From the NCBI GenBank assembly GCA_902728285.1, contig CACVBU010001312.1, positions 248,001 through 312,000 of the forward strand: a stretch of DNA of 64,000 nucleotides. Direction: 5' to 3'. Positions 1-64,000 of the stretch are shown piece by piece. Both the position numbers and the translations under genes were made by a program. Source of the stretch: Clytia hemisphaerica. Taxonomy: Eukaryota > Cnidaria > Hydrozoa > Leptothecata > Clytiidae. The notes below the pieces were generated by a model. The model was not told the DNA's origin, did no database searches, and saw only the letters and a program-made list of their open reading frames with translations. The first letter of the stretch is position 1. Each line of letters begins with the position of its first letter.

Positions 1-1717
1 TAAGGGTATGCTGTATTATAGAGTGTGTGAAAGGTTTAGAGTAGTGCTTTAGTACTCTATTTCTTTTCAAATTAATCTTCAATCAATACCTTAAGGGAAC
101 TAATTTTCGCGGGAACTAATTTTTAATTCTGCAAAATGTAGTTTTTTATAAAAATTTCAAATACCCCTAGGACTAGCCATAGCTTGCACTAAACATGCCA
201 CCCATAATTATACTTTAAAAGCTTGATTAAAGGTTTTTGTTGTTTTTAAGGGTTCGCTGAAAAATCAGACGTGCTGATCACAACAAAAAGCAAATATGAC
301 ATTTGTATAGAGATTTTTTCAAAACATGAAAACATTTCTTCAGAAATACATTCTCAGCATAAATAAACTTTCAAAAGGCTTTTAAGAATGTTTTGAAATC
401 AAATGAAATGGAATGTTTCTATTTTCAGACAAAGACATTCCATTGTTCATTTATTTGAAATCAATTTTGTTATTTTTATTGTTTTCATACAACGAATCAA
501 AAACAAGAAAGTCAAGTTATAGCTTTAAACAACTTTCGCTTTAATGTTTTGGTTAGGATGACCAAATGGATTTTATAATGCGTTGTCAGCACGCCGGGTC
601 CAATGTTTTCGAAGGCTCCCCTTATAAATCTGCATAAAACCTTTAATTGGCGATTGGCTTGCTGTACTAGACTAACGCAATATGAAAAGACATTTTAGAT
701 CTGGTAGTAGTTCAGTGTAGAAAAAATCTTTTTGCACAAAATCAATTTTGCATAAAGCTTTCTTTCAAAAACAACAAGTCTATTACACCAATAAAAAAGT
801 TAGGCGTATTATAACAAAAGATAAATAAATGGGAATAAGGCTCTGTAAAAAAAATCAATAACCCGAGGCATTCATAAAGTACGTTCAGCTATTTAGACCT
901 AATTTCCCTCCTCCTTTTAAATTTTCTTTCATGAAATTATTTGGCAGCAAACGTACTTTGTGAGTTTTTCTCTGCCTTGATTGATATAAATATAAACCAA
1001 AATATTACTACTTTCGATGTTAAAATATAAAACTCTCATAGAATAAACTATAGAATAAACTATTTTTATGTAATGTGTTAGATCTGTACAAGTTGTATCT
1101 AAATTATACAAATAATCATCAATCAGAATAAATTACATGATGACCAACTATGAAACGTGTCAAAAAGATTTCTTTCGACTCATCAATGAATGGAATAAAG
1201 GTAACAGAATGCAAAATATGCTAAAAGTAAAGTAAAACGTAATGCAAAAAAGTTCACTTCGATCAACGTGTGCCCGCACAGGTTGTTCAAAGAAGAACTT
1301 GAACAAAAGCTAAGCCATTAGGTCGATTTCCTTGTAAAACTCCTTTCCATGTGAAAATGGCATTACGTGGAAATGGTAAATTCTTTTAGGAATTAGAACA
1401 TTTCTATAGGGCAGCCTTAGACTTGAATCGTCAGAAGAACAAAATAAATAATAACGTTTTATGCTAATGCAAACTCGGTTATGGTTTCAATATTTAACAA
1501 AAATGTTAAAAACAAAGTTTTTCACCAAATCAAATCAAATCCATCCATCCAAATGTACATCAAAATATTCGTTTCCAGTGTGTTTGCTCATGACTGATTG
1601 AGTGACATTTGTAATGTAACCAGTTAAATCTAAATAAAATTAAATTTATGATAATAAAATAAAATAAAATAAAGTCTAATTTTTTGGGGGGAGGAATTTG
1701 AGCTCTGACAAACTACC
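1..1717. other. Non-coding AT-rich stretch with a dispersed-repeat fragment
   Basis: No convincing gene is visible; ORFs here are short and lack recognisable motifs. Positions about 90-215 (GGGAACTAATTTTCGCGGG, then an ATGTAG and CCCCTAGG block ending TTGCACTAA) recur in diverged form at about 6866-6960, so this end of the window lies in an interspersed repeat. Confidence 0.6.
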
Positions 1718-2036
1718 TTAAAGGAAGAAATTTTGGTGGATTTGGCCAAAATCCGCCAAATTATGTTTCCACCAAAATTTCCTTTTTCCGTCATCCGCCA
1801 AATTAATTCCTGCCAAATTTTCTCATATTTAGTTAAATTTTTCACTATTTCTGGCCCAAAAGGGTGTACTTTTAACATGCTCACCTTGATTTTGAACTTT
1901 AAAATCCATTGTCCCCCAAATTAAATTCAAACAGAAATTAATTTTATGGCTGATCCGCCAAATTAAATTCCTTCTGAAAAAACTTTTTCGGCCTTCCGTC
2001 AAATTAAATTCCAGCCAAAATTTCTTCCTTTATTAA
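1718..2036. mobile_element. TTAA-flanked MITE, about 0.32 kb
   Basis: The left end reads TTAA then AGGAAGAAATTTTGG. The right end reads CCAAAATTTCTTCCTT, two bases, then TTAA, so the ends are inverted repeats next to TTAA. The interior repeats the phrase CCGCCAAATTAAATTCC. A second, shorter member of the family is at 13893-14072. TTAA target sites are typical of piggyBac and Kolobok transposases. No coding capacity is seen, so it is non-autonomous. Confidence 0.65.
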
Positions 2037-2582
2037 GGGTAACCCAAAAATTGGCATTTGAAATCAGACATCGTTCAGTTTGACATTGTCAACTGAATTG
2101 TAAAATGAAGTTAAATTACCTTGTAAATTAGCAGATTGCTTAGCTGGTGATGAATGAGAGGATGATTGTGAATATTAAAGTCGTTTTCTTCCTGGGGCCG
2201 AGTCTTTAAAAATGAAAAAATTAAATTAAAAGATAAATTTAAAGTTGCACGAGGTAAAAGTTACCATTTAAAAATTGAAATGAAAACAGCTCAAATATTT
2301 TTTCCTATTTTTTCGCTTGTTGCATGTAGACATAGAATGTGATTTCGAGAATCATCTAAAACTGTTTGTATATAAAAATGTGATTGACAATTTATACTGT
2401 GCCTCTATTACTGCTTGTAGATGAAGATTTTTCAGGCGTTGTTGAAAGAGAATCTAAAAATAGAATATTGAGACATATAGTAAAAACAAAAAAGGATTTT
2501 AGTCAAAATAAATTTTGAGCAAAGAGTTTGCAAAATTAGCTGCAATAATCAATTGGAGGAATTAGTGCGGATTAAATTACCC

Positions 2583-3694
2583 TTAAGGTATGTGGAAACC
2601 TTCTACACCACACCTGACTCTTTTATTAATAGCTTTCGATACAGATATATTTCAATAGTAAAAGTATATATTTTTGGAAAGCTTATTAAATTCTCTATCG
2701 AATGATACTGACAACATTAAATTTTGTCAATTTGACAAAGAAATAAAAGGTGACAAAGGAAAAATGACCATGTCATCTTCAGAGAGTGATAAGTCCCCTT
2801 ATGTTGGCAATTTAATAAAGCTTTTTATATGATCATGATCCAGAAAAAAAGACGAAAAAAACGTTGCCACGTTTTTTTTTCTAAACGCTTAGTTTTCGAA
2901 TTATTCGATAAAACGTCAAAAAACGACAAAAAACATGAAAATAATGGCGATTTTTTGCTTTGAAGGGTCATAACTTCAGTTTAAGGCAAAAAGAAAGAAA
3001 AACGTGGCAACGTTTTTTAGATCTATCTTTCACGAGTACAATAAAGAAAAAATGAAGTCCGTAGCTCAGAGATAAGGGGACTTATTACTCGTGCAATGAC
3101 CCTAGGTATCCCAATTTTCTGTCTTGAGATATCATCGATTTAAGTTTTCCCCTTAATCTTTTGTTTGCACAAAGATTAAACAAAACTATTCATCAAACAA
3201 CAAAAGTTATAAATATGAAGTTCCTGTTCTCTCTAACATTTTTTTACAAGAAAGATTTAATGAAATTATTCTTGTCGAAAAAGTTTCGCTATTGTATTTC
3301 GAAATAAATCATATATCCTTATCATGATACATTCATCTGTTTTGGTAACTTCTAAAGGGCTCTATTATGGACGAAAAGATAATGGGCACAAGATTGACTG
3401 TTCTAAGAAATTCTTTTCAAGCAGCCGTTCTTATATAAAAAGGGGCAAAACACAAATGTTCCCCTCTTCTTTTTTGAACATTGTTTGGCGGTCTTATTGA
3501 ACTAGAGAAGAGAGACATTTTATTTATAAACAAGGGAAACAAGGACGAGATACAAATTCTATCATAACATCCAAAATATTTCGAATAAATAAACAATAAT
3601 TACATGTCTGGAAAGCTCTGGAAATTTTACATCAGATTAAACAAAAAAAACTTTTTTGATAAAAATTCCAAACGAAGGTTTCCACATACCTTAA
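2583..3694. mobile_element. TTAA-flanked non-autonomous DNA transposon, 1.1 kb
   Basis: The left end TTAAGGTATGTGGAAACCTT (2583-2602) and the right end AAGGTTTCCACATACCTTAA (3675-3694) are perfect inverted repeats including TTAA, and the match extends one base further inward. Flanks resemble another dispersed repeat with a gggactaatttt phrase, so it probably jumped into an older repeat. A nested foldback lies inside at about 2785-3095 (ACGTTGCCACGTTTTT against AAAAACGTGGCAACGT, and ATAAGTCCCCTTAT against ATAAGGGGACTTAT). There is no ORF of note. Confidence 0.8.
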
Positions 3695-4244
3695 AAAAGG
3701 GGACTAATTTTTTGCAAAACATTTTTTTCGCGAAATTTAAAATTTTTGCGAGAAGTTATTTTTGCGATTAGCATAAATTGATAGATTTTGCTGGAATTAA
3801 ATTTCGCAAGTTTCGCAAAAGGTTTTAAGAAAAAAAGCAGAAATTACAAATTTTGGCCCTATTTCCTTCTTTACTGAGAGAAGCTTGGAAAAGAAGATTT
3901 TCTTCTTGCAAAAAAACAATAAGATAAAGAAGAAAATTCGCAAAATTTGATTTTGCAAAATTGATATTAAAAAATAGAATGTAAAAATAAAACTAACCTT
4001 GGGACATTGAATGGTTTGATTCGGAACTCATTTTTTTTGTCAATAATATTTCAATTTTTTGATCTGAAGTAAAAGTCAAGATTTCATATACAAAGGTATA
4101 TTGCAAGAAATTTTACTACCTTTAGCGTCTAATTAAGACAAGACATCACTAACTGTGAATGTGCAAATTATATGCATTTCTTTTCATTTGTTATTTGTGC
4201 TAATTTTTCTAGTCTCCATTCTTCATGCAAACTTTTTCCTTCAT
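3695..4244. other. Non-coding, AT-rich
   Basis: Rich in TTTTGCGAAATT-type phrases (3710-3960), probably an old interspersed repeat. No gene is seen. Confidence 0.5.
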
Positions 4245-4251
4245 CCATTTC

Positions 4252-5530
4252 TTAATATCCATTCTTATTTCTTGATGCTAACTCTTCTAGTCTGCTTTCT
4301 TCGCCCACTTTAAATTTAAATCTTTTCCCATCACTCAATTTATTTATTCTTTTGAATGGAAATGATTCAATGACCATGTCAGTTAGCTTTTTCACACGTG
4401 ATAATGCAACATAAGTTAAACCATCCATGCTTTCTTTCTTTCCCAAATCCACCACAACTTTATCTAACGTTAGACCTTGAGATTTGTGAATTGTTATTGA
4501 CCATGCAAGCTTCAAAGGTATCTGCATCCTTTCTTTCTGAATATTATCTTCAGATGAAGTCTCAACGATAGGCACGATTGGAACACAACTATCTTCGTCA
4601 TCAAAAAAAAACTTGGCCCTGTATATTTATCAAATTTTACAATAACAGCTATAGGAAGCGCAGGTGGTAGATGGTTTCTTTGAAATATTATGTCTTTGAC
4701 AATGCCTAAACTTCCGTTACAAAGCCCTACATCTGACCACAAGTTTCTTGTAAACATTACTTTGGCACCTTTAGCAAGGAAAACTTCATTTACTAAACCA
4801 AATTCTTCTGAGGAAGATTTTGACGCACTTGGTGGAGTATTTTTTGCTTTGATGACTGCAATAGGTGATTGTAAAGAATCCAACATTCTCCCATTATGTT
4901 CTCTCACAACTTCATTTGCAAATGACAGTCTAATACATTTATCATAGTCAACAGGGTTTTTTTCAGGATGTCTAGTCAAGAAAAAATTCCAGTCTTCCAT
5001 TGTTGATTTTCCATTTCTCAAATTTTTCAAAGCTTTTCTAAATTTCTTTTGAGACTCATTCTCACCAGCTGATCCCATATTTGATTTGAGTTTCACAACA
5101 GATCTAAAACAACAATAGGCAACATAGCCAGCAAGTGCTATTTCATTTTTTGGAAAAGAACTATACAAAACATCATCCATAACAGGTGGCAGTTGTGCAA
5201 CGTCTCCAACTAATATAATAGATATTCCACCAAATAATGTTTCCATGTTTCCCTTAGCTTGACGACATCGACTATCTATCCAGCCTAACATTCTTTGGCC
5301 TACTACAGAAAATTCATCAATAATGATATACTCTATATCTTCAAGGTCAGTTTGTGTAGTAACTTATCAAGTGAATTTCCTTTGAGTTCATGGTTCAGTT
5401 AGTTTCTAATTGGCAATTTAAGAGTGCTGTGCAACGTTTTTCCATTAATATTGAATGCAGCAATACCAAAATAGGATGTCAATAAACACTTTTCACCGAG
5501 AAGTTTTTTAGAATTTACACGATGACTGAT
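4252..5530 (-). pseudogene. PIF1-like helicase fragment (Helitron-type), decayed
   Basis: Reading leftward, the region first matches helicase motif Ia (about 5400-5525: TSYFGIAAFNINGKTLHS). It continues with Walker B (IIIDEFSVVGQRM, about 5280-5335), motif III (LVGDVAQLPPV, about 5195-5230), and then HKSQGLTLDKVVVDLG and TYVALSRVKKL (about 4395-4500) from motifs V and VI. This is the order of PIF1/RecD-like superfamily 1B helicases as found in Helitrons. Walker A is absent, so it is 5' truncated. Lesions are a stop in the segment near 5400, a frameshift near 5345, and a frameshift in a nine-T run near 4605. No Rep domain lies next to it. It is distinct from the helicase at 37-38 kb. Confidence 0.8.
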
Positions 5531-6865
5531 CAACTATGTTTAGGGTAATCCTGTTTTTTCTCTATTTTTCAATTAATTCAGTGACGTGTTTTCACCAGGG
5601 GAATTCGAATGTTCGTATTTCGAATAAAACAGGCAGAAAAACTGTTACTTCTTTAATAAAACAATACCCTCTAATAAAAGTCCCGTGCGAGTTTAAATCG
5701 CAAGCGAAAAGGCTATTATTATATAAGTATCTCGATTTCTTATCAAATTCGGTCAAACTGTAAGACAATCATTTATAGGAAAGGAAAGATCCAGTAGACG
5801 AGGGAAATAAAAAAAGTCAATTTGAGGAAAAGATTTGGTCAGGGACAAAAAACTACCCCGAAAAATTAGTCACTATCTCCGACACTTATCCCCACGTCAC
5901 GTCGATGCTCCCCATCAATCACCATATATCAGCATCAGCAGTGGGCGATGGGTTCGAGGATGCAAGAAGGTATTTCATTATAGCTCATATTTTGGTAACT
6001 AACCTAGCGGTAAATATAAAATTCCAAGTTCGGTATTTTTCATAAAAATTTTTGGTATTCGGGTGAAAATTGAATCAAGCAAACTGGGCAATTTTTTTAG
6101 ACCCGAATCTCGAAAATAATGTTTTAACCCTATTATTATCAGGCTTTTTTGGATTTTGTATTCTCAAGGAGGGGGGGGGGGGTGTTTTCCACCAGCCTTA
6201 CATAACTTTTGATCTAGAAAAGATATGGACTTGAAATTTGGCAGAAATGTTCTCTACCATAATAGGAGTTCATAGAAAAGAATTTGGGTTGATGACGCCA
6301 TCATAAAGGTGATGACGTCATCACAAAGTTTCACAATTATCGCTGACCAATGAAAAAGTACTATTCGATGAAATTGCAATTAAAGTTGAACGAATGGGGA
6401 TTTTTCAATTCTGTTTTGAATTTCTAAAAGCCAAAAAGAATATCTTTAACATATTTGCCGGTTTTTAACATACTAATAAAATTGAGGTTTAAAATCCATG
6501 CAGAAAATGAGTAAATATTTTCAAAAGACAATGACGTCATTTTTGTTGACGTCAGCAGTTTTTGAAAATTTTTAAAATATTTTTTAAAATTTATTATTGA
6601 TACCTAAAACCTGTCAAAATTTGAAGTCAGTTGAATGCCTACATCAAAAGTTATGCTAAATTTAAGATTTTAGAATTTTACAGTGTTTTGGCTGGATTTA
6701 ATGATATGCCTGCACAAAAAAGTCATAAAACCTGATCTGGCCGGTGTATTATTGTAAAATTTGGTATAAATGCTGCTAATAGAATTATAATAAAAGTCAA
6801 AAACTTTCAGAGTGCTAAAAAAATTTTTCAGTGAGCTATTAGCAAAAGAGTGCCGCGTCTGTATC
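5531..6865. other. Non-coding; GACGTCAT-containing repeat text
   Basis: No supportable gene. A 14-base G run lies near 6170. From 6230 to 6720 the sequence carries GATGACGTCATCA and TTTGACATCAAATTT-like phrases. Similar text appears inside the foldback at 33989-34674 and the MITE at 63024-63844. This suggests a diverged copy of such an element without a clear second end. Confidence 0.45.
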
Positions 6866-7012
6866 GCGCAAATTAGTTCCTCGAAAATGTAGTTTTATCT
6901 AATAACCCCTAGGAAAATGAAATTTTTTTGCTAACAATTAGTTTGCACTAATTTGGGGACCCTTTCAACTTTTCACCGTGAAAAGAAGTTCCACGAAAAT
7001 TAGTTCCCGTAG
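6866..7012. repeat. Second copy of the dispersed repeat seen at 90-215
   Basis: Carries AAATTAGTTCC, CGAAAATGTAGTTTTA, CCCCTAGG and TTGCACTAATTTGG in the same order as the window start, and ends with AAAATTAGTTCCCG. Confidence 0.5.
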
Positions 7013-7039
7013 GTGCTAGGTATAATCCTACCTACTGCG

Positions 7040-7345
7040 CTGAGGTAGTTATTATGAGCTCGAAAACTCGGAAATACTTTACCTTATAGCTCCATGACCT
7101 CGGAAATAGTTCAGCTTAAATTTCGGATTTGACCTATTTAGCTCACTTCGTAGCCCGAATGACGTCGGAACTAGTTCACTCGTTGCAGTAGCTCAAAATG
7201 ATCTCCAGAATGAATGTTTACGCCATATTGTTCGGATAATATGACCTCGGAAATTGTTCACCTTGTAAAACGACTTCGGAGAAATAGTTTACACCATTGT
7301 GTTCGGATGACCTCGGAGCTCAAAATGACCTCGGAATTTCTATTC
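7040..7345 (+). repeat. Degenerate tandem repeat of an ATGACCTCGGAAATAGTTCA motif
   Basis: Variants of GACCTCGGAAATAGTTCACC recur at least eight times at irregular spacing of about 25-50 bases (for example near 7095, 7160, 7240, 7270, 7315 and 7330), separated by AGCTC-type words. No translation makes sense across it. Confidence 0.55.
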
Positions 7346-8841
7346 CGTGTTTTGAAATCTATGCTTTGCAAACTTAATGTTTCAAGTAAAAAGATAATTG
7401 AAAGTCCTCGATCTTGAGAGAGAAAAAATGAAGACATTCGATTGTTTTTGCATGTTTTTAATAGGTTTTTTTATCATTCAACGTCAGCTTTGAAAAACAG
7501 CTTTAACCTATAAAATTTAGAGGCTTTTCTAAGTATTATGACAATGAAAGTAATCTTCAGGCTAAATTTTATTTTCTATCTGGTTGTCCTTCTTTAGCTA
7601 AACTCGTCTGTCAGGCTTTGCATCCCTTGAGACTTTATTAATGCTTTTGTTACTTTGTTAATGTGCTCTGTCTTAAGTCACATGAGATGTTTTGGCCATA
7701 ACCGCCCTTATTATTGACATACCTGTTCCATTTAAGCCGGTGAAAGTCTCTTGGGGATAGCAAAGCAAGCTCCCTTGCTTTCAGCCTCAGACAAATGTAG
7801 GCATATTTATCATTCCCATTCATGCGAAAAATGAAAGTGAAGATATTGTAAAATCGGACCAGTCTATCACCATCTCCTTCCTTGACTGCATCATTAGCAT
7901 TCAGTAGCAAAAGACCTGTGCAGAGTCTAGTACAGCTTTATTTGTACAGATCATCTTTGACTTTGGGTGCTTCTGGTTGTACCAGTGTTGCCAGTGGTGG
8001 AAGACCATGCTTCATCTCCTCGTGTAAATTCTTTGCAGGCAGAAAGAAGAAAGTCTAGTAAAAAGAAGAGAACGAATGTGTTCATAGGCTCTTGATCTCT
8101 TCTGATAAATATTTTTAATTTTTTTGTTGGCCTGGGATGATTTCAAAAAAAAAAAGAAAAATTGCTATTATTTCTTTTATCTCTTAGTACTAATTAGAAT
8201 TTGGGTGGATTTTGTCTCGAAAGAATCTTACTTTAGTACCGCTTTTGTCACGGCATTTGTGTGTTTGCTGCTCTGGTAACATCTTTGACAGCGAGTTCAA
8301 ACAACCCATGACATTGTTTTTGAGGAACAAATGTATCCTTCCATGAAGCCATCTTCTCCTTGTGTCAGGGTCTTTGGTTACCAGTTCAGACGGTGGATGA
8401 TAATTTTCAATCCTCTCTGCACCTGAATGATAACAAAATAAAGTTAAATTATACAAAACATGAAGTTTCTAGAATTCTATCCATCAATCCATCGTTGTGA
8501 TAAAAGATGTTTTAATTTTGTTTATGGCTCTGGTCTCCATTTAGCACTGTGCAGCATCAATCACAACCAAATCTTATCATCTTAGTAATGACCTCAAGCC
8601 TTCTACTTTTTTTACATTTCTGACCATCAATTCTCTTTACCTACTTGCTCCAAAAATCCTGACACTAACAGAGCTTTTGTTTCAACATCAAAGAACTCCT
8701 TGACTTCCTGGAACTTGTTTTCCACTTTTCTCAAGGCATTTTTGTTGCCTGATTTTATGGCGTTCGGAAGATACGTCCCACTCAACCTCGTTCCCTGCGT
8801 ATTATCAGCTTTTTTATACTTACTGATAGCGCTAGATAATA

Positions 8842-9031
8842 CCCTGGCATTGGCTGGTTTTCGAACGCGTAAGATTACGTAATTCAAAAACAAAACGTCA
8901 GATTTCATTTGTTCCTGGGTTTGAAACCATTGCATTGCAGTGCAACATTGTAACGTCAGATTTTTTTATGACGTATTGTTTTGAGAAGTTCCCCCTCTGA
9001 GAGGGGGAACTCGCATCAGCCAACACCAGGG
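8842..9031. mobile_element. TA-flanked MITE with a central 23 bp palindrome
   Basis: Left end TA-CCCTGGCATTGGCTG and right end CAGCCAACACCAGGG-TA are inverted repeats with two mismatches. TA at 8840-8841 and 9032-9033 fits a Tc1/mariner-type target duplication. It sits at the edge of an exon-like ORF (8627-8838). GTTCCCCCTCT-GAG-AGGGGGAAC at 8988-9010 is near-perfectly palindromic. Confidence 0.7.
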
Positions 9032-10315
9032 TATTCTCTGGCGTCCATCAGTAGTATAAATAAAGCCTGGGATACACGGGCACGAGGTTGCGTCCCACTG
9101 TCACCAGTAGTTTGTGTATTTCTGAAGATTTTGAGAGCAGACTAAAATGGAAGAAATAGGAAAATATTGTGGGGTTAATACTAAGTCCTGTATTGCCTGA
9201 AGAATGCACCAGCCAACAAAACACTGCATATAGGTCTTTACTTATGATAAACATATAATATCAAATTATTTCTTTGTTTTGTATTGACTTTTAATACAAT
9301 CAGCCATAAACATGATGTATTATATTCATCTCTTAGCAGGCAAATCAAGTTCATTTACATAAATATATTTACATCGTATGCTGTTCTTATGGCATGCCGA
9401 TCTTCAAATTTTGGTGCAATGCCTTGCAAACGTTCTTCCACTGTCTTTCCATTTGCGCGAGCATTTTGCACTGTTCTGGCCCTTTCTTCCGTTAGTTGAT
9501 CACCACCCAAGAAGGTCGTATTTTTACCTGATTCATCTTTTACCACATACCTGAAAATCATTATTGAAGTTTTTATAGTTTTTGAGCTCTTAAATAAATG
9601 TTCGTTTCCCTGGTAACAGAAGGTTGACAAAATTTGAGCAGGAATTTATGGAGATATTTTTTAAGCTAAAGGGATGTCAAGAATAGGATCTAATTTTTCT
9701 CTCTCTCTCTCTCTGATGAAAGATGTTTTTGTTTACCTGTCTTGTATTCTTTCAATAATCTCTATCATATCCTCATGTCGGTTTTCATTGAGGGCGTATG
9801 CGCCTAATGGAACCTGTAAAAGAGATTTTTTATTATTGTAAACCAAGCTTTGTTTGTTCATCCATGTCTAAAACCTAGGGCAAAGAATGTTATTTCTACT
9901 CACTTTTTTAAATTCAAAATAATAGATTGTTTTAAAATGACAAAGCTGGCAATACCTGCATTGTACAACCACATCTTTGAAGATCTTCATCGAAGGGATA
10001 TATTTCACTATAACTGTGGCAGCCAGGATAACGAAATCTTTCTCAACTATTTGGAGACTTCGCTCTGTTGGCATAAATTCCTCGGGAGAAACGTCTTTGA
10101 TTTCTCTTTTTCGAGTATCACTTAACTCACTTCCATTTACCTTTAATAAATTTGTTTAAGTAATTTACATTTCAATTGTGAAAACAATTTGTAAACAGTA
10201 GCAAAACAGGGGTTTTAGTACTAAAAATTTCAGACATCATTGATTAAGAACCATAGCATAAGGTGCTAAGATACCTATTATTAGCTTTATATTGGATGTT
10301 TGCAAAAGCTCAGAA

Positions 10316-10520
10316 TAGACCTTTTCAGAAATTACGTCACAAACATCACTTGCCTCGTATTCAAATAATTACCATGGTGATTATGTCACTTAAGACATTC
10401 AATGATTTTTTTAAGAATATAAAGCAGTTTTAATAAAATCTACTGGGGGTTAATAACCATGGCAATAATCTCAAAAAATGAGGCAAGTGATGTTTGTAAC
10501 GTAATTTATGAAAAGGTCTA
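10316..10520. mobile_element. TA-flanked MITE with about 43 bp TIRs
   Basis: The left arm starts TAGACCTTTTCAGAAATTAC and continues GTCACAAACATCACTTGCCTC. The right arm is its inverted match GAGGCAAGTGATGTTTGTAA, then CGTAATTTATGAAAAGGTCTA. It lies in an intron of the minus-strand gene at 7.6-11.3 kb. There is no coding capacity. Confidence 0.8.
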
Positions 10521-11895
10521 TTGTCTTGGTCAAAAGTTAAAGAAACTATTTTGAGAAGTTCTAGTTATTTTCAAAAAAAATTCATTTTCGGGTAGAACTT
10601 GGGGAAGGGTGTTTTTTTTTTAAATGGTTTTAGAGATATTACTCCAACAAAATGTGATTTTTGTGAGAACCAAAATGTGGCAAATTAAAAACTAGTTTGA
10701 TTTAATTTTTCAAAATTATTTACTCCTAATCAAAATAAGGTTCCTTGAATGATGTAATCAGTTGTTATCCATGTTATTTAGGAACAAGACCACATCTGAA
10801 AGATATCAGGCCACCTTAATAAAAGAAGATAAGTGACATACTTTCTCTTTAATTGCATACATGTTGAAATAGTGGAATGATTTGTTCGTGTTAGTTTCAG
10901 TCTGATGTTTTGTGTTGGCTTCTCCATCCAAATTATCCCCAACTACGATAGGATTTTCTCCACATTCACCTTTTTTGATTGCTTCTTCTTCTGTATAATA
11001 AATATCCAATATAATATATAATTTCTCAATATACTCAGTATGTCCTACAAATCTATAGATGTATAATCATTGCCGCTAAAATCCTGTTCTGAATAAAAAA
11101 ATTAATGATTTGATCATTTGTGTCGTTTTTACTGTATGTACCTCTGTCTTCCATTTGAGAACTGTAGAGTCATGATTATTCCCCATTTCGATCAGTTTTG
11201 TCCTTATCTCTGTAGGAAGGGTTGACACTTTCATTTTGCACAACATTTCTTGTCCCTGTTGATAAAATGTTTAAAAGAGTATATGAAGCAAAGTCCATTT
11301 CTTCATTTTTTTTTTAAGCTGGAATTCTTTTACTTGAAATTATCTTTCAAACAGGGGAATTTTTTTCCTTCAAGTACAATATCATAATGTAAAGTCTGCC
11401 AAGTCTTTTTCGGATCAGACCTCCCCAGACGTACAAATCTTCAGTTTATACTATTAATTTTTTTTAAGATATGCAACCATAGTAACCTTTGTAAATAAAC
11501 ATACTATATACCTTTCTTAGTAACCCACATTGACGAAAAAATAAGCCATTTTTATGTCTCAATGCACTTAGATGTTGATTGTGAGAGGAAACTATTGTAT
11601 TGCAAATTTGCAAATAATCATCGTCCTTTGTGATCTTTTTAATCATTTTAGTTAGGGTGGGAATTATCCTTAAAAACTCCTTCCAATACAGCATTTGTTC
11701 CCAAACTTTTGATTGATTCAGAATCCGTTTTCCTTAGGATTGAACTCGTTGGAAGTGATGAAAGATTTGTTAGCTCATCTTTGCAATCTTTGGTAATCTT
11801 TGCAATCTTTGGTAATCTTTGTACTCTGGAAGTTTGATAAGCATCATCATTGCTTCTAAAATAAAAAAATTAAGACCTGTTACCATACTACTCAT

Positions 11896-11968
11896 GCCCC
11901 AAATAGTCTAGTGGTATGATCATCATACTCGTTTATGATTGACCCAGGTTCGATTCCTGGTTGGGGCA
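11896..11968 (+). tRNA. tRNA-like sequence, probably a tRNA pseudogene
   Basis: The acceptor arms GCCCCAA (11896) and TTGGGGC (11961) pair fully. The A box (TAGTCTAGTGG) and B box (GGTTCGATTCC) are intact, and the T arm CCAGG/CCTGG pairs. The anticodon arm is abnormal: ATCATA pairs with TATGAT and leaves a loop of six bases (CTCGTT) instead of seven, so no anticodon can be assigned safely. It could be a real tRNA with an unusual fold, a pseudogene, or a SINE head. Confidence 0.55.
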
Positions 11969-12470
11969 AATATTTTTATGATTTAGTTTACGAGTTCCTG
12001 CTTAAAATTAGGATATTTAAAGTTGGTATCTATTTCCATACTTATTTTTGAATAACTTTTTGTAGTTGAAGTTATTTATTGTTCATAGCAATGGATATAT
12101 AAATCTGGGTCGTTTTGTGCCATAAAAAAATAAATGTTTTGAAATGTACATTAAATACCTCTATGCATCCCATTAGAGATCAATTTAACAATGATTGCTT
12201 CTGTTCCACTGAGTGTCCTTGTCCTTGTTGCGCCGCTCTCGATAGTTTCAATAGACACCTAATGATTATGAAAGATAATTCCAGACCATTAAGTTCTTTT
12301 CAGAAAGAATATTTCATTCTATAAAAAATGGTGATTTAGAACGAAGATTTTTTGCTTTCATTTTAGTTATAATTAAAATAAACATGGTACAGATTACTTA
12401 AATCTTTTTGAAAATGTGCTCAAGAGTCACATTTTCGCCTTGTCTCTGTAAGGGTAACTTTATTCTCTAT
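11969..12470. other. Non-coding
   Basis: A short Cys-containing ORF (12115-12324) has no homology I recognise. Nothing else is supportable. Confidence 0.4.
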
Positions 12471-12534
12471 TTCATTGGCCTTGCCTTGTTTTCATTTTAG
12501 CTCAGTTCAGTTCATTTTCTGGACTTTTCATTTG

Positions 12535-12770
12535 TATTTGCACGTTCGTGCCCAGGTTTCATGGTCTTCTCAGCTGTGCACTCGTTTCGCACGCATTCTC
12601 ATTCGCACGTTCGTGCTCAGGCTTCTTGGTGGTCACAGCTTTGGTTCTCACCTTCTTCACTTTTCGTGCCTTTTTTGTTTGATCATTAGCCATTTTTTCA
12701 TTAATTAGACATTTTTTCACTAATTAGTCATATTTTCACTAACTAGTCATTTTGCTAGTTTTCATTTTCC
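12535..12770 (+). repeat. Two short tandem repeats
   Basis: GCACGTTCGTGC-CAGG occurs at about 12540 and again at about 12605 as an imperfect duplication of roughly 65-70 bp. At 12690-12760 about four copies of a unit near TTTTTCACTAATTAGTCA follow each other. The next 0.9 kb holds no recognisable gene. Confidence 0.5.
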
Positions 12771-13892
12771 TAATTTTCATTTATTTAGTCAAGTTGTCAA
12801 TTTTTCTAAATCATTTTCTTTGTATTCATTTTAGTTTGAACACTACTCCATTACCACAACAAATTCACGTGTTACAAACATCCCTAGCGGTCCTGCCCTG
12901 CTACAACTTTGCTAATTCCCAAAACACTAAACACAGTTTGGCTATGAGGTCATTAAAGAGATCGTAAAATGTGTTATGATCGAAAAAACTGTTTCATCAA
13001 TCATATCACTACCCCCGTTTTTAGTAATAAGTTGGAGATTTGATATTTCACAGAAAAGTGCTACCAAGGGGTATTTCGGGTCCCATATCTCCCGAAGGAC
13101 TTTTCTGTTTGCCTTGGAATTCAATAAACTTCTTAAACTAAGGTTGAACTACCACTGGTGTAAAAATGAACGTTATTGCATAAGTAGAAAAAAAGCTCAA
13201 TTTTTACAATCGCAAATTTAATCGATAAAAATCGCGAATTTTTCAACCAAAAATACATTCAAATATAACGCTTTTGATTCTCTAAAACAAGCAAAAAAAA
13301 TCTCCATAATTATATTTGACTATCAAAAGTTACAGGCATTCTTGTTTCCACTGCTAATTATATCTGGACAGACTTTAGTTTTTGTTGTGCCATTCATAGG
13401 AGTATGAAAAACTTTTGACAAGATAATCTGAAAATTGATGTTTGATAATAATGGCCATATTCAATTTATTGACTAAACTCGTAACTGATTCTCACTTTTT
13501 TATGCTTTTGATGGTCGTGAGAAAACTTTTTTTTGCAAGGTTGCATTTTCTGGAAGATATATTTTTCTGTTGTTGACTACTAAAGTGTTGGATCGATCTA
13601 TTAAATAGCACCATTTTGGATATCTTTTGGCTAAGAACCGCTTTGATCTTAAATTCCTTCGGTTATGGTAGTTTTTAATCCCAGTGACATAAAACAAGTA
13701 AAAACTTACCTGCTTGTGTGTCCAACCAGGTGTTTCTTTTCCGTCCAGCATTCTGGATTCTCGAGCAATCTCAGCCTTAGCATACGTTAGTTCGATATTT
13801 TTGAAATTCGTCGGAACAGCTTTGAATCTGAAAAAAAAACCCTTGTCTTTGTTATGACAGAATTCGAAAAATATCAACCATTTCAAACAAAC

Positions 13893-14072
13893 TTAAGGGA
13901 AGAAATTTATTTCCCGTCCGGTCCCATTATCCGCCAAATTTACTGCTGTACTTATTCCCCCAAATGTGTAATATGTGTACTATAAACAGGTCTTTTCTTA
14001 TTTAATAGCGTTTTTTGAACAAAAATGTCCTTCATCCACCAAATTGAATTCCCGCTAAAATTTCGTCCCTTA
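13893..14072. mobile_element. TTAA-flanked MITE, 0.18 kb, relative of 1718-2036
   Basis: The left end TTAAGGGAAGAAATTT and right end AAATTTCGTCCCTTAA are inverted repeats with one mismatch. The interior shares CCGCCAAATT with the copy at 1718-2036. It lies in an intron of the CACTA-like gene. Confidence 0.7.
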
Positions 14073-15967
14073 AGGTACTGCACTGGACCCTAATTACATT
14101 ATTGGTTACAATTTTCTCACCTCCCTAGCAAGACTAGCAGAAGGAAGGTTTAATTTTGATCTTACATATGCATATTGAGGGAATAAAGGAATTACCGTTT
14201 GATGGATCGTTTATTTTCCCAAACCCAAAAGTTGTCACATTGAGAAAACCGAAGAATATCTTCTGAAATATGAACGCTATTGTGGCAGGTAATAACACAT
14301 TTTTTGGGCCAACTTGTTCTCCAAGATGATTAACCGACGCCAGCAGATTTTCTCCAAATCTTTCACTTTCTTCAGTAAGACCAGAGCGTCTGTGAAACGG
14401 CAGCTCAACTATGCGAGCAGTTAGCCAGACAAGGTGATATTCATCATCAGAAACAATTTTGAGAAGAAGAGCCTCAGCCATTGGGTAAGCAAATTTTCGC
14501 CATTCTTCAGCAGTCCAAGAATTGCATTTTTCGACATGCTTTGGATAGTGACCATCTTGTAATTGTAATAATCAAACAGCATAAAAATGTACAAAATATA
14601 TTTGCGTTGATTAAAATACACAGCATTATCTTCACATCATTTTAGAGAATGTATACTGATAATGTAAGTCTGTTTGGTCCTCCCTTCTTTTAATTCAAAA
14701 GTGGAAAGGTTAAAAAAAGTAAAATGCACACTTCAAAATTGTCACATATATAAGAGCAGTAACAAAATAATTGAAATAGACCTCACCTGGTGTAAATGGA
14801 AAATTTTGCATTTCTTCATTGAACTGGTCTTGAATTTCTGGAATTATGTTTGTATTGAAGATGCATTTTCTTGGGTCACCTTTGACAAAAATTGGTTGAA
14901 CCAATTGCAGCTCTTCACAGTGATCACAAGCGACAGATATCCTCTGACCAGGGTTAGGGTCTAGTTTTTGCATATTAATGATACTATCACACTTATGACA
15001 TTGGTGTGGAAGCGCCCATGATGAAGCAGGGTCCCAAAACCACTGGACTTCTTTAAGCCTTGAGCCATCCCATATTTTATTCAATGGGAAGGTAGGACCA
15101 GTTTTGTTAAGCCACCTGTCTTTCTTTTTCCAATGGCCAAGCATGAGAGCACACATCCTCTCTGAAGAAAACCAACGAAGTAATTTTCCTTTCAGAGAAA
15201 GGTTATACCTGTGAATATTTGGAATTGTTAGACAATCTCGGCATGGCTCACCAACATCTAGCTCATACCAGTGCAGGGGGTGTTCTTCTTTATGAAAACA
15301 AATTGACTTTGCTTCTGGAACAGAATACGGCTGTGCTCTGGCATAGCTTTTAGGCCAGTGATCATTTATTTCAGGCCATGAAATTTCCAAAAGTTCTCCT
15401 GTGTACCGTAGTAATTTTTCAGTCAACTTGCGAGAGGAATTCATTTCAGCGGCAACATTCATTGTCTTTCCAACGTGATGGGCAACAAGCTGCTCACTGA
15501 AAAGAAGGTTTCAATGTATACCATAACTTCTGGTAATGCCGACATACATTGTCTTATTCTGTTGTAGCAACTATCTGGTCCTTTAAATGTTTATAAATAA
15601 AACCCTCTAAGTTAGATGTTTAAAAAATACCTCTGATTCTACTTTGCAGACCAGATAAGTGCCATAACAGAATTAGACAAGGTGTGTGTAAAAGTTTTTA
15701 ATTTTTTTTCATTTACGAGAGGGGCATGCAACACTCGCTTTATTCCAAAATAAACAACTTTGTGAGTATTCTATTTAAAAAAGTTTGACAACCAAACATT
15801 TTGCCAAACAAAGTTTTACATTCGAACATTAATGGGAGAACAAAGTTCGATTAAAAATTGGTTCAATTGGTTCGATTAATTATGCCTGGTTTCAGAGAAA
15901 ACGTGACGGTCTAATTACTTCCAGCATTAAGAAAACAATGAACAGTCTATTGGGTTGTCGGCAGGGT

Positions 15968-16172
15968 TACCTTGAAGTCGGGTAACTTGCATCAGTGGAT
16001 GACCTGGCTGGTCACTAAAATTCAAAGTCAAATCAAAACAAAAATGGTGGAGTAGAGCTACGAGCGGAGCAACATAGTTAATTTGTTTTGAAATTTTGCT
16101 GCTTTGATTGGTCAGTCATTTAATGGCTATGCAAGTTTCCCTCCACTGATGCAAGTTCCCGACTTCACGGTA
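15968..16172. mobile_element. TA-flanked MITE with about 30 bp TIRs
   Basis: The left arm ACCTTGAAGTCGGGTAACTT-GCATCAGTGGA is matched inverted by TCCACTGATGCAAGTT-CCCGACTTCACGGTA. TA lies at 15968-15969 and 16171-16172. It sits in intron 1 of the CACTA-like gene. Confidence 0.8.
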
Positions 16173-17358
16173 TATGTTCAACTTCGCTCTGAACTAGTAG
16201 TTATCTTAAAATAAGCACTTACACATCATCGACTCCATCGTGAGCATCAGTATTATTGCTATTTTGACCATTTTCAGGAGAACTTCTTCCATCATTATAG
16301 ATATTATTGTCTACCAATACAAGTTGATTATTAGTAGTTGGGGGCTCGGTCTTTCTGTTGCATTTGATAGTGATTCGTCATCATGGCGTTCATTACTGGA
16401 AAATGAGCCATTATTATCAATTTCATTGATTTCTGTATCAGTATCAGTATCACTTTCAGTGGCACTACAAAAACTATACGTGATTGTTTCCAATGCCGAT
16501 GTTCTGTAGATCTTGAAACTGCAGAACCCTCGCAGCTTGTGCATGGACAGTGAGTATGTTCCTCTTCCAAAGAACCACAATGACAAACTTTGATTTCACA
16601 ACGTTGCCATTTAAATTTGGACTCCATTGAATGATGATGAAGTTAAAGTTGAAAGTCCAAAGTAATCCAATATCAGAGCCAATCTGCCCCCAATGTGCAA
16701 TGAGTGGTGCAAAGCAGATCAATCAAATCAATAAATCAATAAATTTACTCCAGGTTCTCATATTCATACTTCAAATTAATGATTAATGTTCAAAACAAAA
16801 GGTGTTTCAACTGTAGACTGAACTATCTCAGCCACCGCCACCACAGAAAAAAGTATAAAATCTTGGTATCGTAACAGCTGGTCATAATTTTCTTACGCGC
16901 ACGGTAAACCTCTGAAGGCGCTTGAATATTATGTTTTCACCCATCCTTTAGAGCTTAAGCGTGGTGGGAAGAAAACAATGACGATCTGATCTCAGGTTAG
17001 GATATATTCGTCCCTAAAAACCCGCGCTTCACAGGCCTCACTCACTAAAAAGCACTTCAAACAATATCAGGCAATTTCGATGAGGAGTAAGTAAGTAAGT
17101 AAGTAGTAAGTAAGTAAATGATTTATTTGTCCTAATAAGCGAGACGAGCGACCACACTCATAGACAAAAAAGCTAAACTAAGGAGGTGGCCGCACGATCG
17201 CGCACGATATAGTTACAAGATTGAATAAATTTAAGCTCTTATTTTAAGTAGAAATTGACAAGAAATTTTTCGTAAAAATGCTTTAAAAAATAAAGTTTAA
17301 AAACAAAATAAACCAACTCAAATAACCAAATAACTAAGAAGACAAACTGTAACGAGAG

Positions 17359-20300
17359 CTAAGTATACGAAGACAAAAAGTATAACTTAAGAAAGTCCTT
17401 AAGACGATCCAATGCAAGTGTGGAGTTGTCATCAAATGTCAAGAAATCTTGAATTTCATTCCAAGCAAGAATTGATTGGTATAAAACTGAGTAATTGCCA
17501 TAAGTCACTGTATTTACTTCGGGTATTTTTAAAAGTCCGGACTTAGAACGGATAACTTCATGACGATCAGTATCATTTAATCGCTTATACTCGAGACTTT
17601 GCAATAAAGGAGTAGGAAGTTTGTTTTTTAAGTGCTTGAAAAGAAAGATAATATTTAGATATTTGACAAAATCGAAAAAGCGAAGAATCTTGAAATCTAA
17701 AAATAAAGGAGATGAATGTGCACGAAAGTCAGAGAAAGTCATAATCCGAAGAGCTCGTTTTTGAAGAATGTGGACCCTGCGAGCATAGATTGTCTGTCGT
17801 TGACCCCATATTTGGGCTGCGTAAGAAAGATGACATTGAAAAATAGAATGATATAATGATGTTAATGTTTTCTTGTCGACATAATGCCGGAGTTTACTGA
17901 GAGCTCCATTAGCTCTCTTTAATTTATTACAAACAAAGTTTATATGGTGTTTCCAGTTCAAATGTTCATCCAGATATACACCCAATACTTGACAACTTTG
18001 CTTGGTATGAGTTTGCGTCCATTGACTTTGATTTTTAAGTCATAGTTGATCTTCTTTCGAATCGGACGAAAGATCATAAGTTCAGTCTTACCAACGTTTA
18101 ACGAGATCTTGTTCGCCTTCAGCCAGTTCATGAGAAGCTTAAGGTCGATATTTGCTCGTTTAGCTATAGGTTTTAAAGATTCATCTCTCAGAAAGAGCAT
18201 AGTATCATCAGCAAACAGATTGACAAGAGAATATCGAAGAGCAGTATGAAGATCGTTCACATAAAGAAGGAAAAGAAGGGGCCAAGAACAGAACCCTGGG
18301 GGACACCATGTTGCATGCGTCTAGATGTAGAATTTTTACCTGAAACTGAAACAAACTGTGATCTGTCAGTTAGAAAAGAACGAAACCAGTCAAGAGATTT
18401 TCCCCGAATGCCATAGAAATCTAGTTTAGCGAGTAAGATGGAATGGTCGACAGTGTCAAAAGCTTTTTGCAGATCAATAAAGATGGAACAACCGAAATCA
18501 CCTTCATCCAAGGCACTTGAGATTTGGTTAACACAGTAAAGAAGGGCTGTCTCAGTAGAATGTCCAGAGCGAAAACCGAATTGTAAAGAATAGATGGAAT
18601 TTGTCTGATCAAGAAAATTTATCAGTCGTTTGTGCATAAGTTTTTGAAAAATTTTGTCGATGTTTGAAAGAAGTGAAATGGGTCTGTAATTTTCAGCATC
18701 AAAAGGAGATCCTTTGTTTTTGAAGACCGGAATGACTTTCGCTTCTTTAAGTTGACTTGGAAAAACACCAGTAAAAAAAGAAAGATTGATGATGTCAGTG
18801 AAGATCGAAGAAAGACTATTTAGGTTAGAAGAAATAATACGATAAGGGATGCTATTGGGACCAGAAGCTTTGTTCTCACTTAAGGACATTAAAACTTTAG
18901 AGAGTTCGAGTTTGGAGACTGGCGAGATGAGAAAGTTGTTAGGATTTCGACGTTCATTTGATAGCCATTCAGAAAAGTGATGACGTGTGAAAGGGTTTTT
19001 TGATCGTATCTTACCAGCAATCGTTGAGAAGAAATCATTGAAGCCTTCTGAGACTTCTTGAGGACATGAAGAAAGAGAGTCATTGATGTTGAGAGAAATA
19101 CTAGACCTAGAATTTGAAGAAGATATGACTTCCCGGACACCTTGCCAAAGTTTACGAAGGTTATTAAAGTTTAAAGAATAATGAAGTTTTTTACTTGCAC
19201 GAATGAGTGAAACTATTCGATTACGATAAAATTTAAACCTACCTCGAAGGAAAGATTTGAGATCCTTTGCAGAATCAGGAACGCTCAGATAGTCATTTTT
19301 GAGATTATCCCTGATTTTCATTGAGGTACGAATGCCACTCGTAACCCAAGGTTTCAGCAGGAGATCAGCTTGACGCCTAGTAAGTTGTTTCAAAGGGACA
19401 TGCTTATCATACAATGAAGAGAAATGGGTTTGAAAAGTGTTAAAAGATGAGTCTACATTCCCCTTGTCGATTTCAAGAAGATTTTCCCAATCAAAACTGT
19501 CAAATTCTTCCTTGAAGCTGGCTTCATCAAAGTTAGACCATTCTCGACGAAAAGGAAGTTCAGGCTTAAATTCGGGACCGCAGTCTGTGTTTAGAACCAA
19601 AAACTGAGGAAGATGATCGGAAATAGCAACAGTAAGATTTCCAGAGACTGAAGTACAGTTGACAGGAGAGGTAAAGATATTATCAATGAGAGTGCTCGAA
19701 GTGTCAGTAATTCTTGTTGGCAAGGTGATTGTTGGTAGGATTTGGTAGGCACCGAGATTGTCGAGAAACGCAGAGTGAGAAAGGTCAGTGTCACAAGTTA
19801 AAAGATCGATGTTGAAATCACCTAATAAGATAAGATTTTTATTTTCTTGGCAGGCTTTCTTCAACAAAGGAGATAAAATTTTATTAAAAAGATCAACATC
19901 AAGAAGAGGATGTTTGTAGATACAACCAACGATGAAGTTTTTTCGATTCTTCAAAACAATCTCAGCAAAGGTGGATTCAAGATTGCCGCTGTTAGAATTA
20001 ATAAAATTTTGAAGATCCTCACGAGGTTTGCCTTTAAGAGATTTAGAAATAAAAAGGGCAGTACCCCCAGCAGTGGAGACTGCTGGAGTATCAAAAGTAT
20101 TGAAGCCGCTGATGGAAAGTTCGGTATCTTCAATTTTAGAATGGAGCCTTGTCTCAGTGATACCGAGAATACTGAAATTATGATTAAGATCAGAAAGTAA
20201 AGTTGTAAGATTGTCATGGTGTTTTTCCAAAGAACAGATATTTAGATGGAAAGCAGAAAAAGATTTTTTCTTAAGAGGCAGAGAAGAAAATTCTTGAGTA

Positions 20301-20680
20301 CTATAATATTTGCAATTAAAGTGAGATACATGATCATCATAAGTTATATCGTCTTCTTGATCGTCGACTTGAGAATCAAAGTTAGAAACATGATTAGATT
20401 TTGAGTTGAGATGTTTAAAATAGGATTTTAGATGACTTATGTCTTTGCCAATAGGTAGTTTATCCTCAGTTTCAAAATTAGGTAAAGCGTCTTGCCTGCA
20501 TAGTTTACAGAGCCAGATGTTTTTTACAAATTTTGGTTCAACGCCGAGGCACTTTGCATGGGATCGTCCCTCACATTTTGGACAAAAATGAAAAATTTGA
20601 GTGGTTCTAGAGATTTTTTTTAGGCAAACAGTGCACTTCGCACTTTGCATGCTTGAAGAATTGTTAATCTTGTGTCTCAA
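17359..20680 (-). pseudogene. LINE ORF2: PHD finger, EEP endonuclease, reverse transcriptase; two frameshifts
   Basis: Residues about 16-61 form a PHD-like Cys/His cluster (CTVC, FHFCPKC, SHAKC, WLCKLC). EEP endonuclease motifs follow (HLNICSLEKHHDNL, GITETRL, LLGDFNIDLL, SDHLPQF). The RT comes next: VIPVFKNKGSP, YRPISLLSNIDKIFQKL, FGFRSGHSTETAL, FIDLQKAFDTVDH, HGVPQGSVLGP and LFADDTMLF with the catalytic Asp pair. Frame is lost by one base just after VLGP (near 18265) and again near 17985 (KVVKY then GVYLDEHLNWKHH). The thumb and C-terminal part continue to 17359. Apart from these two indels it is complete, so it may be recently dead, or the indels may be assembly errors. Confidence 0.85.
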
Positions 20681-20794
20681 AGTTCAAAGGGATATGTTTC
20701 CCGAGCCAAAACTAGTGTCATATAATATCAATAAGAGAATACTCTATCACAATAGAAAGAAATGCGTAACAAAAATCAGGGAATTATCTACTTT

Positions 20795-21739
20795 TTAAGA
20801 ATAGAAAATGTCTTTATAATCAGGAAAAGATTCAATCAAGTCATTCAGATGTGTTACTTTCATTACTTCATTGTTATTGTCAGCAAAACGCACGTTAATT
20901 GTCCCATTAAAGACCCAAAACGACTCAATTGCATTCTTATTATAGAGTGATTTCACTTTTCCCCAAAGATATCGATAATAACTGCAAAGGTTATTGTTAA
21001 TATACAACGTGTTAGAAAGATTCACTTTTGACAAAACTTCTCTCTTTTTTGAATTCCTTTCCTTTTTTGATGAATTTTCTGCAAATTTTCTGTTTACGAA
21101 TCTGACAATAGTACGTTTTGGTCCGTTTTGATTTTTGTTTTGAGTGAGTCGATGACAGGCTTCAATATCCTGTGAAGAGATTGTAATGTCAACAGCTTTA
21201 GCGACTTCAATAACTTTTGCCTCTAGATCCTGTTGTTTAACGTAATCAGGGATACCAGCTATTTCAATGTTATTTCGTCTTGTATATTGTTGAAGCTCAG
21301 CAGATTCCCTTTCAAGTTGTATCATGTCGTCATTTTTACATAAGTCACTTGAGATATTTTTCAATTCAGATTTGAGATCATCAATAATCAAGGACTTTGA
21401 ATCTAAATCTTGCCTCAAAGTGTCAATTTCTGCTTTCATAGCTAGGTTTTCGTTTTGAAGTTTAATGATGATCTCATCCTTAGTATCTTTGATCTTTTCA
21501 GCAATGTCATGTTTTATAATTCTCATCTCATAATAAATCATTTCCAAAGTTATCTCTCGTGTGGGATCCAAATCAAAAAAAGACTTAGAGGTAGAATAAT
21601 ATACTTCCCCATCAACAACTGATGTATCTCCTTCCTTTGGTGGTGGATCTTGAGTCTGCAGTTGGGTGGGATAATCATCAGGAATCTCAGCAATAATATC
21701 AGCAAGGTCATTCTTTTGCTTTCTTGTTGTGATAGACAT
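20795..21739 (-). CDS. LINE ORF1 protein, coiled coil plus nucleic-acid-binding domain
   Basis: An intact 314-residue ORF. Residues about 75-140 form a heptad-rich, charged coiled coil (RIIKHDIAEKIKDTKDEI, then IDTLRQDLDSKSLIIDDLKS). It is followed by YTRRNNIEIAGIP and ACHRLTQNKNQNGPKRTIVRF, the landmark motifs of L1-type ORF1 (Transposase_22) RRM and C-terminal domains. Such proteins bind LINE RNA as oligomers and act as chaperones in the retrotransposition particle. The stop lies 114 bases before the ORF2 start. No frameshift is seen, in contrast to ORF2. Confidence 0.8.
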   Translation of the reverse strand: MSITTRKQKNDLADIIAEIPDDYPTQLQTQDPPPKEGDTSVVDGEVYYSTSKSFFDLDPTREITLEMIYYEMRIIKHDIAEKIKDTKDEIIIKLQNENLAMKAEIDTLRQDLDSKSLIIDDLKSELKNISSDLCKNDDMIQLERESAELQQYTRRNNIEIAGIPDYVKQQDLEAKVIEVAKAVDITISSQDIEACHRLTQNKNQNGPKRTIVRFVNRKFAENSSKKERNSKKREVLSKVNLSNTLYINNNLCSYYRYLWGKVKSLYNKNAIESFWVFNGTINVRFADNNNEVMKVTHLNDLIESFPDYKDIFYS

Positions 21740-21971
21740 ATTAAAATCAAAATTTGGCTCGAGAAACTAGGTGTGTTGTGTTTTAAGCAACAAAAATTTT
21801 GACACGTCTGTACTCCGCGGATGTCAAAGCGAGGTCTGAATCAGTCGAGATAGATCATCAGGAGAGATAGATCATCATTTCACTTCCAGCGCAGCGTGCG
21901 CAAAGCTTTCATCTCATGTAGATCATTTTCTTTTGGTTATTCACGTGGGTCTGTCACAAACAAGACAAGAG

Positions 21972-23320
21972 ATGGAGTCGACTATGACATTTGAAAATAT
22001 GTCGAAAAATGAACTGTTTGAATATTTAAGTAATAAATACAACTCTACATTGGCAAAAAAGGTTACAGCTAAAATTTTTTACATTACTTTTTCAGAGGTC
22101 TTTGCCCATAGAATTTACTTTCTCGTATTTATAGTTTACAAAGTCTCAGTACACAGTGGCTTACTTTTAGCTGCTATTTGCATTGCCCAAAATGGTATTA
22201 TAAAGCCAGTTCCTGGACAATTTTTCAATGGAAAGATCTAATCTTTCTTAAGATTTATTTTTAACAGATGCTGATTTAAATGGTCAGCATTTCAAGGCGC
22301 TTGTCAAAAGTACTCAAAATGTGTTCTATTTTGAAACATTAGAGCTTTTAGAACATTGAAGCATTAGATGAGTCACAACAATCAGCCAGATATGAGACTT
22401 AACCATCAATGCTATGCTAGCATAATTAGTATTTACCTTGCTGATGGTCTTGATGGATTATTTTGATTTTGCCTTGCCTTTTGACTCGCAACCAAGACGT
22501 GTTGTACTCACAAGAGTACTACTTCTGCAGAAGCAGTGCAGGGTTTCTTACAAGAAAAAAATCTCAACAATTGAAAATTATAGGCTCAACCAATGCAGTC
22601 TACACCAAATACAAACGATACACTGCCTAATATGTCACCACTGTCACAAGTAAGATTTGAAGTTCTGTATCAAGTCATTGGTTTATGGTGTGATTATCTT
22701 GTCCTGTACCATTAAGCAAGGATAAATTCTGAAGCGGTAAAAGGTTTCTATTACAATAGGCTTACTTTTACTGTTGGCGACAGGATAAATTTCAAACGAG
22801 AGTATAGATCAATAGCAACACAACCCACCAATGTAAGAAATCTTGTAGCTGATAGAGTATTCACAGAACGTTTGGTCGCCTGTGTTGCACAACCGTGGAC
22901 AGCAAACTTCATGTGTGGCACTTCGGTTCTCCAAAAAAGTTCCGAATGCAAACAAAAAAAGTTTTGCTTTCTAAAACGAATCTTGGATTTAAAAAGATCA
23001 AGCATGAGCTTGGAAATTCAGAAGAAGTTGTTAAAGATGTTCTAATTGAGAATTTCCACAAATTAAAAGAAGCTGGAGGTTTTGAGTTGCTGAGGTGTAT
23101 GGCCAACTGTCAAGATATTAAAACATGCATTTGAGGTGGTCAAGCTAAAATCTACATACGGCCAATCCAACACGACTTATCATTACTGGCAGATGAAAAC
23201 CCACAAACAACTAGTTCATCATCATCAATAAAAGAAAAATGTAAGGCGTGTCAAACTTTGTTTTCTATCAGCACACTGCGTGAACATTTAAAGCAGTGTG
23301 CCTGTAACGTAGTCGTCTAA
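21972..23320 (+). pseudogene. Fragments of a repetitive zinc-finger protein gene
   Basis: Two pieces look coding. About 21985-22065 reads FENMSKNELFEYLSNKYN, ending at a possible donor. About 22915-23320 reads FGSPKKFRMQTKKVLLSK, IKHELGNSEEVV, FHKLKEAGGFELLRC, then QAKIYIRPIQHDLSLLADE and a zinc-finger-like CKACQTLFSISTLREHLKQC. The last block resembles proteins of cnidarians and fish that pair such fingers with HECT-like or VWA domains; this is from memory. An in-frame TGA near 23132 splits the second piece. The two pieces may not belong together. Confidence 0.4.
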
Positions 23321-23395
23321 GAAAACAGCTATTTTTTTAGAATCTTCCTTACAATCTAGTTTTTCTATCTATAAAAAGAATTTAATGATGGGGAA

Positions 23396-23931
23396 AGCAT
23401 CTTGGGGGGGGGGGGGCTCGAGGCCCCCCGTAAAATCTCAAGATCGAAAAATGCTATGACCTTGAAGGTTTGACCAATTTTGATCAAAATCATGTATTGA
23501 CTGATTTACTCGTTTGATTTGACTGAAATTTGTTCCTGAAGGCTGATTTGTCAAATAAAAGAGACTAGTAACAAAAAAAAATCAATTCCATGAGTTTATG
23601 GTACTTTGCAGACCGGTCTTTAAAATAAACGTTGACCACCTGCTGGAACTTAGGAACTACTGAAGCTTTTGACTTGAAATTTTGCACCAGTGATAGATAT
23701 TGACTACCTGAGGCAGTGTGCAAAATTTTGTCACGTGAGTGGTTAGTATTTTACAGACTGGTCCATTTTTTGCCTAAAATGCTCACTTTCAGCATAACCA
23801 ATCGTCCGATTTTGCTGAAATTTTGGTTGTAAGCTTTTATCATCAATACCTAACACTTGTCAAAATTTTAAGTCAATAGCATTTTCCAATCCTCTTTCCA
23901 ATCCAAAGCCTCTTCCCCCCCCCAAGATGCT
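23396..23931. mobile_element. MITE with poly-G/poly-C terminal inverted repeats
   Basis: The left end AGCATCTTGGGGGGGGGG matches the inverted right end CCCCCCCCCAAGATGCT. The interior has the common text 'AAATTTTGCACCAGTGATAG' and GTCACGTGA but no gene. No target duplication is obvious. Confidence 0.65.
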
Positions 23932-24184
23932 CGAAGGGTTACTATTCTATAGACTGTCATAAAAAAAAACAGAATGATGTTAAGAAATTGAACTCTATTT
24001 TTCATGATTTCGGATGGGACAATGTACAGATTTAGTGCAAATCGCCCATATAGTCATTTTGACTTTTGCAAAAGTGAAATTTTATTGACTTCAAACATAA
24101 GCTTCTATCTATCTATGTACATTATACCAGGGGGGGTCCATGTACAAAACAGCGGCATGTATCATGGGTGGGTGGGTGTTTTGA

Positions 24185-24420
24185 AAAATATTTTGCTGTT
24201 TGGTACTTGTGTATTATACAAGGGGGTGTTAGGGTCAAAATTCAAATTTGCTGCTTGGTATTTTTGTACTATACAGGGGGTGTTAGGGTCTAAATTTGTA
24301 TTATCTGCTTAGCATCTGTGTAATATACATGAGGTTTTAGGGTCAAACTTCAAATTGTCTGTTGACTATTTGTGTACAATTCTGCAGTTTGGGACAAAAA
24401 TTAAGTACTACCACTACTGT
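24185..24420 (+). repeat. Tandem repeat, unit about 57 bp, three to four copies
   Basis: The unit is built around GCTGTTTGGTA, then GTGTATTATACA and GGGGTGTTAGGGTCAAA, and recurs from about 24199, 24251, 24307 and 24358 with increasing divergence. A lone further piece (CAGGGGGTATTGGGGTATAT) is at about 25075. Confidence 0.65.
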
Positions 24421-24594
24421 TTACTACTAGGACGCTAGATATATTTGGTCAAAACTTTGTACTCTGTCAGATTCATTTAGGACGTTTTAAAATATTTTGA
24501 ATGGTAATCTGATCAGATCTGATCGAAAGATATGAGTGTACAGACCTGTCAACTTAAGATGTTCATTTTGCTTGAGATAAAAATTTTAAACCAA

Positions 24595-24800
24595 AATCCG
24601 GATTCTTAACCCAGAATGAATTTTTTCCGAAAAATCGAAAAATTAGGAGATTTTGTTCCGAAAGTTGGAAAATTGTGAAACATTTTTTCCAAAAATCGGA
24701 AAATTGGGGAAATTATTTTCCCAAAAATCGGAATATCAGGGAAATTGTTTTGATGAAAATCAGAAAAACAAGGAATTTTTTCTCAAAAGCTAAAAATGTG
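24595..24800 (+). repeat. Tandem repeat, unit about 35-40 bp
   Basis: Five degenerate copies of a unit close to TTTTCCGAAAATCGGAAAAT followed by TGGGGAAATT. The half-palindromic CGAAAATCG core is conserved best. Confidence 0.6.
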
Positions 24801-25397
24801 TGAGAAATCAAACCTTTCTCGAATTGTGTGAGACAGTCTTGAAATGCGTGAGTCTCACTCTCAATGCATGAGAGTTGGCACCTCTGGTGATATACTTATT
24901 AAATGTGTGGAACAATGTTTGAGCAATTTCATTATTTCTTCAAACAAATTAAGTCGTTCTATTGCCGTTTTTATCCCAAATTGAAAGTTGGTTTGTGAAA
25001 GAAGACATTACAATACAAAAAACAATTATTGAAGAGTGGGAAAGTGAGCGCAAATCATCAAACACACTGTACTAAACAGGGGGTATTGGGGTATATTTAG
25101 GAGTTTGATGGATATTATTTTTTGCCCATAGATGCGTTTTAATGTTACCAAAAGGTTCCAAAACCGTTTCAAAAAAATAATTTTTGCCCTGTGCAGCCAG
25201 AAATATGTCGGAAATACATCATTTTTTCGGATTTTTGAAAACCATATTCACATTCTTCATAATTATTCTTTCCTTACTGATTCTCAATACTGAGAATTGA
25301 AATTGTTCATGTTAAATTAAGAATTCATTATTACTGTTATATGTTACATGTTTCATAATCAGGTAGGTCCAGAAAACTATCGCTTGTTTCTTTCAGG

Positions 25398-26144
25398 TAT
25401 CTTGAAAGAAATAGGCGTAGTTAAAAAGGATTACGTTGTAGAAGTCCAGCGGACTCATTTAGTCGCTCAACATGTTGGGGGAACGGCCATAAGAACACAA
25501 AAGAAGATCCAAGAAGCCGATGGTGTGATACTTTTTGTCGACGCCTTTCATCGCAAACGGACCGTGTGGATTATGGAAAAGAGGCTATCGAGACCATAAT
25601 GGAACATATGACCTCCTGCCCAAACGGAAATTCCAATCCTGTGTTTGTTTTTGCTGGATACGATAAGGAAATGAAAGCCTTTCTAGAAGTCAATGCTGGT
25701 CTCAATAGGCGCATCAAAAACCGGCTTTTCTTTAAAAGCTTTCTTCCTGATGAACTTGCAGAAACTACAAAGAAGAAACTCAACGAGTCAAAAAAGTACC
25801 CACATGACGTGGATACGCTTCTCTTGAACTGCTTCAAAAACCTATCACCAAGAATAATTGACCAACACAACGCCGCTCTATGCAAAGATCTCATCGACAA
25901 AATCCAATCACACCAAGAGAAGCGGTTATCTTTGAATTGCTCAATGCTTGAATTAGAAAAATTCTCGACTGATGATTTCAATAATGGCATAAAAGCCTTC
26001 TTAGAACATTACAATAATATTGATCAACCTTTTAAAAGAGACATCGGAACGATGACGGATTTGGGGATGAACGCTATACAAACCCCTCCAGCGGTCGTTT
26101 TAAACATTCCTGATGGAAAACCATTATTCTCATCGCCTATATGA
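25398..26144 (+). pseudogene. AAA+ ATPase fragment (CbbX/EccA-like), Walker A missing
   Basis: A good acceptor (TTTCTTTCAG) precedes 25398. The exon reads GILKEIGVVKKDYVVEVQR, LVAQHVGGTAIRTQKKIQEA, VILFVD (Walker B), then YGKEAIETIMEHM, NPVFVFAGYDKEMKAFLEVN (sensor 1), PGL-like GLNRRIKNRLFF (arginine finger region) and LPDELAETTKKKL. This order is that of CbbX/SpoVK/EccA-type AAA+ proteins. Walker A should lie in an upstream exon that I cannot find. Within Walker B the usual DEA is reduced to DA and the frame changes near 25545, so a short deletion has removed the catalytic Glu. The C-terminal 60 residues are not recognised. It could be the remains of a larger NTPase gene. Confidence 0.65.
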
Positions 26145-27457
26145 TGAGTGACACTAAAACATTCTTGGGATACCCAGAGGAATGTTAAGAGATGGAAAAA
26201 CAGCTTCGTGAAAACAATGGAAAAACGGCTCTCCAAAAAAATTCTTTTGTTTCAGGTCTAAATTAAGTGTAAACTTTAGGGGCTTATATTTTGGGCACAC
26301 CTCACTCCTACAAAAAGGTACCTATATTTTCTTGCTCAGAATTTCCTAGTGATTCTATTGATATAACCGCATCACAACCGCATCATTTTATGGAAAGCTA
26401 GAACTCAAGGTAATTATAATTCCATCTTGATTTTACTCAATTTCTGACAGCTTTATCAGAATCGATTTAATATCATTGCATTAATTGACTAAAAAATTGT
26501 TCGTTATTCTTAAAAATTGAACTAGTAATCGGCAAAAAAGTGGAAAATTTTTTTATTTTTTTCGTCAAAGCATGTAGAAACCGTCCGATTTATATGGCGA
26601 GCTGTCTTTTCTGGACTTTCGTTTAATGACTTACTCAACGTTTTTACAATAGAGTTTTCAAAAGAAGTGATCGTTGAGCTTTAAGTAATCAGAAAAGCTG
26701 TTTTTCTATTCCATTACAATTCTCTGGGATACCTTGTCGAAAGGTTCCTATCTCTTGACTTTCGTTTTACTTACTGGGAAACTGGGAAAATTTTTCTAGC
26801 ATTTTGTTCTTTTCTTTTGATTGATGTTAAGAGTCATCAATTATCGTCACGCGCAAATGTGAACATCTATCTGCAATCCTCATTTTTACAGTGGGTGCGT
26901 TTAGACACCCTGGCATATTACTTTCGATTTTCTTTTGTTTTCAATTGTTCTACCTATACTATTGTTCTGTTTGTCAAATGCCTGATGATGCCAGCGTGTT
27001 GGCATTTCGTTGGCATTTGAAATGCCATTTTGGAGCAATTTCTGGCATTTCAATTCAAACAAAGGAACCAAAACAAAGAGAAAAAATGACATTTTTGATT
27101 TTTTAAAGTATGTGCACGTTTTCTATTCATTTTTTATGTGTTATAAAATTTGCAAGTTTTGCCGTAGCCTTGGCCTATGGCAAAAAGTTGAATGTTAATT
27201 ACATCAATTTAAAAAAAGTTGACGACGATTCCTTGATAACATAATAAAAATAGAGTGAAAGTTGTTATGGAAAAGAATTGAAGAAGTTTGCGGGAAAATT
27301 TTTTCACCAAAGCGTGTTAAGTTATTTATAACACATTTAATACATGCTAGTTTAACATTTTAACATTTTTCAACGCAATTGATTTTTTATAGACTCACAC
27401 CCTTCATCAGCACCACGGTTATCACCAGCTAACTCTTTTTGCAAAGAAAAACAAAAA
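26145..27457. other. Non-coding
   Basis: Short ORFs only. TGGCATTTC-type words repeat near 26995-27050. No gene or repeat end can be supported. Confidence 0.4.
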
Positions 27458-28065
27458 ATGGTTATTCATTTATTTCCCCATTTCGCCACTCCTGGCTTAA
27501 TCAACGAGTTGATGAAGAAGCCAGGACACGAAGATGCACTGAAGGGGTTGTTTACCGCTGAATTTCGTGAAAGTTAGTGTTAGCCTTTGACTAAACGTTT
27601 GTTATCAATTCTACCGTGATGAATTACATTCTCTAAAGAAAAGAGCTCTTTTTATGTAGCAAATACAAAAAGGCCAATAGCATACCGTAGCGAATCTAAA
27701 AACAAACATGGATTTTAGTGTTTTTAGGGTTGGTACCGGTAAAACAAACAATCAAATTATTCTGATATAATTTAGCCTGTAGTAAAGACTTGGTAAGGTA
27801 ATATAACTTTGAGTGTTTGCTCTATCATGAAAATTTTATTATAAGATATACCTTTATTCTTAAAGCTTTCCCGTTGGGATCGTCGACAACTGGTCCTGCA
27901 ACAACAACAATATCAACACCAGAAACAACCGTCGAATCAACTTCGGCAGCAGCCTTTGCCGACCCGTCCTCAACAACTGCAGAATATAGCGTGGTGGATG
28001 CTTTAGAGTTAATTGATCCTTCTCCTCCACAAGAACCAATCAATGTTCTTGCTTTTCACTGCTGA
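27458..28065 (+). other. Possible exon pieces of an unrecognised gene
   Basis: 27458-27577 encodes 39 residues (FPHFATPGLINELMKKPGHE, ALKGLFTAEF) that look protein-like. 27870-28062 encodes a Thr/Ser/Ala-rich low-complexity segment ending SVVDALELIDPSPPQEPINV. Neither has a recognisable domain and the link between them is a guess. Confidence 0.2.
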
Positions 28066-28231
28066 CGGGCTGCTGACTTGGTATATATGACAAATTAACC
28101 CGACCGATTGCTTAATGTACATAAAAGATACTAAAAAATACAGAGTGAAAATTGGGTTAAGCCTGAAAAAAGTTCATTCGAAGAACAGTCATGTTCATCC
28201 TTGATCGCAAAATTGAATGGAAGGAGATGAA

Positions 28232-28798
28232 TACCGTCATTCTTCTAATTTAATCCGTCCTCTAATTAGTACGAATTAATTATTTTGGCAAAATGAAATA
28301 ATTTATCTAACTCTAATTATTAGTACGAGTCCATGATCACGAATTTCTGATTTTCCTCTAATTTAGTACGATAAAAGTCAAATTTTCCTCTAATTATAGT
28401 ACGAATAGTAAAAATAAACGAATTTTTTTTGTTTCAAAGACACTTCAAAGACAAGGAGGTATGGAGATACCAGCTGATTTCATTTTCAAAACGGTCAATG
28501 CAAAACTTTACAGTCAAATGAGAGAGAAAGTTCTCAAGGAACTGGAAACTTTTGAAGAAAAGAGAAAAGTTGGTAAGAGTTTGAAAAAGAAAGAAAAAAT
28601 AAATAAAAAGTACCAAAAAGTGTGTTTTTAATTTTTCAACCCCTAATTTAATACGATTTGATATCTCTTTTACTCTAATTATTAGTACGACAATCAACGT
28701 CAATTTCCAAGGTAGGTATTTTATTTCCTCTTATTATTAGTACGACCCCTTCAAAATAATTATTTTTTCCGGAGGATTAAATTAGAAGAATGACGGTA
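28232..28798. mobile_element. MITE with 23-25 bp TIRs and seven copies of a TCTAATTATTAGTACGA motif
   Basis: The left end TACCGTCATTCTTCTAATTT-AATCC and the right end GGATTAAATTAGAAGAATGA-CGGTA are perfect inverted repeats, with TA at both tips. Inside, variants of CCTCTAATTATTAGTACGA occur near 28258, 28308, 28354, 28382, 28640, 28672 and 28728, all in the same orientation. Between the two repeat clusters lies a 56-codon ORF (28461-28631). Confidence 0.8.
28461..28631 (+). CDS. Small ORF inside a MITE, lysine-rich C terminus
   Basis: ATG to TAA, 56 residues: MEIPADFIFKTVNAKLYSQM, then a Lys/Glu-rich helix-like tail (REKVLKELETFEEKRK, then KSLKKKEKINKKYQK). The segment is less AT-rich than the rest of the element. 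It could be a captured exon or a chance ORF. No family is recognised. Confidence 0.25.
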   Translation: MEIPADFIFKTVNAKLYSQMREKVLKELETFEEKRKVGKSLKKKEKINKKYQKVCF

Positions 28799-30289
28799 CT
28801 TTGAATAACCGTTGTGGCGTATTCATCACCGTGATAAAAATTTCCAAAGTCAATGCAACCAATAAAAGCCTGGATGATCCAAGGTGCAGCTTGTTTTGCG
28901 CAAAAAAATATCCATCATGGAGCAAGATAAGCATTCCAGGGCTTCCAGTATCTGAAATCTATATAATATGATAAAGATTTAATTGACGTTTTGCTCAACA
29001 GACTCGACGTTTCTTAAGAAATCATCGATTTTTGCTGGATATGTTTCATAGATGTTTCTTAAATTTGATAGTTCCCACCCACCCTTATGTTTCTTTTTTA
29101 TTAAAATTATTTTTAAAATATTTTTTTTCGTTGGTTAAAAAATCATGTTTCTGAATTTCAGCTTGACCATGTTTCTTAAGTGTTTCTTTAACCTTTTGGA
29201 AGTTAGAGCCTCATGTTTCTTCATTCTGGAAACCTCACAATATGATTTTAGCTTTACGAAGAGATAATGATGAAAGAAACTTATTCGGATTCATTAGATT
29301 GAAGACATAAGAATGAAACATTGATATAGCACAACTTGTTAATCAAAAATACCTCTGTCTCATCATTTATCTTTTGTTGTTTACAAAGGCAATTATCGTT
29401 GTTTTAGTACGAGTCCTATTTCTCAATTTGTTACAAAATTTACGTCGCAGTATAATGTTGATTTATTTTTCAACAGCATTTTTTAAGGTTCAGCTTCTTA
29501 ACCTTTCGCATGCTTCGGTAGAGTTTTGATCTAAGCACTACAATGTCTTCTCTTTTTTTTTGGCCCAGCGCAAGCAAACGGGCCTTTCAAGAGCGCTGTG
29601 GTGTGTGTTTGTTACCATTTGTTTACTAGACGGGATTTCAAAATATACTTCGCACATTTTACAGGCTAGCTAGTTAAAATCTTCGCTTAGCGGATAAGAA
29701 CTAGTATTTTCGTGCGCACCTTCCTACGTTCTATCTTTTTAACTTCTTGCTTCTGAAATTTGGTTGGGAGAAATTGAATTTTGATCTTTTTAAAGTATAC
29801 TCAAACGTTGGTCAAAATCTCTCTACTGTACTATGATATTTTCATGTGAAGTTCTGTGTGGTTTAGCCACCTCACAAATCTTGGTTGTTGGAACTTTAAA
29901 AAAGAAAAGAAGAAGCTCTCAGGAAAAACCTAACATATTTTGACAAATGTGACATTACAAAAGGTAAATTTAAAACTTAATTTTTACTTACTGGTAACTT
30001 TGTAAAAGTATAACTGCTTTGGTGTGGCAAGGAAACAATTTTTACCTAGATACACTGCCACCAAGTTTTCAGAGCATGTCATGGCTGCCCCCAAGGAAAA
30101 ATTATAACATTAAAATCCTGCCCCTAAAATCTGTGAACCCACTCAAAAAAGCTTAAAAAGCCCGAAAAAGTGACAAAATAGGCCAATTTTCAGTGATGTT
30201 GCCCTTGAGACTTTAAAATTATCAAACCCAGGGGATGTCAATCGAAGTGACCGAAGTCGATCATAAGATGCTTTGTTCCAGACGGTACT
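28799..30289. other. Non-coding
   Basis: No gene, RNA or repeat end can be supported. A TTTAGTACGAGTCC word at about 29405 recalls the motif of the preceding MITE. Confidence 0.4.
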
Positions 30290-30430
30290 AATCGAAGGAC
30301 CCTCCCGGCGCTCCGGAAACATCCGGTGCAAAAAGTGCCGTTTTTTTCGTGCACCGGAACGTTCCGGTGCTTCCGGTGGAAGAATTCTCCGGATCGAGCT
30401 GCACCGGAACGTTCACGGTGCTTGGTGCAT
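30290..30430. repeat. CCGGTGC-rich fragment resembling the hAT MITE family
   Basis: Starts AAGGACCCTCCCGGCGCTCC and then repeats CCGGTGC/GCACCGGAAC several times. The beginning resembles the AGGACCCTGCCGACGCACC end of the elements at 49129 and 57789. A matching second end is not visible, so it is a distant or truncated relative. Confidence 0.45.
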
Positions 30431-30689
30431 GATTTCCGCGATATAAATCCGATAGCGCTCGCTGTGCTAATCATGTAAAAAGTAACTATACGCACACGCG
30501 AATAATCCAAACGATGTTCCCATGTGTGATGCGGTCGTGGCTTCTTCATAACCTCGAAAGTCACATCTTGACTTGTTTCGTATTTTCCAGTCTCTGATTT
30601 GATATTTTTCTGATGTTCTGGGACTTTGTGAGTTATTTTCTATGTTTTTCAACTTGTTGAATGCTTGTTGAATGACTTACCGAAAGATC

Positions 30690-30771
30690 GCCACCGGTGG
30701 GATTCGAACCCACTAAATGCAAAGTTCTGTTGATCAGAAACCCGATGCCTTATCCACTGCGCCACGGATTC
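30690..30771 (-). tRNA. tRNA-Arg-like sequence, probably tRNA-derived SINE or pseudogene
   Basis: On the minus strand the A box (TGGCGCAGTGG), D arm, B box (GGTTCGAATCC) and T arm GTGGG/CCCAC are intact. TTTCTGA reads like the anticodon loop of tRNA-Arg(UCU). The acceptor stem has central mismatches (GAATCCG against CGGTGGC). The anticodon stem does not close with normal spacing, with about 10 extra bases before the T arm. These defects argue against a working tRNA. Confidence 0.5.
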
Positions 30772-30889
30772 ATGCCGGACTATAGTTTCTCACTGCTATT
30801 TATATTGTATAAACCACAGACCATATTATATTAAGCAGTCTAATCGACATCCGAATACGAAAAGGTTGCTATGGCAGAATTGGGGTACA

Positions 30890-31000
30890 AATGAACGTGG
30901 GGGTTGGAAATTTAATAATTTTTCAAAAATGTATAGTCCGTGGGGGTTGGAAAATTTTTGAAAAATTAATAAGCGTGGGGGCACGTTTATTAGGCACCTG
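30890..31000 (+). repeat. Short tandem repeat around CGTGGGGGTTGGAAATTT
   Basis: Three diverged units at about 30895, 30943 and 30975, each followed by an AATTTTTGAAAAAT-like stretch. Confidence 0.4.
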
Positions 31001-31068
31001 AGAGTACACAGGTTCATGGTTGATCGAGACAAAAGCTGGTGTTTATTGTTTCTCACTTATTTTTTCAG

Positions 31069-31134
31069 ATTTGCAACCTATCAAACGTGGTACTTTCTAC
31101 AAAGAAATCGATCCCTTCATTTATCTTGATTCCA
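31069..31134 (+). other. Possible internal exon, 66 bp
   Basis: Bounded by TTTTTTCAG and a good GTGAGT donor, it encodes LQPIKRGTFYKEIDPFIYLD. A possible next exon starts after TTTATTTTTAG at about 31798 (STTNVLVSPNVSVSSTIKPS). No family is recognised. The gene it would belong to could include the pieces at 27.5-28.1 kb. Confidence 0.3.
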
Positions 31135-31145
31135 GGTGAGTAACA

Positions 31146-31405
31146 ATGAGAAATACCTTACATCAGATGATTGGCCGCAGCGACACAAGCTGAGTTTTTT
31201 CTTTACAACTGTTTACCTTATACAAGTGTCCGTGCGGCAAACTTAAAAGTACATATGCGTTCGTTAGGTTTTGAATTCGAGACCTGATGATGTATCTCCA
31301 TTTTCTAGTTTGCCGTGCAGACACTTATATAGCTAACAGCCATACAGAAAAAAACTCAGCATGCGTCACTGCGGCCGATCAGCTGATGTAAGGTATTTTT
31401 CATTA
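31146..31405. mobile_element. Foldback MITE with about 95 bp arms
   Basis: The left arm (AAATACCTTACATCAG, GGCCGCAG, GCTGAGTTTTTT, AAGTGTC, GCGGCAAACT) is matched in inverted order by the right arm ending CTGATGTAAGGTATTT. It lies just downstream of the possible exon at 31069-31134, inside what would be its intron. Confidence 0.75.
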
Positions 31406-32027
31406 TGTAATTTCTGCTGGACTACATTATTATTCAACAGAACGTCCTTTTTGAAAAAATATCTATTTTGTGACTATGTTTTAATAATAGCAGAGTCTGT
31501 TTCCAATGCCCATAATAGTGACTTAAGATTTAATCAATCTTTTGCTCAAATACACAATACTATCAATTTTTTCGTGAAATACTGCCATACTTGGCCCTGG
31601 TACTAGCTCTTGGAGATCCCTTTTGAAATTTGGTATATCTTTGCATTATGTGATTATGTTAAAAGTCGCAAAGTTTCATGAGATTTAAAAAAAATTTAAG
31701 GGAATTATAAGCAAAAAACTGACAGGGTGGTGTAAACCCCCCCTCCGATATAAATACTAAATTTTATTCAATTTATTACTCTTCCTTTATTTTTAGGATT
31801 CGACAACTAACGTGTTGGTATCACCTAACGTTTCGGTATCATCTACGATTAAGCCCTCGTCGTGGATTGTTTACCACCTATTCATTCAGCCAAAGCCATA
31901 GCCAAAGCCAAAGCCTTTTACTGTCTAATTTATTTAATTCATAATTTATTATAATTGTTTGAATATAAATTGAAATCTCTACGAAATTTCTGTTGCATTT
32001 TACATCCCTAATACACCGTTTAATAAG

Positions 32028-32741
32028 ATGATATCTATCGAAGCTTATCGGATTTCGATCGGCAACTTTGATTCTACCAGGCAATTTAACCTTCGTTCTA
32101 TATATAGAAAATTAAGTAACGGCTCCCCAAATAGTAATGAAATTTCCCCATTTCTAAAACCCCTCCCATTTTTAGCAGTTATTTTATTCTCTTCCATTAT
32201 ACTAGTTCAGTCGGGTGATATAGAAACTAATCCAGGCCCTGTTACGATTCACAAAGTAGTTAAAGCATCCACTCACCAAGGTAATGCAGCAGTTTTCGGT
32301 CGTACAGCGGGTTCCCAGTGTATGTTCATGTCCCTATCGGCGATAGTCTATTCGCGTGTAAAAGCAATACATTATTGGACCCAAAATGATTTAGATGTAA
32401 TTCTAAAGATAGGCAACGACCTTTACGGCAGTTTTGGATATGTAGATGACTTTTTGTATGTTACTGACCTGCCTTCACAAATTGTACTTGAAAATAACGT
32501 TATTGACTTTGAAAAAACACAACCAATTACGTCCATATTGTCGGCAGAAAGTCTCAATTTCATAGATATACCAGCCGGTTATAATAGCGGAATATTTTTA
32601 GGAGGGTCTAGCGGTACAGCATTCGTGTTTCACAATAATTCATACTACCTATTTGATTCACACAGCCGTGACATGGAAGGTATGTTTGACGGTGTCACGG
32701 GAACGGTGGTTTGTTTTGGTTTTGTTAGTATTCAGGTCTAA
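32028..32741 (+). CDS. Helentron N-terminal protein: 2A-like peptide and C76-like cysteine protease
   Basis: 237 residues. Residues 47-62 are hydrophobic (PFLAVILFSSIILVQ) and lead into SGDIETNPGP at 62-71, an exact match to the 2A ribosome-skipping consensus D-x-E-x-N-P-G-P. After it comes THQGNAAVF, AGSQC (Cys98), WTQNDLDVILKIGNDLYGSF, and FDSHSRD (Asp210, His212), then GTVVCFGF. The pattern HQG, QC, Wt-x-DLD-x-IL-x-G, FDSH is that of herpesvirus-tegument/OTU-like deubiquitinating peptidases (MEROPS C76 type), known in some animal Helitrons. If the 2A motif works, the first 70 residues would be released and the protease would start at Pro71. The ORF stops at 32741; the next frame continues with FEIERYLKFF, so a frameshift probably separates it from the rest. 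Confidence 0.75.
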   Translation: MISIEAYRISIGNFDSTRQFNLRSIYRKLSNGSPNSNEISPFLKPLPFLAVILFSSIILVQSGDIETNPGPVTIHKVVKASTHQGNAAVFGRTAGSQCMFMSLSAIVYSRVKAIHYWTQNDLDVILKIGNDLYGSFGYVDDFLYVTDLPSQIVLENNVIDFEKTQPITSILSAESLNFIDIPAGYNSGIFLGGSSGTAFVFHNNSYYLFDSHSRDMEGMFDGVTGTVVCFGFVSIQV

Positions 32742-32759
32742 ATTTGAAATTGAACGCTA

Positions 32760-33260
32760 TTTGAAATTTTTTCATCTTACTCAATTTTCAAAGGAGAGTG
32801 TTGGTATGGAAGTGCAATATATAAAAGTTTCTCTTACAGGCGAGTCTTTCCAAAACCTGAAAACCCATTTTCGCACTTTAGTGGGAGCGTTTAAGAAACG
32901 CATATCTACTGCAGAGGAAAAGTGGAGAAGAGCTGCATTGAATAAGAAAAGTCGTGTCGACACGAGAAATAACACAAATGCCTCTCCTGAGAAAGTTAAA
33001 GAAAATGAAAAAAATCGTACTAAGACGGCCAAATTTCGTGCTAATTTCACTCCCGAAAAAAGAACTGCACTAAATGAAAGAAGCCGTGTCACTATGAGAA
33101 TTTGCGTGCAAACGCCACTCCTGAAAAAAGGGCTGAATTAAATGAAAAAAAATCGTGTAAACATGGCTAATTTCCGTGCAAATCTGACTCCTGAAAAAAA
33201 GACTGAAATAAACAAAAAGAGGTCTGAATTGAGAGCAACAAGAAAAAAAGATAGTAGAAC
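32760..33260 (+). pseudogene. Helentron Lys/Arg-rich region with about 24-residue tandem repeats
   Basis: Continues the protease protein in a shifted frame (VEVQYIKV-like segment at about 32810). Then come repeats built on FRAN-x-TPEKR-x-x-LNE-x-x-RV: near 32960, 33025, 33095 and 33170. Two compensating frameshifts (near 33095 and 33145) keep the repeats recognisable in all copies. Function is unknown; the basic composition suggests nucleic-acid binding or nuclear targeting. Confidence 0.6.
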
Positions 33261-33988
33261 AGCTAGAATAGAGAGATTTAAAATTGAAATACGACAAGGA
33301 CCGTTTTACATTTGCGTGATATGTAACAGGCTTCTTTACAAAGTATCAGTAATCTTATTTGATGAAAATAGGTATGGTAATGTCAATCAAGAGGTATTTT
33401 TTTATCGCGTTTTAAGTTTTGATAACAAGGAGTACATATGTAACACTTGCCATAAAAAATTACTTAAAAACAAAATTCCCTGCCAAGCTGTTGCAAATGA
33501 CTTACAAATCATAAATTTACCAGAGAGATTTTCAGATATCAGAAAGCTAGAAAAGGTGATTATTGCTAAGCGACTACTATTCAAAAGGATAACAATTATG
33601 AGCAAAGGTCAAGCCCCTAAAATGAAAGGCGCTATATGTAACGTACCAATAAAAGCCGATGATATTTGCAACATACTGCCTTCCTGGAATGGACAACAAT
33701 GGTGTAGTTCGAGTGGCCTTAAAAAAGAAAATGACATTCAAGTCAAATGTTTACTTCGAACCCGTTAGACCACTCTATATAAGAGAGACTTATCTGACTT
33801 ATCTCAAGGAAAATAATGCTTTATATGCCGACGTCGAAATAAATATAGACTCTATACCTAGATTCTGGATAGATTCTATCAATAACGACGATGGAAATGA
33901 ACAAAGTAATGATATTCATTTTGTCAATGAGAGTGAAATTCAGCAAATTGCAACAGATGGTGACACTGAATGCAATGAAGTTGACGAA
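33261..33988 (+). pseudogene. Helentron DUF6570-like domain, frameshifted and interrupted
   Basis: Reads GPFYICVICNRLLYK, YICNTCHKKLLKNKIPCQAV, KLEKVIIAKRLLFKRI, KGQAPKMKGAICNVPI, DICNILP, then in the next frame NNGVVRVALKKKMTF and SNVYFEPVRP, YLKENNALYADVEINI. These are the conserved blocks of the Cys-rich DUF6570 domain that precedes the Helitron-like N domain in animal Helitrons. A one-base frameshift lies near 33685. The coding frame is cut at 33988 by the foldback element. Confidence 0.8.
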
Positions 33989-34674
33989 CTCGGGTAACTT
34001 AATGCATGTCCCAGAATTGCATTAATTTTTCCGCCCCAGTTCCAGTCCCTAAACCATAACAAACTATACATTTTTAAAAGCGTATTTGGATGTAGAATAC
34101 CGTATTCGGTGTAACTTAAATTCTTTCTCAGTATAATTAGAGATATCTTAAGAAAACCTGATTATGACGTCATGATTGATGACGTCATAAATACAAAAAG
34201 TTGAATATCTCGAGAAATATAAATCAAAACTTTATGAAATTTGGACCAGTGGTAGAGTACATTGAGATAATTCAAAAAGTTTTGAAAAAATTTCCCAAAA
34301 TTAATGACATCAGCAGAAATTGCAAGAATTCGAATTTTTGCGATAAAATGCTGACATCAGCAAATTTTCAGATTTTTTAAAAAAGACTCTCCTCCTCTTG
34401 ATGAGTTCTATCATTGGTCCAAATTTTATAAAGTTTTGAGTATTAGTTCTTGAGATATTTAACTTTTTAAAATTATGACGTCATAAATAATGACGTCATA
34501 ATCAAGTTTTCTTAAAAAAACTCAAATTCTGCTGAGAAAGAATTTAAGTTACACCGAATACGGTATTCTACATCCAAATACGCTTCCAAAAATGTATACT
34601 TTGTTATGGTTTAGGGACTGGAACTGGGGCGGAAAAATTAATGCATTTTTGGGACATGCATTAAGTTACCCGAG
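33989..34674. mobile_element. Foldback MITE (0.69 kb) inserted in the Helentron coding region
   Basis: The outer arms CTCGGGTAACTTAATGCATG and CATGCATTAAGTTACCCGAG are perfect inverted repeats. The match continues inward through the TTTTTCCGCCCCAGTTCCAG, GTAGAATACCGTATTCGG and GATGACGTCATAA blocks for roughly 270-300 bases per arm, with a poorly matched centre near 34330. Helentron coding sequence resumes directly after it (QEDDNPLDNFRIPASE). The target duplication is not clear; CG at both tips is possible. Confidence 0.85.
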
Positions 34675-37600
34675 AAGAACAGGAAGATGATAACCCATTG
34701 GACAATTTCCGAATTCCCGCTTCTGAAACAGTGTTCGTACCAGAGTTGCCGCACCAGATTGTTGACGACTCAAATGTCACTGTAGCTCCAGGGGAAAACA
34801 AGGAACCGTTGCCCATAATTTGTGATAAAGATTGCGAAATACTTGCCCACCCACATTTGTTTCCTACCTGTAAATTTTGATATACGCACGAAAGGGAAGA
34901 AAAATTAACACCTTGCAGATATTTTAATCAGAGATTACTAAACTATTCTCAAAAGTTTTCATCTGATAGTGATTACATCTTTTATGCACAATCTTTAATG
35001 CAACACTTGAATTTGAACAGTAGCATTAATACAGCACTGAAAAAGATTCAAACAGAAGGATTGACCGCTGGCCGTTTATCACAAAATTTTAAAGAAACAA
35101 TAACTAATTTAATTGCTAACGATAATGCGTATAGTTTTATGAATAATTTGAAAGGTACTCCGGCATACTGGAAAAGATTCCTCTATGAAGTTCTCGCAAT
35201 GGTAAAACAACTAGGATTGCCAACATTTTTTATGACGTTGTCTTGCGCCGACTTAAAATGGCCAGAATTAGTTGAAATTATTCAAAAAATAAAAGGAGTG
35301 GACATGAACGAAGATCAAATAAGTAATTTGAGCTATATGGAAAGAACAGAAATACTGCAATCCAATCCTGTTGTATTAGCAAGACACTTTCAATATCGTC
35401 TAGAATGTTTCTTTAAACATATCATTGCCAAAGGAGCACTGGGAGGAAAACTAAAACATCACGCTTCAAGGATAGAATTTCAGGCTCGAGGTAGTGCTCA
35501 TTCTCACTGTCTTCTTTGGATCGAAAATGCTCCCATTTTAACATACCAGACTATCAATGAATATGTAAAATTTATTGATGGAGTTATTAAATGTGACCTG
35601 CCAGAGGATAAGAATAGCAAACTCTATGAATTAGTCATAACATATCAAACACATCGTCATACAAAGTCGTGTCAGAAATATAAAAATCAAACTTGCAGAT
35701 ACCATTTCGGTAGATTTTTCACTGAAAGAACGATAGTTGCCTTGCCCTTAGAGGAAAATTTACCAAATAGAGATGAAATCTTGAATACGAGAAAAAGTAT
35801 TCTTGCCCCAGTGAAAGAATACATTGATAAAAATTTTGATCCAAGGCATAATAATGTACTTGATCCATCAAAAGATAATTATAAAGAACCAAAATCTATT
35901 GACGAAATTCTCAGAGAATTAGGAATTTCAAAAGAGAGTTATTACGAGCAACTTGCAATTTCAACAGACAGAAGTTTCCAAATACATTTTAAACGCTCAC
36001 CAGCAGCATGTTTTATAAACAACTATTTCGAAGAAGGGTTGCTTGCATGGGAAGCAAATATAGATATCCAGCCCGTCCTGGATTATCACCGAGCAGTGTC
36101 CTACATGTGTGCTTACATTTCGAAATCCGAAGACGAATCAACAGAAGCAATGAAGCAAGCAGCAAAAGTAGCTCTAGAAAACAACGTATCTTTAAGAGAA
36201 AAAATGAAAGCCATTTCAAGAGCATATCGAACGCATAGGGAAATGTCAATCCAAGAAGCTGTTTCTATTATCCTTCCAGAGATTTGGTTACGAAAAACAT
36301 CTCCAGCTGTTATTTTTGCGAACAGTAATCTACCCGACAACCGGTATCGTGTTTGCAAAACCCAAGAAGAAATTTCAATTATGGATGAGAACGACACAAA
36401 TGTTTTCAAGAGAAATATGTTGGATCGATATTTGGATAGGCCGAATGCAAGTTTTAAGAACGGCAGATATAGTGCAATGGATCGGTTATGTTATGCACAA
36501 TTTTTAGCAAATTACTCTTTAGACTCAAAAAACAAAGAAGAAGAAAATGATTATCAACCAGAAATTTTGGAAGAGTTAGATGCATCTGAAGTAGCGGACT
36601 TGAGCTTACCAAAATCAGTTCCACTAATGTCAAGTAAGGAGCGGTTGAAATTGCGAAAAACTAGGTGCGTTTTGAGATACCATGTACCAAGTAGAGAGAA
36701 AAAGCCAGAGCACTATGCACATCATTTGCTATTCATGTTCTACCCATTCAGAAATGAAGAAGAACTAAAAGCTATCCCCTCTGGAACATACATGGAAAGA
36801 TTATCATCACCCGAGGTTTTAGAGATCATTAATAGAAATAAAGCCATTTTTGAACCTTTTGCCGATGTCGTAGATGAAGCCATGATGAACTTCAACGAAA
36901 ATGCCAGAGGGTATGACATTTACGGCGAACAAGAAAACGATATGGTTAGAGAAGAAGAAAATAATGAAAATGGCGAGGGATCAGACGAAGAAGAAGGAAA
37001 TGAAAACAATTACCGTGGGGGCACTTCCTTACAAACAATCGAGCCGTTGATATCAGATGACGAATTAAGTTTGAGAATTCGATCACTCAATGTGAAGCAG
37101 AGAGAAATTTTTGACTTTATTGTACAATGGAGCAGAAAATTATCCCAAAATTTGAGAACTAATAGAGTTCAAAGACAGACACCTTTTCATATATTTTTGA
37201 CAGGTAGCGCGGGTTGCGGAAAATCATACACTCTAAATACCATCAAGTTTTATCTCCAGAAGGCTTTGACGTACGGAACAAAAAATGCATCTAAAGAAAG
37301 ATTGCTAATTGTGGCACCGACTGGTATAGCAGCAGTTAATGTATCTGGTTCAACCCTAAATTCGGTTTTTAGTATCCCACCTAATCACGAATACTCTAAA
37401 CATATCCCCCGACTCCATGATCAACCTAGGTCAAATCTCAGGGAACGGCTATCAGAATTGAAAGTTATAATCATTGATGAAATCTCAATGGTCTCAAAAT
37501 ATCGTTTACTCCATATTCATCAACGACTTTGTGATATCTTTGGCTGCGGTGAAGATATCCCATTTGCAGGTATTTCAATCATAGCCTGTGGGGATTTCTA

Positions 37601-37712
37601 TCAATTGCCTCCGATTAAAGGTGGTACAATATTTTCCCGATTTTCAGAGGATTTGCTGAACATTGATCTTTGCTGGAGGAACTTCAAAATTGTTGAGCTT
37701 GGACTGAGGTGA
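34675..37712 (+). pseudogene. Helentron Rep/helicase: Helitron-like N, HUH endonuclease, PIF1 helicase N-terminal half
   Basis: A single frame broken only by TGA at 34878-34880, where the family has Gly (KFG in PTGKFGY). The uninterrupted part (34998-37712) is 904 residues. It has the Helitron-like N domain (KGTPAYWKRFLYEVLAMV, PTFFMTLSCADLKWPEL), the HUH motif QARGSAHSHCLLW (His168 and His170), and the catalytic tyrosine pair in AVSYMCAYISK (Tyr369 and Tyr373). An acidic linker (residues about 640-680) precedes a PIF1-type helicase: GSAGCGKS (about 737), APTGIAAVNVSGSTLNSVF, VIIIDEISMVSK (about 824) and ACGDFYQLPPI. Both catalytic sites look intact. It stops at 37712, where the frame shifts. 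Confidence 0.9.
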
Positions 37713-38480
37713 TGAGACAAAGGGGCGATCAAAGGTTCATTGATATTTTAAACAATATCAGAATAGGGGTCATCCGAGACAATGACATGGAAGTTCTTGC
37801 TCAGAGAACCATCACTGAAGACCCACCCTAATTATCCAAAGGAAGCAATTCATTTATGGGCTGAAAATAAGCCAGTACATGCTCATAACAACAAAAAGAA
37901 ACTAGATGAGCTTCCTGGTGAAGAGTTCGAAGTAGTTTTCATCAGAAAGTTTCCAAGAAATATAAGCAATGCCGATATATAAATGACGTGTACAAAAGGG
38001 GGCAATGCAAACAGGAGGCTTAGGCTTAGCGAACAAATTTATTTTCAAATATGGCGCTAGAGTTATGCTAACATCAAATATCGATGTCGAAGATAAACTT
38101 TGCAATGGTCAGATTGGAGTAGTCGAACATATAAAGTTTGACGATCGTGGAAACGTAAAATGCATATACTTGAAAATGGAAAGTGACGAGATTGGTTTGA
38201 AAGCGAAAGGTAATGATAACTATGGTCGATCTAATAACCTTGTTCCTATAGAAAAAATAGAAAAAGAGTTTTTGGTGTTAGGACTACTAGACCTTTTCCC
38301 ACTGCACTGTAAAACGCATCCATTTCCACTAATGCTTTCATGGGCATGCACCGTTCATAAAGTACAGGAGGAAAACATTTTCTCAAATCGTTTTTGATGT
38401 TACTTTACACGGGCAAAGAAGTTTTAAGCCAGGTCAAGTTTATGTTGCTTTGAGTCGTGTTACTTCATTGCAAGGTCTGT
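37713..38480 (+). pseudogene. Helentron helicase C-terminal half, four frameshifts
   Basis: Continues with VMRQRGDQRFIDILNNIRIG, then NYPKEAIHLWAENKPVHAHN, then YGARVMLTSNIDVEDKLCNG and LSWACTVHKVQ, then GQVYVALSRVTSLQGLYL. These are the 2A/2B and motif V-VI regions of PIF1 helicases (LMSW-x-x-TVHK-x-QG, YVALSRV), spread over three frames with changes near 37705, 37805, 37985 and 38375. The pattern is of small indels rather than large deletions. Confidence 0.85.
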
Positions 38481-39235
38481 ATTTGATGGGAAATTTTAAT
38501 AAAAAAATCATAAAATGTGACGAGAAGGCCTCCGAGGAATACAACTACTTGAGAGAAAACCTATCATTTCAAACTGAAAATAGCGATGAAACAAATGCAA
38601 ATGACATCATTATAACTCTCCTAAATGTTCGATCTTTGAGAAAACATTCTATAGATATAAGAGCTGACAAAATACTCACAGAGAGTTGTTTAATTTGTAT
38701 GACAGAAACTCAACTAGCGGACCACTCTCACTGTAATGAAATAGAAAATGTACTGGAAATGTTTTCCCTAAATTATAATAATGAAGCAAATCACCCTTAT
38801 TCTAATACAGCTATTGCTTATAAAGAACAAATAGAAATATTGGAAACTTATAATATACCTGGAGCGTCACGATTTACGATCAAGCATTGTAGAATAAATT
38901 TTCCTTTGAAAATTATTCTTCTATACCGCCAACAGAATCTTAACAATGAAAACTTTTTATATATAATCCACCACTTACAAGGAACTGTCGACAAAGCTCA
39001 TATCATCCTTGGAGACTTTAACAAGAACTTTTTTACTGAAGAAAGTAACTTCCTGAAAACTTACTTACTACAAGATTATGAAATGATTGTTCATGAAGGA
39101 ACACACATTTCTGGTTCGTTAATTGATCATGTTTATGTTCATAATGACTTTAAGACATCATTCAATATTAGTACTAATATTCACAGTATATATTATTCAG
39201 ATCACGATGCAATAAAAATCAAAATCTCTATCTAA
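38481..39235 (+). CDS. Helentron C-terminal EEP (apurinic-type) endonuclease domain
   Basis: In frame with YVALSRV upstream. Motifs in order: TLLNVRSLRKHSIDIRAD, CLICMTETQL (catalytic Glu), IILLYRQQN, AHIILGDFNKN (Asp-x-Asn), SLIDHVYV and YYSDHDAIKI (Asp-His). These are the landmarks of the endonuclease/exonuclease/phosphatase fold, as in non-LTR retrotransposons and Helentrons. The frame is open to TAA at 39235 without lesions. The domain is thought to have been acquired from a non-LTR element; its role in rolling-circle transposition is not established. Confidence 0.85.
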
Positions 39236-39497
39236 CATTAATAAAAGAAGAAGGCATTCATGATCGCGAAAAAAAGTAAAAATCCATTATCATATTCATA
39301 TCAACAAAAACGATCATATTCCCAACCTTACAGAGCTTTAGTGCGTCAGTTGATGAAAACAACGCGCTATTCCCGACGATTGACTACCCGCGTCGCCTCC
39401 TCCATCCCATATGTTCTCTAGCGTGGGCGGTCGCCAATAATACGCCATCGAAATATTAGAGGGCGTAGGGATAATGGATGAAGAGGGAAGGCGCGAG

Positions 39498-39764
39498 CAT
39501 TGAGTTTCAAGCCCGAAGGGCTAGAGGCGAATCTTCAACCATTCTCAGGCAAGAAAAATTGAAGCCTCTTATTTCCCATCCAAAACGCGCATAGAACGCG
39601 CCATAATCATGACAACGGATTGTATCCAGTGGTTCTTTTGTTTCGGAGGACTACATTTTTTGAAACCTAGCGATAGATTTTAGTTTCAACCCGGCGTTTG
39701 TGTAAAAAATACGCGTCATCCAGAAGAGTCGCCTCTAGCCCCTTCGGGCTAGAAGAACTCAATG
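39498..39764. mobile_element. hAT-type MITE, 267 bp, with perfect 8 bp target duplication
   Basis: GGCGCGAG lies directly outside both ends (39490-39497 and 39765-39772). The TIRs start CATTGAGTT and contain AGCCCGAAGGGCTAGAGGCG on the left and its inverted match on the right, each able to form a small hairpin. An 8 bp duplication fits hAT transposases. A diverged partial relative is at 44725-44870. Confidence 0.8.
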
Positions 39765-40071
39765 GGCGCGAGCAAGGAAAAATATAACAGAGAGCAAGAC
39801 CGCGACATAAAGAAACATGTGCGCAGTGGAAAAAAACCTGGAGTAAAATGTTAATATGCCATTTGCCTATGTCACGTGCTCAAATTTGCTTCTATTGACC
39901 AATCAGTTTGCGTAATTAATTTTTGTCCAATCAAAATACATCTATGGCAGCATGAAGCTTGAAAACCATGCATGAGCTCTCTCTTTGCGGATCAACCTCA
40001 GACAAGGAAAGATTACACGAGATCTAATTGACTTTAATTACATTTGCAAACCACAAAATTGAATGATCACA

Positions 40072-43000
40072 ATGCCAAAGAAAATCAAACCTCAATCACC
40101 AAAAGCAGCAGCTCAAGGTAAGCAATTAATCCGTCTAATGTATTGGGGTTTAAAAGATGAGTTTACTTCGAAATTTTTTAAAAGATATGTTATCTGAAGG
40201 AGGATAACACAACTCATGGGCAGAAATTAAAACTGAAAATTATGGTATATTCAGAATTCAGATTGAAATTTAAATATGTAACACCCTTGTGGCCCTGTTT
40301 CAGATCACTTTTAAGAAATTTCTCTACCATAGATTTCCTCTGTATCCTTTGGCAAGAGTTTAGCACACTTTCAGCAACCTTTGTTGTTTGTTGTCTGTGT
40401 ATCTGACAGGTAATCTGCACTTACCCAGACTTACCCACACTACCTCTAGACCAAAGTGGTCACATAATAATGCTCAATTTTACAGTGAGAAACTCATTAA
40501 ATCACTTTCTCAATTTAGAACTGGATTCTGGATCCCAAGCAACACTTACTCCAACGAAAGGTAGGTAAACATTACATGATTCATATTCTTACAGTGAGCA
40601 TCTTTGATAACCAGTAAATTTTACACCGATATAACAATATCAGAATCATAGAATAGAAATCAAAATTTTCCTAACCGTATCCTCCTTCAATTAAATGGTT
40701 TCCAAGTGGCATCATTAAGAAATATTGAGCAACAGGTGTGAATGGAATGGCTAAGAGGGATGTTTGAAAGAATAGAACCTCTTATGGGACCTCAAAGACC
40801 TGTAAAATCAATCAGTTATTTTAACTCTTCAAAAGGATCTCTAATATAGAAAATTTCAACTTTTTATGGCCCAGATGAAGAGAAGAGCAAAATTTAAAGT
40901 AAATTGATCAAGATAGGCCCTAATTATAGTGTCTTGAGTTTAAATTTTTTTTTACAGTTGACACACTAATTTGAGGTTCCACTATCCAATATCCGTTTTA
41001 TTCGATAAAGTATTCCTTAACAAGAAACTCCTAAACAACGCTCTATTATACGATAAGCTCCCTTATGCGATGAAAATCCAATCCCCCTTGAAGATAGATT
41101 AGATAGCGTCAACTGTTATTTGAGTTTTGAAGTTTGGCATTCACATACTTCAACTCTCAAACCTAGTAACCTTTGGAGCATCTGGCAGTTGACAGGCTAT
41201 AAACTGTAATTACTTTCTTATTTTCAGAAAATGAAGCTAAACCAGACAATCAAGTAGCAGGTAAAAATTTTAAGTAATTGTCCTGGTCAGTTGACAAATG
41301 CCTGACAAGAAAAAAAGTCATCGCATAGCTTCTAAATTCATCTCAAACCAGTCCCTCCCACTCAATACAATTAATAATTTTTTCCAACCGATTGATTGGC
41401 TATCGATTGGTTCTGATAATTGATAGACAATCGATTATCAAGATTATGAGGGAGGCTTTTTTACCTATTGATTTATCTATTGGTCATTTATTGGCTTGTA
41501 AATGATTGATTAATTATCAAGTGACTTTTGAATGACTTTTTGGCTATGGTTACTGTAAAACAGATAAACAATCGGTTAAGTCAGGTTTCCAAAGAAGGCT
41601 CAAAAACCAATAAATATCTAATCCATCAATTGGAAAAAGTCATTGGTTGTACCAATAGGAGAGACTGGTCTTAAGAAATTTAAAATATGAATTCTCACTT
41701 ATATTGCTGATTGGGGTGATAAATAAAACAATCTTATAACTAAAATGACTTTTATTTGCATCGGAATATCGGAATACTTCATGTCAATATTTGAGAAATA
41801 TCTTTTTATAATCGCACCTCTTTTATTTATTAAATCAGGCTGCTCACGAGATAAAGATTCAATCCCAACAACACCTAAAAGACAGAAACTGAATTCTGAA
41901 GGTAAACCAGACCATATTTTGTGCCCAAAGTTTTGGTCATTAGATAAGCAACCACAGGTCTTGAAAAATAACAAATAATTCTACGTACAGTTGAACTTTC
42001 AGATCATCCAGCTGCAAGATTTTAACATGCACCTGCATCTTTTAACATTCTGACAGATATCTTGTGGCATGTTAATGTTTCAGGTTTTTAAATTCAAATT
42101 TATTGAACTACAGTAAGGACTAAGGGTTACTTGGTATATATCGAACCATTGAATTGTAGTCAACTTTTCTTGCTCTTTTATTTTAGATGAAGAATATCAT
42201 GGGTACGTTATCAAGCTTTTCAACTTGACTACATCACCATCAAGGGTGAGGTACTTCAATGCTCTTCTTGATGATGGTGATTCAGAACGCTCTTTGGTTT
42301 GCTACAAGCCGGAACTACACCAAACGTTCCAGTCAGCCAAGTTGCAAGATATGCCCGTAAAATTAGTGAATTTCCAACCAATGCATGATGATGTCAGGGA
42401 TGTTACAACCTTCAAACTTGGGCAACAGTCTGCCGTCGAGATGTCAACACGGAAATTGTCTTTCGATCTTGTGAAAAGCAAAGTTCAAGCCGTTCATACT
42501 TTCACTCAATTGAGTCAAATTGAACAAAAACCTGAAGATGCCATAGTGAATGTACAATGTTATGTTTCTGTAATCCACCAAGCTGAAGAGGTTAGTGAGT
42601 GAAAATTGCATTACAGGCTTGGACAGAATTTAAAAGTTAAACCCTATATCTACTAGGGAGGCCTTTTATGTTTTTGGGATATACTTTTATTCACAGCTCC
42701 TTCAATAAATTTGTTTCTGAAATTTCTTGACTTTTCCTAAAATTTATAGTAGTTGGGAAATTTGTCTCAAAATGATCAAATTGTCACTTTGTCATCCCAT
42801 CCAAGAGTACTCAATTTTGGATAAGTACCCCCTGAGCCACAGGCCAACATGTTTGAAATTATGTTTGAATGTTTTCAATCTTGCTCCTTTAGAAAGAGAC
42901 ACGCTTTGGGAGTAGACTTAAGCTGACTACTTACATACACGATGACTCAGTATCTGATCAGATGCAGCTGATATTATGGGGAAACTATGCCAATCGCATC

Positions 43001-43495
43001 CGCACCAGTGGTTCTTACAAGTTTAAAGAACTCCGCGTCAAGACTTACAATGGGAAGTATTTAACTTCGACGGCTCACACAGAAATTTCAACAGCTGATG
43101 CAATATTTCATCCAGTCAATGAAAAGGAAAACCACAACCAAGTTGAAACAATACAATTTCCAATCTTAACCATTGCAACATTGGATGTCAACCATCGGTG
43201 TGCTATTTGCAACAGGAATGTTATCGTGAAAGGTAAATTAGGTATTTGTAGCATTTGTGGTAAAGGGCGGCTTGGACCCAAATTCTTTTATGCAAAGGTA
43301 ACCCTCATGAAGAAAGATGATGTAGTTATATCACTAGACATGCCACATGATGTGGTTCAATCGTTTATAAAACTTTCAAATGCAGATGTTGAAGACATGG
43401 ATGACATAGAAGACAAATTGTTGGGAAGTGGCAGTGACTTCATTATGGAATATAATTCTGGAACTAACACTGTCACAAGCATATCCATACAATGA
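40072..43495 (+). CDS. RPA-like OB-fold ssDNA-binding protein, six exons, intact
   Basis: Exons 40072-40117, 40519-40560, 41228-41260, 41839-41901, 42187-42590 and 42893-43495 all have GT/AG borders and join in frame to give 396 residues without a stop. Exons 1-4 are tiny, share phase 1, and encode a polar tail (MPKKIKPQSPKAAAQ, then a KRQK basic patch). Exon 5 has GYVIKLFNLTTSPSRVRYFN and VCYKPELHQTF, an OB-fold-like first domain. Exon 6 has KLTTYIHDDSVSDQMQLILWG, then SYKFKELRVKTYNGKYLTS, and a zinc-ribbon-like CAIC-N14-CSIC. The layout recalls RPA large-subunit-like proteins that are repetitive in fish and cnidarians and sometimes travel with Helitrons. It starts 0.84 kb after the Helentron endonuclease, on the same strand. 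It may be a host gene or a Helitron companion. Confidence 0.75.
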
Positions 43496-44724
43496 GGGAT
43501 CTTAGACTGAAAGACTTCATCTTTAATGTTTGTATAATTAGGCTAGCTGACATGATGTTTACAATTTAGTCTTTCATATTATACTTGATTAAAATGACAA
43601 AAGAGGTATTTATCTTTTCAGACTTAATCTCCACAATGATACAAGCCTTTTCATAAACAAACACAATTTCACCTGGCAAAAGTGACAATCTATTTTAATT
43701 TGTTTTTGTTTTTGGTCTATTTTTTACAAAATTGATAACATTTATTTTATTTTTTTTGCTCACTTGTAAATAACATTTGTAGGAGTAATTCTTTTGTTTG
43801 CAGGTTTCATTTATTGACTATTTTTACTATAGGAGCTTTTGTTATTTTCACAGCAAAAACCAGAGTTAATATTTTTGTATCTTAAAAAAGGAGACATGTA
43901 ATTGCAAAGTTAATTTTCCCAGTTTGAAACATGGAAAATGACTCTGGAATTCCAGTTCTCGTTTGACAGATTTATATTGAAGTTTAGAACATATCTTATT
44001 TTTGTGTAAAAAAGTACATTCTATAAAGATTTATCTAGGAAACGTATTTATATTCTATAAAAGATTTATATTAGTGATTTTAACAGTTTTTATTTAATAG
44101 GAAAATGTATTTCCTTAACTTTTGTTTTTACTTGTTGAAGGTTAGACTTTACACTCTGATCCTGATTTTAAAGGCAACTCAAATTTATGATTTTATTTTT
44201 TATTAGACATGAAGATATCTTTTTACATTTTCATGAAGCATTCAAATTGTGTCATCTAATCTTTATTATTATTATACACCCGTAGGCAAAAGCAGCCATA
44301 ACTTTTTTTTGAAATTTGATTTTTGTCACTTATTCTGTTGTTCTTAAGTAAAGAGAAACAATAAAATAGTTCGATTTCCAATTCCGTGAACAATTTAATG
44401 ATTTAAATCATTAAAAAATAAAAAAACATTCGAATGTTCGATTTATAAGAATTGTTTTGTTTGACTTTTCTACAAGATAGAAAACCTTGCCTCGATATCA
44501 CCGTAATTAACGTTAACTACCTTGGAATTCTATATCACTAAATTTAAAAAGTACCCGCACTCAATTTCACTGAGACCGATTTCTTGAACAACCCTGAAAA
44601 TACTTTAATTAAATAGAAGAGTGTTCATCCAAGATCTCAAAGGTTTCACTTTGTAAATTATAATGTTCAAATAGAAGTTATTTGTTGTTTTAAAAGCCCG
44701 AAAAACTATAGAATCACTACCCCC
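43496..44724. other. 3' region of the RPA-like gene and non-coding DNA
   Basis: AT-rich with several AATAAA-like signals (for example the ACAATAAAATAG word near 44358). No gene is seen. Confidence 0.4.
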
Positions 44725-44870
44725 AGGCAAGAAAAAGTGATGAGAGCGGAAAACCTTCAAGGGACCTCAAATTTTCATCGGAAACGGCAGCTTATAGAAA
44801 GTCGAATATTCCCACCCAGAAGTTTATCCTCTAGCCCCGTCGGGGCGTTAAACTCGAAGGGGAAAAAACA
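44725..44870. repeat. Diverged partial copy of the 39498 MITE family
   Basis: Shares CAGGCAAGAAAAA and the hairpin-forming CCTCTAGCCCCGTCGGGGC with the element at 39498-39764. The order is similar, but no second terminus or target duplication is visible. Confidence 0.45.
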
Positions 44871-45850
44871 ATAGACTAGGGTCTACTCCTGTCAGAACTT
44901 TGCTTTTTGGTAATTTTGACCTGAATTCCTAAATTTCTGAAAAACTGCTCGAGGTTTACAGAGAGTTAATCCATTGATCAGTATACTATGATGTGAGATG
45001 AGAATAGAGCCATCCTAAGGAAGTCTAACTTTGGGTCAAAGAAAAAGGCTAAAGATTAGGAACATTTGAAGTTGGTCGAAATACCTAATGCCAAAAATGC
45101 TAAAAAAGTTTTAAATAATGGTCCGAAAACCGCCACTTTGTTGTTGACCTATGGTTAAGGAGTGTGAGATAACAAACAAAGTAAAACAGTAAAGTACACA
45201 GGTTCATTTATGTAGCATATGAAATATATATTGGAACTGTTCGCATTAATGTTCGTAAATTGACGTTTGAACGTAATCGCATAGTTGTTTGGACGTGATT
45301 GTAACATTTGATCTATTCGTTTGTGTGCTCGTTTGCATACGTCATATGATGTTGAACGTCTCGACAGCGGTACATGAATAAAAATATAAAAATTGTAAAA
45401 GTTGATGTCCAGAGGCCTTGTAGAGAACCCAAGCCCCACCCAAGCTGAGCATTTATCACACTGGCCCAGTCTTTTTCGCCCGTTGTACCGACAAAAAGCC
45501 CGTTCGATTAAAAGGGCGAGAAAAAGAAAAATAATTTTCGCTCTATCTTCGAATGCGCAAAAATACGCAAGACTTCTATACAGTCGTGAATTTTGTTATC
45601 GAAAAAGGCTCCGACAGACTACTCTAAGAGAAAAGTCTTATGTCCGAAATAAAAAAAAACACCAACGAGTGCAAACAATTAGAGCACTTTATTCTTTGAA
45701 GTGCAAAATTAACAGCAATCTCTGATGCTGGGCCTTCATGCCGCCAGGCTGCTTGTTTTGAATTCATTGCATTGCGAAAAAGACGTTAGATTTCATTTCC
45801 AGACTAAACGTCGTCACGCTGATAGGATCAACCAAATTTTTCAAACAAAA

Positions 45851-46943
45851 ATGGTGTTTTCAGCGGAGGATAAGGCGATCATAAAAAATGATTTCTTGGA
45901 AAAGAATTGGAATGCAAACCGTATATGCACAGAACATCCTACAAAGAAATGGGATAGATCATCTGTTTACAGACTGTTGCAAAGATTTAAAGAAAGCGGA
46001 ATCGATGGAAAGAAAATCTGGCTCCGGTAGACAAAGGACAGCGTGCACAGAAGAAAATGAAGACCTTGTGGAAGAGCTAATCTGTTCCCAAGAGGAAAAC
46101 CCTGGAAGCCACATGTCCCCACGTGAGATTCAAAAGCATACAGGCATCAGTAGAACATCGGTCAGAAGAATGGTCCGCCGTAAAGGTTTAAGGCAGTTCA
46201 AACGCTTGAAGACACCCATGATGAGTTCCGGTACGAAAGAAAGGAGAACAACAAGGGCAGGGGAATTAGCTGAAAGATTCGGAAAGAACCGTATGGTAGA
46301 AAAGTGCGTATTTCAAGACGAGAAAGATTTCACGCTCGACATCCCGATCAACCATCAAAATAGCCCAGTTTATGGACCGCAAACAAAATCTGAAATATCT
46401 GCCGACCGCTTGTTCCACATTCAAAATCGTCAATCGAAAAAGGTAATGGTTTCAGCTTGTGTGTCCTGGAAAGGCACGACCAAGCCTCACTTTGTTAATG
46501 ACAACGGATTGAAGGTAAATGGTCAATCGTATAAGAAGCATCTCGACAAGGAATTGATTCCTGAGATTCAACAAATCATGCAAAACAACAGATGGATTTT
46601 TCTCCAAGATAGTGCACCTTCACATCGATCCACAATCGTGCAAGATTTATTGAAAGAAAGATTGAACAAACGTTTTGTGAAAAACACTGAATGGCCTCCA
46701 TCTTCCCCAGATTGTAATCCCCTTGATTACCATTTTTGGAATAAGGTTAAGGATCTGGTATATGAAGATAGATTTGGCCAGCCTTTCAAAGACATTGCAG
46801 AATTAAAGCGTAAAATTAGAAAGGTCAGGCCAAAAGCAGCGAAAGATACGACTGGAATTCGCAAGGCTCTCAAACAGTTTATTCCCAGATTAAATGCAGT
46901 AGCAGAAAACGGTGGAAACTGCATCAAAATGATTTTTGGATAG
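45851..46943 (+). pseudogene. Tc1/mariner-superfamily transposase, one frameshift
   Basis: Starts at ATG 45851 (MVFSAEDKAIIKNDFLEKNW). Helix-turn-helix regions follow (KKWDRSSVYRLLQRFKESG, then MSPREIQKHTGISRTSVRRM), with a GRQRTA linker. The catalytic region has VFQDEKDFTLD (first Asp), FLQDSAPSHRS (second Asp) and WPPSSPDCNPLDYHFW. From the second Asp there are about 33 residues to the Asp of SPD and about 38 to the Asp of LDY, closer to the maT/DD37D type than to classic DD34E. A one-base frameshift near 46000 separates the first helix-turn-helix from the rest. Otherwise the protein is complete to 46943. Confidence 0.85.
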
Positions 46944-47233
46944 ACATTGTAGCTTTCTGGTTAAGCCGTACTTCTTTAATTTGATTTATCAATTTATGAT
47001 ATCAAATTAATGAAAAAGTTTATTTTCATTTTTTTTTAAGTAAAGATTTTTTTGACGTTTTGACGTCAATTTTTAACCAAATGTAACAACTCTATGAAAA
47101 TGCTCACAACTTAACAAATATTGTGTGTTTATTGATGAAACTTTGAACAAAGGTTCATCTTAGGTTGGAAAACATTTGGTAGAAATCCGTTTCTATATCT
47201 TCCAGCGATTTGAAGATATAAACCAAAAAATAT

Positions 47234-47264
47234 ACGTTGCGTTTTTTTCGGCCCACCCGGTGTA
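47234..47264. repeat. Probable right terminus of the Tc1/mariner element
   Basis: GCGTTTTTTTCGGCC then CACCCGGTGTA. Read outward-in, the TACACCGGGTGGGCC start is typical of this superfamily. No matching left end was found upstream of 45851, so the element is probably truncated on that side. Confidence 0.5.
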
Positions 47265-47474
47265 TGATAACGGTATTCTTTTCTTATTGTGGGAATCAGT
47301 TTCGTCCACAAAGCCAATTTTTAGCCATCAAGTAATTATAATGGTTCAAGCCTAACACATTACATGAAATTTTTACCACCATGAGTCATGAGTCCAAATC
47401 TTATGGAGCTCACCTGCAATTTACACGCTATTCTATCTTTTCTGAATGATACCTATTATTTTTATTTTATTATT

Positions 47475-47716
47475 TCAGCTTACACACGACTATTTGTACA
47501 TCGGGTAAAGTCGGTTGACAATGCCGATGTTTTGGAAGCGGGTCTTGGGGGAACACAGAGGGGTTGTTGCCGCCAAGAACCAGGCAGTTTGGACGTGGAC
47601 GTGGTCTTGGAAGTGGGCGTGGTAGTGGTAGAGTTGGAGGAGAAGATAGGCGTGAAAGGTCTCGATCTCGTTCAAGATCTTACTCGCGACCTTGTTCGGA
47701 CTGCTACCGCCGCAAC
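47475..47716 (+). pseudogene. SR splicing-factor-like fragment (RRM start, RG/RS tail)
   Basis: After TTATTTCAG the sequence reads TRLFVHRVKSVDNADVLE, like the first strand of an RRM. In another frame from about 47580 it reads QFGRGRGLGSGRGSGRVGG, then RRERSRSRSRSYSRP to a stop. The RG-rich hinge and RS tail are those of SR proteins, but most of the RRM is missing and the frames differ. It is probably a broken gene copy. Confidence 0.4.
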
Positions 47717-49120
47717 CGGGAATGTCACCATCGACGTTAAACTGACTTTAAATATGCCAATTATGCCTGTCAATTTTTGAAAAAAGCCAATAAGCCAGGA
47801 GCATCTTGCCTCAAAAAAACAACTTTCTCAATTTTCAAAAACCTCTAATCTTTTTATTACAGAGTTATACCCATTTTGCTTTAATTTTTCCAAAGTTTTG
47901 TATTGGCATAATTGGCGTGTTTAAAACCGGTTTTGAAAGTTTTTTAGGTCTTTCCCAAATCAGTGTTACCGTATACTTAAAATACAAACAGTTACATTAA
48001 GAGAAAACGAGAAATGTTTTATGCAAACTACTTTTTTTCCAATCACAGAGAACTTATATTTAAAGCAGTCGTATGATTCGGGATGGATCTATTACTTTTC
48101 TTACGTTTCCTACATTGTGTAATTTGTCAAATTATTGCCCTGAATTTTTTAACCTGCCCAACGAGTTACAATTTTTCAAAAAATTTTTTGTTTCGATCAA
48201 AGAATAGTGTTCAGCGCCACTAATGCCTGATACGTTGATTTTTCAGTTCTTTTTATTTTAAACAGGTGAAAGGCTTCCAGGTAATAAGCTTATATTATTC
48301 CAATTTTCACATTACAATAATAGCTCCAAAATGTGTACATACCAAACGAAAGCTCAGTTTGATTTGTGTCGAGTATATGATTTGAAACGTTAGATCAATT
48401 TATTAATATACTTAGAAATATGTATAATATTTCGTTGCTTTTTTCTAATTTTCATATTCAAAGGTGTAGATTTCGACGTGATATTTTTAAAGCCCTGAAA
48501 AGCTGCTTAAGCGAAATATGATATCGTTGGTTTTTTTATGACCTTTACTTAGATCTCGAGATCTCGAGATTTCATTGTTAAGTCCTTTGAAATGACGCTT
48601 TTTGCTGGGTCAGCACTTTCAATGAAAAGAAATTATAATTTTTATGAGACTTTTAAATGCTATTTATTGATTTCCTTGGAAAATTGTATGATAGACGCAA
48701 TTTCTTCAGATTATTAACAAATGTACAAATTTCTTCTCAAGTTTTAAATATTTTTTTCAAATATTCAAATATATTTTAACTATTAATTCATTAATAATAT
48801 TTTCAATATATTTATTTATTATAAATATAATTTAATTGTTAATTGATTAATTATGTAATTTGAAATTTTCAAAAATATTTCCAAAAATCCAGATTAAGAA
48901 AGGTTAAAAAATACTGCTCCTATCATCTCCTGCCAATGTACTTTCCAACAAATCTAGAATAAAATACCTTCTCGATGATACGTTATCGGTAGAAAATTCG
49001 TCGGTGGAAAATCTCACCAGCAAAAATTGTTCATCGGTAAAAAAATTTTCGTCACTTTTTACCTACGAATTTCCTACCGAAATGGCACAGAATCCAATCC
49101 CAGTCCCAGCCAAATGTCAG
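47717..49120. other. Non-coding, very AT-rich near 48720-48860
   Basis: AGATCTCGAGATCTCGAGAT near 48550 is a small palindrome. No gene is seen. Confidence 0.4.
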
Positions 49121-49128
49121 GTTGTGGC

Positions 49129-49475
49129 AGGACCCTGCCGACGCACCGGACTTAACGAACACCGGACACGCGAAAGTCCTGTGTAAAATGAGAATTTTTT
49201 TTACCACCGGACAATTTCTACACCTGACTTAAGGAAGTCGGATGTCCGGTGTCGGAGAAAGATATTTTTTCCCACCGGACAATCAAAACACCGGAGACAT
49301 GACCAGTCCGGTGCTTCCGGTGTTTCTTATTTTTTGTTTCATAAATGTCCGGCGTCCAAAATTCCCTGTATGCAACACCGGACTGACACCGGACTTATTG
49401 CGTCCGGTGTAGCGAAAGGATACTTTTTGCCACCGGACAAATACACCGGACAGTCCGGTGCGTCGGCAGGGTCCT
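49129..49475. mobile_element. hAT-type MITE copy 1, 347 bp, 8 bp TSD GTTGTGGC
   Basis: TIRs of about 24 bp start AGGACCCTGCCGACGCACCG and end in the inverted match. GTTGTGGC flanks both sides exactly. The interior is full of CCGGTG/CACCGGAC words, probable transposase-binding repeats. A nearly identical copy in the opposite orientation is at 57789-58136. Confidence 0.95.
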
Positions 49476-50058
49476 GTTGTGGCCCTCAAAAGCGTAAATT
49501 TCCGAAATCTCCCCAAGGGTTTTGAAGTTAGTTTAACGTACATTTAGGACTCTGTAGCTGTATCAAAAATTATAGCCATTTCAGGATCCCCGGTACTTTT
49601 TAACCCTCTACAACGAGTATATTCGTATGTTGACATCGGATGGAGTCGAAAGGTTTTGCTTGCAACTTGCGAAACGAGAGAGGGAGTCTGGATCGCTTTG
49701 CAACTAGTCTGATGGCCGCCAGAGCGATCAAGATAAAAACTATACGTCAAAAGAACAATTTGCTTTTTCCGGATTTCCGGACTTTTTCTCCACAAAATCG
49801 AATGTTGAAGTTCGTTTTGCTTTTTTCTTGGCATTGATTCTGTTAAGATGTCCAATAACAGGCGAAGAATTTTGTACAACCCAGAACTTTTGAAACTAGA
49901 AAAGAAACGAGATTTTTAATGGAATTCCTCAACATGTTTGTATAGGACTTTGAAGATCACGGAGACAGCACAAGACAGCGGTTTGGTACTACATACTTTG
50001 GTACTATATATATTTATTTTGAGTAGTTGAAGGTTTTATACCTCTAGACTATATATAT

Positions 50059-50589
50059 ATGAATGTAAAAGGTCTCATTTCTGCTAGTTCGCCTAGTGCC
50101 TATAACTTCCACTCTGTAGGTAGATTTATTGATGATTTGTGTGCCTTAAATGACAGAGATGAGTTTCATAATTGCTACAAACAGATTTACCCTAAAGAAT
50201 TAGATCTCAAAGTTGAGCACCATGGAAACCATGCATCGTTTTTAGATTTAGATATCACCGTTGAAAACAATATTTTTAGATATAAACTTTTTGATAAGAG
50301 AGATGCCTTCCCCTTCTTCATTGTAAGGATGCCACATGCCGACAGTAACATCCCATCGTGCATTTTTTATGGATCCGTCTTTTCAGAAATTTTACGGATA
50401 GCACGTAGCACACTCATGTTTGAAGATCTGACTCCTAGAGTCACTGAGCTTTTCATTCGAATGCGAAACCAGGGTGCTTCAAACGCTTTCTTGAAGAAGC
50501 AAGTTGTCAAATGTTTTTCCAGGTTTCCTGACTGTTTTATGAAGTATGGGATAGCAGTCGAAGAATTTTTACATATTTTCAAATTGTGA
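50059..50589 (+). pseudogene. Reverse transcriptase C-terminal part, 5' truncated
   Basis: Reads GRFIDDLCALNDRDEF (catalytic Asp-Asp box), YPKELDLKVEH, GNHASFLDLDI, KLFDKRDAFPFFIVRMPH, SNIPSCIFYGSVFSEILRIA and FLKKQVVKCFSRFP. This pattern belongs to a repetitive RT family of cnidarians. I place it tentatively with Penelope-like elements because of the hammerhead-like core 0.8 kb downstream; the family assignment is uncertain. Finger and palm motifs before FIDDL are absent. A second, shorter copy is at 59491-59860 (minus). Confidence 0.7.
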
Positions 50590-51382
50590 AATTGTTTCTT
50601 GTGTATTGTATGTGTGTGTTTTTTTTCTGTCTAAAGAATTAGCATTAGCATCGGAGGTATTCATTTCCTACTTTTCTTTCCCCTGTGCAGTCCTCCCGTC
50701 GCGGCACGCCGAACCGGGTTCGCGTCCAACTTACAATTCTGTTCTTTTTTCTATTTTTATATAAGATTGTGTTTGTTACAAATGTTTGTTTCACCTGTAG
50801 TGCACGTGGGATAGTTGGTACAGTGTGTCTTTCTGTCCTTTTGTACTGTATTTTGTTGTAGTGTCTATTTGTTGTCTGTTATTTGTTTGGAAGCTGCTGG
50901 TCAGTTCCTTTTTCTATTATGTTTTCCGAAGGCGACTGAGTGTGGGCCCTTAAACACGTGGAAAGTCACTATGCCAGTCACAAGTCTGGGACTTCGGGTT
51001 TTGTTTTGTGTTTGTATCTTTTTTTAATTTATTTGATGTGTTTGCTTTTGTATTTGTCCCCATTTTGTATGTATTTTGATGAACTTGTGTAAATGATTGT
51101 ACGGAAGTGTGTTTATCAAAAAAGTTTTTTGCAATTCATTGTTTCTCCACTATTACTTTTCTTCTATCTTCATTTGGATTAGGTTTTTCTTTCACATACC
51201 ACTATTTAAATTCCCTTTAACTTTTTGCTAAATTACCCTCTGTTTCGGAATGATTAAAAAATTAAAAATACCAAAAAAATCGTAAATATACACAATTAAC
51301 AAAAATATTCTTAACTTTTTTTCGTTTTATTAGTTTGAGTTATTTATATATCAATACTTTTCTTTTTCTAAAATGACAGATG

Positions 51383-51433
51383 TATATGCGTTTCGCCCTT
51401 ATTAGGACTCGTCAGCACTGCATACTGCATATA
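51383..51433 (-). ncRNA. Hammerhead ribozyme-like core
   Basis: On the minus strand: CTGACGA, stem II GTCC-TAATAA-GGGC, GAAA. This is the full conserved hammerhead core (CUGANGA, stem II, GAAA). Stem III can form between TATATGC-A-GT upstream and ACGCATATA downstream with one bulged A, placing the cleavage site after GTA. Stem I is the weak point: only TGCAGTG lies between the site and CTGACGA, too short for a normal hairpin. Minimal hammerheads of this kind occur in Penelope-like elements and can act as dimers. Orientation is opposite to the RT fragment. Confidence 0.55.
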
Positions 51434-51439
51434 TAGAAG

Positions 51440-51940
51440 TATTTTATAATATGAAATGCTCTAGATTATATTATGCGGTTGTTGATTGTAGCTTTTTTGA
51501 AAGATGGGTATTACAGTGTATAATTTCACATAGTTCCCGCTATGGCAATAATGTAAGTAACTTGTTGATTTTTTTATGAATTTTGTGCCTGTTAGATAAT
51601 TAGACAGAGTTTTTATTCTAAATTTACATCGACTTATTTGGTTTTAAAGGGAAACGGGTCAAGAGTTTTTAGCCAGTTATTTACGATATCAACAGAGATC
51701 AGAGAAGCTGTTCTTCAGTATACCTTATAAATAAAATCTTATGTTTTGTAGGAGTCAATCTTCTGAAAGTCTTGATTGAATGTTTTGAATTTAAAGGAGG
51801 TGATAGTTTGGTTAAATTTCATTTAAAAGTATAAAAGAATCTGTTTTGATAATAATATTTATTTTCGTGATAAACTAACTTTGAATTTTCTGGCGTTTTC
51901 AAATCCTGCTATCTTGTCCAATTTTAATTGCATTGTGGGA
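51440..51940. other. Non-coding
   Basis: No gene or repeat end can be supported in this stretch. Confidence 0.4.
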
Positions 51941-51944
51941 CGCA

Positions 51945-52375
51945 TGATTTAGATGGCATTTGAAATGTGCAATGGAATGACTTCTATGTTTCAAATACAA
52001 TTCAATTTGAAATGCGTTTGAATTATAATTTTGAAACATGAAAAGTAATTTTCACAAACTTATTTCAAATTAGATAATTCAAAAACATTTCACAGATTAC
52101 TTTTGAAATATGTTTTTGAAATGTATTTGAATTGCTAACTATTTTATTGGAAATTCACAATTCAAATACATTTCATATTATACAATCCAAACGCAGTTCA
52201 TGGATTGCTTTTAAAATGTCATTATGAAATGTATTTGAATTGCTACTGTATTATTATTAGAAATTCATAATTCAAATACAATCCAAAAGCACTTCATGAA
52301 CTGCTTTTGAATTATAACTGAACCTTCTTTGAAATACATTTGAATTGTACAAAATTCAAATATAATTTACATTCG
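51945..52375. repeat. Cluster of alternating direct and inverted TTTGAAATGTATTTGAATTG repeats
   Basis: TTTGAAATG-TATTTGAATTG and its complement CAATTCAAATACATTTC alternate at least eight times, so the region can fold into nested hairpins. It ends about 170 bases before the left terminus of the 6.5 kb element but outside it. Confidence 0.6.
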
Positions 52376-52565
52376 TAGGGGATGACATAGAAATCCGTCA
52401 ATGTAAAACTAGTGATCTAAAATGACTATAAGGAAGAAAGCAATTCAATATGAGTTAAGATGGAAAGAAGTAACTCAATATGAGTCAAAAAAGATATTTC
52501 AAGAAAACACATAATCTGTTCCACAGGATTTCGGCCTCTTACCAGTACCGCACTTTGCGTCGATC

Positions 52566-52655
52566 GATTGATGCCAACCCGATCGAGTGATGTCACTCAA
52601 TCGGGTGATATTTTAGTAACCCGATTGATGGTACAATCACTTGATTGGGTTGTCG
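52566..52655. repeat. Left subterminal repeats of the 6.5 kb element
   Basis: CCCGATCGAGTGA-TG-TCACTCAATCGGG is a near-perfect palindrome, followed by further CCCGATTGA and TCACTTGATTGGG copies. They are probable transposase-binding sites, mirrored near the right end (ATCACTCGATCGG, GTGATAATCACC, ATCACTCGATTG). Confidence 0.7.
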
Positions 52656-53111
52656 AAAAAAAATAAAAACTTTTGTGGAGGCGCGAAAACAAGTGTGATA
52701 GCTGGAATTTCTTCCAGCAAACGAAGCACCTTAAAATTAACCAAATTACCGTGCATAATAAAATTTTACCGCGTACTTTTTTAACTATGTCAATGTGAGT
52801 GAGTATGGCTGACGAACCAATGAGAAAACGAGGAGAACAGTCAACTTTTTCTTTTCCCTTTTTGAATTTCTTTTTCCTCCAACATTCCTTATCGAACAGG
52901 TGCGAACTTTTGGTAGTTGCAATATCAAAATCCTTATTTCTGTGCGTTCTGCAGTTCTGGCTCGTAACAAATTATTCTCTTTATATGAATGACCATTATT
53001 TTTTGTTAGAATAAAGAAAAAAAACAAATAAATTATACAAGAACAATATTTCTTTTTATTGACTATATTTAGGCTCTGCTGAAAGTTGTATGAGATAAAA
53101 TTGCAGAAGTT

Positions 53112-55209
53112 ATGGAAGATAATCTGACAAATAATCTCATCTTTACTGCTCAACAACTAAAGGATTTTGGGATTCAGTTTGATGAGACTCAAGATTCTTT
53201 TGAGATAAATTTGCCGGGGATGAATTTGTTGAATTTATCTCAACTTGACGAATCAGCTCCCGTCATAACAAATCACATCATTCCTGAGAGGCAGGAAAGT
53301 GAATTAACTCAATCGCTTTCAGAATCAGAGGAATCAGCACCTTCTGTCGACGAAACAATATCAACCAATATCCATGATGAAACACTAGCAACTAACAATG
53401 AGGAGCTTCAATGTAAATTAGTGAACACCACCAAAGAGAGCACCCCACCCGACGATAGTATGATCTTGTGTGAAACCGAGCCTGTTAGGCACTATTTGGA
53501 TTACGGTGGAAACGAAGAGGTTGACTTTGCAAGTTCGGACCAAACAAATCAAGGTAACACTAAGCAAAAGTTTTATTGTAGTTTACACATAAAATATAAG
53601 CAAAGCATTATACAAATACCATAACGATTGTGAAATTAAATACTAAACTAAAAATAGCTGAAAATGTTTTAAGGATTTTTAAATATTTTATTACTATACT
53701 AATCAAGATGCTTTTATTCTTAGACAGCAGAAGAGACCCCATCACACTGGCCCGATGGTAGCAAAATTCATGACTGACAACCACGGTCGGCAAAAATGCT
53801 TTTATGAGAGAAAAAATACAATACTAAATAAAAAGTGTAAGGATCTTGATAATATTGTTTAGCTGCTTCGTTCATTTTCTTTATCGTCAAAATCATTGTA
53901 CACTTCCTCAATCTGCTCGGCTATCGAAAGAAAGTGTTCAATGTAATCATCTTTTTTCTTTCTTTTAACAGTTTTATCAAAAATTTCATATTGGAGTTTA
54001 GCAGTGTCCTTGTCAAAAGTTTCAATCATTCTGTAAATCAAAATTTTAATTTCGTCTTTAGTTTTATTTTGAAGGGAGCAATACTCCTCTTCGTCTTTTT
54101 GCGTAACAAATACTGGTGTTAACTTTAAACTCGCCCCATCAATCTTAGCTGTTATATATTCTTTTGTGTTGTTTACGGCGATAGATGGAAGCTTTATCAA
54201 ATCCTCTGATAAAGTGTTTTTTGCGTCAATACTTTTATGATCACTCGTTTCCAATGGGTTCAAAAGATATTTCATCTTTCGAATAAAACTTCTTACTTTC
54301 ATGATTTGCACATCGTTTTTCTTTTTATACGTTTCATACTCACGGTTCTCGTCGTCTCGTTCTTTAACATTAATCACCTCTCGTTTCAGCTGGAATGAAA
54401 AAACAATTCATTGGTTAAAATGATAGAATTATTTTCCTATTTACAGGCAGAGTACCTTCACGTTGCAACCGGAGCATACGTTTATCTGATCATCAAACCA
54501 ATCGACTCAAACGCTAAGTATGTTTACGATAGCTCGAAAACAACATATCGCAATTGTGGAATTCAGTTCGGAGTACCAGCACCTGATCTTCAACGTCCGT
54601 CTTCGACAAGAGGAAAAACAAACACTCCTTTGAAAGAAACAAGGAAAAGAAAGTTCAAAATTTCAGAAATACCGAAGTTAAATGTGAATAGTCTTCCAAA
54701 ATCCAAGCCAAAGAAATCGAGGACATCTTCGAAGGAACTGAATGAGAAGAATAATGGGAGCAAAGGCTGCAAATAAGGATAATAAGTCTTTAGATAAAAA
54801 CAAAGGAACACCAAGCATAAAACCGAAATCAAAAATAGTTTCAAAGAAATCAGCTTCAAAAACAAAGCAAACAACAGCTTCTACAACAAAGCAAACAACC
54901 GCGTCCACAACAAAACAAACAACAGCTTCCACAACAAAGCAAACAACAGCTCCCACAACAAAACAAACAACTGCGTCCACAACAAAGCAAACAACAGCTT
55001 CCACAACAAAGCGCTTGGTACGTTCTGCAATTTGTAATAATTGTGCTGGAGTCTCAGGTGGTGAATGCGTGTATGATTCTCCAGAAGATATAAAGTTTAG
55101 AGCTTCAAAAGGTGAAAGAGCATCTTGGATCGGTTGCGATTTCAAACAACGCATATTGGGGCCACGCTTGTTGTGTGGGAGTTTTGATAAAACCCAGGGT
55201 ACCGATTGA
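53112..55209 (+). CDS. Plus-strand gene of the 6.5 kb element: acidic N terminus, octapeptide repeats, PHD-like end
   Basis: Exon 1 is 53112-53553 (147 codons, acidic, Ser/Glu/Thr-rich, begins MEDNLTNNLIFTAQQLKDFG). The donor is AAG|GTAACA. Exon 2 starts at 54451, the second AG of a tandem CAGGCAG acceptor, which keeps phase 1 and gives EYLHVATGAYVYLIIKPID. The frame then needs a one-base shift near 54745 to continue into a Lys/Ser-rich region. Next come about six TTASTTKQ octapeptides (54875-55010) and a Cys-containing end (ICNNCAG, SWIGCDF, LLC) that resembles a degraded PHD finger. The ORF stops at 55209. No overall family is recognised. Its intron contains the third exon of the opposite-strand gene. 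Confidence 0.5.
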
Positions 55210-57682
55210 AGACCACGTCTTTCTTTGCCCAAAGCACAGACCAAAGTAAAAACATTACATTTTTAAAACTCTTTTGTTATTAAAGTTACGTAGTCATAAT
55301 AGTTTATTTTAGTAAAGGACCAACATTAAAAATCAAAAGTTATTTATATCAACCTACCTCTGTGAGTTCATCTATGTTTCTAAAATCTTTAATCCATTGG
55401 TCGTTAGTTGGTACTCCGGACATTTTAAGCCAAGATTTGCTCTCTTTATTAAGCTCTTCTAGCATGGCATCGCCACCTTGACACTTTCCAAGAGTCCTTG
55501 TTCTCGAACCAGATACAAATTTGTTCATAATTTCCTGTAGTTTGGCTGGCATTAGTATTTTATCACGACCGTGTTGGAATAAAATATTTTGATAAATTGG
55601 ATGGTTTCTTGCAAAAAAGACGTGCGATGAGTGTAGCATTACATTTCCGGACACCTGACATGTAAACGGGACATGTAAACGGGGTCAAAATTATTATTCT
55701 CATCCTTTTATTATAGAATCTCTGACAGTTAAGCCCCCATATCACTTTAACCCTAATTATTTTCTTATTCAAAACAAGTGTGTAAATCAAATCCATGATG
55801 AATAAGACTTAAATTGTACATGAAAAGGGATTTTTTTACCTGCCCTCAGCATCATCAAGCTGTGAATGTAGCTGAACACTGATTCTTGCAAGTATAAGTA
55901 ATTTGGATCTTTGACTTTTTCTGACCAGTCCCAATAACCATCAACTGAAGGAGTCTCTTTTTCAACAATGCAATATCGTACATAAGGAACCATCAACTCC
56001 ATTCCAAGACTAAGGTATAATATCTCGAGGAAATGCCAAAGTTTATGATGACTTGCACCTTTATAAAGATAAGCTTGAGCTTTAGGGGACTTAAATCCCA
56101 ATACAGATCCTAAACTACTTGTAAAAACATCCCAGTTCAGCTTGGTGAACGCTCGAGCGGCATTCATTTCAAGATGGAGTAAACCAAATACTGGCAAAAG
56201 TCAACCAAACTCGCGGCTTCCCTCAACTTTCTCTAACACGTAACATTTATGATCTTCAGAGTTAGATTTTTCATAATAACAATCTGAACACTCTGGACAA
56301 CGGTAAACTTTTTCTATGATATCTCGGATAATGTTGTATGGTAAACCATCGCATTCCACCTTTAACCATTCTCTATTACCTGTCCCATACTGCTTTACGC
56401 CAGCTCTCGTACCGATAGCTTGAATTATCTGAATAATGCTATCCTAGCTGCACGGATTCAAAAAATCGGGTTCACCAGCTTTACAAGAGATTTTTGGTAA
56501 AGATGTTTGATGGTGTGAAAAAGAACCGTAAGGGTTTATCTCGTCTGGTTCTCCTTTTTGAGAATGAGATTGATGTAGTGGTAATTCAATTTCGCCAATG
56601 TCTCGTTCCACTTGTACATCTATCTCATCTTTAGAAGATTTGTTGTGCTCTTTAACAACCTTAGTTAAGCATACACGTATATGAGCGTCTCTTGTCTCGC
56701 AAAAGTTTTTTTTTGAGGAAGACAGATATTCCTCTAACTCACCGGAGACTTTTCCATCTACTTCGTCCCTCATCCAACCAAGTGGCTTCAATGTCAAGTC
56801 TTCTTGCAAATTACTATCGGGATCAAGAGTTACCCAGAGATGACTGGTGATGACACTCGTTTTAACTATATTCGTTTCTGAAATCAGATGTGTTTTCCCG
56901 ATCTTTTGGTTGTTGTCGAACACTGATTTCGCCAGTCCTACTGGGAATGTTAATGCTTCAATTCCTTGTTCTCTTAGCCAATTGTTTACGTAAGTATAAG
57001 ATCCTCCTGGGCATCTATTTCCAAGGAAACTCAATTGAGATTTGCAGTTGGTAAAAGTGTAACATAATAGATTTTCCAAGAAGTGATTTGGTAATACCTT
57101 CTTGGAATTCATACTGTAATATAAAAGCTCTACAACTTTGGAAAGTATGATGATTTTTGCCCTACCTGCGGTGTTTAAGTCAATACCACTTAGACTGCAT
57201 AAAAAATGTAGCAAGGGTTCTGGTCTTTCTCTAAACCAATTCAAATGATCAAAGTTTTTAAGCTCGGTGACAGATACAACATTACCTATTTTCTTCATAT
57301 CCGAGACAATTTGTTTTTTTAACTCTCCTCCTAGCTCAATACATTTTGATATCAACTCTTCATCAACATTTGAATGCTCAGTTTCAACGGTTTCAACATT
57401 GTCGTGCTCCTACACGGTATTGTCACGATTTTGAATGACGATATTCAAACAAACCCCACATATGTTTTTGGTGTCATAGTAAATTATCCCTTTAGAGAGC
57501 AATGTCTTATAGTCAGCACTTTTAATTCTAGATCTCTTTTGGAGATCAAACAAACTGGACTGTTCAATAATTGCAGAGTTGTCATGTATTTTTGATCCAC
57601 ACACAGCCCTATATCTACCCGTATTCTCATCTCGCTCTTGTTCATTTTCATTTATTCTCTTGCTTTTTCGTTTTCTATTCAT
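53859..57682 (-). pseudogene. DUF6589-like putative transposase of the 6.5 kb element, three exons, three stops
   Basis: Exon 1 (57682-55840) is one frame of 614 codons with three stops: TAG 57410-57412, TAG 56444-56446, TGA 56201-56203. It has an N-terminal YRAVCGSKI and ICGVC pair, then RERPEPLLHFL, NRCPGGSYTYVNNWL, SVFDNNQKIGKTH, VECDGLPYNIIRDII, a zinc-finger-like CPECSDC-N11-HKC, and FGLLHLEMNAARAFTKLNWD. Exon 2 (55654-55358) has FARNHPIYQNI, PAKLQEIMNKFV and ELNKESKSWL. Exon 3 (54389-53859) encodes a charged helical tail and joins exon 2 in phase 0. The exon 1-2 phase is off by one. The HLEMN and CDGLPY blocks match the DUF6589-type family by memory. No other ORF in the element looks like a transposase. 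Confidence 0.65.
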
Positions 57683-57788
57683 CTATGATATGAGAAATTT
57701 AAAGTGATTTCAATACTTTTATATCTAGAATGCTAGCGTTATTACCAAAAAATTAGGAGCCTGAATTGTAAAGGTAGGAAAAATAGTA

Positions 57789-58136
57789 AGGACCCTGCCG
57801 ACGCACCGGACTGTCCGGAGTATTTGTCCGGTGGCAAAAAGTATTCTTTCGCTACACCGGACGCAATAAGTCCGGTGTCAGTCCGGTGTTGCATACAGGG
57901 AATTTTGGACGCCGGACATTTATGAAACAAAAAATTAAGAAACACCGGACGCACCGGACTGGTCATGTCTCCGGTGTTTTGATTGTCCTGTGGGAAAAAA
58001 TATCTTTCTCCGACACCGGACATCCGACTTCCTTAAGTCAGGTGTAGAAATTGTCCGGTGGTAAAAAAAATTCTCATTTTACACAGGACTTTTGCGTGTC
58101 CGGTGTTCGTTAAGTCCGGTGCGTCGGCAGGGTCCT
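57789..58136. mobile_element. hAT-type MITE copy 2, 348 bp, 8 bp TSD AAATAGTA
   Basis: AAATAGTA lies at 57781-57788 and 58137-58144. The TIRs and interior match copy 1 (49129-49475) in inverted orientation with few differences. It sits inside the 6.5 kb element, just upstream of the start of the minus-strand gene, so it may affect that promoter. Confidence 0.95.
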
Positions 58137-58575
58137 AAATAGTATCTTTATTACGAGTCTTAGCATGATTTTGATTTTAGTAATACTTTAAAAACTGAAC
58201 GATCTTTAAAATGCTTATCCGTTTTTGAAGAAATATAATATCATAATGTCATACATATATATAACCATATATATAATCCTAGAAAGGAAAATCCTGTACA
58301 AGAAATGAATACAAGAAACAAAAAGAAAGTTAAAAAGGTTGAAAATACTAGATGCACTCAACTACAGGTCCTTCCAAGCTCTTGCTATTTAATGCCATCT
58401 GAAGTGTTTCAATCACTTTATCATATCAAGAATCAAATGTTTTTAAAACGAACTTGCATGGAACTACAGCACCTCCACCTTCTCTGTCATTTTTTTGCTT
58501 TGGATTTTTTCTAAATGATTGGCGATGATCAACGTGCTTACTCGAGCAAGCATTCCCAACAGCAATACAGCTTAT

Positions 58576-58884
58576 TTAGGTAATCTTTGCTTCATTCAAA
58601 AAGTTCGAAAAAATTCTGCATAAGTTGGCTGGCACATGTCCGACCATTTTCCCATCAGGCAGTTTCACACTAAGAGCAAACCTATCATACTTGTTATTAA
58701 GATCCCTTTCAACCACCATGACCATTCCAGTGTCGGGTTTAATCTTGTAGATATGATATCCCTTGATAACAGATTTGTTGATGATGATATCCTTCATAAT
58801 TATTTGCACTTCAACTTGAAAAGTATCCCTTCTTTTACTATCTATAATCAATACCTCAATATTTGTCCTGAATGAATGAATCAC
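58576..58884 (-). CDS. HIRAN-domain protein of the 6.5 kb element
   Basis: 102 residues. From residue 36 it reads KSVIKGYHIYKIKPDTG, then VVERDLNNKYDRFALSVK and GKMVGHVPANLCRIFSNFL. This is the HIRAN signature (RE-x-x-N-x-YD-x-x-A-hhh, GhVP). HIRAN domains bind 3' DNA ends or recognise damaged or forked DNA, as in HLTF and SNF2-linked proteins. The family's usual segment after NFL is missing, so further exons may be lost or lie elsewhere. It is transcribed from the right end inward, on the same strand as the DUF6589-like gene. Confidence 0.7.
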   Translation of the reverse strand: MIHSFRTNIEVLIIDSKRRDTFQVEVQIIMKDIIINKSVIKGYHIYKIKPDTGMVMVVERDLNNKYDRFALSVKLPDGKMVGHVPANLCRIFSNFLNEAKIT

Positions 58885-59012
58885 CCGATGGCCGTATGAT
58901 CACTCGATCGGTCGCGTCCTTTTTGTCCGGAGGTCGACTTTCTCTAATCAGGTGATAATCACCCGAATGACGGTACAATCACTCGATTGACGCAAAGTGC
59001 GGTACTGCTTAC

Positions 59013-59490
59013 GAAAATATCCTCCTTTATGATGGAAATAGGGTTGGGTAGGTAGGCCAAGCAGTGTTAATTAGACACCACGACAGATAAAAGATAGTAA
59101 AAAGATGTGTTTAGTGAAAGTATAAAAACGCGCAATAGTATAAAATAAAACACGGAAACAGCCGAAGAAACTAAAATACCAATGAGAAAAGAAGTATACT
59201 TTCTACTAAACAAAGTTGCCACACCTTTGACTCGTTCCTGCCACAACGTTGAAGAAAGCATACTAGAAGAGAAGGAACTAGGATTGGATTGCCACTATCC
59301 AACCCTGTCGCTCCCACACACATTTTATAGTTCAAAAAATAAGATGGAAAGAGTGGGGAAAGATGAGAATTTAAAAAGTCGGACTAGAACCCGGTTCGAA
59401 GCCCCGTACACCCGTCACCGCTCACCGCAAGAGTAAATCTTGAGAGAGTTGAAATCTTGAAAATTCTGAAAAATGACGAACTATAACCCG
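59013..59490. other. Right flank of the 6.5 kb element, non-coding
   Basis: A minus-strand motif GAACCGGGTTCTAGTCC (59382-59398) lies downstream of the RT fragment and resembles a tRNA T arm; a similar motif follows the other RT fragment at 50711-50727. Confidence 0.4.
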
Positions 59491-59860
59491 TCAAAGACTG
59501 CAATCTAACTTTGCGTTTTCAGCACCTTGACATCGCATTCTTTGTATAAAAACTTTGTCTTTAACTTTCAAGTCCTCGAAAAGTAGCGTAGAACGAGCAA
59601 TCCTGAGAAGTTCACCAACAAAAGCAGAATAAAAAATCGATTCTGGCAAGTTGCTGTCTTTATGTGGCATTTGAACTATAGAAAAAGGAAATGCATCCCG
59701 TTTATCAAACAACTAATAAATAAAAATCCCGTCTTTGATGGTAATATCCAGGTTTAAAAGGGAAGCATGATTACCAGAGTGCTCAATTTTGAGTTCAAGC
59801 ACATCTGGATAGATATCTCTATACTAGCCAGTACCCGGTGTCGCACGCCGGTTAAGCTGT
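59491..59860 (-). pseudogene. Second reverse transcriptase fragment, with in-frame TAG
   Basis: Reads YPDVLELKIEHSGNHASLLN, then LDITIKDGIFIY, a TAG near 59713, then LFDKRDAFPFSIVQMPH, SNLPESIFYSAFVGELLRIA and FIQRMRCQGAENAKL. It is clearly the same family as 50059-50589 but diverged, and truncated at both ends. Confidence 0.75.
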
Positions 59861-60735
59861 AGTTGAACACACTAAAAGTCCTTTGGATGTTAAAGCTGGC
59901 TTAAAAAACGATCAAATGAATAAAAAGATATCTTCATAGTTTGACTCTAACCCTCCCCCAGAGATCTTTTTCTCGCTTCGCTCGCATTGAATAACCCGTC
60001 CAGTTTTCGACAATTTGAGAAAATGTCATGGTAAAGAGGAGTGAAATGTTATAATGACAATTCTTCATGAAAAAGCGGGAAAGCCACAAAGAATAGTGCA
60101 ACTTTGTTTTTATCAGATCTAAAAAGATAAATAAGTCAATTCTAAATTATTTTTTTAACCCTTGTCATAACTTTTCGAATTTAAACATGTAACATAACGT
60201 ACACAGTTAAAAAACTACTTTCTCCTCTTGCTTTTTATCTCCCTTTGAATGCTGTTATTGTGCGACAAACTTTTTAAATTTATGTTTTGATTTTTACATT
60301 TCAAATGTTCTTTTCTATAAAAGAAACTTGTTTTGTTTTGGAAAGAATTTGAATATCACTAATAAATACGATCGTCAAACACATTCGAAAACATTTCAAA
60401 CAAAAGAAGAGAGAAAAACAGGATCAGGCCAAGCTGGGCAGAAATTAAAATTACCAAATGAAGATGGGCCTTAAATTTCAAAACAAAGGTTGAATAAAGT
60501 CTAAACCAGGCTCTATCCGATCTGTCAATCAAAACAAACTTATTGAGAAAAAAACATTGCTTGCGAAATCTTTTGCAAATGGCGCAAATCCAATAGAACA
60601 AATTTGTGAAGCAAGAGACTAAAAATCGTAATTCTAAAACACAAACAAAGCGAAAACGAAAGTGGTAACACACAGACACACAAAGCACCTCCAGGGTACT
60701 CCTGGATTAAAGCAGCTGTTCCGAAAAAAAAGATT
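59861..60735. other. Non-coding
   Basis: No supportable gene; the minus-strand ORF at 60359-60688 is low-complexity hydrophobic and unrecognised. Confidence 0.4.
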
Positions 60736-60915
60736 GGATACCTGGAAAATATATATCTGTTCTGATAAAAATTTGATGCTCCTGTAAAAAAATAGCTGTT
60801 CTTAAGATACTCTGCCTGGAAAAAAAATTGCGTCTCCTAGAAAGAAAAAAAAATTGGGTCTCCTGGAAAAAAAAAATATTATTATTAGGTCTCCTGGAAA
60901 AAATTATCTGGAAAA
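60736..60915 (+). repeat. Degenerate tandem repeat of GGTCTCCTGGAAAAAAAATT
   Basis: Six or so units of 25-40 bp, each CTCCTGGAAAAA or a variant followed by a T/A-rich spacer. The plus-strand ORF across it is probably not real. Confidence 0.55.
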
Positions 60916-61125
60916 ACTTCAGAAAACTTCAACAACATTGAGAAAATTTCTCGATTTGTCGGGTATAAGCAAGGACCATTGTATAGCTATATTACCGTGT
61001 TTCCGGGCGAGGGGTCTGGGACTAGCAAACTTTTTTGGAGGGAAAAAAATTAAAGCGAGCGCCGATTCTTTGTTTTGATTTGAAATTTTTTTAAGAAAGA
61101 ATTGCTGACACTCAAAGTTCAGAAA

Positions 61126-62653
61126 ATGGTCACATGGAGCTGTGGTTCTGCACTATGTTGTAATACATACCAGACAAAAACTGAGGGACTTACCAAATAT
61201 CGACTACCTAGGAAGAATCAGTGTAGAGAGTCTATGCGAAAGTTTTCAAAACATCTGGATGGAACTGGGAGAATGGTTTCATTTGCTCTGCACATTGGAA
61301 GGATGGTAAACGTTTATCATCATCGCACTTACCAGAAATAATTGTTCCACCAAAACAAATGGATTTGATTAGGGTAAAATTTGAACGTGCTGAAAAACTT
61401 TATAGATCTTTAAAAACACCAAATGAAAAAATCTCCAATCAATACAAGCAAGCTAAGTTGAGATTAACAACAGCCATATCTGCCAACTCACAACCACCAC
61501 CACCAATCGCTACCCCTCGAAGAAAGCTGATTCGTAAGCCATCTATGAGCCTTAAAGAAAAAACCCCATCATCACCATCCAAAGCAGAATATCGTAAACA
61601 ATGCTTTACTCTTACAGAACAGTTGAAGCAAGCCCAAGAAAAAATATCGAAACTTGAGACAGAACTTGTCAAAAAATAAAACCTCCTGAAAGAAGAAAGA
61701 AAAAAAACATTAAAAATTTATCAACTATTTACGACCTACAAGCTACTGAAATAAATTATGAAACTCTTACGTTAACACAGCCAAATGAAAAAGCTATTGA
61801 ATATTTATGCGGTATCGATCTTGAAAAATTTAACTTGATTTTCGATTGCATCCAACCTTACACACACCTTATACCTTATCCTGACAATCGCAAAGTAACT
61901 AAATTTTCCCTTGAGACTCAACTCCTTGTCACCTTAACAATTTGTCGTCACGGAATGGATAAAAAATTAATGGCTTTTATTCTTAATTCTTCTCCTTCAA
62001 CTGTAAGCAGAATATTCAATGCCTGGGTTATATTTCTCTCAACTGTTTTCAACAGAGTCGATTTGACGCCAACTCATGGGTTTTTGTTAAAAATGATGCC
62101 TGAAGCTTTTGTCAAAACAGGACATGGTACTACAGATTTGATTATTGATGCAACAGAATTTAAGTTTCAAGCAGCCTCAAATTATGAACTTAGCAGCTTA
62201 ATGTTTTCCAATTATAAAAACACGACAACAGGCAAGGTTTTGGTTGGAATTGCTCCACACGGTATGGGTTTAATTTTCAGTGATGTTTATCCAGGCTCAA
62301 TCTCAGATTCATCAATTACTGAGAAAACAGGGATTTTGCAATTTGTTGAAGAGGGTCATGAGGTTATGAGTGACAAAGGATTTGCCATTCAAGACTTATG
62401 TTCTATCAAAGGAATTTATTTAAATCGACCGAAACAAAAAGAAAACGACCAATTTGAACAGTCAGATATTAAATCTAATTTTGACATTGCTTCAACTAGA
62501 ATCCATGTCGAAAGATTTATTGGGCGTGTTCGTGATTGGACTATTTTGAATAATACTTGGCCTTTAACGAAAATGGATATACTTTGCCCAACTTGGCAAA
62601 CACTTTGCCATGTTGTGAATTTGACTTTGCCCCCTATTGGTCCAAAGGAGTAG
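61126..62653 (+). pseudogene. THAP-domain plus DDE_4 transposase (Harbinger/ISL2EU-like), frameshifted
   Basis: The N-terminal region from about 61126 has a THAP-like zinc finger: WSCGSALCCNTY, YRLPRKNQCRESMRKF, then in a shifted frame FICSAHWKDGKRLSSSHLPE and IIVPPKQ (the Cys-Cys-Cys-His spacing fits). A coiled-coil linker follows (61359-61676). Then comes a DDE_4 (HARBI1-type) domain: ETQLLVTLTICRHG, PSTVSRIFNAW, LIIDATEFKFQ (Asp), FSDVYPGSISDSSI (Asp), EVMSDKGFAIQDL and IHVERFIGRVRDW (Glu). Lesions: a frameshift in the THAP part near 61265, TAA at 61677 and a frameshift in an A run near 61705. The catalytic domain (61835-62653) is intact. Confidence 0.8.
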
Positions 62654-63019
62654 CTTTTCAGTAATTATTTTTAACAATTTAAAAATTTTGAATCTTTTAA
62701 CTTAATTTTCATCTTAATAATAAATAATAATTAATATATTAGATATTAATTAAATTACAGTAATAATGAATAAATTAACTAAATAAATAATTAATAAAAT
62801 AAATAAATAATAAATAATAAAACAATATTCTCTAAAAATATTAGACAAACATACTCTTAAAAAATACTTTTAGAGTCAAGTTTTTGAATCAAGTCTTAAA
62901 ATACTGTAAAAGCTAATTCAAGTACAGTAGTATTTTTTTCACTTTGTAGTTGAATATTTATTTTTCCTTAAATTCTTTATTCTCTTGGTTAAATCTTGCT
63001 TACTCATATTATGAACTGT
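62654..63019. other. Non-coding, AT-rich with (AATAAATA)n-like stretches
   Basis: 62700-62830 is almost pure AATAATAAATAA-type sequence. No gene. Confidence 0.5.
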
Positions 63020-63848
63020 TTAACCCTACCTACTGAGAGGGGGGGTACAAAGTGCCCCCCCCCCTGTTAGAAAATTGGCTGGCATTTTTTAACTAGTGAG
63101 GCTATGAAGCTGAAATTTTATGACTTTTCATCAAATTTTATGGGGGATGTTTTGGTTAAAAATTTTTTTTCATTGGTCCATTATTTTAGTCCTAATGACA
63201 GGTTTGTCGGTGACCACTACAATCCCACAACTGCAGCGCAGGCTATTTTGCTCTTTTTTATGTGCTTACTCCTAGATACAATAACATGTTACCAGGTATA
63301 CTTTAATGGTCCATTTCATTTGTACTGCTTCTATTAGATCTTAAAGTAGAATTAGCAGCAAAAAATAAATATAAATATGACAAAAAAAGTATCACCGACT
63401 TGAAAAAGTTGAAATGTTCTGATTTTACGCGGTTTTGAAAGTTTAAAACATTTTCTTCGGTTTTGGCGCGCTATAGTAGAACGTGACGACAAAATTGTTG
63501 ATTTAGATTTTAATTTCCATTTAGTACATTGTGAAAGCTTTCAAATAAAAGCAAAATGAAGGAGAATGTGTTTCTCCATCTGTTTCAATAGCAATTTTAA
63601 GAAACATCAATTTTTTTGAGTTTTTTGGGTGATTTTTGCCAATTGTTGATACAATTGATGACGTCATCAAAAATTGCATTCAATTTTCAAAAAAAAGTTT
63701 TGATAAATTTGTTTGTTATAGGTTAAAGCATTGCTGTACCAAATTTCATGACCAAATAATGTTCGTATCCTAAGTTATCCACGGGGGGCACTATGTGCCC
63801 CCCTTTCAGTTCTAAGGGACCCAAATAGCTCTCAGTAGGTAGGGTTAA
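63020..63848. mobile_element. TTAA-flanked MITE, 0.82 kb, piggyBac-like ends
   Basis: TTAA-CCCTACCTACTGAGAG on the left and CTCTCAGTAGGTAGGG-TTAA on the right are perfect inverted repeats. A CCC start next to TTAA is typical of piggyBac. Just inside lie GTGCCCCCCCCCC and GGGGGCACTATGTGCCCCCC. The short ORF at 63104-63337 is unrecognised. Confidence 0.85.
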
Positions 63849-64000
63849 AACAATGTTTTATATTATTTATTGGAATATTGATTAAAGTAACAATTTGTTT
63901 TTTTCCATATTTTGTTACAAAAAAGTTATCTATTTTCAAAGGAAAAATAATTCTGAGTGCATATTTTATTTGAAAACTCATATGTATGCTTATTTTGTTT

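Follow-up and report, generated by a model that had tools for sequence, protein, structure and literature searches.

A Clytia hemisphaerica transposon that probably encodes a DUF6589 DDE transposase together with MADS/PHD and HIRAN partner genes

Within the 64,000-nucleotide stretch of Clytia hemisphaerica DNA that was analysed (the window), positions 52543..59007 form a unit bounded by terminal inverted repeats (TIRs). We consider it very probable that this unit represents, in decayed form, an autonomous cut-and-paste transposon, with a DUF6589 DDE transposase and with MADS/PHD and HIRAN proteins as helpers, that is unmatched to described superfamilies. Insertion into a repeat with a 5-bp duplication, common ends and a recurring gene set are all observed, and a transposase fold is predicted from computed models. 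The features of the unit are as follows, with exon limits taken from splice signals rather than from RNA.

52538..52542, no strand: left target site duplication CTTAC; a single 5-bp version is present at all four empty sites fetched
52543..52572, plus: left TIR; first 19 bp perfect, 30 nt at 93%
52614..52647, plus: left subterminal repeat; direct copy at 58956-58989, 34 nt, 85%
53112..53553, plus: MADS/PHD exon 1; donor CAAG^GTAACA; the C700 family has a first exon at the matching relative place
53724..53836, plus: MADS/PHD exon 2, with the first MADS half; approximate at its 3' end, where the splice site looks damaged
53859..54389, minus: last transposase exon (DUF6589-like); acceptor TTCCAG^CTG; within an intron of the MADS/PHD gene
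54447..55249, plus: MADS/PHD exon 3; second MADS half, octapeptide array and PHD-like Cys/His cluster
54851..55012, plus: tandem repeat, 24 bp x 6.8 copies, encoding a Thr/Lys-rich octapeptide
55358..55654, minus: transposase exon 2; proposed catalytic Glu (codon 55457-55459) in GGDAMLEE
55840..57682, minus: transposase exon 1; N-terminal Cys cluster, three in-frame stops
56174-56176, minus: proposed His codon, transposase exon 1
56348-56350, minus: proposed second catalytic Asp codon, transposase exon 1
56915-56917, minus: proposed first catalytic Asp codon, transposase exon 1
57781..57788, no strand: 8-bp duplication AAATAGTA left of the MITE; right copy at 58137-58144
57789..58136, no strand: nested MITE, 348 bp; own inverted repeats, 8-bp duplication on both sides
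58346..58797, minus: HIRAN gene (lower limit approximate, set by eye); Pfam HIRAN E 3.5e-7, 30.4 bits, cut-off 24.7; upstream of the transposase on the same strand
58978..59007, minus: right TIR, partner of the left TIR; 30 nt at 93%
59008..59012, no strand: right target site duplication CTTAC, a perfect match to the left

The outermost sequence at both ends, in inverted orientation, is CAGTACCGCACTTTGCGTC, which at up to three mismatches has two sites in the window (52543-52561, plus strand, and 58989-59007, minus strand) and none in 100 shuffles of the window. The termini read 5'-CA..TG-3', with CAGT..ACTG ends. An earlier note, made from the letters alone, had described identical 19-bp TIRs, a CTTAC duplication and subterminal repeats, and all three are borne out. 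Its 6.5-kb unit stands as the TIR-bounded extent, but a 348-bp MITE with an 8-bp duplication of its own is nested inside, and the original transposon was therefore about 6.1 kb long. In L009, L011, L021 and L022 (L009 and L022 being the same copy) AAATAGTA occurs once and the MITE is absent; the length of the duplication suggests that the MITE is hAT-like.

The genome searched was an assembly of 417 Mb in 951 contigs, the window included. At up to two mismatches the TIR occurs nine times, with no occurrence of a control pattern, and judged by position all nine are ends of copies of the window family. The second copy with both ends (L011, contig C613) has CTTGT on each flank. A truncated copy, L010, has a left flank identical to that of L011, which indicates a local duplication. 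The right end is missing from the copy on C781 (L009/L022) and the left end from that on C69 (L021), the copy on C158 (L012) retains roughly 763 bp from the left end, the copy on C430 (L013) has an internal deletion that leaves element positions 43-537 and 6091-6383, the sequence of the copy on C672 (L014) runs into N, and C342 holds a fragment of about 1.2 kb. Six loci differ from the window copy by 2.1-3.4% mismatches over the aligned parts. Ends without the genes between them, which the earlier note had named as the contrary case, were seen only as decayed copies (C430, C158), and none of the nine genome-wide TIR matches points to MITE-like amplification of the ends.

In order to find empty sites, we joined the window flanks over a single CTTAC (300 nt, junction at 150). 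This query gave at least 41 matches at 88-90% identity, a lower bound from the 40 of 356 candidates scored, and all of them cross the junction; 40 span at least 277 nt and the remaining one covers 130-287. The four sites that were fetched run straight through, with TTTAC (three sites) or TTTGT (one site) in place of CTTAC-element-CTTAC. The target was therefore a dispersed repeat, in which 5 bp were duplicated on insertion. Away from the junction, the empty-site alignment contains a 16-bp gap and lesser differences. Further copies sharing the termini, repeated 5-bp duplications and empty sites, all of which the earlier note had proposed looking for, were thus found. An assembly or annotation artefact, in which unrelated inverted repeats happen to flank unrelated exons, draws on nothing except the decayed state of the window copy; we count it as refuted, given that the copies on C613, C781 and C69 share the internal sequence of the element and that empty sites exist.

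The DUF6589-like protein had been listed in the earlier note as cargo, whereas by its predicted fold it is the DDE transposase of the element. The window exon 1 piece scores 13.3 bits against Pfam DUF6589 (PF20231, cut-off 27), relatives P0010 (36.6 bits) and P0012 (31.7 bits) lie above the curated cut-off, and at E 0.1 the family is recognised in 24 of 40 members. The Pfam description of PF20231 reads 'family of unknown function'. Very likely, at the same strength as the whole explanation of which this is a part, these proteins are RNase-H-fold transposases; the predicted models and conservation support the fold with its D, D and E, which would be the catalytic residues. The catalytic residue numbers of known transposases served for orientation only. 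In the models, a helical insertion separates the second Asp from the Glu, and the P element, hAT, Transib and RAG1 likewise have a helical insertion before the catalytic Glu. The P element is the best structural match of both predicted models in a VIA-align second look, with RAG1 and HzTransib also among the matched folds. The fold conclusion derives from this second look and not from Foldseek, whose search of the PDB had no significant hit with either model (Hermes at rank 2 for the first; RAG1 chains at ranks 2, 3 and 5 for the second). At the level of sequence, a profile search of the PDB at E 10 returned 15 matches, LIM kinase and ribosomal zinc-ribbon proteins included, with no transposase and a best E of 0.041; no transposase family is found among the 25 of 26 Pfam families listed for the 40 members at E 0.1; and an IMG/VR scan gave 45 stretches that fit a pattern, none of them a relative. 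The E of LLHLEMN was rejected as the catalytic Glu, as P0043 has N there and the fold places the Glu in GGDxLLE.

The genes of the window copy are broken by stops and frameshifts. Transposase exon 1 has in-frame stops at 57410-57412, 56444-56446 and 56201-56203, and the first transposase exon junction is out of frame, which decay could explain. MADS/PHD exon 3 is frameshifted near 54760 and near 55160. The HIRAN gene has an in-frame stop at 58576-58578, absent from other copies, and a frameshift near 58430.

The MADS/PHD and transposase genes are interleaved on opposite strands, because the last transposase exon lies in a MADS/PHD intron and the last MADS/PHD exon lies in the transposase intron 54390-55357. 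Both parts of the PHD-like/octapeptide protein of the earlier note are present in exon 3, but that description lacked the MADS box. Against the Pfam MADS-box family SRF-TF (cut-off 26), the joined window exons score 21.4 bits (E 1.7e-4), too low to pass, and the C700 counterpart, whose exons as read total about 310 aa, passes with 30.0 bits (E 3.6e-7); the solved structure most related to the C700 protein is SRF (E 2.6e-4). PHD-type matches lie below the cut-off, both in C700 (E 0.0046 and 0.013) and in the C380 copy (E 0.0052), which terminates in a PHD-like Cys/His cluster. The corresponding stretch of the window family, taken from copies without the window frameshift, has no Pfam match at E 1; the label PHD-like reflects the spacing of its Cys and His residues and where it sits within the gene.

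The HIRAN protein of the earlier note is confirmed by its Pfam match. HIRAN is a large family in the host genome, with 47 Pfam matches; inspection by eye placed just three of these, those of the window family, beside a listed DUF6589 match. The 47 do not include the C700 HIRAN, whose frame has a Pfam E of only 0.19.

The same gene layout is found in further families. The C700 element is 8,973 bp long in the copy read, and its TIRs start CAGTCTG. Over 78 nt its right end is 92% identical to the left end of a copy on C456, and its flanks, CCGTA and CCGAA, are identical at four of five positions. HIRAN and transposase lie on one strand and the MADS/PHD gene is convergent; the transposase, which was found with P0002 as the query, shares 36% identity with it. 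In the C380/C33 family, with transposases at 39-47% identity to P0002 and a probable 5' end CAGTACGGGAATC, HIRAN lies upstream and PHD downstream on the opposite strand, and a copia-like element interrupts the unit; C40 holds a 3' end that differs from this 5' end at one base in 19. HIRAN is also upstream in the C69:128886 family. Overall, HIRAN was detected at E 1e-3 in 11 of 30 loci fetched around DUF6589 matches, a set in which there are overlapping loci and the copy in the window is represented twice; absence from a locus says little, because flanks were usually only about 1.5 kb. The C700 PHD exon, used as a genome query, found its own locus and six others. Three of the six have a listed DUF6589 match no more than 5 kb away, in convergent orientation each time, against a chance expectation of 0.008; the other three have no listed DUF6589 match on their contig. 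That expectation is a lower bound, as is the number of DUF6589 places on which it depends (at least 71 matches in the genome, from 61 of 383 candidates).

These families bear on the possibility that the genes for the DUF6589-like protein and its helpers were captured from the host, and that the true transposase is encoded by an undetected autonomous element that shares the ends. The broken state of the window copy, the size of the HIRAN family and the existence of several DUF6589 genes with long open frames, that on C794 having no helper gene found nearby, would all fit such a capture. However, the same genes recur in the same order and orientation in families with different CAGT-type ends (C700, C380/C33), the predicted DUF6589 fold is a transposase fold, and all nine TIR matches in the assembly belong to the window family. 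We therefore regard host capture as quite improbable.

If the DUF6589 protein is the transposase of the element, it would pair the CAGT..ACTG ends, presumably recognised through the subterminal repeats, excise the element and join the ends to target DNA with a 5-bp stagger, a stagger that would account for the 5-bp duplications. MADS domains bind DNA, PHD fingers bind histone tails and HIRAN domains bind 3' DNA ends. The MADS/PHD protein may therefore steer or regulate the complex, with MADS on DNA and PHD on histone tails, much as RAG2 does for RAG1, and the HIRAN protein may hold the exposed 3' ends of DNA while excision or repair proceeds. The earlier suggestion that HIRAN and PHD-like proteins are DNA-end or target accessories is plausible as a proposal.

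The earlier note could name no superfamily for the element, and comparison with the described groups leads to the same result. The P element makes an 8-bp target duplication, hAT elements have CAG ends, and Transib ends are of a type other than CAGT... The window element duplicates 5 bp and not 8, and DUF6589 elements differ further from the P element in their CAGT ends and two helper genes; the P fold, although best matched by the models, is common to other superfamilies. No THAP domain was matched by Pfam in the window frames or among the families listed for the 40 relatives, a miss that leaves room for one, and no hAT Pfam family is among those listed for the 40 members, hAT being the superfamily of Hermes. 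The C/DxxH signature shared by hAT, P, MuDR, Kolobok and Dada reads GxxH between the second D and the E of DUF6589 proteins (H in 27 of 28, G in 26 of 27). For Kolobok, the passages of PMC9587614 relied on here give TTAA duplications and 5'-RR..YY-3' termini, in contrast to CTTAC and 5'-CA..TG-3' in the window element, and 3-5 bp duplications for KolobokP solo ends. They also describe some lineages with additional genes and with zinc-binding Cys clusters between the catalytic residues, as in DUF6589 elements, but the Kolobok D2-E zinc finger follows C/DxxH, whereas the DUF6589 Cys cluster precedes the His (PMC9587614). Transib shares the 5-bp duplication (according to the relevant part of PMC8355894). 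However, the C(2)C and H(3-4)H of Transib/RAG (CMCT) between the second D and the E were not seen by eye as a pair: a C(2)C located 17 aa downstream of the second D hardly varies in A1 and is absent in P0043, and P0004, P0014, P0043 and C700 have no H(3-4)H at a shared place, P0043 having HTMSH alone. Likeness to the RAG1/Transib core was seen only in the fold, with no sequence similarity in the PDB profile search or the listed Pfam families.

Repbase counts 20 DDE superfamilies, or 23-24 in all (the sections cited of PMC9587614, PMC10045372 and PMC12730594). Defining features set the window element apart from P by its duplication length, from Kolobok by both duplication and termini, from the C/DxxH group by that signature and from CMC/Transib by H(3-4)H, although it presumably works in the same way as they do. 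Its group is probably a new superfamily, on the strength of such features rather than of a comparison with Repbase. Searches of an open-access library listed no DUF6589, HIRAN or MADS/PHD transposon. A somewhat unlikely alternative is a divergent lineage of a described helical-insertion superfamily (P, hAT, Kolobok, CMC/Transib) to which the helper genes were added late. It would explain why the P element is the best structural match of both models, it has a parallel in the Kolobok lineages that gained zinc fingers and extra genes, and Transib duplicates 5 bp too; it sits poorly with the Pfam and PDB sequence searches that returned no transposase, with the G of GxxH, and with a duplication length and termini unlike those of P and Kolobok.

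The element gives a Pfam family of unknown function a likely function, as a transposase, and probably adds a superfamily to the DDE transposons. Its three-gene layout recalls RAG1-RAG2, the transposon behind vertebrate antibody-gene recombination: in RAG1-RAG2 (ProtoRAG/RAGL), too, the transposase gene is convergent with a PHD-type partner gene and duplications are of 5 bp. The RAG2-like partner is a kelch and PHD protein, whereas that of the window type is PHD-like, has a MADS box and shows no kelch match. DUF6589 elements thus offer an independent case of a transposase accompanied, in convergent orientation, by a PHD-type protein, and they make it testable why the RAG transposon had a chromatin-reading partner and where the RAG1 N-terminal domain came from.

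The link to RAG is this likeness of layout together with a domain fusion in amphioxus; beyond the shared fold, nothing in it shows that the cores descend from a common ancestor. In the host genome, none of the 17 matches to the RAG1 N-terminal Pfam domain is near a listed DUF6589 match, the two sharing by eye only contig C456, about 88 kb apart. Comparison by hhalign of the N-terminal Cys module (8 members) with the two amphioxus RAG1-like N-termini gave a probability of 0.5%, and we therefore make no claim of homology between them. In the amphioxus proteins P0014 and P0042, by contrast, the RAG1 N-terminal Pfam domain itself (41.9 and 44.2 bits; cut-off 23.3) is joined to a DUF6589 core. The N-RAG-TP transposon is reportedly the source of the RAG1 N-terminus. 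It is an Aplysia element with a RAG1 N-terminal-like sequence, as in the two amphioxus proteins (the part of PMC8355894 that deals with it). An unlikely but specific extension is that DUF6589 elements are a new superfamily parallel to RAG, that N-RAG-TP may be a member, and that RAG1 would then combine a core from Transib with an N-terminus from a DUF6589 element. A protein search with the amphioxus RAG1-like N-terminus found only P0014 and P0042 (two of 28 candidates), in a search of low sensitivity that missed RAG1 itself. P0042 is 29% identical to P0002 over 597 columns.

Matches to HIRAN, the domain encoded by one of the genes of the DUF6589 transposon, number 47 in the whole Clytia hemisphaerica genome (for example, at C256:1650770, C256:1782582 and C832:1478688, where C denotes a contig of the assembly). 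The majority are located away from any listed DUF6589 match, the list of which is a lower bound, and some of the HIRAN matches have equal scores. Mobile elements besides the DUF6589 ones may carry HIRAN too.

An intact, single-exon DUF6589-type gene encoding 882 aa is found on contig C794 (L062:3645-6290), and no HIRAN or PHD match was detected in the surrounding 10-kb locus, L062. This gene could be a transposase that has become domesticated, or else an element consisting of a single gene. A third family of DUF6589 elements, represented by loci L033 and L066 on contig C380, is broken up by frames that by eye resemble those of copia retrotransposons.

Nested inside the window transposon is a 348-bp MITE with inverted repeats (57781-58144, including the 8-bp duplication AAATAGTA). 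Of the other transposon copies, three do not carry this MITE: L009/L022, L011 and L021. Further frames resembling those of mobile elements were recognized in the window by eye only:

17359-21766, non-LTR retrotransposon frames (endonuclease and reverse transcriptase)
34881-39235, long open frames like Helitron-type Rep/helicase, with endonuclease-like frames downstream
45885-46943, Tc1/mariner-type transposase-like frame, 352 aa
61227-62653, two frames, one like a THAP-containing protein and one like a Harbinger/ISL2EU transposase

Genome-wide, the RAG1 N-terminal Pfam domain has 17 matches, including C394:399097, C824:45748 and C435:737943, held in frames that reach 703 aa, and these perhaps represent other RAG-related or Chapaev-like elements.
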